A stretch of DNA of 36,992 nucleotides from NCBI GenBank assembly GCA_944322705.1, contig CALUPR010000005.1:1-36992 (forward strand), read 5' to 3'. The notes beneath the pieces were generated by a model, which saw nothing but the letters and a program-made list of their open reading frames with translations, did not search any database and was not told the origin of the DNA. Positions 1 to 36,992 of this stretch are shown piece after piece. This stretch comes from Candidatus Gastranaerophilales bacterium. GTDB lineage: Bacteria; Cyanobacteriota; Vampirovibrionia; Gastranaerophilales; Gastranaerophilaceae. The translations under genes were made by a program, and so were the position numbers. Numbering within the stretch: position 1 is the first letter of the stretch; each line of letters starts with the position of its first letter.

Positions 1-1128
1 GCCAAGAGGCAAAGAAGCGAAGTTAGTATCGTAAAAATTTTCCCTCTCTCGGGAGAGGGATTAAGAGAGAGGGTAAATTTAGAAGATAGGAATATAAGAA
101 TATATGAAGGCAGGCTATTTAGTGTAAATAATCTACAATCTTTTTCCGTCATTGCGGACAGGGAAGCAGATCCGCAATCGCAAGATATTTCTAAAACAAA
201 TCAGCCCTCACCCCAACCCTCTGCCATGGGAGAGGGTGCAAAACCGACTTATTCACCTATTAACCTATTCACTTATTCACCTTATAAAAAATCTGCATTC
301 ACCTTGGCTGAAGGTGCTACGCACGTAGCCCTGCCGGACAATCAACCCAGGTATGCCTTTAATCTTGCTGTAGCTCCTACGCACGTAGCCCATTTTGACA
401 ATACCCGTCGAGCCGCATTTACTCTCGCTGAGGTCTTAATCACCCTCGGTATAATCGGTGTTGTAGCCGCAATGACGATTTCTGTTTTATATACACAATA
501 TAAAGATATGGTTTTAAAACAGCAGTTTAAGAAAGCTTATTCTATAATACAGCAGGCATATCAAGATGTTTATGCTGATACCGGTTATAATTATGAGTGT
601 TATTATTGGGAAAAAAGACCTTATCCTGACATGAGTGCAGATGAGCAAAAACCTTCTGATTATATGGGAAGATTTGGTGAATGCTCTGAATTTACAAGCA
701 ATATTGAAAAACATTTAAATATTATAAAAAAATGTGAAAAAAACGCATTGCAAGAAGGATGTATCCCTAAATATACAGGTTGTGATACTTATTATAAACA
801 ACAAGATGACAGCCTGTCAGATGAAGAAGCATTACAGAAAGCTTCAGGCTGTGAGAGGTGGACACAAAGCAATTTAGAAAATAATTGTACTGCATATGTT
901 TTGTCCGACGGAACAATTATTTTGCTTTATGGTACGACTTTTAAACTTTTTGCTGTGGATATAAACGGGATGAAAGGTCCTAACAAATGGGGACATGATC
1001 TTTTTGCGTTTGGTTCAAAAGGAAGTATTGAAAAACCTTCTCCTTATGTTTCAATAAAGATATCATGTAATCCGACGGAAAAAGGCGGACGAAATACTCT
1101 TTATATGTGGTTGCATGCTTTTAAATAA
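1..1128 (+). CDS. Prepilin-like protein with long repeat-derived N-terminal extension (5' end runs off window)
   Basis: Type IV prepilin / type II pseudopilin family: the signature AFTLAEVLITLGIIG is followed by a hydrophobic helix, the substrate form of prepilin peptidase. The C-terminal part is Cys-rich and carries DINGMKGPN, a motif shared with the two other prepilins here. The first in-window start is the ATG at 226, but it has no Shine-Dalgarno and lies inside a repeat-like word. The frame is open with no stop from base 1, so the gene may begin upstream. Counting from 226, AFTLAE-like motifs lie at residues 24, 44 and 64, spaced exactly 20 residues by a 60-bp tandem unit. Only the third is followed by the hydrophobic helix, so it is the likely processing site (A|F). 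Family call is firm; the start is not. Confidence 0.72.
   Translation, partial: AKRQRSEVSIVKIFPLSGEGLRERVNLEDRNIRIYEGRLFSVNNLQSFSVIADREADPQSQDISKTNQPSPQPSAMGEGAKPTYSPINLFTYSPYKKSAFTLAEGATHVALPDNQPRYAFNLAVAPTHVAHFDNTRRAAFTLAEVLITLGIIGVVAAMTISVLYTQYKDMVLKQQFKKAYSIIQQAYQDVYADTGYNYECYYWEKRPYPDMSADEQKPSDYMGRFGECSEFTSNIEKHLNIIKKCEKNALQEGCIPKYTGCDTYYKQQDDSLSDEEALQKASGCERWTQSNLENNCTAYVLSDGTIILLYGTTFKLFAVDINGMKGPNKWGHDLFAFGSKGSIEKPSPYVSIKISCNPTEKGGRNTLYMWLHAFK
41..60. repeat. GC-rich inverted repeat (dispersed-repeat type)
   Basis: TCCCTCTC at 41-48 pairs with GAGAGGGA at 53-60 around a four-base loop, and a further GAGAGAGGG follows at 65-73. This kind of CCCTCTC/GAGAGGG word is a common dispersed repeat in many bacteria. 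A related word (CCCTC...GGGAGAGGG) recurs at 205-238 and contains the ATG at 226. Copy number in the genome cannot be judged from the window. Confidence 0.6.
295..414 (+). repeat. Two tandem 60-bp in-frame units of a prepilin leader
   Basis: Unit 1 is 295-354 and unit 2 is 355-414; the true prepilin signature starts at 415 with the same GCATTT-like opening. Each unit encodes 20 residues of the form AFxLAx-xTHVA-xxDNxxR. The best conserved parts are the palindromic core CTACGCACGTAG (317-328 and 377-388) and GACAAT. A similar unit precedes the AFTLAE motif of the minus-strand prepilin, with its palindrome at 31924-31937. Period and frame were read directly from the bases; the origin by tandem insertion or duplication is inference. 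Confidence 0.8.
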
Positions 1129-1215
1129 ATGTAAAAGGTTCATTTGTTTAGAATGAGCCTTTTATTTTTGTTTGTGATAATATTTCTGTATAGGATATTT
1201 AAAGAAGGAAGTATT

Positions 1216-2220
1216 ATGAGTTTAACAGTATATTTAGGGATAGATGTAGGATCAGTAACAACAAAGCTTGCTCTTGTTGATGAAAAAGGCAAATATGTTG
1301 ACAGTTACATGCTAAGAACTGCAGGTAAACCTGTTATGGCAGTACAAAAAGGTTTGAATGAACTTTATGCAAAAAAACTTACTGATTATGATGTTATGGG
1401 AGTCGGGACAACCGGTTCCGGCAGAAATCTTGCGGGGGCATTGGTTGGTGCCGATGTTATAAAAAATGAGATTACGGCGCATGCTGTTGCCGCAAGTATT
1501 AATGTCCCAGGAGTTCAGACTATTCTTGAAATCGGCGGTCAGGACAGTAAAATAATTATTCTTCGTGACGGTATTGTAACTGATTTTGCTATGAACACTG
1601 TTTGTGCAGCCGGTACAGGAAGTTTTCTTGATCAGCAGGCTAACAGGCTGAATGTTCCTATTCAGGATTTTGGTGCTACGGCTTTAAAATCTACAAATCC
1701 TGCAAGAATTGCAGGCCGCTGCGGTGTTTTTGCGGAAAGTGACTTAATCCATAAACAACAGCTCGGCTATCCTGTGGAAGATTTGTTATACGGACTTTGT
1801 CAGGCGCTGGTTAGAAATTATCTTTCGAACCTTGCTCTGGGCAAAGAACTCCTTCCTGTATTTTCTTTCCAGGGCGGAGTTGCAACAAATTCCGGCATGG
1901 TAAAAGCATTTGAAGAAGCCTTAGGTCATAAAGTTGTAGTTCCTGATAATCACCAGACTATGGGTGCAATCGGCGCAGCGCTTCTTGCAATGGAAAACCA
2001 CCAATATACCGAAGCTCCGACAAAATTCAAAGGATGGCAGGTAGGTGAAATGCACTTCCATTCAATAACTTGTGATTGTACCGGCTGTTCAAACAACTGT
2101 GAAGTCATCACAATTGTTGAAGGCGGCGATGAAGTTCAGCATGTGGAAAAAATTAAAGATATTAAAGGAAATATTATTGCCCGATGGGGCGGTACATGCG
2201 GAAGATGGGATATTTCTTAA
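1216..2220 (+). CDS. 2-hydroxyacyl-CoA dehydratase activase-like ATPase (BadF/BadG/BcrA/BcrD family)
   Basis: An ASKHA-fold ATPase expected to drive one electron from a [4Fe-4S] cluster into a 2-hydroxyacyl-CoA dehydratase or related enzyme. The phosphate-binding start LGIDVGSVTTKLALVD (residues 7-22) is clear. The two subunit-bridging cluster cysteines are visible as NTVCAAGTGSF (C130) and AGRCGVF (C169). After the usual ~260 residues there is a tail with C286, C288, C291, C295 and C328 (CDCTGCSNNC...GGTCGR), resembling the Cys segment that follows this domain in long activases. The start at 1216 was chosen because AAGGAAG precedes it by a few bases. No dehydratase partner is in the window, so the substrate is unknown. 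Confidence 0.85.
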   Translation: MSLTVYLGIDVGSVTTKLALVDEKGKYVDSYMLRTAGKPVMAVQKGLNELYAKKLTDYDVMGVGTTGSGRNLAGALVGADVIKNEITAHAVAASINVPGVQTILEIGGQDSKIIILRDGIVTDFAMNTVCAAGTGSFLDQQANRLNVPIQDFGATALKSTNPARIAGRCGVFAESDLIHKQQLGYPVEDLLYGLCQALVRNYLSNLALGKELLPVFSFQGGVATNSGMVKAFEEALGHKVVVPDNHQTMGAIGAALLAMENHQYTEAPTKFKGWQVGEMHFHSITCDCTGCSNNCEVITIVEGGDEVQHVEKIKDIKGNIIARWGGTCGRWDIS

Positions 2221-2262
2221 TTCCGTAATATTTCTTTAGGATTATTATAAATTTGTCAATTT

Positions 2263-2310
2263 CCTCTTGAAAAAATTTTTTATAGAAATATAGGGAAAAT
2301 TATCAAGAGG
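2263..2310 (+). promoter_or_regulatory. Inverted repeat covering the ribosome binding site of the EF-hand gene
   Basis: CCTCTTGA at 2263-2270 is perfectly complementary to TCAAGAGG at 2303-2310. The right arm contains the Shine-Dalgarno (AAGAGG) of the gene starting at 2318. If both arms are transcribed, pairing would hide the ribosome binding site. The 32-base spacer is AT-rich and could hold the promoter, in which case only the right arm would be in the mRNA. Confidence 0.4.
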
Positions 2311-2317
2311 ATTTTTT

Positions 2318-2995
2318 ATGGGGATTAATGGAGTACAATACACAAATGTTTCAGCAGAGCGTGGAGCACAGTTTGTAAAATTTACTGATAAAATTGCTGC
2401 TGATGAAAATGCTTTGCTCGGTAAAATTTTAAATGGAACTATTACAACTGAAAAACAGCGTGCTGATGAATATTTTAGAATTTCTAATCAGACATTTGAG
2501 GTTCTTCCCGATGAATACCGTCAATTGGCAAATAAAAAGGATAAAACTCCGCAGGAAGTTCAAAAAATGAAAGATATGTACAAAAACGGATTTTTGAATT
2601 TTAGTGCATCTTATATAAAACATATTGACAGCGAGTACGGAAATAACGATAACAAATTAACTGCTGAAGAATTTGTAAAATCCCAGCTTGACGCATCTAT
2701 GGAAGATGAATTAAGTATGTCTGAGCAGCGCGTAATGGCAGAGAATATTTTTTCTCATCTGGATAGAAATAAAGACGGGGTTGCTGATAAAAAAGAAGTT
2801 GCATCTATGATGTCTATGTTTGATATGTCTATCGGTCATAACGGTGATAAGGCAGGCGGTATTGACGGTAAGATAAAAGTTGTTGATTACAACGGAAAAG
2901 CTCTTAACCTCGTAAAACCGTCAAGCGAGGAAGGCGGTGCCGCAATGGACACTCAGATGGATATTATGTATAATTTTTTGTTTGGAAATAACTAA
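2318..2995 (+). CDS. EF-hand-type calcium-binding protein, function unknown
   Basis: A 225-residue soluble protein without a signal peptide. Residues 149-160 (DRNKDGVADKKE) form a canonical 12-residue EF-hand loop with D1, N3, D5, G6, D9 and E12. An imperfect second loop is visible around 104-118 (DSEYGNNDNKLTAEE), and a third DG-containing segment around 184-190. The spacing of the first two suggests a paired EF-hand domain flanked by helices. The start follows AAGAGGA and is unambiguous. Calcium binding is inferred from the loop chemistry; there is no clue to the cellular role. Confidence 0.7.
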   Translation: MGINGVQYTNVSAERGAQFVKFTDKIAADENALLGKILNGTITTEKQRADEYFRISNQTFEVLPDEYRQLANKKDKTPQEVQKMKDMYKNGFLNFSASYIKHIDSEYGNNDNKLTAEEFVKSQLDASMEDELSMSEQRVMAENIFSHLDRNKDGVADKKEVASMMSMFDMSIGHNGDKAGGIDGKIKVVDYNGKALNLVKPSSEEGGAAMDTQMDIMYNFLFGNN

Positions 2996-3018
2996 AATGT
3001 TTATGTTAAACTTTAGTT

Positions 3019-3729
3019 ATGCAGGATTTATCAAAATCAATTTCCAATATGCGTAAAAAATACCGCGAGATATTTTTGCAAACGGTTGATGCTATAAAAC
3101 AGCGTGTTGATGAAATTAAACCTGAAAATTTAGACGGTGATATTTTTGATACGTTTGACAAAGGCAGTGACGGCGAAAACTGGCAGATAGCTGTTTTAGA
3201 TATGTTTGAAAATGATATTTCGCATGAAATAGTGAGAAAATGGAATGAAATTCTTGCTTACAGAGAAAATTTTTCCTGCAAAGGCTGCGCTACATGCTGC
3301 AATCTTGCGTGTTCGGAATTTTCTCCTGAACAGTTAAAAGAAAAAGCTCAAAATGGTGATAAATTTGCCTCTCAATTTACAAGTATTTTTATTCCTTATG
3401 AATCAAAAGATGAGGCAAGGAAAGTTTATCCGCAGTACATTCAGCTTCTGGAAGATAATCTTGAGGAAAATGTTTATTTTTATCATTGTCCGAAGCTGAC
3501 GGATTGTAAGCGCTGCTCAGATTATGAAAATCGTCCTGAAATATGCAGGGTTTTCCCTGATAACCCTTTAAGTATTTTACCGGAGTCCTGCGGGTTTTAT
3601 GAATGGCGGCTGCAGGTTGAACCTGTTGCTTTAATGCTTCATTCAATGGTAGAAATTATTGATTATTACAAACAGAAAATACCTGTTTTGGAGCCCCGGA
3701 AGGCAAGTGGGCAGGAAGGCAGGTCATAA
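3019..3729 (+). CDS. YkgJ-type cysteine-cluster protein (probable metal/Fe-S binding)
   Basis: The cluster CKGCATCCNLAC (residues 87-98) and the later CPKLTDCKRC, RPEICRVFP and CGFYEW motifs define the YkgJ/UPF0153 family, thought to bind zinc or an Fe-S cluster; its biochemical role is not established. The N-terminal ~80 residues are a charged helical extension specific to this copy. There is no Shine-Dalgarno before the ATG; instead a -10-like TAAACT (3007-3012) ends six bases upstream, which suggests a leaderless mRNA. A second family member lies at 8926-9507. The gene ends five bases before rlmN starts, so the two may be co-transcribed. Confidence 0.8.
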   Translation: MQDLSKSISNMRKKYREIFLQTVDAIKQRVDEIKPENLDGDIFDTFDKGSDGENWQIAVLDMFENDISHEIVRKWNEILAYRENFSCKGCATCCNLACSEFSPEQLKEKAQNGDKFASQFTSIFIPYESKDEARKVYPQYIQLLEDNLEENVYFYHCPKLTDCKRCSDYENRPEICRVFPDNPLSILPESCGFYEWRLQVEPVALMLHSMVEIIDYYKQKIPVLEPRKASGQEGRS

Positions 3730-3733
3730 TCCT

Positions 3734-4756
3734 ATGATAGTGCTCTCTGGTTTAGATTTACAGGAAATAGAAAAAATAACTGATGAATTAAAAGCGTCAA
3801 AATTTAGAGCACGCCAAATTCACAATTGGATTTATTTAAAATCGGTTAAAAGTATTGATGAGATGACTGATTTATCCGTTAAATTCCGTGAACAGCTGAA
3901 ACAAATTGCAGAAGTGACCGATACAAAAATCAAAGTTAAACAGGAAAGTTCTGACGGAACGTTAAAATATCTTCTTGAATATCCTGACGGTGAATGCGTT
4001 GAAACCGTTTTGATGCGTTTTGATAATCGTGCGAATTTGACTGCCTGTGTAAGTTCTCAGGTCGGATGTGCGGTTAACTGTTCTTTTTGTGCAACGGGTA
4101 AACGCGGATTTATAAGAAATCTTACTTATAAAGAAATCATTGAACAGGTGCTGACAATTCAACGGGATACGGGATTAAAAGTTACTAATGTTGTTTTTAT
4201 GGGACAGGGCGAACCGCTTTTAAATCTTGATAACGTTTTAAAAGCAATGGAAATATTTAATGAAAATTTCCAGATAGGAGCAAGGCGCCTGACTGTTTCA
4301 ACATCAGGAATAATTCCCGGAATAAACAGACTTGCGGAACTTGATATGCAATCAACGCTTGCCATATCACTACACGCGCCAAATCATAATATCAGACGTA
4401 AATTGATGAAAATTGAAGATAAATATCCTATGCCTGAACTGAAAAAAGCTTTGAAAAATTATATTGAAAAGACAGGCAGAAGAATTACAATTGAATATCT
4501 TCTTATAAAGGATTTAAACGATACTCTTGAAAGTGTCAAAGAGCTTGTTGATTATGTTCATGATTTGAAATGCAATGTTAATCTGATTCCCTATAATCCG
4601 ACAGAAAAGAATGATTATCAAAAGCCTTCAAATAATTCAATAATGCGTTTTAAATCTCTGCTTGAACAATCAGGCAAAAAAGTTACGGTAAGGTTAGAGC
4701 GCGGATCTGATATTGATGCAGCCTGCGGTCAGCTAAGCGGAAAGGTTAAAAACTGA
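3734..4756 (+). CDS. rlmN: 23S rRNA (A2503-C2) / tRNA (A37-C2) methyltransferase RlmN
   Basis: Radical SAM methylase that modifies A2503 of 23S rRNA and A37 of some tRNAs. The radical SAM triad is GCAVNCSFCATGK (C112, C116, C119 counted from this start), preceded by the typical ACVSSQVGC, and the C-terminal SDIDAACGQL holds the catalytic resolving cysteine near residue 331. At 340 residues it is of normal length. The frame is open further upstream, but the ATG at 3734 gives a standard N-terminus and follows the purine-rich GGAAGGCAGG. It overlaps dtd by one base (TGATG), so translational coupling is likely. Confidence 0.95.
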   Translation: MIVLSGLDLQEIEKITDELKASKFRARQIHNWIYLKSVKSIDEMTDLSVKFREQLKQIAEVTDTKIKVKQESSDGTLKYLLEYPDGECVETVLMRFDNRANLTACVSSQVGCAVNCSFCATGKRGFIRNLTYKEIIEQVLTIQRDTGLKVTNVVFMGQGEPLLNLDNVLKAMEIFNENFQIGARRLTVSTSGIIPGINRLAELDMQSTLAISLHAPNHNIRRKLMKIEDKYPMPELKKALKNYIEKTGRRITIEYLLIKDLNDTLESVKELVDYVHDLKCNVNLIPYNPTEKNDYQKPSNNSIMRFKSLLEQSGKKVTVRLERGSDIDAACGQLSGKVKN

Positions 4757-5193
4757 TGAAAGCTTTAATTCAGAGAGTCAAAAAAGCATCAGTCACTATT
4801 GATAATGAACCTTATTCATCTATAAATGATGGGATTTTGGTGTTTCTCGGCGTAGAAAAAAACGATGAAAAAGAAAATGCCGAAAAATTAGCTCAAAAAA
4901 TTTCCGTTTTTAGAATTTTTGAAGACGAAAATGAAAAAATGAATTTATCTGTCAAAGATATACAAGGTGAAATACTCGTTGTTTCCCAATTTACACTGTG
5001 CGGTGATTGTAAAAAAGGCACCCGTCCGTCATTTGACAAAGCTGCACATCCTGATAAAGCTATAGAATTATATGATTATTTCGTCAAATGTATTAGTGAT
5101 TGCGGTATTCCTGTAAAAACAGGGAAATTTCGCGCAATGATGGATATTGAACTTATTAATGACGGTCCTGTTACATTTATAATTGAAAAATAA
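4756..5193 (+). CDS. dtd: D-aminoacyl-tRNA deacylase Dtd
   Basis: Hydrolyses D-amino acids mischarged on tRNA. Both active-site signatures are present: SQFTLCGDCKKGTRPSF (with the SQFTL and GTRPSF cores) and NDGPVTF near the C-terminus, equivalent to the cross-dimer Gly-cisPro motif. Length (145 residues) is exactly typical. The start codon overlaps the rlmN stop, forming a two-gene unit of translation-quality functions. A promoter for the next gene follows immediately. Confidence 0.95.
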   Translation: MKALIQRVKKASVTIDNEPYSSINDGILVFLGVEKNDEKENAEKLAQKISVFRIFEDENEKMNLSVKDIQGEILVVSQFTLCGDCKKGTRPSFDKAAHPDKAIELYDYFVKCISDCGIPVKTGKFRAMMDIELINDGPVTFIIEK

Positions 5194-5202
5194 ACATGAC
5201 AC

Positions 5203-5231
5203 TTGCAAATATTTTACAGGCATGTTATAAT
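5203..5231 (+). promoter_or_regulatory. Promoter, sigma-70 type with extended -10
   Basis: TTGCAA (5203-5208), 17-base spacer, TATAAT (5226-5231), with TG at 5223-5224 giving an extended -10. Expected transcription start near 5238, leaving a ~100-base 5' UTR before the ATG at 5340. The -10 context ATGTTATAATA is the same as in the prepilin promoter at 35070. Confidence 0.75.
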
Positions 5232-5339
5232 ATATACATTGATATAGAGTTAGAAATCGATTTTTTATACTGAGGAGAAATTCTTATCTTTTATTAACCC
5301 GGAATTACGTTATTATTTTTTAATTAAGAGGCTTTCATT

Positions 5340-6317
5340 ATGTATGTAAACAAGTGTATCAAATGTGGTCGTGAGTTTGAAACAAAAAACCCCAAAAGAG
5401 TTATTTGCCCGGATTGCTTATATCCTGACAAAAGTATGATGATTACACCTTCTGCGCCTTCAGCAGATGAACAAAAAACAGAAACTCCAATAAGCCAAGA
5501 ACCTTTGAACGGTTATAGTGCAGGCGGAACAGAAGAACCACCAAGATACTACAGCGCAGGCGGAAATCCTGAACCTCAAAGATATCAAAGACCCCAGAGG
5601 AACTATCAAAATAACAATTATAGTAACCGTGGCGGTTATAATAGGAATAACAATAACAGAAACCGCGATAACAGAGGCGGTTATAACAGATCACAGGGCG
5701 GATATCGTTCGTCGCAGGGCGGGTATAACAGAAATAATAGTTTCCAGAACAGACGTCCGGGCGGCAGACCGAATTTTCAGAATAAACGTCCGAAAAATAA
5801 AGGTCCAAAACAGCTGCTTGTTAGTAAGGAGCAATTAGAACAGATAGAAAAGTTGTATAAGGCTATGTTGCCTTTACCAAATCCTGATTGTCATGAAGTA
5901 ATAGGTGAAAAAATTGGTCTTGAACCAAGAAAAGTTTTCTTCGGAATTAATCTCGTAAGACAAAAAATGATGCTTCCGAAATTACCGTTCCCGAAACGAA
6001 AACTTGCTATTTCTCCGGATCAGCTTTTTGCAATTAAAAATCTTTATGAGCCGCTATTGCCTTTACCTCCTATAGGATGTCATAAAATTATTGCTGCTCA
6101 GTTGAAGATGGATGAATGGAGAGTTCACGTTGGTATCGGGCTTATTCGCTCGCAAATGGGGCTTAACCGCTGGAATCAGGACAGACCTGATTTGCCCGAA
6201 GAATTTAAAAAACAAAAAGAAGAAGCAAAAGCTGATGTGAAAGAAGAAACCGCAGAAGATTCTAAACCTAAACGCGGCAGAAAACCTAAGAAAGCTGAAG
6301 AAAAACCGGAAGCTTAA
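5340..6317 (+). CDS. Putative nucleic-acid-binding protein: zinc ribbon, RGG/Asn-rich linker, two HTH-like repeats
   Basis: Domains in order: a zinc ribbon with CIKC and CPDC (C6, C9, C23, C26); a disordered Arg/Gly/Asn/Tyr-rich stretch at about 85-150 with repeated RGGYNR and QGGY units; two homologous ~55-residue repeats at 158-212 and 221-275; and a Lys/Glu-rich tail with KPKRGRKPKK, similar to an AT-hook. The repeats share a pattern of Q-xx-I-xx-LY-xxx-LPLP-xxx-CH-xx-I, later V-xx-GI-x-L-[IV]-R-xx-M, and look helix-turn-helix-like. RNA or DNA binding is inferred from composition and the location just upstream of rimM-trmD. AAGAGG at 5326-5331 sets the start. I do not recognise the family. 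Confidence 0.65.
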   Translation: MYVNKCIKCGREFETKNPKRVICPDCLYPDKSMMITPSAPSADEQKTETPISQEPLNGYSAGGTEEPPRYYSAGGNPEPQRYQRPQRNYQNNNYSNRGGYNRNNNNRNRDNRGGYNRSQGGYRSSQGGYNRNNSFQNRRPGGRPNFQNKRPKNKGPKQLLVSKEQLEQIEKLYKAMLPLPNPDCHEVIGEKIGLEPRKVFFGINLVRQKMMLPKLPFPKRKLAISPDQLFAIKNLYEPLLPLPPIGCHKIIAAQLKMDEWRVHVGIGLIRSQMGLNRWNQDRPDLPEEFKKQKEEAKADVKEETAEDSKPKRGRKPKKAEEKPEA

Positions 6318-6320
6318 GCT

Positions 6321-6833
6321 ATGACAAAATATATTTCTGTCGGTAAAATTTTGAACTTCCACGGAATTAAAGGCGAAGCAAAAGTTGGTTTTACAAAAAA
6401 TCAAGAAGATTTTTTCTGTTCTTTAAATAAAGTTTTTGTGAAAATTGAGCATGATTATAAACCCCTCAATATAGAAACTATCCGTTTGCATAAAAATTAT
6501 GCACTTGTAAAATTTGAGGGCATAAATTCAATCAACGATTTAATGGAATTTAAAGGCGCTTTCCTTTATGTTGAAGAAGAAACAATAAGAGAAAATCTTG
6601 AGGAAGATGAATTTTTAATTGATGAGCTTGTCAGTCTGGAAGTTTTTGATCAAAATAATAAAAAAGTAGGGTTTGTTGTCGGTGTTTCAAATAACGGTGC
6701 AAGTGATCTGTTATCCGTTAAAACAAATTCAAAAAAAATTGTGCTCATACCTTTTGTAAAAGCTATTGTTACTGATGTGAGTATAAAAGACAAAAAGATT
6801 ATGATAAATAATATTGAGGGACTGATAGAATGA
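6321..6833 (+). CDS. rimM: Ribosome maturation factor RimM
   Basis: Assists 30S maturation by binding S19/16S rRNA. The N-terminus YISVGKILNFHGIKGEAKV is the standard RimM opening, and the C-terminal PRC-barrel half follows (LVSLEVFD, then a GVSNNGASDLLSV segment and VLIPFVKAIV). 170 residues is normal. It lies three bases after the RGG protein stop, with only a weak upstream GGAAG, and overlaps trmD by four bases. The rimM-trmD order is the widely conserved one, which supports both calls. Confidence 0.93.
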   Translation: MTKYISVGKILNFHGIKGEAKVGFTKNQEDFFCSLNKVFVKIEHDYKPLNIETIRLHKNYALVKFEGINSINDLMEFKGAFLYVEEETIRENLEEDEFLIDELVSLEVFDQNNKKVGFVVGVSNNGASDLLSVKTNSKKIVLIPFVKAIVTDVSIKDKKIMINNIEGLIE

Positions 6834-7519
6834 TTTTTGATGTTCTGACTCTTTTCCCTGAAATGATTGAAAGTTATTGCGGTTTCAGTATAATAAAACG
6901 GGCTTCGCAAGCGGAAATTATAACTGTCAATACTGTTAACCCGCGTGATTTTACTCTTGATAAGCACAAAAAAGTTGATGATACACCCTATGGCGGCGGT
7001 GCCGGTATGGTTCTGATGGCTCAGCCTTATGTTGATGCCTATGAAAGTGTCCCAAGACTTGCAAATTCAATGACAATAATGCTTTCGCCTCAGGGTGAGA
7101 CTTTGAATGATAATATAGTAGATGAACTTTCAAAATTTGACCAATTGATTTTACTTTGCGGGCATTATGAAGGTTTTGATGAAAGAATAAGAGAAATTAT
7201 TAAACCGAGAGAAATTTCTCTCGGGGATTTTGTTTTAACCGGCGGAGAACTTCCGGCTCTTTGCCTTATTGATGCTGTCAGCAGAAAATTAGACGGCACT
7301 TTGGGAAAAATTGAATCGGCAGATGATGACAGTTTTGCTAACGGTTTGCTTGAATATCCGCATTATACAAGACCGCGGGAATATAGAGGATTAAAAGTTC
7401 CGGATGTGTTATTAAACGGTAATCATAAAGATATAAATGAGTTTAGATTGGAAAAAAGTCTGGAGCGTACAAAAGCAAAACGTCCTGATCTTTATAAAAG
7501 ATGGATGGAAAATAGATAA
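6830..7519 (+). CDS. trmD: tRNA (guanine37-N1)-methyltransferase TrmD
   Basis: SPOUT methylase making m1G37 in tRNAs to prevent +1 frameshifting. Visible motifs: DDTPYGGGAGMV, LLCGHYEGFDERI (SAM-binding trefoil knot), GDFVLTGGELPAL, and the C-terminal LEYPHYTRP and KRPDLYKRW typical of TrmD. 229 residues matches the family. The ATG overlaps the rimM stop (ATGA). It is the last gene of the plus-strand run; the next gene is convergent and ends 12 bases away, with no strong terminator between them. Confidence 0.96.
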   Translation: MIFDVLTLFPEMIESYCGFSIIKRASQAEIITVNTVNPRDFTLDKHKKVDDTPYGGGAGMVLMAQPYVDAYESVPRLANSMTIMLSPQGETLNDNIVDELSKFDQLILLCGHYEGFDERIREIIKPREISLGDFVLTGGELPALCLIDAVSRKLDGTLGKIESADDDSFANGLLEYPHYTRPREYRGLKVPDVLLNGNHKDINEFRLEKSLERTKAKRPDLYKRWMENR

Positions 7520-7531
7520 TTTATTTAAACA

Positions 7532-8008
7532 TTAAAATTTTCTGTTTAAATCGTTGTATTGCCCGAATCCCAAAACATCTTTGAATATTTTTACAACACC
7601 GTAAATACCAAGACCTATTGCAGAACCTTTTGACCATTTCCCTTTACCTAATAATGCCCCAAGTCCCAAACCTAAAGGCACGACACTGTCTACAAGCATT
7701 GAACCAAAGCCTTTGAAATATCCTATTGCGGAATTTACAAAGGTACGTAAATTGTTATCTATTTCCCATTTGAACACGCCTTTTTTAAGATTTGAAGTCG
7801 TTACGCTCGGACTTGTTAAATATTGTGTGTTATCAAATGCTCTGATGCTTGCTTTTGCATCTCTTGATTTTGAATAAACGTCAGATTGCAGTTTGCCTAC
7901 GATATGAGAATCATATGCAACAATCCCTAAGGCAGCTATTCCTGTCCCTTTGGCAAGATATTTTGTAAAATTACCTTTTATTGATGTTAGTGCTGTTCTG
8001 ATATTCAT
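7532..8008 (-). CDS. Hypothetical glycine-rich protein with hydrophobic segments
   Basis: 158 residues, unrecognised. It has a short hydrophobic stretch near residues 22-33 (GTGIAALGIVAY) and two C-terminal Gly-rich hydrophobic segments (SVVPLGLGLGALLG and GSAIGLGIYGVVKIF), suggesting membrane association or insertion. No signal peptide cleavage site is evident. It starts seven bases downstream of the HEAT-like gene's stop, so the two form a probable operon. Its own ribosome binding site is weak (AGTAGGTAAG), which fits translational coupling. Confidence 0.6.
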   Translation of the reverse strand: MNIRTALTSIKGNFTKYLAKGTGIAALGIVAYDSHIVGKLQSDVYSKSRDAKASIRAFDNTQYLTSPSVTTSNLKKGVFKWEIDNNLRTFVNSAIGYFKGFGSMLVDSVVPLGLGLGALLGKGKWSKGSAIGLGIYGVVKIFKDVLGFGQYNDLNRKF

Positions 8009-8015
8009 TTCTTAC

Positions 8016-8804
8016 CTACTTTGTTTCGGTTTTTTGTGTACTTTTTTTATTATCTTTTACTTCAAATTCTTTTTCAACTTTTTGTCCTGACATTTTCAAG
8101 AGAATATTTGATGCTTCAAGAGCGTCTTGTCCGTAGTTAGTTTTAGAATTTTGCATTTGAGTCAGCAATGCCACCGTATAATTGTCGCCTGTTGCTATTC
8201 TGGAATTCAGTGCGCCCATTGCAAGTACTTTTACCGGAGTGTAAGGATCTTGAAGCATTTTGTTAATTAAAGCATTTAAAGCTTTGTCATCTTTTCTTGA
8301 ATGATCTTCTTCAAGTCTTGCAACTACCTCTTTTGCGCCCATAAGTCTTACATCTTTATTCTGGCTGTTTAAATAATTTTCAAGATTTTTAATATATTCG
8401 TCTGTTAATTGAACAATTTCTCTTTTTTCAGTTTTCTTTTCTGTCTTTGTACTTGTTTCTGTTGTATTAGTTGTTGTGTTTGTATTATTGTTGTTTCCGT
8501 TAGAGAGTCCCCAGTTGTTTGTATAATAACCTGAAGGATAGCATCCGTTTACGGGATTTGTTCCGTAATTTGGGGCATTTACGTTATAAACAGGTGCGGT
8601 CGCTCCCGGAGGAGTGACTGTAGGGTTAAATATCTGGATATTTACACCGGAATAATTGGGAACCTGAACATTTTGACTTTGAGGTTGATATTGCGGAACA
8701 AAATTTGCAGTTTGTGAATGAACAGGTTGAGTCTGTTGCACCGGTGTTGTTTGATATTGATTATTTTGCTGTATAAGATTTTGCTGCCCTACAGAACTTT
8801 GCAT
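8016..8804 (-). CDS. Q/N/T-rich protein with C-terminal HEAT-like repeats
   Basis: 262 residues in two clear halves. Residues 1 to ~125 are low-complexity, dominated by Gln, Asn, Thr, Pro and Tyr (QQNLIQQNNQYQTTPVQQTQ at the start), with no hydrophobic export signal. Residues ~130-245 are helical with HEAT/armadillo-like periodicity: NKDVRLMGAKEVVARL, then TPVKVLAMGALNSRI, then YGQDALEASNILLKM. The tail is Lys-rich. The start is set by AAAGGTAG a few bases before the ATG. A scaffold or protein-binding role is inference only. It is the first gene of a two-gene unit and divergent from the second YkgJ gene. Confidence 0.65.
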   Translation of the reverse strand: MQSSVGQQNLIQQNNQYQTTPVQQTQPVHSQTANFVPQYQPQSQNVQVPNYSGVNIQIFNPTVTPPGATAPVYNVNAPNYGTNPVNGCYPSGYYTNNWGLSNGNNNNTNTTTNTTETSTKTEKKTEKREIVQLTDEYIKNLENYLNSQNKDVRLMGAKEVVARLEEDHSRKDDKALNALINKMLQDPYTPVKVLAMGALNSRIATGDNYTVALLTQMQNSKTNYGQDALEASNILLKMSGQKVEKEFEVKDNKKSTQKTETK

Positions 8805-8913
8805 ATTAAACTACCTTTTACTGCTACCTTATATTAATAAAGTAATTTCATTTCGATTTATTGCGTTTTTTTTAAGAAATATTACATAATTTCTTTAAAT
8901 TTTCCATGATAGC

Positions 8914-8919
8914 TATAAT
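8914..8919 (+). promoter_or_regulatory. -10 box of a probable leaderless transcript
   Basis: A perfect TATAAT ends six bases before the ATG at 8926 and there is no Shine-Dalgarno. Transcription would therefore begin at or next to the A of the start codon. No good -35 is visible at 17 bases. Confidence 0.55.
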
Positions 8920-8925
8920 AAAACT

Positions 8926-9507
8926 ATGGGCTCTTATGAAGAAAATTATTTATCAAAACGTCCGCAGCACCTGTGTAAGATGTGCGGGAAATGCTGCCGT
9001 GTAGTGACAGCTCCGCTTCCTTATAATAAATTAAAGGAAATGGCTGAAGACGGTGATCAAGGTGCAATTGATTTTCTTTCAATATTTGAGCCATACAAGT
9101 CAATTTATGATGCCAGAAAAGTTGATGAAGAAATAGTTGATAATATTATTAACAGATTGAAAGAAGACGGGAATTATGTTGAGAATGATATGACATTTTA
9201 CCGCTGTAAATATCTTCAAGCTGATAATTTATGCGGGAATTATGATAACAGACCGGTATTATGCCGTTATTTCCCTTCATCTCCCTGGGCAATTGTCCCT
9301 CCAGGATGTGGCTTTGAGGGCTGGCTTTTCTGGAAAAGAGAAGAAGATAAACAAAAAATAAGACGAGCAAAAGAAGAACTTTTGGAGTTGAAATTACTTT
9401 CAAAACGGACTAAAGATCCTGAAACCTTAAAAAAGATTACAGCTGTTGAACATAAAATTCAGAAGAATATTGATTTATATAAAAAATACGGTTCTGAAAA
9501 CTGGTAG
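8926..9507 (+). CDS. YkgJ-type cysteine-cluster protein
   Basis: Second member of the family in the window. The cluster CKMCGKCCRV (C17, C20, C23, C24), then YRCKYL, LCGNYDNRPVLCRYFP and PPGCGFEGW, follows the same Cys order as the protein at 3019. It is shorter at the N-terminus and has a charged C-terminal helix (after residue ~140) in place of the other's N-terminal extension. Metal or Fe-S binding is expected; the enzymatic role is unknown. The start follows a TATAAT by six bases without a Shine-Dalgarno, so it is probably leaderless. The stop is six bases from the stop of the convergent GH57 gene. Confidence 0.8.
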   Translation: MGSYEENYLSKRPQHLCKMCGKCCRVVTAPLPYNKLKEMAEDGDQGAIDFLSIFEPYKSIYDARKVDEEIVDNIINRLKEDGNYVENDMTFYRCKYLQADNLCGNYDNRPVLCRYFPSSPWAIVPPGCGFEGWLFWKREEDKQKIRRAKEELLELKLLSKRTKDPETLKKITAVEHKIQKNIDLYKKYGSENW

Positions 9508-9513
9508 TTATAT

Positions 9514-12012
9514 TTATTGCAAAAGTAATTTATCCAATTTTTTCTGATAAAATTCAGTGTTGATATTCAATTTCCCGCCGATATCAAGAAGCATTTCTAT
9601 AAATCTGCGGTTTGCGGAGTTTTTATTAACGGCGTCAGTTTCCAGAATATCTCCGATTCTATGATAAATTTTAGCAAAATATGTATTTTGAGCTTCAGCT
9701 ATATCAACTTGAAGTTCAAGTTTTTCGACATTATCAAAGATTTCTAAAAGTACTTCTGCCTGCTGGATTTCAAAACTATGGACAAGTCTGTTTACATTCT
9801 GAAGTATTTTTTTGCTAAATATTACATTAGAACTTTTTTTATCAAGAGTTATCTCTATTCTTTTAGCCTCAAAATTTATATCAACAGCCTGTTGTATCAT
9901 ATCATCATCCAAAAAGCCGCCGGAATGCGTGACTATATCATTAAATTTTTTGCTGAGCGCATATGCTGCAGATATCTTAAATTCGTCAGGTATGTTAAGC
10001 CCTAAACCTTGCAGGTTGTATATAGCGCCTTTACCATCGTCATACATCTGCTGATAAATTTGAGAGAATTTTGCTAGTTTACCTTTAAGCATAATTTGAA
10101 GAATTTTCCTTCTTTCTTCAATGAATATATCTTTTAAGGTAAAATATTCTTTTCCGAAATATTCATCCATTGCTCTGATGATTTCTGTTATTGTATTCAT
10201 CAGGTAGACTTTTATTAAATCGTTTTTAAGACGGTTAAATTCCGCGTCATCAGAGTATTCCTTGATTGCGCAATGAAAGTCGCCGCCGGCATACTGCATC
10301 AACGCAAAAATAAGATTGGATTTTTGCAATGTAATTTTTGACTGTATTTCAATATGACCTATTGCAAATGTTGAAGTGCCTTTGTGAACTTTTTTATATG
10401 CTTTTTTTGTGATTGTGTAGCAATAAACTTGTTCTTCATCTTCAAAATCTTCATAAAGCGACGAAAGTGCCCATAGGCTTGCGATTTGTTTTGTTGTAAC
10501 AATTGACGGTTTAACAAATCTTTCAAAAATATCTTTACCGGTGCCGTGTTCAGGAATATTGCTTTTTGCCTGAGCCAATATATTGAGGAAATTTTCTTCA
10601 AGGTTTTTATCGGTAAACCTTGCTGCAAGCTGCATTGCACGTGCAGCATATTTCATTATCTGAACCGTTTCTATCCCGGAAATTTCTGAGAAGAACCAAC
10701 CGCAGCTTGTATACATAAGCATTGCTTGCCGCTGTATTTCAAGCAATTCCATTGCGTGGACTTTGTCTTCATCTGAAAGGTCGGGCAAAAAGTTTTCGTG
10801 CTGGAAATTTTTGACATTCATTTCTCCGCGGTCAAGAATTACATCAATATATTTATTTCTGACCTCCCAAACATTAACAAAATATTTTTTACCTTCCTGT
10901 TCAAATACTTTGACAAGTTCATCCCTTATATAATCAAGTGCTTCCCTCAGCGGTTTTCTCCATTGCTGGTTCCATCCCGGATGACCGCCGGTTGAACATC
11001 CGCAATCTTCTTTCCATCTGCCTACTCCGTGGAAACAGCTCCAGCTTGATGCCTGTTTTATTTCAACTTCGCAGTCACTTCTGTATTTTTCCAGATATTC
11101 ACCGTAATTGGTTATTGTGAAACCTTCATCTTTAGCTTTTATTTTTAAAACATAGGCAAGCGCCATATCACCAAATTTTGTGTGATGACCGTAGCTTTCT
11201 CCATCTGTAGCAATATGTACTAATTGCGGATAATCTCTGCAGTCAGATACACCTTCTTTTAGGCGTTTGCTGAATTTGTTGCCGTCTTTTAAAAGTTCAT
11301 CAAATGCAACAGAGCGGGATATCGCACCGTCATAGAAGAATAAATCAATTGATTTTCCCTGAGCGGATTTAATATTGTATTTGTATGATCTTGCAGGATC
11401 AATATTACCCCAGCTTACGTCAGTCCATTCTTTATCTCCGGCTTTTTTAAATTTTTCAGCCTGATAAGGAGAAAGGATTGTAAATTTAATCCCGTTCGCT
11501 TCTAAAAGTCTCAGAGTATCATCATCAACAGCAGTTTCCGCAAGCCACATTCCTTCCGGTTTTCTTCCGAAACGGTATTCAAAATCACGAATCCCCCATT
11601 TTATTTGCGTTTCTTTATCATGTTCATTGGCAAGAGGCATTATCATATGGTTATAAACTTGAGCAATGGCATTCCCGTGTCCGTTATGTTCTGCAATACT
11701 TTCTATATCAGCTTTGATAATTCTTTCATAAGTTAACGGCGCAAAGTGTTCCATCCAGGATAAAAGTGTCGGACCGAAGTTAAAGCTTATGTGTTCATAA
11801 TTATTTACGACATCAAGAATTCTGTTTCTGCTGTCAACAATTTTTGAAACAGAGTTCGGGTTATAACATTCCTGATTAATTCTTTCATTCCAATCATGGA
11901 AAGGGGCAGCACTGTCCTGCAGCTCAATTGCTTCCAGCCAGGGATTTTCTCTTGGGGGCTGGTAAAAGTGACCATGGATTGTCAAAAATATATCATTTTT
12001 TTTATTGCTCAT
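9514..12012 (-). CDS. Glycoside hydrolase family 57 protein with DUF3536 domain
   Basis: An 832-residue cytoplasmic enzyme (no signal peptide) of the GH57 type, whose members act on alpha-glucans such as glycogen or maltodextrins. Conserved regions visible: HGHFYQPPRENPW (13-25), GHGNAIAQ (111-118), PEGMWLAETAVD with candidate nucleophile E159, and HIATDGESYGHH with candidate acid/base D270. The long helical C-terminal half fits DUF3536. AACGGAG just upstream sets the start. It lies 25 bases downstream of the secreted OB-like gene and is probably co-transcribed with it. Substrate specificity cannot be read from sequence. Confidence 0.85.
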   Translation of the reverse strand: MSNKKNDIFLTIHGHFYQPPRENPWLEAIELQDSAAPFHDWNERINQECYNPNSVSKIVDSRNRILDVVNNYEHISFNFGPTLLSWMEHFAPLTYERIIKADIESIAEHNGHGNAIAQVYNHMIMPLANEHDKETQIKWGIRDFEYRFGRKPEGMWLAETAVDDDTLRLLEANGIKFTILSPYQAEKFKKAGDKEWTDVSWGNIDPARSYKYNIKSAQGKSIDLFFYDGAISRSVAFDELLKDGNKFSKRLKEGVSDCRDYPQLVHIATDGESYGHHTKFGDMALAYVLKIKAKDEGFTITNYGEYLEKYRSDCEVEIKQASSWSCFHGVGRWKEDCGCSTGGHPGWNQQWRKPLREALDYIRDELVKVFEQEGKKYFVNVWEVRNKYIDVILDRGEMNVKNFQHENFLPDLSDEDKVHAMELLEIQRQAMLMYTSCGWFFSEISGIETVQIMKYAARAMQLAARFTDKNLEENFLNILAQAKSNIPEHGTGKDIFERFVKPSIVTTKQIASLWALSSLYEDFEDEEQVYCYTITKKAYKKVHKGTSTFAIGHIEIQSKITLQKSNLIFALMQYAGGDFHCAIKEYSDDAEFNRLKNDLIKVYLMNTITEIIRAMDEYFGKEYFTLKDIFIEERRKILQIMLKGKLAKFSQIYQQMYDDGKGAIYNLQGLGLNIPDEFKISAAYALSKKFNDIVTHSGGFLDDDMIQQAVDINFEAKRIEITLDKKSSNVIFSKKILQNVNRLVHSFEIQQAEVLLEIFDNVEKLELQVDIAEAQNTYFAKIYHRIGDILETDAVNKNSANRRFIEMLLDIGGKLNINTEFYQKKLDKLLLQ

Positions 12013-12037
12013 ATCTTAACTCCGTTAATAAATTTGG

Positions 12038-12529
12038 TTATTTGGGTTCTGTTTCAGATTTAGGTTTTGTGCTGATTACCGTAAATTTATTCACATCCAT
12101 CCACGCATCCCCCAGTGCATTTGAAAAAACTTTACCTGTAAATTCAACGATATCACCTGAATTCAAATCTATATGTTTTTCTGCTTCATCTCTGTTCAAA
12201 AATATTTTAAGCTCTGAAAGCGGAATATTATGATCAGAAACATCAGGACGTTGAATCAAAAATGAGATGTATTTTTCAGAACTTCTCATTGCGGGTTTGT
12301 AATCAAGACCAAGTGTAGAAAATTTGTCAAATTTCGCTTTAATTTTTATATTTTTATTCATGTAAAAATTAGGTCTTGCAACAACGTCAAGCGGGTTAAC
12401 AGCCATATATGATATAACATTTTTTTGACTTGCAGGTGCATTTACAAGCAAATTTTGCGGGTTTTGTGCATGTACGCTTAGCCCTGCAGCTACAGCCATT
12501 ATTAATATTAATGCTTTAAATTTATTCAT
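12038..12529 (-). CDS. Secreted or periplasmic protein, OB-fold-like, function unknown
   Basis: 163 residues with a classical signal peptide: MNKF, a hydrophobic core ALILIMAVAAGLSV, then cleavage after HAQ. The mature part contains NIKIKAKFDKFSTLG and later GDIVEFTGKVFSNALGDAWM, a pattern reminiscent of small exported OB-fold proteins. That fold assignment is a guess from strand and glycine spacing. The start is preceded by AGAGGGG. It is the promoter-proximal gene of the unit with the GH57 enzyme; a functional link is not evident since one is exported and the other is not. Confidence 0.6.
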   Translation of the reverse strand: MNKFKALILIMAVAAGLSVHAQNPQNLLVNAPASQKNVISYMAVNPLDVVARPNFYMNKNIKIKAKFDKFSTLGLDYKPAMRSSEKYISFLIQRPDVSDHNIPLSELKIFLNRDEAEKHIDLNSGDIVEFTGKVFSNALGDAWMDVNKFTVISTKPKSETEPK

Positions 12530-12693
12530 TTAAAAATTCCCCTCTTATTTATCTAACAATAATATTCTAGCACAATATTTAATATTTGTAACTACCTGCC
12601 GTAGTAATTTGCAAATATGTTTGTTAATAAAGATTCATAACTTGAATATATAGATATAATATGCTAATATGAAAAAAATGAGAGGATGATTAA

Positions 12694-13119
12694 ATGAGCG
12701 GTAATAAAGGTCTTTCTGTAATGGGTTATGCAATCGTGCTTGTTATCATACTGGCTGTTGTTATGATTATCAGTGCTCCTATGATGGTAGATGAGTACAA
12801 AAATGATAACAAACAGCAAAAAGCAGAAGAACAAAATAACGGGAATTACAATCGCAGCGATGACAGATATGTTGAAGAGAATTTTATTAATATAACAGAT
12901 GAAATGCGCAATATTGAAACCCGGCTCTCATCAAGAATTGATGAATTGGAAATGCAAGCTAATGAAACTGTTAATACTGTTCCTGCCGAAAGTATTTCAG
13001 ATAAATATATCTGTGAAATTGAAGGTGTCAAAAACGAATACGGAAATACAGTCCCAATTACGGAAGATACAGATATATCAGCTCAAAAAATAGTTTTTGT
13101 TTGTGAATACAGAAGATAA
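12694..13119 (+). CDS. Small membrane-anchored coiled-coil-like protein, unknown function
   Basis: 141 residues. Residues ~7-28 form one transmembrane segment (MGYAIVLVIILAVVMIIS), followed by a short acidic/Gln/Asn-rich linker. A helical stretch (ITDEMRNIETRLSSRIDELE) has heptad-like spacing and could be a coiled coil; a small C-terminal segment with two Cys closes the protein. The start is set by AGAGGATG, and TATAAT at 12655-12660 is a good -10. A strong terminator follows directly, so this is a monocistronic gene. No family recognised. Confidence 0.65.
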   Translation: MSGNKGLSVMGYAIVLVIILAVVMIISAPMMVDEYKNDNKQQKAEEQNNGNYNRSDDRYVEENFINITDEMRNIETRLSSRIDELEMQANETVNTVPAESISDKYICEIEGVKNEYGNTVPITEDTDISAQKIVFVCEYRR

Positions 13120-13121
13120 AA

Positions 13122-13160
13122 AAAATAACCGGTTAATTTAATTTTAACCGGTTATTTTTT
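13122..13160. terminator. Intrinsic terminator, likely bidirectional
   Basis: AATAACCGGTTAA (13124-13136) pairs with TTAACCGGTTATT (13144-13156). The stem is flanked by an A-run on the left and a T-run on the right, so it can end both the membrane-protein gene (+) and the ferredoxin gene (-), which converge here. Confidence 0.9.
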
Positions 13161-13173
13161 GTGTTGTATAAAA

Positions 13174-13350
13174 TTATTCAACTTCTATAGCGCTAACAGG
13201 GCAAGCATCAGCAGCTTCTTTAACACAATCCATGTTATCTGCAACTGCTGACTCATTAACCTGAGCAACTCCGTCTACTGAAAATACAGCGTCACAAATT
13301 GATTCGCAAGCGCCGCATCCGATACAAGAATCATTTACTTTTACTGTCAT
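13174..13350 (-). CDS. Ferredoxin, single [4Fe-4S] type
   Basis: 58 residues. CIGCGACESIC (C9, C12, C15, C19) and CVKEAADACPVSAI (C42, C50) give the pattern of small monocluster ferredoxins like that of Thermotoga. C9, C12, C15 and C50 (followed by Pro) would hold the cluster, and C19 with C42 are placed to form the usual extra disulfide. AAGGAG precedes the ATG at 13350. The protein is acidic, as expected for an electron carrier, and is a possible donor for the activase or radical SAM enzymes of an anaerobe. It has its own terminator at 13122-13160. Confidence 0.9.
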   Translation of the reverse strand: MTVKVNDSCIGCGACESICDAVFSVDGVAQVNESAVADNMDCVKEAADACPVSAIEVE

Positions 13351-13429
13351 TTCTACTTTCTCCTTATAATTTATACAATTGTGAATTTCTTCACTACTAT
13401 ATAGTAATACAAAAATTTTTAAAATTCAA

Positions 13430-14608
13430 TTAAAAAATATGTTCTTTTATAATTTTTGCAATGTAGTCAAATCCGTTAATAATTCCCAAATCCTTTGGTT
13501 TAATACAATTTGAATAAACGAGAACTGGAACTTTTTCTCTTGTATGATCTGTACCATCAACTGTCGGGTCGCAGCCATGGTCTGCTGTTAATATCAATAA
13601 GTCATCGTCTGTCATATTTTCAATTATATCATCGATGAATGTATCAATTTCTTCAATGGCTTTCCCGTAACCTTTAGGATCATTTCTGTGTCCGTAAAGC
13701 ATATCGGTATCAACAAGGTTGGTAAAAATTAAATCACCTGTTTTAGTGTTGATTTTTTTATAATCAGGATAGGCAATCTTATCAAGATCAAGCTTATTTT
13801 TAACTGCTTTCAGTGTCAATTCCAACCCTTCCCTGTTTGACCCTGTATGAATTGCATGGGTTATGCCCGATTTAGAAAAAATATCTTCTATTTTTCCTAT
13901 TGCAATAACTTTTCCGCCTGACTCTTTTATATCGTTTAAAACAGTATGTGAAGGCACCATTGAATAATCTCTTCTGTCTTTTGAGATTCTTGTCGGTTTG
14001 CCGTCAATAATTTTGTAAGGTCTTGCAATAACTCTTGATACATTGTAATCTCCTTTATCAAGAAGTTCCCTGGCGGTTTCGCACCAGTTATAAAGTGTTT
14101 GCAGCGGAATTAAATCCGTGTCAACAGCAATTTGAAAAACACTGTCAGCACTTGTATATACAATCGGGAATTTTGTTTTATGATGTTCGTCATTTAATTC
14201 CGCAATGATTGCAGTTCCGCTGGCAGGGCGATTTGCAAGAACACCACCGCATTTTGTTTTATTTATAAATTTTTCAATCAATTCCTCAGGAAATCCATCA
14301 GGGTAAGTTGAAAAAGGCTTTGGAGAAATAAGTCCTGCCATTTCCCAGTGACCTGTAGTTGTATCTTTGCCTTTTGATTTTTCAAACATTGTCCCGTATT
14401 GACCTGCAGGGTTAGGTTCTTTTTTTATTCCTTTAAAATCCTGAATATTGCCTAAACCTATTTTTTGCATATTCGGAACATTTAATCCGTTGTTAAATTC
14501 GCATACGTGTTTTAAGGTGTTGCATTCAGGAACATCATTAAACTCTTTACAATCCGGCATTGCACCGATTCCCATTGAATCAATCACAATTACAATTGCT
14601 CTTTTCAT
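13430..14608 (-). CDS. deoB: Phosphopentomutase DeoB
   Basis: Alkaline-phosphatase superfamily mutase interconverting ribose/deoxyribose 1- and 5-phosphates in nucleoside salvage. Metal-site motifs are clear: VIDSMGIGAMPD at the start, KDTTTGHWEMAGL with the phosphorylated Thr region, and DHGCDPTVDGTDHTREKVPV near the end. 392 residues is normal. The frame extends to a TTG upstream, but the ATG at 14608 was chosen because AGGGGG precedes it at good spacing. It starts 35 bases after the secreted protein gene on the same strand. No other nucleoside catabolism gene is adjacent. Confidence 0.95.
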   Translation of the reverse strand: MKRAIVIVIDSMGIGAMPDCKEFNDVPECNTLKHVCEFNNGLNVPNMQKIGLGNIQDFKGIKKEPNPAGQYGTMFEKSKGKDTTTGHWEMAGLISPKPFSTYPDGFPEELIEKFINKTKCGGVLANRPASGTAIIAELNDEHHKTKFPIVYTSADSVFQIAVDTDLIPLQTLYNWCETARELLDKGDYNVSRVIARPYKIIDGKPTRISKDRRDYSMVPSHTVLNDIKESGGKVIAIGKIEDIFSKSGITHAIHTGSNREGLELTLKAVKNKLDLDKIAYPDYKKINTKTGDLIFTNLVDTDMLYGHRNDPKGYGKAIEEIDTFIDDIIENMTDDDLLILTADHGCDPTVDGTDHTREKVPVLVYSNCIKPKDLGIINGFDYIAKIIKEHIF

Positions 14609-14643
14609 ATTTTCCCCCTGTTCGTGCAACTATTTTATCAGTA

Positions 14644-15177
14644 CTATTCTGCAATGTCAATTACGGTATAAGCATTAAATTCAACATTTCCGAAAACAAT
14701 TTGAACGTGTGCCTCGCCATGAGGTATCAGCTTGACAAAATTGATTGTAGATTCTCCAAAATCTTCATTTGTTTCAACTGCAGGAAGTTTTGCTATAACG
14801 TAATGCGCCTGATATAATTTTAAAAAAGTTTTACCGTTTTCTTTAACCCCTTCAACTTGATAGTGTCCCGTCGGAATAATTGAACCGTCCTGACATTTAA
14901 GATTTAGAGGAATTAATAGTACCGGCAGTTCTTTTGACGTGTTTATAATTGAATTTGTTTCATTACTCTGTTGAAAACTTTCACCTTTAGGAATATTTTT
15001 GTCCCGTTTCTTTTTACCTTTTTTGCTTTCAAGTGCCTGTTCGAATTCTTTATCGCTGACCGGTTTTTGCCCGTAAATGTTTTGATCCCCGTAATTGTCC
15101 CATAAATCTCCCTCAGCAAACGCAAAGCTGCCGGATGTTATAATAAATGAAAATATGATTATTAGAAGTTTTTTCAT
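14644..15177 (-). CDS. Secreted protein of unknown function
   Basis: 177 residues with a clear signal peptide: MKK, then LLIIIFSFIITSGSFAFA, cleavage before EGD. A Lys-rich, probably disordered segment (residues ~50-70, KKGKKKRDKN) precedes a compact C-terminal domain of beta character (LLIPLNLKCQDGSIIPTGHY to the end). There is no Shine-Dalgarno; TAAAAT ends six bases before the ATG, with TTTACT a further 16 bases upstream, so a leaderless transcript is plausible. Probably co-transcribed with deoB downstream. Family not recognised. Confidence 0.6.
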   Translation of the reverse strand: MKKLLIIIFSFIITSGSFAFAEGDLWDNYGDQNIYGQKPVSDKEFEQALESKKGKKKRDKNIPKGESFQQSNETNSIINTSKELPVLLIPLNLKCQDGSIIPTGHYQVEGVKENGKTFLKLYQAHYVIAKLPAVETNEDFGESTINFVKLIPHGEAHVQIVFGNVEFNAYTVIDIAE

Positions 15178-15226
15178 ATTTTAATTTTAATGTTTTTACA
15201 GTGAAAGTAAACCTCTTTTTATATGA

Positions 15227-15254
15227 AAATCGCCGTTAATTAAAACGGCGATTT
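15227..15254 (-). terminator. Hairpin after the sigma factor gene
   Basis: AAATCGCCGTT (15227-15237) pairs with AACGGCGATTT (15244-15254). On the minus strand it follows the sigma factor stop by 45 bases and is trailed by only a short T-rich run, so it is a moderate rather than strong terminator. Confidence 0.65.
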
Positions 15255-15298
15255 AAAACTTTTTTAATAAATAAACACAAAAAATAAATGTACCTTCT

Positions 15299-16207
15299 TT
15301 AGTCAACGTAAGCTGATAAAACTTCCTGACCTAACACGGAGAATCTCATTTTTTTTAAAGCTCTTAACTCTGTCTGGCGAATACATTCTTTTGTTACACC
15401 GTATATATTGCCGATTTCTTCAAGAGTTTTTCGTGCGTTATCTTCAAGCCCGTAGCGCATTTTTACAACTTCCTGCTCTCTTTCTTTCAAAGTTGAAATT
15501 ACATTCAATATATCTGTTTTTAAATCTTCATACTCAACTTCTTTTGTAGCTGAAGCTTTTTCATCCTGTATAATATCAGCTATATTCAATTCTTTTCCTT
15601 CATTGTTTTCAAGACCGCTTTCAATGGAAATAGTTTTTGTATAGGCTGACAAAAAAGTATCAATTCTGTCCGGTTCAATATTCATCCTTCTTGCAACATC
15701 TTCGTTTTTAACCTGACAGTTGTTTTCACGTTCCATCTCTCTTTTTATCTTAGAAAATCTGGATAGAGTTTCCTGTATATAAACAGGGATTTTCATACAG
15801 TGTGATTGTTCGGAAATTGCTTTAAACATTGCCTGTTTAATCCACCAGCTTGCATAGGTCGCAAATTTGTAGCCCAGCTTGTAGTTAAATTTTTCTGCTG
15901 CAGCCATAAGTCCTAAATTACCTTCCTGGATTAAATCAATCATTGGAATGTTAGACATGTGGATTGCTTTTTTCGCAATTGTGACAACGAGTTTTAAATT
16001 AGCTTTGATAAGCTTTTGTTTTGCTTCGGCATCTCCTTCTTTAGCTTTTTTTGCTGTTTCTTTTTCTTCGGCTGCGGAAAGTGATTTGTAGTCTGAAATT
16101 TCTCTGATATATTCCGATAGAATACTATCACCTTCAAGAATTTCATTTTTTGCAGGATTTGACAGCTGAGATGTCTGTTTCATTTTTACGGGTAAATTTT
16201 TTTTCAT
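15299..16207 (-). CDS. RNA polymerase sigma factor, sigma-70 family (group 1/2-like, no region 1.1)
   Basis: 302 residues. Region 1.2 (DSILSEYIREISDYKSLS) leads into region 2 with LIKANLKLVVTIAKK, MIDLIQEGNLGLMAA and FNYKLGYKFATYASWWIKQA, the strongly conserved core and -10-binding elements. Region 3 follows, then region 4 with LKEREQEVVKMRYGL and the helix-turn-helix TLEEIGNIYGVTKECIRQTE. The usual IRQIE is IRQTE here. It lacks the acidic region 1.1 of a full primary factor, so an alternative housekeeping-like sigma (group 2 or RpoH-like) is most likely. Three tandem 11-12 bp repeats lie 56-89 bases upstream of the start. Confidence 0.88.
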   Translation of the reverse strand: MKKNLPVKMKQTSQLSNPAKNEILEGDSILSEYIREISDYKSLSAAEEKETAKKAKEGDAEAKQKLIKANLKLVVTIAKKAIHMSNIPMIDLIQEGNLGLMAAAEKFNYKLGYKFATYASWWIKQAMFKAISEQSHCMKIPVYIQETLSRFSKIKREMERENNCQVKNEDVARRMNIEPDRIDTFLSAYTKTISIESGLENNEGKELNIADIIQDEKASATKEVEYEDLKTDILNVISTLKEREQEVVKMRYGLEDNARKTLEEIGNIYGVTKECIRQTELRALKKMRFSVLGQEVLSAYVD

Positions 16208-16262
16208 ACCTCATTAAACTCCTTCTTATTTTTTGAACACAAGGTGAACGAGAATAAACTTC

Positions 16263-16296
16263 ACTTAGTATATACTTAGTATATACTATAGTATAT
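16263..16296. promoter_or_regulatory. Three iterated 11-12 bp repeats in the sigma factor / thioredoxin divergent region
   Basis: ACTTAGTATAT (16263-16273), ACTTAGTATAT (16274-16284), ACTATAGTATAT (16285-16296). Junctions form the palindrome AGTATATACT, so it reads similarly on both strands. Head-to-tail copies one helical turn apart suggest cooperative regulator binding. They also contain -10-like TATACT, so a promoter role cannot be excluded. Confidence 0.5.
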
Positions 16297-16382
16297 AAAA
16301 TTTCAAGTGTTATATTAAGATTTATTAAAATATCAAAAACTAATTAGTCTTTTTTAGTATAATCAAAGCAGTGGAGGATATT

Positions 16383-16850
16383 ATGAAAAAGAAATTGTTA
16401 ATAATTTTTGGTGTAATTTTTGTTTTAGCATTTACTTCTGCTGTGGCAATAGCTGTATCTGTAATGAATGCCCCAAAACATCCGTCTGATTATCATATAG
16501 GTATTACTTACGATGAGGCGGTTGCAGCATCAGAAAAGCCTATACTTGCAGTTTTCTATGTTGATTGGTGCGGTTATTGTTTAAAATTTATGCCTAAATT
16601 TAGTATATTGAGTAAAATTTATAAAGATAAATATAATTTTGTAATGGTTAACACGGAAGATCCTGTTAACGCGAAACTTGTTGAAGATATTGGCATTGGT
16701 GGTTTCCCTACGGTTTATATTCTTGATCCAAAATATGACAATCGGGTTTTAATGCCAAACCTTATTTATCAAGACTTGGGTAAATTCAGAATTGAACTTG
16801 ACAGATATCTAAGGATTCGCGGTCTATTAGATAAAGCTTCCGAAAAATAA
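16383..16850 (+). CDS. Thioredoxin-family protein, membrane-anchored or exported
   Basis: 155 residues from this start. An N-terminal hydrophobic helix (after MKKK, about residues 5-26) acts as signal or anchor. The thioredoxin fold follows, with the redox motif WCGYC in VFYVDWCGYCLKFMP, a central VMVNTED strand and the cis-Pro loop GGFPTVYILD. It probably faces the periplasm and handles thiol-disulfide exchange; partner unknown. GGAGG at 16373-16377 selects this ATG over the in-frame GTG at 16371. TATAAT at 16358-16363 is the likely -10. Divergent from the sigma factor gene. Confidence 0.85.
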   Translation: MKKKLLIIFGVIFVLAFTSAVAIAVSVMNAPKHPSDYHIGITYDEAVAASEKPILAVFYVDWCGYCLKFMPKFSILSKIYKDKYNFVMVNTEDPVNAKLVEDIGIGGFPTVYILDPKYDNRVLMPNLIYQDLGKFRIELDRYLRIRGLLDKASEK

Positions 16851-16852
16851 CA

Positions 16853-16880
16853 TAAAAAAAAGACCTTGATATTCAAGGCC
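16853..16880 (-). terminator. Minus-strand intrinsic terminator upstream of folE2
   Basis: Read on the minus strand, GGCCTTGA and TCAAGGTC form an 8-bp stem with a 3-base loop, followed by eight Ts (complement of 16854-16861). One pair is a G-U wobble on the minus strand but an A-C mismatch on the plus strand, which fixes the orientation. The only minus-strand gene feeding into it is the barrel gene at 17759-18286, across the whole of folE2. Confidence 0.7.
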
Positions 16881-16978
16881 TATCCGTTTAAATAAGAAGA
16901 GAGAGCTTTATATTTATATAAAGTATTTGAGAGACAAAAATTTGCTATTTTAAGGTTAAAGTATTAAGAAATATTACG

Positions 16979-17758
16979 ATGAAAGATGTACAAAATTTAA
17001 AAGATAATAGAAATGTTGATATACAAAAAGTAGGAATTAAACATTTAGAGTTGCCTTTAATTATTCAAAGGAAAAACAATTCCAATCAGGTTGTTTGTGC
17101 AAAAGCCAGGGTTAATGTGTCTTTGCCCAGAGATTATAAGGGAACTCATATGTCAAGATTTGTGGAAGTCCTGGCGGAATGGAAAAATAAAAATCTTCTG
17201 GGTGTAGACATAAAAGGCTGCCTTGAAAAAATTATTAACAATCTTGATGCTCAAAGCGGTGAACTGGAATTTAAATTTACATATTTTCTTGATAAAAAAT
17301 CTCCTGTAACAGGTATGTCTGCACCTATGAGTTATGACTGTTCATTTGAAGGAAGAATTGAAAACAATAATTATAAATTTATTCTCGGTGTTGTAGTGCC
17401 TGTTACAACGTTATGTCCTTGTTCAAAAGAAATTTCAGACAACGGCGCGCACAATCAGCGGGCATTTATAAAAGTTAAAGTTTCTTATGACGAGAACCGG
17501 CAGGTTTGGCTGGAAGATTTGATTGAACTTGTTGAATCATGTGCTTCCTGCCCTGTTTATCCGCTTTTAAAAAGAGAGGATGAAAAATTCGTTACGGAGC
17601 GTGCCTGGGACAATCCTAAATTTGTTGAAGATGTCTTGCGAGATACTGTTGTAAAACTTAGGAACCATCCTGTTGTAAGAGAGTTTGAAGTTGAATGCGA
17701 GGCATTTGAAAGTATTCATAATCATTCAGCCTGGGCTTTTCAACATGAGATAAAGTAA
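16979..17758 (+). CDS. folE2: GTP cyclohydrolase FolE2 (GCYH-IB)
   Basis: Converts GTP to 7,8-dihydroneopterin triphosphate, the first step of folate (and 7-deazaguanine) synthesis. The type IB signature VPVTTLCPCSKEIS followed by GAHNQRAFI is intact, including the metal-ligand Cys, and the N-terminal VGIKHLELPL and C-terminal HNHSAWA segments match. 259 residues is typical. Type IB enzymes can use metals other than zinc and often replace FolE under zinc limitation, but I see no Zur-like site. No Shine-Dalgarno is visible. The stop directly abuts the stop of the convergent barrel gene. Confidence 0.93.
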   Translation: MKDVQNLKDNRNVDIQKVGIKHLELPLIIQRKNNSNQVVCAKARVNVSLPRDYKGTHMSRFVEVLAEWKNKNLLGVDIKGCLEKIINNLDAQSGELEFKFTYFLDKKSPVTGMSAPMSYDCSFEGRIENNNYKFILGVVVPVTTLCPCSKEISDNGAHNQRAFIKVKVSYDENRQVWLEDLIELVESCASCPVYPLLKREDEKFVTERAWDNPKFVEDVLRDTVVKLRNHPVVREFEVECEAFESIHNHSAWAFQHEIK

Positions 17759-18286
17759 TTAAAATTTATAAGATACAATTGCGTTAATCCCCCAGTTTTT
17801 TGTGGAATTATCTTTTATATTCTGAAGGTTGTATCTTTGTGCTTCCAGAGAGATCGAAACTTTATCATTAACATTTTGGCTTACACCTGCAAAAACACCT
17901 ATACTGTTAGTCCATTTATTTTTTTTAAAGTTCATTTCGCCGCAGTAGTGAGGATTAACGTATAAATTTGTGTTTTGCCCAAACGGAATATTAGCGGATA
18001 CCGGAGAATATCGTATTTGTACGGATTGTGATTTGCCGCCGAATTTGGTTCTGACGCGTAAATTTTGGTTTGTAATTGCATTTTTGTCATAATTAAGGCT
18101 GTATTTTAAGTCAAAAATACCTGCAATTGTTTTATTGAAATCTGTTCCGCCGCCTAAAAATACTGAGGCATAACCGGATTTGCTTGAAAATTTTTCTTCA
18201 ACACCGGCGATTGTATAATTGGAACCGTCAAGATTTTGATATGTTGAAACAGAACAGCTGCTGCTTTTTGTAACTAATGATGGCAT
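17759..18286 (-). CDS. Beta-strand-rich, outer-membrane-barrel-like protein without evident signal peptide
   Basis: 175 residues. From ~residue 35 onward the sequence alternates polar and hydrophobic residues in short segments (SGYASVFLGGG, AGIFDLKYSLNY, NLRVRTKFGG, VSISLEAQRYNL, GINAIVSYKF) and ends in Phe, as outer-membrane barrels do. The N-terminus (MPSLVTKSSS) is not a signal peptide, which is odd for such a protein; a lost signal sequence or a cytoplasmic paralogue is possible. AAAGGGG supports the start. No terminator follows its stop; transcripts would continue antisense through folE2 to 16853-16880. Confidence 0.6.
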   Translation of the reverse strand: MPSLVTKSSSCSVSTYQNLDGSNYTIAGVEEKFSSKSGYASVFLGGGTDFNKTIAGIFDLKYSLNYDKNAITNQNLRVRTKFGGKSQSVQIRYSPVSANIPFGQNTNLYVNPHYCGEMNFKKNKWTNSIGVFAGVSQNVNDKVSISLEAQRYNLQNIKDNSTKNWGINAIVSYKF

Positions 18287-18367
18287 ATTTTCCCCTTTAA
18301 TTATCCCCTTTTATATATAAACGTTTTTTTTGATAAAAAATTGCTTTTTTATTACTAAATATTTAAA

Positions 18368-18391
18368 AAGCGGGTTTAAACCCGCTTGTAT
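18368..18391 (-). terminator. Intrinsic terminator of the M49-like gene
   Basis: AAGCGGG (18368-18374), TTTAAA, CCCGCTT (18381-18387) is a perfect palindrome. On the minus strand it is followed by a short T-run, 24 bases after the stop of the metallohydrolase gene. Confidence 0.75.
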
Positions 18392-18414
18392 GTGCAATAG
18401 TTATTTATTAAAAA

Positions 18415-20190
18415 CTATTCATTTAAGAGTTTTTCAGCAAGCTCTGATTCTGTTCTGCCGTTTAATGTTTTGCTGACTTTTTGAAGTTTTTGAGCAATAA
18501 GTTCCATATTATCTGTCCATATAAAGTTATCGAGAACGTATTTTTCTGCTTTGTCAAAGTTTCCGTCAATTTGTATTCGGATGATTTCTGAAAGCATTTC
18601 TTTTGCTATCGGAACAACTTTGTCTATATTTACATGAATTTTTCCGTCAATAATATCATAGGCTCCGCGTTCGGCAAAATATTTATTTTGCATAACGGTT
18701 CTTACTCTGTGTGCCTGACTCATTGTCGGCTTTGATTTTAAGAAATTGTCTGTAATAGTCGTTACTATGATTTGTTTGCGTTGTTCATCAGTGTACATTC
18801 CAAGTTCCGTTAATAAGTCAACAAAAGCCAGAGAACCCATATCGGCTTTATTTTCTTCAATTATATTGCGATATTTGCCTAATGTTTCGCAAGCCTTTTT
18901 CGGACCTAAAGAATGTGCATTTTCATGACCTATTGTAAACCAGTGATCAGCTTCATCAAGATAGTATTTGTGCTGGTTTTTATCTAAAACAGCATCAAGT
19001 CTTTCCTGTAATTTTTTTATATCACTGATAAATCTTATTTGTCTGTGATAAACATTTCTTCTGCCGCCGCCTATTGTTAGTGAAAGTTTGTCATCATTAG
19101 GAAGATTTTCTGCAAGAGTAATACCGCCTCTGTAAGCTCCTACATCACCTGCTACGGCAACTAAATCAACATCTACCATTGTTTGTTTTAATTTCCCGCC
19201 GCCTTGAGGAGATGGTGCCGATGGTGCCGCGGAAGAGGCGTCAATATCTGCAGGCTGAATATTTTGTTCATATTCATTAGCATATGGCATATTTTTTGCA
19301 AGAATTGGAAGATATTTTTTTATTGCCATAAGGGCTTCTGTTCCTTTTTTATTGACAATTCCTACACGTCCTCCTAAGAAATCTTTTGGTATCGGTTTAA
19401 TTCCGTTTTTTTCAAGAAGCTCTGAAAGTTCTTTATTTTCTACAATTGTACCTGTCATTTCATCTTCGTAGTTTTCTCTTGTTATTGTAAATTCCAGCGG
19501 TGTATCCTGTAAAGTTGCCCATTTTTTGTCTGCATAAGCATCAAGCATAGGATCAGCTGTACGAAGTGCTTTTGCCTGAAGCTTTAAGTATTCTGTGAAA
19601 TCTTCATTGGTTGATGTTTCAGCTGCTTTATCAATCTCATCCGCCATTTTGCAAAAATCTTCTTTGAATTTGTTAATGTAATCAATTCCAACGAGTTCAT
19701 CCCCGTTTCTTTCGACAACTGAACGCTGTGTAAGAATTTTTTTGACTTCCTCTATTTTCCCTTCATTAAGCATATTTGTAAGTATTTTATGAAATTCATC
19801 TTTTGACAAATCCTCAGGGTAAACTCCCTTTCCCGGTAGTTCTTTTATCCCCTTTGCAAGGTTAATTTTATTTGACATTGTGTCAATTGCGTTCATCCCT
19901 TTTTGGGCGTCAAAAAGAATTTTTGTTAATTTTGCCTGTTCGTTCCCTTTTTCAATTTCTTTTTCAAGAAACTCTTTAAATTCCAGGTTATGATGACAAT
20001 CAAGCTGCATGTTAATTTTTTCTAAAATGTATGCAGCTTTAACAAGATGCTTTAATGCTTCTTTATCCCCTTGAGCAAGTGCTAAATATTCTGGAGCATC
20101 ACATTTAAGCATTTTTTTTGTTGTCAGATAATCTTTGTCGGTTCGTTTTTTTAATTCTTCAATAGAAAGATTAAGTTCAAACTCTCTCAT
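18415..20190 (-). CDS. Dipeptidyl-peptidase III-like (M49-type) zinc metallohydrolase
   Basis: 591 residues, no signal peptide. Around residue 422 lies TIGHENAHSLG, an HExxH zinc site, followed about 22 residues later by EENKADMGSL, the third-ligand helix. This arrangement and the upstream ENLPNDD motif resemble DPP III-like proteins and their plant/bacterial relatives. Classical M49 enzymes have HExxGH; here the spacing is plain HExxH as in the shorter relatives. A GC-rich low-complexity insert (SSAAPSAPSPQGGG, about residues 318-332) interrupts the middle. AAGGAG precedes the start. Peptidase activity is inferred; substrate unknown. Confidence 0.65.
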   Translation of the reverse strand: MREFELNLSIEELKKRTDKDYLTTKKMLKCDAPEYLALAQGDKEALKHLVKAAYILEKINMQLDCHHNLEFKEFLEKEIEKGNEQAKLTKILFDAQKGMNAIDTMSNKINLAKGIKELPGKGVYPEDLSKDEFHKILTNMLNEGKIEEVKKILTQRSVVERNGDELVGIDYINKFKEDFCKMADEIDKAAETSTNEDFTEYLKLQAKALRTADPMLDAYADKKWATLQDTPLEFTITRENYEDEMTGTIVENKELSELLEKNGIKPIPKDFLGGRVGIVNKKGTEALMAIKKYLPILAKNMPYANEYEQNIQPADIDASSAAPSAPSPQGGGKLKQTMVDVDLVAVAGDVGAYRGGITLAENLPNDDKLSLTIGGGRRNVYHRQIRFISDIKKLQERLDAVLDKNQHKYYLDEADHWFTIGHENAHSLGPKKACETLGKYRNIIEENKADMGSLAFVDLLTELGMYTDEQRKQIIVTTITDNFLKSKPTMSQAHRVRTVMQNKYFAERGAYDIIDGKIHVNIDKVVPIAKEMLSEIIRIQIDGNFDKAEKYVLDNFIWTDNMELIAQKLQKVSKTLNGRTESELAEKLLNE

Positions 20191-20248
20191 TATAATTTCT
20201 CCTTTTTATCAGATTTATTATAACATTAGTAAAAGAACTTTAAGTCGT

Positions 20249-20719
20249 CTATTTGTGGTAGGTTTCCCCTTTAATAATTTTAAAAGCCCTGTATATTTGT
20301 TCGAGTAGAATAAGTCTTGCAAACTGATGCAAAAAAGTCATTTTTGATAGACTCATTTTAAAGTCTGCCCTGTCTGAAACTGTTTTTGAAAGCCCGCAGG
20401 ATGAACCTATTACAAAGGCGATTTCTGATACGCCGTCATTTGTAAGTTCATCAATTTTTTGTGCAAATTCTTCTGATGAAAGCATTTTCCCTTTTATTTC
20501 AAGAGTTATGACAAAGGTTTGAGGTTTTATGTGAGAAAGAATTTTTTCTCCTTCCTGTTCAAGAACTTTACAGATAAGGTTTTCATCTTTTATTTCAATC
20601 GCGGGAATTTCAATAATTTCAACAGAAGCATAAGGCGGAAGGCGTTTTAAAAATTCGTCAATACCGTCTTTAAGAAATTTTTCTTTAATTTTTCCGAGTG
20701 CAATTATTTTAATTTTCAT
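20249..20719 (-). CDS. rlmH: 23S rRNA (pseudouridine1915-N3)-methyltransferase RlmH
   Basis: SPOUT methylase acting on pseudouridine 1915 in helix 69 of 23S rRNA on assembled ribosomes. Conserved features: MKIKIIALGKIKEKFL at the start, FVIGSSCGLS (SAM-binding knot) and the signature HQFARLILLEQIYRAFKI ending in YHK. 156 residues is normal. Its start lies inside the 3' end of the MscS gene (11-base overlap), implying translational coupling. Confidence 0.95.
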   Translation of the reverse strand: MKIKIIALGKIKEKFLKDGIDEFLKRLPPYASVEIIEIPAIEIKDENLICKVLEQEGEKILSHIKPQTFVITLEIKGKMLSSEEFAQKIDELTNDGVSEIAFVIGSSCGLSKTVSDRADFKMSLSKMTFLHQFARLILLEQIYRAFKIIKGETYHK

Positions 20720-21569
20720 TTTTGGTTAAATATACTGTAGTTGACGGGAATGCAAAATCAATACCTTCTTTTCTGAATTCTTTTATAACTTCCTGCAAAA
20801 ATTCCCCGCGAATTCTTTCATATTCATTAAATGAACCAGTTTTTGCATAAGCGGTCAGTTTTATATTAATAGAGCTTGAATCAAGAGTATCAAGATTTAC
20901 TCTATAATCAGAGTGAATATCTCGTCGTGTATGTGCAATATTTTTTAGAATATCTATTGCTTTTTGAATCTTTTCATCTGATGTGTCATATGTAACTCCG
21001 AAAGTTATTTTGATTAATCTTTTGTGTGCTTTACTTATATTTTCAACAATATTTGAAGCAATTACGCTGTTTGGAATCGACACTAGAAAATTGTCAAGCG
21101 AACGGATTTTTGTGGAGCGGAGGCTTATGGATTCTACAGTGCCTTCAAAATTATTAACTCTTATATAATCCCCTATTTTATAGACTTTATCAGTTAAAAT
21201 GCCTAAAGTTCCGAACATTGATGCAATTGTTTGTTGTGCCGCAAAACCGACTGCCAAACCTGTAATTCCAAAGCCTGCAATCAGTGATGTTAACGAATAC
21301 CCCTGACTTTGTAAAAACGAAGCAACCAGAAAAAATACTATTAAGCTTTTTATTACCCTGTCAAGTATAATAAATATATGACCAATGGTAGCAGCATTAT
21401 CAGATGTAATAAATTTCTTTTTCAGTTTATCTATTGCCATATCGGTAAGTTTAAAAAGCAAAATAATGAGTATTACGTTAATAACAATACCGATAAACAT
21501 ACTGACTTTGAATGTAGCAAATACTTTATCAACTTTATCCGCATTAACAAGAAGATTATCAAAATTCAT
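20709..21569 (-). CDS. MscS-family mechanosensitive channel
   Basis: 286 residues. Three predicted membrane segments: residues ~20-45 (IGIVINVILIILLFKLTDMA), ~70-90 (VIKSLIVFFLVASFL) and ~93-125. The third is the pore-lining helix with Ala/Gly packing (IAGFGITGLAVGFAAQQTIA). The cytoplasmic beta domain follows: YKIGDYIRVNNFEGTVESI and STKIRSLDNFLVSIPNS, both strongly conserved in MscS. AAGGAGT precedes the ATG. It opens under membrane tension to release osmolytes. Short form without extra N-terminal helices. Co-transcribed with rlmH. Confidence 0.92.
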   Translation of the reverse strand: MNFDNLLVNADKVDKVFATFKVSMFIGIVINVILIILLFKLTDMAIDKLKKKFITSDNAATIGHIFIILDRVIKSLIVFFLVASFLQSQGYSLTSLIAGFGITGLAVGFAAQQTIASMFGTLGILTDKVYKIGDYIRVNNFEGTVESISLRSTKIRSLDNFLVSIPNSVIASNIVENISKAHKRLIKITFGVTYDTSDEKIQKAIDILKNIAHTRRDIHSDYRVNLDTLDSSSINIKLTAYAKTGSFNEYERIRGEFLQEVIKEFRKEGIDFAFPSTTVYLTKNEN

Positions 21570-21673
21570 ATTAACTCCTTAACAATTGATTAAAATATAA
21601 AATTATTATAACAAAAACATGCTGATAAAAATCAGTCTTGCAAAAAAAAATTTTTATATTATAGTAGAAATAT

Positions 21674-21746
21674 GCGGAAGTAACTCAATGGCTAGAGTAC
21701 CTGCCTTCCAAGCAGGCTGTTGCGAGTTCGAGTCTCGTCTTCCGCT
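21674..21746 (+). tRNA. tRNA-Gly (anticodon UCC)
   Basis: Acceptor GCGGAAG (21674-21680) pairs with CTTCCGC (21739-21745), discriminator T. D arm ACTC/GAGT, anticodon stem CCTGC/GCAGG with loop CTTCCAA and anticodon TCC at 21707-21709, T stem GCGAG/CTCGT with loop TTCGAGT. 73 bases; the CCA end is not encoded. All arms are intact. Confidence 0.97.
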
Positions 21747-21750
21747 AATA

Positions 21751-21781
21751 AAAAACACTCATCATAAGATGGGTGTTTTTT
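21751..21781 (+). terminator. Intrinsic terminator after tRNA-Gly
   Basis: AACACTCAT and ATGGGTGTT form a 9-bp stem with a G-U wobble valid only on the plus strand, followed by a six-T run. It begins five bases after the tRNA. Confidence 0.88.
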
Positions 21782-21865
21782 AATTCTTTAGAATTAATTC
21801 TATTTAGCTATTAATCATTTTTAAAAGTTATTCTTCCGAGTGGTGAAAATATGTGAAAAAAAGGG

Positions 21866-22057
21866 TATTATATATATACATAAGCTTGTTATATCCAGGC
21901 ACTTTTTTCGGGGTTGCGACAAGATTTGTTCTTTGAGCGGTTTGGTTTAAAATATAACAGGCTTATCCCAAAAAATACTATGTACAACAATATATACAGA
22001 CTCTATGTTTGATATGCAACGGCTTGTCCGGTCTTTGATCGGCAAGTCTTTTATTTT
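21866..22057 (+). ncRNA. Candidate structured small RNA or regulatory leader of ppiC
   Basis: This is the gene-free stretch between tRNA-Gly and ppiC. After TATTAT (21866-21871, possible -10) comes a 15-bp stem (21880-21894 with 21952-21966) enclosing 57 bases. A linker follows, then a hairpin with a one-base bulge (22021-22030 with 22040-22048) and TTTTATTTT. Each of the two stems has one G-U pair that would be a mismatch on the other strand, so a plus-strand RNA of ~180 bases is indicated. GACAAG at 21918-21923 could pair with CTTGTC in the terminator arm, as in attenuation. No match to SRP RNA, T-box or tmRNA signatures; 6S-like size, but its ends do not pair. Confidence 0.5.
22021..22057 (+). 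terminator. Intrinsic terminator upstream of ppiC
   Basis: GGCTTGTCCG (22021-22030), loop GTCTTTGAT, CGGCAAGTC (22040-22048), then TTTTATTTT. It sits 53-65 bases before the ppiC Shine-Dalgarno, so either it ends a separate small RNA or it controls readthrough into the ppiC operon. Confidence 0.65.
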
Positions 22058-22121
22058 GCAGTTGAAAACAACCGGATTTTATGATAAATTATTTTTTGTA
22101 ATAAAAAATAAGGAGTTTGTT

Positions 22122-22415
22122 ATGCGCAAAGAAGTCAGAGCAAGTCATATTCTTGTAAAAACCAGAGAAGAAGCCGATAAACTTAGAGAAGAAATAATTT
22201 CCGGTGAAAAAAGTTTTGAAGATGCGGCAAAACACATTTCCCTTTGCCCGTCCGGACATGAAGAAGGTGATCTGGGCTTTTTCAAACGCGGAGTTATGGT
22301 AAAGCCGTTTGAGGATGCAGCTTTTGAATTAAAAGAAATTGGAGATATTTCAGCCCCTGTTGAAACACAGTTTGGCTGGCATTTGATTAAACTCACGGGA
22401 TTTGTTGATGAATAG
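22122..22415 (+). CDS. Parvulin-type peptidyl-prolyl isomerase (PpiC-like)
   Basis: 97 residues, a single rotamase domain. Signatures: RASHILVKTREEADKL at the start, CPSGHEEGDLGFFKRGVMVKPFE-type core (GHEEGDLGFFKRG visible), and PVETQFGWHLIKLTGF at the end, all diagnostic of parvulins. It lacks a signal peptide, so it is cytoplasmic like E. coli PpiC. The frame extends upstream to 22005, but AAGGAG at 22110-22115 fixes the start at 22122. Its last eight bases overlap the following peptidase gene. Likely accelerates proline isomerisation during folding. Confidence 0.92.
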   Translation: MRKEVRASHILVKTREEADKLREEIISGEKSFEDAAKHISLCPSGHEEGDLGFFKRGVMVKPFEDAAFELKEIGDISAPVETQFGWHLIKLTGFVDE

Positions 22416-23955
22416 CTGTATTGATAGGATCCGCAAATTCATGAATGATGAGAAAATTTCCTATCTTCTTGTCAATTCATCAAACAAATATCTTGAGGAA
22501 TACACGCCATTAGAAGAGAATTCACGTTATTATGTGACTGGATTTTCCGGTTCAACGGGCGATGTTCTTGTTACAAAGGATAGAGTTTATCTTTTTGTTG
22601 ACGGAAGATATCACATACAGGCTGACTTAGAGGTTAATCATGATATTATAACCGTTGTAAAACTTCAAACCGGTCAGACGTTTTTGGATGAGTTAATCAA
22701 AAAAATTCCTGAAGAGGAAACTCTCGGCATTTTTTCAAAGAAAAATTCGCAAAAACGTGTTGAATATCTTGTAAACAACGGTGTTAAGCTTAAATATTTT
22801 GACAATGATTTTATTTCAAAAGATGCTGTTTCTGACTCTGCAAACGTTGTAAATGTAGACGGTGTTCCGGTTGAAGAAAAAATTAAAAATATAAATTATG
22901 ACGGTGCGGTTTTGATTACAAATTCAGAAGAAGTTTCTTATTTATTCAACCTGCGCGATTTTTCAAAAAATTATTCGAGTAAAATCCGCGGTAAAGCTGT
23001 AATTTTGGCAGGCAGAGCACGTTTACTGGATGATATTGACGATTTTGTTCAAAGTTATCAGGGAAATATTTTTGTTGATAAATCATCAATTAATGCTTAT
23101 GATTATGATTTAATCGGAGATAAAGTACGAATTCTTGATGACAGTCCTATAAAGTTAATGAAATCAGTTAAGACGGATGAGGAAATTGAACATTACAAAG
23201 AAGCTTTCAGGCGTACAGATCTGGCAGTTAAAGCAATAAGAGATTATATTGAAAATAACGACAATATTTCAGAATTTGATATCGCACAGCAGCTTGAAAA
23301 AGAATTCAAACGTTTTGGAGCAAAAAGTTTAAGCTTTAAATCAATTGTCGCCAGGGATAAAAATTCAGCTCTGGCTCATTATTCAAAATGTTCTAAAGAT
23401 GAAATTTTAAAAGATGGCAGTCTTGTTTTGATTGATTGCGGAGCATATTATGAACAAGGGCTTGCGACTGATATTACAAGAGTGTTTGTAAAAGGGAAGC
23501 CTTCAGAACTCCAAAAGAGAGTTTACACAACAGTTTTAAAAATGTTTTTGAATGCATTTAAGATGCAAAGAGGTGAAGATGCAAAGAGGCAAAGTCCTTT
23601 ACGTGGATTTGATATCGACGCTCTTGCAAGGCAAGTTTATTCTGAAAACGAAATAGAAGGTTTTGTATTTAACCACGGGCTCGGACATGGGATAGGAATC
23701 GGCGTTCACGAATATCCGCCGAATTTAAGCAAAAACGATATGGCAAAAGTTGAAATTAAAGATAATATGTGTTTTACAATTGAGCCGGGACTTTATAATG
23801 AAGATTATTTCGGCATAAGGCTGGAAAATTCCTGCTATATGAAAGACGGGAAAATTCATTCTTTTGTTCACATGAATTATGAAAAAAAACTTATTGATTT
23901 TTCGCTTTTGTCAGAGCAGGAAAAAGAGTGGCTTAAAGAATTTGAGGTTTTATAG
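22408..23955 (+). CDS. Xaa-Pro aminopeptidase (M24B family)
   Basis: Removes N-terminal residues preceding proline. An N-terminal creatinase-like domain of ~250 residues precedes the pita-bread catalytic domain. Metal ligands are visible in LIDCGAYYEQGLATDITRVF (two Asp), GLGHGIGIGVHEYPP (His), FTIEPGLY (Glu) and FGIRLEN (Glu). An unusual insert, KMQRGEDAKRQSPLRG, just before FDIDALAR is encoded by two near-identical words (GATGCAAAGAGG at 23570 and 23588) and matches bases 4-14 of the window. TTG codons lie upstream, but the ATG at 22408 is the simplest start. Coupled to ppiC by overlap. Confidence 0.92.
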   Translation: MNSCIDRIRKFMNDEKISYLLVNSSNKYLEEYTPLEENSRYYVTGFSGSTGDVLVTKDRVYLFVDGRYHIQADLEVNHDIITVVKLQTGQTFLDELIKKIPEEETLGIFSKKNSQKRVEYLVNNGVKLKYFDNDFISKDAVSDSANVVNVDGVPVEEKIKNINYDGAVLITNSEEVSYLFNLRDFSKNYSSKIRGKAVILAGRARLLDDIDDFVQSYQGNIFVDKSSINAYDYDLIGDKVRILDDSPIKLMKSVKTDEEIEHYKEAFRRTDLAVKAIRDYIENNDNISEFDIAQQLEKEFKRFGAKSLSFKSIVARDKNSALAHYSKCSKDEILKDGSLVLIDCGAYYEQGLATDITRVFVKGKPSELQKRVYTTVLKMFLNAFKMQRGEDAKRQSPLRGFDIDALARQVYSENEIEGFVFNHGLGHGIGIGVHEYPPNLSKNDMAKVEIKDNMCFTIEPGLYNEDYFGIRLENSCYMKDGKIHSFVHMNYEKKLIDFSLLSEQEKEWLKEFEVL

Positions 23956-24702
23956 ATGCAGGAAATAACAAGCGTAAATAATAATCTGGTAAAAGAAACC
24001 GTAAAATTACAGCAGAAAAAATACCGTGATAAAGAGAATAAATTTTTGCTTGAGGGCTTTAAATGTATTTTTGAAGCTTTTGACGCGGGGATTAAAATTG
24101 AATATGCATTTGTATCAGATGTGAAAAAATATGAATTTCTTGAAGATAAGACAATTTTTACAAGCGAACCTGTTTTGAAAAAAATCTCTACAACAGATAC
24201 AGCACCGGATGCTGTTGCGGTTGCTTTTAAAAAGAATTATACTGTAGAAAGTTTATCTGGTGCAAAAAAAGTTGTGCTTCTGGAAAACATAAAAGATTTA
24301 GGTAATCTTGGTACAATTTTGAGAACTTCAACGGCGTTCGGGGCAGATGCGGTAGTTTTGTACGGAAAAGAATGCGCCGATTTATATAATCCCAAATGCG
24401 TGCGTTCATCTGTGGGAAATCTGTGGAAAATTCCTGTTGTGTATATTGAAGAATTTAAAGAACTGCAGTCTGTATTTAAAGACTATGAGCGTATTGCAAC
24501 ACTTCCCAGAGCATCGCTATCGTTGAAAAAAGTTAATGTTACACCGCCTGTTCTCGTAATGTTCGGCTCTGAAGCGGACGGGCTTTCAGATGAATTGATT
24601 AATTTTGCAACAAAAGAAGTCAAAATAGAAATGGCATCTTCTGTAGAATCTTTGAATTTGTCTGTTTCATGTGCTGTTGTGTTATATAAATTATTTTTAT
24701 AG
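23956..24702 (+). CDS. TrmH/SpoU-family RNA 2'-O-methyltransferase
   Basis: 248 residues. N-terminal substrate-binding domain (EITSVNNNLVKETVKLQQKK, FLLEGFKCIFEA), then the SPOUT domain with LENIKDLGNLGTILRTSTAFG (motif 1, catalytic Arg and Asn), VLVMFGSEADGLSDEL (motif 2) and SLNLSVSCAVVLYKL (motif 3). These are all SAM/knot motifs of the family that methylates ribose in 23S rRNA or tRNA (TrmH, RlmB, TsnR-like). The exact target is not determinable. The ATG follows the peptidase stop without a gap, so translation is probably coupled. Confidence 0.92.
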   Translation: MQEITSVNNNLVKETVKLQQKKYRDKENKFLLEGFKCIFEAFDAGIKIEYAFVSDVKKYEFLEDKTIFTSEPVLKKISTTDTAPDAVAVAFKKNYTVESLSGAKKVVLLENIKDLGNLGTILRTSTAFGADAVVLYGKECADLYNPKCVRSSVGNLWKIPVVYIEEFKELQSVFKDYERIATLPRASLSLKKVNVTPPVLVMFGSEADGLSDELINFATKEVKIEMASSVESLNLSVSCAVVLYKLFL

Positions 24703-24714
24703 TAAAATTAATAT

Positions 24715-26112
24715 ATGGATATTTTGGAAGTTAAAAATCTCTGGAGTGATGTAAAAAACGATTTAAAAGAAAATGTGCCTGCCCCTGCATTTCAAATGTG
24801 GATGGATGCTTTGGAGCCGGCAGATTATGACGGCAATATATTTTCACTTTTAACTGTACATTCACTTGCTCCGCAGGTTATAAAAGCAAACTATGACAAC
24901 CAGATATTAAATGCATTAAGAAAAGTTTTGGGCAAGGATATTGCCTATCAGATTACTTTTGATTCTGAACTTGCCGACAGGTATCAGAAAGAAAAGAAAA
25001 AAGAACTTCAAAAAGCAAAAAGGGCGCTTCCCGAAACAGAAGAGTCAAAATTTCTTGATAATCTTGCTCAGATGCAATCCTCTGCTAATTTGAATTTGAA
25101 ATATAAATTTTCAAATTTTGTAGTCGGTGAAAACAGCCGTTTTGCTCATGCTGCTGCATTTGCGGTGGCTCAAAATCCTGCAAAAAAATATAATCCATTA
25201 TTTATTTACGGAGCATCAGGACTTGGCAAAACCCACTTGATGCAAGCAATAGGACATTACATTATTTTTAATAAGCCGAAATTAAAAGTTAAATATATTA
25301 AGACTGAAGAGTATGTCAACGAATTAATAAAAAATATTCAGTGCGGCGGTAATGACAGAAACAGCAGAATGGATAAGTTCCGTCAGAAATACAGAAATGT
25401 CGATGTGCTTTTGATTGATGATATTCAATTTTTGGAAAGTAAAACATACACTATGGAAGAAATTTTCCATACCTTTGACAGTCTGCACAATAAAAATAAA
25501 CAAATAGTAATAACTTCCGACAGACTTCCTAAAGATATTCCGACCCTTCCTGACAGACTGCGAACACGTTTTGAGATGGGGTTGATGGTTGATATAACGC
25601 CTCCTGATTTTGAAACAAGGGTTGCAATTTTGAAAAATCTTGCAGAACAGGCAAATGTTAAAGCAGACTTTGCTGTTTTTGAATATATAGCAAAAAACTT
25701 TGTAAATAATGTCAGGGAACTTGAAGGTGCGTTTAACAAAGTCAGTGCTTACGCAGATATTGAAAAAGCGGATTTAACTCTTGAATATGCAAAAAAAGTC
25801 TTAAACTGTGAAGCAACACGTCAGGAACTTACGATTGAAAAAGTGGCAAAAGCTGTAGGGGAATATTACGGAGTTTCATTAAGTGACTTTTTAAGTGCTG
25901 CAAGAAATCAAAGAGTTTCATCAGCACGTCATGTTGCGGTTTATCTTGCACGTGAACTAACACAGAAAAGTTTCGAAAGCATTGCGGAATTTTTTAAGAA
26001 AAAACATACAACAATGCTTTATTCTTATGAAAAGATACGTGATGATTTAAAAACAAATAAAAATTTGGATCAGGATATAGCTGTAATAAGGAGATCTTTG
26101 AGGGAAAGCTGA
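24715..26112 (+). CDS. dnaA: Chromosomal replication initiator DnaA
   Basis: 465 residues, all four domains. Domain I at 1-80; a short linker; domain III AAA+ with Walker A GASGLGKT (166-173) and Walker B LLIDDIQF (232-239), plus sensor ITSDRLP and the arginine-finger region RLRTRFEMGL; domain IV with the DnaA-box-binding signature SSARHVAVYLARELTQKSF and KKKHTTMLYSYEKI. There is no Shine-Dalgarno; TAAAAT (24703-24708) ends six bases before the ATG, hinting at a dedicated leaderless transcript besides readthrough from trmH. No obvious TTATNCACA cluster is nearby, so the origin is probably elsewhere. Overlaps ruvA by one base. Confidence 0.97.
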   Translation: MDILEVKNLWSDVKNDLKENVPAPAFQMWMDALEPADYDGNIFSLLTVHSLAPQVIKANYDNQILNALRKVLGKDIAYQITFDSELADRYQKEKKKELQKAKRALPETEESKFLDNLAQMQSSANLNLKYKFSNFVVGENSRFAHAAAFAVAQNPAKKYNPLFIYGASGLGKTHLMQAIGHYIIFNKPKLKVKYIKTEEYVNELIKNIQCGGNDRNSRMDKFRQKYRNVDVLLIDDIQFLESKTYTMEEIFHTFDSLHNKNKQIVITSDRLPKDIPTLPDRLRTRFEMGLMVDITPPDFETRVAILKNLAEQANVKADFAVFEYIAKNFVNNVRELEGAFNKVSAYADIEKADLTLEYAKKVLNCEATRQELTIEKVAKAVGEYYGVSLSDFLSAARNQRVSSARHVAVYLARELTQKSFESIAEFFKKKHTTMLYSYEKIRDDLKTNKNLDQDIAVIRRSLRES

Positions 26113-26729
26113 TGTATGATTATATAAAGGGTATTTTAACAAACAAGACAAATTCATCTAAGGGAACTTACGTTACTGTAGAAGCATCAGGAATAGGTTA
26201 TCTTTTGGAGGTTACAACTCGTGATTTTTCAAGAATGCCTGACGGAGATATAAAAATTTATACTGTTCTTTTGCATAGGGAAGATAAAATGAGTTTTTGC
26301 GGTTTTTTGCATAAAGAGGACAGAGATATATTTAATATTTTAACTTCTGTATCAGGTGTAGGTTCTAAAATGGCTCTTACACTGCTTGATGAATTTGAGT
26401 CTTCGGAACTTATAGGCTTTGTAATAGACGGTAATTATAAAGAATTAACACGTGCAAAAGGTGTAGGACCTAAATTAGCACAGAAAATAATTCTTGAATT
26501 AAAAGATAAATTGATGAACTATCAAACAAAAGAGCCTATAGAAATTGTGTCAATTACCCCTGCAAAAATTGATGACAGAGCTGTTGAAGATGCTCAGATG
26601 GTACTTGTATCTCTTGGTTATGAGCGTAAAGAAATACAAAATGCAATATCAAAAGCTCTTGCGATACTGAACGATAAAGCGTCTGCCGAAGAAATTTTGA
26701 AAGAGGCATTGAAAATTCTATCTACCTAG
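26112..26729 (+). CDS. ruvA: Holliday junction DNA helicase subunit RuvA
   Basis: 205 residues. Domain I OB-fold (MYDYIKGILTNK, SGIGYLLEV, FCGFLHKEDRDIFN), domain II with two helix-hairpin-helix motifs (LTSVSGVGSKMAL and LTRAKGVGPKLAQKI, followed by ELKDKL), an acidic/flexible linker, and domain III (AVEDAQMVLVSLGYERKEI) for RuvB contact. Tetramers of RuvA hold Holliday junctions for RuvB branch migration. Its start overlaps the dnaA stop (TGATG), an uncommon pairing. The 3' end overlaps the convergent Xre gene by four bases. Confidence 0.96.
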   Translation: MYDYIKGILTNKTNSSKGTYVTVEASGIGYLLEVTTRDFSRMPDGDIKIYTVLLHREDKMSFCGFLHKEDRDIFNILTSVSGVGSKMALTLLDEFESSELIGFVIDGNYKELTRAKGVGPKLAQKIILELKDKLMNYQTKEPIEIVSITPAKIDDRAVEDAQMVLVSLGYERKEIQNAISKALAILNDKASAEEILKEALKILST

Positions 26730-26935
26730 TCAACTCCTTTAAAAAGTTCATTTATATCGATTTCAAGAACTTTGGCGATTAGATACAGATTTATTGCATT
26801 GGGTATTTGTTTCCCCTGTTCTATTGCAGTAATTGAGGTTTGGCTTAAATCAACCATTTCTGCCAATTCTGCCTGTGATAAAGATTTTCTGTTTCTTTCT
26901 GCTTTTATGTTTAGACCTAATGCTTTAATATTCAT
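26726..26935 (-). CDS. Xre/Cro-type helix-turn-helix repressor
   Basis: 69 residues, nearly all one HTH_3 domain: LGLNIKAERNRKSLSQAELA (helices 1-2), EMVDLSQTSITAIEQGKQIP (turn and recognition helix), then LIAKVLEIDINELF. It is a stand-alone DNA-binding module of Cro/CI type. The frame extends eight codons up to a TTG, but the ATG at 26935 gives a normal N-terminus. There is no Shine-Dalgarno; TTGAAG-17-AATAAT ends six bases before this ATG, so the mRNA is probably leaderless. The divergent promoter of the neighbour at 27025 is decorated with two palindromes, the obvious operator candidates. Confidence 0.85.
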   Translation of the reverse strand: MNIKALGLNIKAERNRKSLSQAELAEMVDLSQTSITAIEQGKQIPNAINLYLIAKVLEIDINELFKGVD

Positions 26936-26949
26936 ATATATATTATTTA

Positions 26950-26973
26950 CTATTGACAATTTATCTTCAATAG
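26950..26973. promoter_or_regulatory. Palindrome over the -35 of the small-protein promoter
   Basis: CTATTGA (26950-26956), ten-base spacer, TCAATAG (26967-26973). It overlaps the plus-strand -35 (TTGACA, 26953-26958) and lies inside the predicted -35/-10 region of the divergent Xre gene. Confidence 0.5.
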
Positions 26974-26981
26974 TGTAAACT
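26953..26981 (+). promoter_or_regulatory. Promoter of the small acidic protein gene
   Basis: Perfect TTGACA (26953-26958), 17-base spacer, TAAACT (26976-26981). Start of transcription would be near 26988, inside the second palindrome, with the ATG at 27025. Confidence 0.75.
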
Positions 26982-27001
26982 TAATAATAAATTAAGTTTA
27001 C
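26975..27001. promoter_or_regulatory. Candidate operator palindrome over the -10
   Basis: GTAAACTTAA (26975-26984) and TTAAGTTTAC (26992-27001) are perfect 10-base inverted arms around seven bases. They cover the -10 and the expected transcription start of the 27025 gene, the classic place for a repressor. The encoded RNA hairpin lacks a T-run, so it is not a terminator. Confidence 0.65.
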
Positions 27002-27024
27002 TTATTAAATATTGAGGAGAATTT

Positions 27025-27252
27025 ATGACGAATCTTTCAGATATGATAGAAGATGTTGAAATGAAAATTTATGAAATTCAGTCAATAAACAAATGCATAC
27101 GCGATGTAGTTGAACACTATGTTAATAATTCAGATGACTGCTATCATGTTCTGCCGATTACAGAAATCGTATGTGATAGATTAGAAAAGCTCACCGATGA
27201 TTACAGTGAGCTTGAAGTTGAAATATATAAAAAATGTGATCTGAACTGGTGA
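27025..27252 (+). CDS. Small acidic protein, unknown function, probably Xre-controlled
   Basis: 75 residues, acidic, with helical N-terminal half (LSDMIEDVEMKIYEIQSINK) and a C-terminal helix (CDRLEKLTDDYSELEVEIYK) separated by a Cys/His/Pro-containing middle. No membrane segment or signal. GAGGAGAA gives a strong ribosome binding site. It is transcribed away from the Xre gene under a consensus promoter covered by palindromes, so its expression is likely tightly repressed. It resembles small accessory genes of phage or toxin-antitoxin loci in layout only; no family recognised. Confidence 0.65.
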   Translation: MTNLSDMIEDVEMKIYEIQSINKCIRDVVEHYVNNSDDCYHVLPITEIVCDRLEKLTDDYSELEVEIYKKCDLNW

Positions 27253-27272
27253 ACCGAGTACAACAACAATTT

Positions 27273-28268
27273 TTATACCATCAGCGCGATAAGAGCAGCA
27301 ACAACCATTGCGGGTCCAAAAGGCATATATGTCCTGTTTTCGGGATGTTCTCTTAACCCTTTAAATATAAGAATACAAGATGCAACTCCGAGTATTGCAA
27401 GAATAAAGGCACCGATTGTATAAACAATCATTGTATCAGGAGTTATAATTCTTAAATGCTGCAAAGCGTAAAAAGTAATTGCATATAAAACAAAAATACT
27501 AAAAGATATTAAAGTTTTCCAATCTTTTGTCTTAACAAGTCCCTTAATAAATATAGGAAGGAATATAACAACCTGTATTAATACTCCGAGTCCAAGTATA
27601 ATGACAAGAGTTTTCCATCCGAATATTGCCCCCAAACCTGCCGCAATAAAAGTATCGCCTTCTCCGAAAGCACGTGTACCGGCGACTAAATAGCCGGCTC
27701 TTGCACATATTTCTAAAATCAATATTCCGACTATTATACCCAGCAGTGAATTTGTTATAGGATTATTCAACAATATGTATTTGGTAAATTCCAGAGGCGT
27801 GCCTGTATAGTGCATTTGAGTTACGGCAGCAATTGTGACAATAATTGCGTATAAAAGCCCTAGTCCTACAAGGATATATGTATGAAGATCGTAAACGACT
27901 TTTTCTTTAATATCGGTTCCGGCTATAACTATGAAAATAGCGGCAACTGCCCAGACAAAAAGTGTTTGCAAACTAACACCGAATTTCATAAACAACAATG
28001 TGAAAATTATACCGGTTAGAAGTTCTACAATCGGATATTGAATACTTATATGTTCTTTACAGAAAGCGCATTTCCCTTTTAAGAAAATATAAGAAATTAC
28101 GGGTATATTATGCCACCATTTTAAAGGTGTTCCGCATTTAGGACATTTTGATGCAGGAAACACTATAGATTCTTCGCTTAAAGTTCTTAAAATTACTACG
28201 TTTAAAAAACTTCCGATGCATAAACCTGTTATAAATACAAAGGCTAATATTGCAATTAGTGCTCCCAT
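27273..28268 (-). CDS. Type IV prepilin peptidase (A24 family, PilD-like)
   Basis: An integral membrane aspartic protease that cleaves and N-methylates prepilins such as the three encoded here. The N-terminal segment CIGSFLNVVILRT leads to the cytoplasmic Cys domain CPKCGTPLKWWHNIP...CAFC (two CxxC pairs, as in PilD). Catalytic aspartates are in GTDIKEKVVYD and FGEGDTF. About eight hydrophobic segments; 331 residues, somewhat longer at the C-terminus than E. coli/Pseudomonas PilD. Ten bases downstream of the SigF-like gene on the same strand, so the two form an operon. Confidence 0.93.
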   Translation of the reverse strand: MGALIAILAFVFITGLCIGSFLNVVILRTLSEESIVFPASKCPKCGTPLKWWHNIPVISYIFLKGKCAFCKEHISIQYPIVELLTGIIFTLLFMKFGVSLQTLFVWAVAAIFIVIAGTDIKEKVVYDLHTYILVGLGLLYAIIVTIAAVTQMHYTGTPLEFTKYILLNNPITNSLLGIIVGILILEICARAGYLVAGTRAFGEGDTFIAAGLGAIFGWKTLVIILGLGVLIQVVIFLPIFIKGLVKTKDWKTLISFSIFVLYAITFYALQHLRIITPDTMIVYTIGAFILAILGVASCILIFKGLREHPENRTYMPFGPAMVVAALIALMV

Positions 28269-28278
28269 AATGTCTCCT

Positions 28279-29067
28279 TTAGTTTTCGTCTTTAGATTTA
28301 ATAATCTGATACATTTTGCTTATTGCTTTTTTAAGTCTTCTTGAAACCTGCATCTGCGAAATATTGAGTCTTTCTGAAATTTCACGCTGATTTAAGTCTT
28401 GATAGTAGCTTAATTCAATAATTTTTTGCAGATCAGCCGGAAGTTTTTTAATGGCTTCAGCAAGCATAATTTTATTTTCGTAGGAATTCATAAAATCCTG
28501 ATAGTCACCTGACGGAATTTTGTCAATAAGAGTCAGGTCGTCATCATCAACTGAAGAAATTGCCTGATCAAGAGAAAGAGTACTTTTGCAAAGCTCAATT
28601 TCCATAACTTCATGAATCTTTTCAACAGGAATCCCGATAACATCCGCAATTTGATCTTCAGTAGGATCTTCAAAACCTTTGCTTTTTAATTGTTTGACAG
28701 CTGAACTTATTTTAAAAACAAGTTCCTGCAACTCTCTCGGAGCTTTTATCATGGAAGCTTTGTCCCTGAGGTAGTGCTTTATTTCTCCGCGAATAAAATA
28801 TGAAGCATAGGTTTTAAATTTTGCGTTTTTATCGGGTTTAAAAAATTCTATGGCTTTAATCAGCCCTATTGAACCAACCTGTATTAAGTCCTCATTAGAA
28901 ATACCTGATTGCGCAGATATACTGCCCGCAATTTTTTTTACAAGTTGCATTGCGTTTTCAACAATATTAATGTGCAGCATTCTTTTTTTCTTTTCATCTT
29001 TGCATCCTTTATATGCAAGAATCTGCGCATCTAAATCATCTTCAAGTTTTTCTTTAATCTCCGACAA
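28279..29067 (-). CDS. Alternative sigma factor, SigF/SigB-like group 3
   Basis: 262 residues from a TTG start. Region 2 contains ISNEDLIQVGSIGLIKAIEFF and FKTYASYFIRGEIKHYLRD, typical of the SigB/SigF/FliA branch. Region 3 follows (PTEDQIADVIGIPVEKIHEV), then region 4 with LPADLQKIIELSYYQDL and the HTH REISERLNISQMQVSRRLKK. The frame opens at a TTG at 29079, but TTGGAG there is a ribosome binding site for the TTG at 29067. TATAAT (29092-29097, minus) preceded by TGC is an extended -10. In cyanobacteria, SigF controls pilus genes; here it sits in an operon with the prepilin peptidase. Confidence 0.85.
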   Translation of the reverse strand: MSEIKEKLEDDLDAQILAYKGCKDEKKKRMLHINIVENAMQLVKKIAGSISAQSGISNEDLIQVGSIGLIKAIEFFKPDKNAKFKTYASYFIRGEIKHYLRDKASMIKAPRELQELVFKISSAVKQLKSKGFEDPTEDQIADVIGIPVEKIHEVMEIELCKSTLSLDQAISSVDDDDLTLIDKIPSGDYQDFMNSYENKIMLAEAIKKLPADLQKIIELSYYQDLNQREISERLNISQMQVSRRLKKAISKMYQIIKSKDEN

Positions 29068-29195
29068 AATTATCTCCAATCATTATTTGATATTATAGCA
29101 TAATTTCTGTATTAAAAAAATCATTAAATTTATGTAATAATTTACGGGCATGTAAATTTTTTGTGTTAACATAATAAAATAACGGAGTAGAGAAT

Positions 29196-29477
29196 ATGAT
29201 TACAATTAAAGATGTTGAACATGTTGCTAAATTAGCCAGATTGGAATTAACAGAAGAAGAAAAAGAACTTTATACAAAGCAATTAGGTGATGTTTTAAAA
29301 TATGTTGATCAAATGAATGAGGTTGATACAACAAATGTTAAACCTATGTGTCAGGTTATAGATTTCTATAATGTTATGCGTGAGGATAAAGTAGTTCAGG
29401 AAATCAGCAAAGAAGATTTAATGGCTAATGCACCCGAAGAAGAAAACGGATTTTTCAAGGTGCCGAAAATTAATTAA
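29196..29477 (+). CDS. gatC: Asp/Glu-tRNA(Asn/Gln) amidotransferase subunit GatC
   Basis: 93 residues. Opening ITIKDVEHVAKLARLELTEE and the later YVDQMNEVDTTNVKPMCQV are the family signature; the C-terminus PEEENGFFKVPKI also fits. GatC stabilises GatA in the GatCAB complex that makes Gln-tRNA(Gln) or Asn-tRNA(Asn) by transamidation. GGAG upstream supports the start. gatA and gatB are not adjacent; a repeat-like hairpin and pyrG follow instead. Confidence 0.94.
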   Translation: MITIKDVEHVAKLARLELTEEEKELYTKQLGDVLKYVDQMNEVDTTNVKPMCQVIDFYNVMREDKVVQEISKEDLMANAPEEENGFFKVPKIN

Positions 29478-29515
29478 ATAAAAGCATATAAAGCAAGACA
29501 GATGCGAGGGGTTAT

Positions 29516-29540
29516 GATTCTGAAACAGGTTCAGAATGAC
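29516..29540. repeat. Dispersed-repeat-like hairpin between gatC and pyrG
   Basis: ATTCTGAA (29517-29524) pairs with TTCAGAAT (29530-29537) around ACAGG, followed by GAC. The word GTCATTCTGAAC... and its complement is a widespread intergenic repeat in many bacterial genomes. No T-run follows, so it is not a terminator. Confidence 0.5.
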
Positions 29541-29567
29541 AGTTTCTGTATTGTTGGAAAGGGATAA

Positions 29568-31172
<1,605 letters not shown>

Positions 31173-31184
31173 AAAAGATAAATT

Positions 31185-32027
31185 TTAATATTTCCATGGA
31201 TAATCTTCTTTAATTTCCCATCCGTCAAGCATTATAAGGTAGCCGCAAACCTGAGCATCCGAATTACCGGAACAATATCTCAAATAAGAATTTCTCGATG
31301 AGTTACCATAATTATGCATTGTAAATTTATTAGATGTAAGTTCAAGAGTTATATAAAAAACATCTTTTCCCACTATATTCGGTCCTTTAAAACCATTTGT
31401 ATCTACTGCAAAAATAATGTTGCGATATGCTCTTTCTATGCATTTACCGTCATCATCTCTTTTTGAACAGGCATCACCAATACCTATACGTAATAAAGTC
31501 CCGTTTCCGAGTGTAAGCCAATATCCTGTTTTCTCTTGTTTCTCTTTACTTACAGGCAAGTATATACCGTCATAGCCTATAGTCGCGGAGTTGTAGTATC
31601 CAATATCATCAGCTATTTTTACATTTGGCTTAAAATATTTTTCAACAAAATTAATTGTAACTTCCTTTGAATTAACAGTTGACGTGTCAGCCCCATAATT
31701 GTATCCGAAATCCCATCCGAAAACATCTCCGTTTTGAACCTGAGCTGCAGTTAATGCCTGACTGACAACAGAATATGCATGTTTTAATTTAGTTGCTGTT
31801 TGTTTATTTCTGTAGTCAGCAACAATTGACGGAATCGTCAAAGCAGCAACAATACCGATGATGCCAAGGGTGATTAAAACCTCAGCAAGAGTGAATGCAG
31901 CTCGACGGGTATTGTTGGAATGGGCTACGTGCGTAGCACGCTTGCAATAACAATTTTTCAAATGTGACGTGTCAAGCGGCACGCTTGCAGGGGGGGGGGC
32001 AATTGTCAGCTTCTTAATTCTTTCCAT
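31185..32027 (-). CDS. Prepilin-like protein with repeat-derived leader and poly-C tract
   Basis: 280 residues. Prepilin signature at 44-58 (AFTLAEVLITLGIIG), hydrophobic helix to ~residue 65, then a globular domain ending in DGWEIKEDYPWKY, with DTNGFKGPNIVGKDVF and several Cys. The 43-residue leader is far longer than usual. It contains ATHVAHSNNTRRA, the unit seen twice in the first prepilin, and a run of ten Cs encoding Ala-Pro-Pro-Pro (residues 10-13). AAGAGGAG before the ATG and TTGACA-17-AATAAT upstream make it a well-expressed gene. Slippage in the C tract would switch it off. Major versus minor pilin cannot be told. Confidence 0.85.
   Translation of the reverse strand: MERIKKLTIAPPPASVPLDTSHLKNCYCKRATHVAHSNNTRRAAFTLAEVLITLGIIGIVAALTIPSIVADYRNKQTATKLKHAYSVVSQALTAAQVQNGDVFGWDFGYNYGADTSTVNSKEVTINFVEKYFKPNVKIADDIGYYNSATIGYDGIYLPVSKEKQEKTGYWLTLGNGTLLRIGIGDACSKRDDDGKCIERAYRNIIFAVDTNGFKGPNIVGKDVFYITLELTSNKFTMHNYGNSSRNSYLRYCSGNSDAQVCGYLIMLDGWEIKEDYPWKY
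31990..31999. repeat. Ten-base homopolymer (G on +, C in the gene)
   Basis: Ten consecutive Gs lie 28-37 bases inside the 5' end of the minus-strand prepilin gene. In such AT-rich DNA this is striking and is the typical form of a slipped-strand phase-variation tract. An 11-bp direct repeat (GCACGCTTGCA at 31936-31946 and 31979-31989) borders it. Confidence 0.85.
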
Positions 32028-32062
32028 AATAAAAACTCCTCTTAATTTCCTTCAATACATTT

Positions 32063-32091
32063 ATTATTTACGATTTTTCAGATTTTGTCAA
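32063..32091 (-). promoter_or_regulatory. Promoter of the second prepilin gene
   Basis: On the minus strand: TTGACA (32091-32086), 17-base spacer, AATAAT (32068-32063). A near-consensus sigma-70 promoter 36 bases before the start codon. Confidence 0.7.
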
Positions 32092-32111
32092 CAGTATATA
32101 TCAAAATTTGC

Positions 32112-32140
32112 TTGACCTGATTATATTTTGGTAGTATTCT
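32112..32140 (+). promoter_or_regulatory. Promoter of the MFS / radical SAM pair
   Basis: TTGACC (32112-32117), 17-base spacer, TATTCT (32135-32140). Back-to-back with the prepilin promoter, about 20 bases apart. Confidence 0.6.
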
Positions 32141-32174
32141 TAAATACACGGACTACACTTGGGGGAGATAATTA

Positions 32175-33560
32175 ATGGAAGATAATAATGTTTTGAAAAA
32201 ATTTACCACCGTTCAATTTTTAAATTTTGCTCTTGGTTTTTTAGGTTTGCAGTTTGCCTGGCAGATGAGAATAATTTTGTCAGGACCTGTAACAGAAAGT
32301 TTGGGAGCTTCTCCTTTTTTATACGGATTAATTTGGCTTGCCGGACCTTTTACGGGAATGGTTGTTCAGCCAATTGTCGGAGCATTGAGTGACAAAACTG
32401 TATCTCCATTTGGCAGACGCAGACCTTATCTTTTAGGCGGTGCACTTTTAGCTTCGCTTGCATTGTGGATTTTTCCGAATTCCGCAAATGTTGCAGATTT
32501 TTTGCATAACTTTACCGGAGTTAATCTTCCTCCGTTGACAGCACTGTTTATAGCTGCAATTATGATATGGGTTATTGATGCATGCGTGAATGTGGCTCAA
32601 GGACCGTATAGAGCATTAGTACCTGATGTTGTTCCTGAGGAGCAGTATTCAATTGCAAATTCTTATATAAGTCTTGCAATCGGGCTGGGGTCTGTTATTG
32701 CTGCAGGTACCGCTCCGTTTTTAAAATGGGCTTTCGGCTATCAAATGTCTATCGCAGCTCAATTTATTATGGCAGCTCTTGCATTTACTCTTGCAATGAC
32801 CTGGACTTGTATGACTATTAAAGAACATCAGACCAGAAAAGAGATTATAAAAGAAGTTGCTGCCGCTGATAAAATAGAACCTACGTTTTGGGATTCAGTA
32901 AAAAACTTTTTTGCAATGTCGCCGGAAGTTTCTAAAATTTGTATAATGCAGTTTTTTACTTGGATAGGTACAATGTGTATGATGATATTTTTTACACAGT
33001 ACGCGGTACATACTATTTACTGTGTTCCTGATTTAACAACTGTTGATGAGTTTTCAAGACAAACTTTCTCTAAGGCTGTTTTAAACGGTACAAATTTTTC
33101 GTCTGTTTGTTTTGCAATTTTTAATCTTGTTTGTTTTCTTGTTGCAATTCCGATTGGTGTTTTATCAGCAAAATACACAAACAAAAAAGTTCATATTATT
33201 TCTTTGATTACAATGATACTTGCATATTTGGGAATGTTTATTGCAAAACAGCCGAAAGCCGTGGCAATATTAATGGGTGTTGCAGGTATCGGCTGGGCAA
33301 GCATTTGTGCGCTTCCGTTTGCAATGCTTTCTCAATTCATAAAAAAAGGAACTGAAGGTTCTGTAATGGGTATTTTTAATATCTTTATTGCAGGTCCTCA
33401 GGTATTTGTATGCACTCTTGTTGCCTGGTTGATTTCCAAATGTTCATTCCCTATGGGTTCTGACTACATAAATTATCACTGGGAATACGCATTTTTAATC
33501 GGCGCTGTATGTCTTGCAATTGCTGCACTTGTTACAAAAACCGTTAAGGAAAAGGTTTAG
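32175..33560 (+). CDS. MFS transporter, sucrose/GPH-like (SLC45-type)
   Basis: 461 residues with about 12 membrane segments. Family marks: GALSDKTVSPFGRRRPYLLG between segments 2 and 3 (the DxxxxxxGRRRP motif), ACVNVAQGPYRALVPDVVP after segment 4, and a second-half IPIGVLSAKYTNKKVH. These resemble the SLC45/sucrose-H+ symporter and glycoside-pentoside-hexuronide groups; the substrate may be a disaccharide or glycoside. GGGGGAG precedes the start. Three bases separate it from the radical SAM gene, so the two are one operon. Confidence 0.8.
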   Translation: MEDNNVLKKFTTVQFLNFALGFLGLQFAWQMRIILSGPVTESLGASPFLYGLIWLAGPFTGMVVQPIVGALSDKTVSPFGRRRPYLLGGALLASLALWIFPNSANVADFLHNFTGVNLPPLTALFIAAIMIWVIDACVNVAQGPYRALVPDVVPEEQYSIANSYISLAIGLGSVIAAGTAPFLKWAFGYQMSIAAQFIMAALAFTLAMTWTCMTIKEHQTRKEIIKEVAAADKIEPTFWDSVKNFFAMSPEVSKICIMQFFTWIGTMCMMIFFTQYAVHTIYCVPDLTTVDEFSRQTFSKAVLNGTNFSSVCFAIFNLVCFLVAIPIGVLSAKYTNKKVHIISLITMILAYLGMFIAKQPKAVAILMGVAGIGWASICALPFAMLSQFIKKGTEGSVMGIFNIFIAGPQVFVCTLVAWLISKCSFPMGSDYINYHWEYAFLIGAVCLAIAALVTKTVKEKV

Positions 33561-33563
33561 CTG

Positions 33564-34967
33564 ATGACTGAAAATAAAAAACGAATTCTTTTAATATATC
33601 CGCCGTCGCCGGTTTTAAACAGAGAAGACAGATGTCAGCAGCCGACTCGTGATTTGATTGTCATTCCGCCGTTACCCCCGACAGACTTGATGTATCTGGC
33701 AGCAATTGCGGAAAAAGAAGGATTTGAAGCGAAAATTCAAGATTACAGTCAGGGCGGTAATTTTGAGAAAGATTTAAAAGAATTTAATCCTGATTATCTT
33801 GTTGTTAATATTGCTACTCCGACTTTAAAGCATGATTTAGAAGCTGTAAAAAAGGCAAAAGAACTTTGCCCCAATATTATAACCATAGCTAAAGGCGCGG
33901 CTTTTTTAACTCTTGCAAACAGTATAATAGAAGAGCATGACGAATTGGATTTTGGAATTCTCGGAGAAGCGGAAGAAACTTTAAAAGAAATTTTGCAAGG
34001 TAAACAAAAAACAGATATTTTAGGAATTTATTATAAAGAAGACGGAGAGGTGAAATTTACAGGTAAAAGACCGTTTATTGAAGATTTGGATTCTCTTCCT
34101 TTTCCTGCACGTCATCTTGTGGATAACAATATTTACAGACGCCCTGATAATAATAAGGTTCAGGCAACAATCAAGGTTGCGCGCGGATGTCCTTTTCACT
34201 GTTTTTTCTGTCTGGCAACTCCGGTATCAGGCGCAAAAGTACGGCGCAGAAGCCCTAAAAATATAGTTGCCGAGATAAAAGAATGTGTTGAAAAATATAA
34301 TATAAGAAATTTCTTGTTCTGGTCTGATATTTTTAATCTTGATAAAAAATGGACTCTTGATTTGTGCCAGGCAATTATCGACAGCGGATTGAAAATTACA
34401 TGGTCAGCAAATACAAGAGCTGATACCGCTGATTTAGAAATGGCAAATATGATGTATAAATCCGGCTGCCGCCTTGTGAGCATTGGCGTTGAAAGCGGTT
34501 CTCAATACATGCTTGAAAAAATGGGCAAAAAAATTACTCTTGATGATGTCAGAAGAACGGTTAAGGTTTTTAAAAAGGCAAAAATCAGAATTTATAATTA
34601 TTTTGTAATCGGACTTCCGTGGGAAACAGAAGAAACGGTTGAAGAAACAATCAAGTTTGCAATAGAGCTTGACAGCGATTTTATCAGTTTTTATACGGCA
34701 ACGCCTTTGCCCGGGTCAAGGTTCTATGACTATGCAAAGGAACATAATTTATTTGATAAGAGTACATCTTTTGAAAATGCATATTTTTATCCTGCGGTAA
34801 ATACACATACTCTTTCAAAAGACAGAGTTTTTGAACTGCATAAATCGGCAATCAGGCGGTTTTATTTAAGACCTCTGTATATTTTAAAGATGTTATGCAG
34901 AATAAGATCATTTGAAGAAGTTAAAAATTATTTTATTGCCGGAATGAATGTATTATTGAGAAAGTAG
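33564..34967 (+). CDS. B12-binding-domain radical SAM protein
   Basis: 467 residues. An N-terminal cobalamin-binding Rossmann domain (RILLIYPPSPVLNRED, PPLPPTDLMYLAAIAEKEG, DYLVVNIATPTLKHD) precedes the radical SAM core with ARGCPFHCFFCLATP (CxxxCxxC near residues 208-215), SIGVESGSQYMLEKMGK and GLPWETEETVEET. Members methylate unactivated carbons or remodel lipids, tetrapyrroles and natural products; which applies here is unknown. The domain lacks the classical DxHxxG, as in many of this class. Co-transcribed with the transporter, so a shared small-molecule role is possible. Confidence 0.85.
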   Translation: MTENKKRILLIYPPSPVLNREDRCQQPTRDLIVIPPLPPTDLMYLAAIAEKEGFEAKIQDYSQGGNFEKDLKEFNPDYLVVNIATPTLKHDLEAVKKAKELCPNIITIAKGAAFLTLANSIIEEHDELDFGILGEAEETLKEILQGKQKTDILGIYYKEDGEVKFTGKRPFIEDLDSLPFPARHLVDNNIYRRPDNNKVQATIKVARGCPFHCFFCLATPVSGAKVRRRSPKNIVAEIKECVEKYNIRNFLFWSDIFNLDKKWTLDLCQAIIDSGLKITWSANTRADTADLEMANMMYKSGCRLVSIGVESGSQYMLEKMGKKITLDDVRRTVKVFKKAKIRIYNYFVIGLPWETEETVEETIKFAIELDSDFISFYTATPLPGSRFYDYAKEHNLFDKSTSFENAYFYPAVNTHTLSKDRVFELHKSAIRRFYLRPLYILKMLCRIRSFEEVKNYFIAGMNVLLRK

Positions 34968-35047
34968 TTTAAAAAAGAAAGGATTCATTAAACGTATCCG
35001 AAACTTCAAAGAGGGACAATTGCAGGCTTTCTATTTTCTCTACATGG

Positions 35048-35075
35048 TTGCGCAATCCAAAAAGTATGTTATAAT
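35048..35075 (+). promoter_or_regulatory. Promoter of the third prepilin gene
   Basis: TTGCGC (35048-35053), 16-base spacer, TATAAT (35070-35075) with TG at 35067-35068 (extended -10). Expected start near 35082. Confidence 0.75.
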
Positions 35076-35111
35076 AGATATGTAGCGTATCATTATTATA
35101 AAGAGGGTTTT

Positions 35112-35966
35112 ATGAAAAAGAGAAATTTGTTTTTCAATGTTTTTGATTTAAAACATTTTGCTGCATTTACTCTGGCTGAGGTATTAATCACACTTGGTGT
35201 CATAGGTGTTGTTGCAGCACTTACTTTACCGGGAGTGATTGCTGATTATCAAAAAAAGCAGACAGTTGAACAGTTAAAAGTTGCAAAAAGTACCTTAGAG
35301 CAGGGTTTTCGTTTAATGCTTGCAACAGAAGGTGTTGATTCTTTAGCAGATACTGAATTTGTGAAATCTTTTAAAGGAACTGCTTATGAAGGCGGTGGGC
35401 TTGAAACACCTGAGGCAACGCCTATTTTGAAAAAATATTTTCCGGGTATTGATATTGTAGAGACTTCCGATAGATTATCTCAACTCAAGGAATATTATAG
35501 TGACTCAAATTATTTTGGTGCCAACTGGAATTTGCCAGACTGGTTTTTCCCTAATGGTTTTGCCGTAAATATAATTGTGAAAAAAACTCCTTACACAGGA
35601 CCTATTGACTGTGACACCATAAAAGCAAAGGGCGGTGCTTACTGTTCTTTAATGGTTGGCGGTTGGAACTATTTATATATTGATGTAAACGGTATTAAAG
35701 GACCTAACAGACATGGGGCTGATGTGTTTTATTTTGTTTTAACCGAGAATGGAATGTTATATCCAACCCATGATTCTAATTGGTCTATTTTTAATACCGG
35801 CGAACCTGCAACTGCCTGGTATATTTATAGTAATCCCGATAGACTTTGTCCTGACGGAGCTGTAGCATCTGCGCACGGAAGCAATTATGCCGCTTGTGCT
35901 GCCCGTATTATACATGACGGCTGGCAGATAAAGTATAACTGGAAAGGTGCCAAAAAAGTACTATAA
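35112..35966 (+). CDS. Prepilin-like protein, short-leader form
   Basis: 284 residues. The leader is only 18 residues (MKKRNLFFNV then FDLKHFAA) before FTLAEVLITLGVIG, i.e. the normal prepilin plan without repeat units. The hydrophobic helix continues to VVAALTLPG. The globular domain holds paired cysteines (DCDTIKAKGGAYC; CPDGAV...CAAR) and the shared DVNGIKGPNRHGADVFYF motif, and ends in IIHDGWQIKYNWKG, close to the DGWEIKEDYPWK end of the second prepilin. AAAGAGGG precedes the ATG. It is monocistronic, flanked by an extended -10 promoter and a strong terminator. Confidence 0.9.
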   Translation: MKKRNLFFNVFDLKHFAAFTLAEVLITLGVIGVVAALTLPGVIADYQKKQTVEQLKVAKSTLEQGFRLMLATEGVDSLADTEFVKSFKGTAYEGGGLETPEATPILKKYFPGIDIVETSDRLSQLKEYYSDSNYFGANWNLPDWFFPNGFAVNIIVKKTPYTGPIDCDTIKAKGGAYCSLMVGGWNYLYIDVNGIKGPNRHGADVFYFVLTENGMLYPTHDSNWSIFNTGEPATAWYIYSNPDRLCPDGAVASAHGSNYAACAARIIHDGWQIKYNWKGAKKVL

Positions 35967-35983
35967 TTTTTAAATTTTAATAT

Positions 35984-36015
35984 AAAAAATCCTCTTTTTT
36001 AAAGAGGATTTTTTT
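35984..36015. terminator. Intrinsic terminator, bidirectional
   Basis: AAAAAATCCTCTTT and AAAGAGGATTTTTTT form a long A/T-flanked stem around TTTA. It serves the third prepilin (+) and the convergent winged-helix gene (-). Confidence 0.92.
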
Positions 36016-36038
36016 GTGAAAAGATTATGAACTTCAAA

Positions 36039-36668
36039 CTAAATTTTCAGGATAAAACCGCCTTTATCAGCATTTTCAAGTTTTTCACCTTCAATTTTAG
36101 CTCTGAGATTTTTAATATATTTATATACATAGTCTCTCGGTAAATCCAGCAATGCCGCAAGATCTTTTGCATATACTATTTTGCCTTTATTTTGAGCAAA
36201 GTGATCAAAAACTTTCTGTTCTCTGTCTGTCAAAGCTTTTTTAAATACTACTCTGACTTCATCTCTCAAAGAGGAATTGTTTTCGCTAAAAGTTGCTTTT
36301 TTAGCAGTTTTAGTTGGAGCAGTCTTTTTTGCTGTTTGTTTCTTTTTTGGTTGAGTCTTTTCTTTTGGGGTTTTTATTGGAGTTTCATCCGAAATCATCT
36401 TATGTATTGAGAAAGGACTCGGGGCAATTTCTCTTTCACGTTCGTAGCTGCGTTCTGCAATAGCGCTTAGCCTTTCTGCGTGTGGCTTTTCCCAGTCATC
36501 CTCTGATGAAATAACCGGTTTTCCTTTTAAAACTATATCTATTAAGTCGTTTGTAGGTTTAGCCTCTTCGATTTTTTTCCCTAATCTGGCAGCATATTCT
36601 TCTAATGTAATCTTTTCTAATGAACTTCTCCATTGTTTAATCTCTTCCTTGCTCAGATATTCCGACAT
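36039..36668 (-). CDS. Putative DNA-binding protein with C-terminal winged helix
   Basis: 209 residues. The N-terminal ~100 residues are charged and helical (LSKEEIKQWRSSLEKITLEE), the middle is a Lys/Thr/Ala linker (KKKQTAKKTAPTKTAKKA), and the C-terminal ~65 residues look like an OmpR-type winged helix: LTDREQKVFDHFAQNKGKIV, YAKDLAALLDLPRDYVYKYI, KNLRAKIEGE and a terminal GGFILKI hairpin. No receiver domain is present, so it is not a standard response regulator. AGGAG precedes the start. Transcription or nucleoid-binding role is inferred. Confidence 0.6.
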   Translation of the reverse strand: MSEYLSKEEIKQWRSSLEKITLEEYAARLGKKIEEAKPTNDLIDIVLKGKPVISSEDDWEKPHAERLSAIAERSYEREREIAPSPFSIHKMISDETPIKTPKEKTQPKKKQTAKKTAPTKTAKKATFSENNSSLRDEVRVVFKKALTDREQKVFDHFAQNKGKIVYAKDLAALLDLPRDYVYKYIKNLRAKIEGEKLENADKGGFILKI

Positions 36669-36809
36669 TCATTAATCTCCTATAAACTATAATATGTGTC
36701 TCATTACATTTTTAAATGTATCATAAACCATGACGTATGGCGCAAAATGTTTCATAACGTAAATTTTTATTTATTTAAGTAACAATTCAAGATATAAACA
36801 AGATATGCA

Positions 36810-36992
36810 CTAATATAACACGCCGGAATCAAGAATTTTTTGAACTTCATGATTCATAATGGAATGAATCTCGTCTATTGATTTTGTTCCGTCAATACTT
36901 ATAAAGTTGTATTCTGATTTCATTTTTTCATACTGTTCAAGACATTTATTTTGATATATTTCAAAACTCTTGTAAAAATCTGATGAAAAACC
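36810..36992 (-). CDS. C-terminal part of a probable dTMP kinase (cut by window edge)
   Basis: Sixty codons read on the minus strand from the window edge to a TAG at 36810-36812, in an open frame. The peptide runs GFSSDFYKSFEIYQNKCLEQ, a charged helix, then YNFISIDGTKSIDEIHSIM and a terminal helix. The pattern DFY-xxx-xxxY-xxx, then xx-ID-xxx-SI-xx-[IV] is how thymidylate kinases end. The P-loop lies outside the window, so this is a moderate call; another P-loop NMP/deoxynucleoside kinase is possible. Confidence 0.5.
   Translation of the reverse strand, partial: GFSSDFYKSFEIYQNKCLEQYEKMKSEYNFISIDGTKSIDEIHSIMNHEVQKILDSGVLY

Follow-up and report, generated by a model that had tools for sequence, protein, structure and literature searches.

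The open frame that leads into the first prepilin gene of the window (36,992 nucleotides, the whole of contig C5 of genome G000; 1,581,954 bases, 123 contigs) is very probably the translated leader of a prepilin gene subject to slipped-strand phase variation, and this gene appears to belong to a large set that is mostly OFF. The architecture of the loci, the frame statistics, the ON/OFF differences between paralogs and the strand rule were observed at the level of sequence. Slippage, cleavage and display on pili, we infer, would proceed as follows. Translation would start at an SD-linked ATG and reach a run of G or C, usually of 10, within about 10–35 codons, and the pilin frame would continue only at the right run length (in genomes like that of the window, mostly 11 or 8). 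Slipped-strand replication errors would add or remove a base, flipping the gene between ON and a short out-of-frame peptide. Prepilin peptidase would then cut off the leader between the run and the class III signal. Because the leader would be discarded, its sequence would be nearly free as long as it stayed open in frame, and it may in this way have acquired both tandem copies of the signature and dispersed palindromic repeats. With tens of these genes in a genome and most of them OFF, each cell would have a small, changing set of pilins.

The frame of the first prepilin gene contained no stop codon from base 1 until 1126–1128 (375 aa) and was open at its 5′ end, in agreement with the sequence-only reading, which had described it as open up to the signature at 415. 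At least 139 leader codons preceded the mature Phe (TTT, 418–420), and the signature read GCA↓TTT at 415–420. The product carried a class III signal with Glu5 and a hydrophobic helix, matched PF07963, and in a profile search matched known pilins over their N-terminal helix. Its leader of at least 139 residues exceeded the 6–26 residues of type IV prepilins; since the remaining signal is intact, we regard the long leader as a variant of this class and not as a reason for exclusion from it. The structure model of the mature pilin showed a mean pLDDT of 92.9 and a helix at residues 3–55. A Foldseek search of this model against the PDB returned no match with E ≤ 0.001, so the head domain is uninformative on function. 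The mature pilin had homologues in other genomes (66, 48, 48 and 45% identity), all with an SD, an ATG and a G9 or G10 run. Synteny through the downstream ATPase gene was looked for at the homologous loci and not found, and they are therefore treated as homologues and not as proven orthologues.

Features of the window and of the three closest leader copies (↓, predicted cleavage site)
Feature	Position	Strand	Remarks
First prepilin ORF	1–1128	+	5′ end cut by contig end; PF07963 over cut-off
Leader of first prepilin	1–417	+	
Mature pilin of first prepilin	418–1125	+	
True class III signal A↓FTLAEV	415–435	+	predicted cleavage between 417 and 418
Leader module common to other G-type prepilin leaders	1–60	+	C22, C28, C13, C103, C4, C106, C71
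Palindromic dispersed word CCCTCTC...GAGAGGG	36–79	+	also intergenic
Palindromic dispersed word GTCATTGCG...CGCAATCGCA	143–182	+	also intergenic
CCCTCACCCCAACCCTCTGCCATGGGAGAGGG word	205–236	+	carries non-conserved ATG at 226
Two tandem 60-nt units	295–414	+	each opens with a decoy prepilin motif (AFTLAE, AFNLAV) and holds CTACGCACGTAGCC
Prepilin peptidase	27273–28268	-	PF06750 + PF01478
Second tract-bearing prepilin	31185–32027	-	ATG 32027, leader 44 aa, A↓FTLAEV; complete, in frame (ON)
C10 tract of second prepilin	31990–31999	-	G10 on + strand
Promoter-like TTGACA-17-AATAAT (11/12)	32063–32091	-	upstream of second prepilin
Prepilin-like gene with ordinary short leader, without tract	35112–35966	+	PF07963 below its cut-off
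Tract of C22 leader copy	C22 9971–9980		base aligned with window base 1: 10033
Tract of C28 leader copy	C28 409–418		base aligned with window base 1: 356
Tract of C13 leader copy	C13 9030–9040		base aligned with window base 1: 8977

The prepilin peptidase encoded in the window was the sole PF06750 match in G000, and its presence supports the earlier proposal that this enzyme would remove the extension. The second prepilin gene of the window encoded a 280-aa product in frame, with an SD-like AGAGGAG between the promoter-like sequence and its ATG. Compared to its siblings on C95, C6 and C4, this gene looks like the product of an in-frame deletion between two GCTACGCACGTAG copies.

A protein search of G000 with the signature region returned 40 matches. 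The results showed that most of them had an upstream open frame that reached as far as a run of G or C some 10 bases long, and that just before the run lay a well-formed SD-linked ATG, usually in another frame. In a census of G/C tracts of 8 or more in the same genome, 31 of 37 were located between an SD plus ATG and a prepilin or its leader. When the tract ORFs were read with 0, 1 or 2 added bases, a full prepilin was obtained for one choice, and the out-of-frame loci as assembled gave peptides of 15–28 residues. Six prepilin loci of G000 were in frame (ON) and 18 were one base out (OFF); the remainder were cut by contig ends. The six other tracts of the census include those of a glycosyltransferase-like gene with C10 (L094, G000:C43:11406) and of an ORF resembling a secreted hydrolase with G10 (L090, G000:C4:11269); both genes are in frame as assembled and are probably further phase-variable surface genes. 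Glycosyltransferases are typical genes of contingency loci. A G14 run was also present near a contig end (G000:C95:4995–5008), with no in-frame prepilin found there.

In the three closest leader copies (C22, C28 and C13), the tract ended 52 nt upstream of the position equivalent to base 1. By alignment with these copies, and from the homologues in other genomes, the SD, ATG and G-tract of the first gene would be expected left of base 1, beyond the contig end. Such a tract would have been invisible to the sequence-only reading because the contig stops about 52 nt short of its expected site. A junction of the window with an orphan 5′ half at the end of C46 was considered and rejected, as the overlap was only 14 nt and lay within a repeated module. 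Contig ends inside tract-leader modules were seen for C45, C46, C66, C80, C91, C104, C119, C5, C39 and C31 of G000, which leaves some of the repertoire as separate orphan 5′ and 3′ halves.

Across the Gastranaerophilales we counted 259 loci, each with an SD, an ATG, a tract and a prepilin. Tract length was 10 in 178 loci, 11 in 41, 9 in 26 and 12 in 10, with a few longer, and lengths of 9–13 occurred with both ON and OFF states. The ON state was found in 30 of the 259 loci (12%), compared to one third for random frames (binomial P ~ 1e-15, ignoring shared ancestry), while 178 needed one base and 51 needed two to restore the frame. For the window's type of genome, the modal length of 10 was OFF and 11 was usually ON; the SIG30 type showed the reverse, with near-identical paralogs that were OFF at G11 and ON at G10. 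Similarly, two neighbouring copies in G065 carried G12 and G10 before identical sequence. In the related-species pair L236/L318, two bases beside the run differed in addition to run length. The mononucleotide runs are far longer than expected by chance, one base more or less toggles the frame, and close copies (paralogs) differ in run length and occupy both ON and OFF states. These paralog differences indicate that tract length varies in the DNA between near-identical genes and moves the frame. Against the phase-variation reading, the concentration of tracts at exactly 10 (178/259), with 88% of loci OFF, is more uniform than free drift would give. Since metagenomic assemblies report the majority length, a uniform 10 would be expected from fast switching around a mode of 10. 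Published rates for Campylobacter show an insertion bias below the mode and a deletion bias above it (PMC8224891). A second SD plus ATG six codons before the signal was present in 16 loci, 15 of them in G018; as it lies downstream of the tract, some genes may be expressed at any tract length. The G018 subfamily with this second SD plus ATG, which gives a conventional 6-residue leader, includes L131, L179, L181, L189, L191, L197, L239, L246–L251 and L254; its members may have two starts.

Tracts were then ordered along the contigs of G007 and G018 and two contigs of G000, which gave 84 adjacent pairs; the pairs used for the strand rule place the tract of the first gene at its inferred site. In all adjacent pairs of genes on opposite strands (33/33), the G-run lay on the same DNA strand, so that one gene of each pair used poly-G and the other poly-C (G007:C1–C3, G018:C11, G000:C4, and window positions 1 and 31990). 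The G-run kept to one strand along a replichore: the G strand switched only three times over the ordered contigs, and the switch in G018:C11 (758–823 kb) coincided with a change of sign in GC skew (760–800 kb). The strand of the G-run was the strand with positive GC skew. By the usual convention, the positive-skew strand is the leading strand. Because the G-run strand follows skew and not gene direction, these results point to replication and not to the ribosome or RNA polymerase. Alternatively, C-runs on that strand may be eroded by biased mutation, or two leader families that seldom invert may have been inherited.

The strand rule bears directly on programmed frameshifting, by which ribosomes shifting by −1, or RNA polymerase slipping, at G10 or C10 would yield a fixed fraction of prepilin from unchanged DNA. 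The need for exactly one added base in 178 of 259 loci corresponds to a −1 ribosomal shift, and a tract that is nearly always 10 would suit such a mechanism. However, the opposite shift would be needed at 51 loci and no shift at 30, tract length differs between paralogs, and the G-run follows the replication strand, so that the mRNAs hold either G10 or C10. We consider programmed frameshifting improbable on this evidence.

The leaders of 113 loci from three genomes contained 4 stops among 4,155 codons in the pilin frame and 727 among 8,084 in the two remaining frames, and all 4 pilin-frame stops came from one wrongly assigned tract that was not of a prepilin. Stops being nearly confined to the other frames, a chance open frame is excluded, and the earlier suggestion that the extension is translated almost certainly holds. 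Accordingly little credence remains for an untranslated, repeat-rich upstream region that is open by chance, with the prepilin starting at an internal codon. The words do occur elsewhere as intergenic repeats, and known prepilin leaders measure 6–26 aa (PMC4471445), but this account conflicts with the stop-free pilin frame between stop-rich neighbours and with the absence of an in-frame ATG between tract and signal in 192 of 259 leaders. In the window leader, the only start candidates were ATG 226 and a TTG, both without an SD link. The sequence-only reading had a repeat word supply ATG 226; the aligned leaders in C22, C13 and C28 have Ile at this position, so the ATG looks accidental and was rejected as the start. 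At nearly all sibling loci, the start was an SD-linked ATG upstream, with a G or C tract of 10–11 nt before the leader. The further idea of the sequence-only reading, that repeats were inserted upstream of the start and recruited as a leader, was not supported: the SD-linked ATG of the siblings lies upstream of the tract, so insertion of a repeat ahead of an existing start codon was rejected. Equally hard to sustain is an assembly artefact, with tracts truly one base longer and genes intact and always on: the assemblies come mostly from metagenomes and homopolymers are prone to error, but in-frame ten-base tracts occur in the same assembly (C59, C4:5651, C5:31990, C43 and C4:11269), and other species have G11 OFF and G10 ON.

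Measured from the upstream ATG, leaders were 17–200 aa long and exceeded 26 aa in 135 of 259 loci. The pooled pN/pS of sibling leaders was 0.57, a mild synonymous bias over 13 pairs that are not independent. The leader sequence itself is weakly constrained. Weak constraint, together with the different words found in relatives, fits a segment that is kept open yet discarded.

The repeat words of the leader were confirmed at 42–59 (CCCTCTCTCGGGAGAGGG), 148–156 (GTCATTGCG) and 205–236 (CCCTC...GGGAGAGGG, with the ATG at 226–228). A search of G000 with bases 1–294 gave 47 matches including self, that is, 46 further matches at E ≤ 1, and these fell in other prepilin leaders and in places free of ORFs. 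The words proposed earlier as a patchwork of dispersed, in-frame repeats are thus multi-copy, and the mosaic is supported. Bases 1–258 shared 89–93% identity with the leaders of three prepilin genes (C22, C28 and C13). ORF-free copies of the window's words were found on C67, C28, C16, C38, C29, C65, C59, C3 and C2, and the words at 36–79 and 143–182 recurred in places with neither an overlying ORF nor a nearby G/C tract. These copies outside ORFs show the words to be true dispersed palindromic repeats, of which the leader is a mosaic. GTCATTGCG by itself was rejected as a signal, since the window held 10 near-matches where 6 were expected; only the longer word of 36–40 nt was significant. The 60-nt unit occurred 0, 1 or 2 times at sibling loci, with similar units in other species (L121, L142, L149, L150, L157 and L350), and its palindromic word TGCTACGCACGTAGCC was also found outside prepilin leaders. 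The decoy motifs of these units lack a hydrophobic helix and are therefore unlikely to serve as pilin starts. In several leaders of G007, CHSEGAYPKESSQLL...KAGLLRQKSRNDRFG occupied the place where G000 has its own words, and would represent a different dispersed palindrome. Some relatives had short leaders with the same order of ATG, tract and prepilin, which indicates that the repeats are not essential to the design.

The arrangement resembles the contingency loci of Campylobacter jejuni and Neisseria, in which G/C runs of 9–13 lie in the 5′ part of a surface gene and one base shifts the frame; the modal length of such homopolymeric loci is near 9–10 (PMC8224891). Unlike C. jejuni, with 12–29 such genes (PMC8224891), the genomes studied here have tens to about 150 tracts per 2-Mb genome. 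They also depart from known contingency loci in that prepilins fill most of the set, most loci are OFF at the modal length, and poly-G or poly-C is used according to strand. As in type IV prepilins, A/G↓FTLAE is followed by a hydrophobic helix and PF07963 is matched, whereas the leaders are 17–200 aa and not 6–26 aa (PMC4471445). Rickettsia palindromic elements are likewise short dispersed palindromes read in frame within proteins (PMC10969869). Those elements measure about 150 bp and are found in unrelated genes, whereas here several words occur in the disposable leader of one family and in intergenic places. No single element family was found in frame in many unrelated genes: the in-frame word copies lay in prepilin leaders, and most other copies had no overlapping ORF of 80 aa. 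The switch is hence of a known kind, and what is new is the host group, the number of loci and their concentration in a single family, OFF as the modal state, leaders well above 6–26 aa that are built in part from dispersed palindromes, and the strand rule. Our literature search, which covered few subscription journals and no preprints, retrieved no earlier description and no paper pairing Gastranaerophilales with phase variation.

A broader proposal, to which we give even chances, is that throughout the family pilins are drawn in a lottery with OFF as the default. A genome would hold tens of prepilin genes, and some genomes more than 100 tracts, with each gene one base off at the modal length; poly-G or poly-C would be used by replication strand so that every tract has the same orientation for replication, and each cell would display a small random subset of pilins. 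If the phase-variation reading is right, one of the larger phase-variable repertoires belongs to a common lineage of the gut and is centred on one surface appendage, with a bearing on adhesion, phage resistance and immune exposure, and tens of prepilin genes per genome would be wrongly annotated at their 5′ ends. The strand rule would make hundreds of loci a natural experiment on fork direction and G/C slippage, and the leaders would illustrate how dispersed palindromes turn coding in a part of the protein that is thrown away.

In 24 genomes of the genus we counted between 0 and 151 tracts of 9 or more each, and in 15 genomes from other families of the order 0–6 each. Three genomes of the same genus (G013, G021 and G023) had 0–4 tracts each, compared to 20–150 in most; gain or loss of tracts along the tree would show the origin of the repertoire. 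Of 192 genomes of the order, 44 had a pattern joining G9 to the signature through 12–42 nt; with one exception these belonged to the same family, and they were spread over 10 genera. The reversed control pattern was found in 0 of the 192. Long leaders, such as those of G000, escape the G9 pattern, which hence undercounts. When GTDB r220 was scanned with the pattern, the informative titles among the matches listed were Gastranaerophilales, Candidatus Scatousia and melainabacterial or cyanobacterial MAGs; others were labelled only 'uncultured bacterium', and the exception among the matches listed was one group labelled 'Fusobacterium sp. CAG:439'. The latter (L305, L313, L314 and L361; FR9004xx) had tract-prepilin modules of the same kind and look like Gastranaerophilales under a wrong label.
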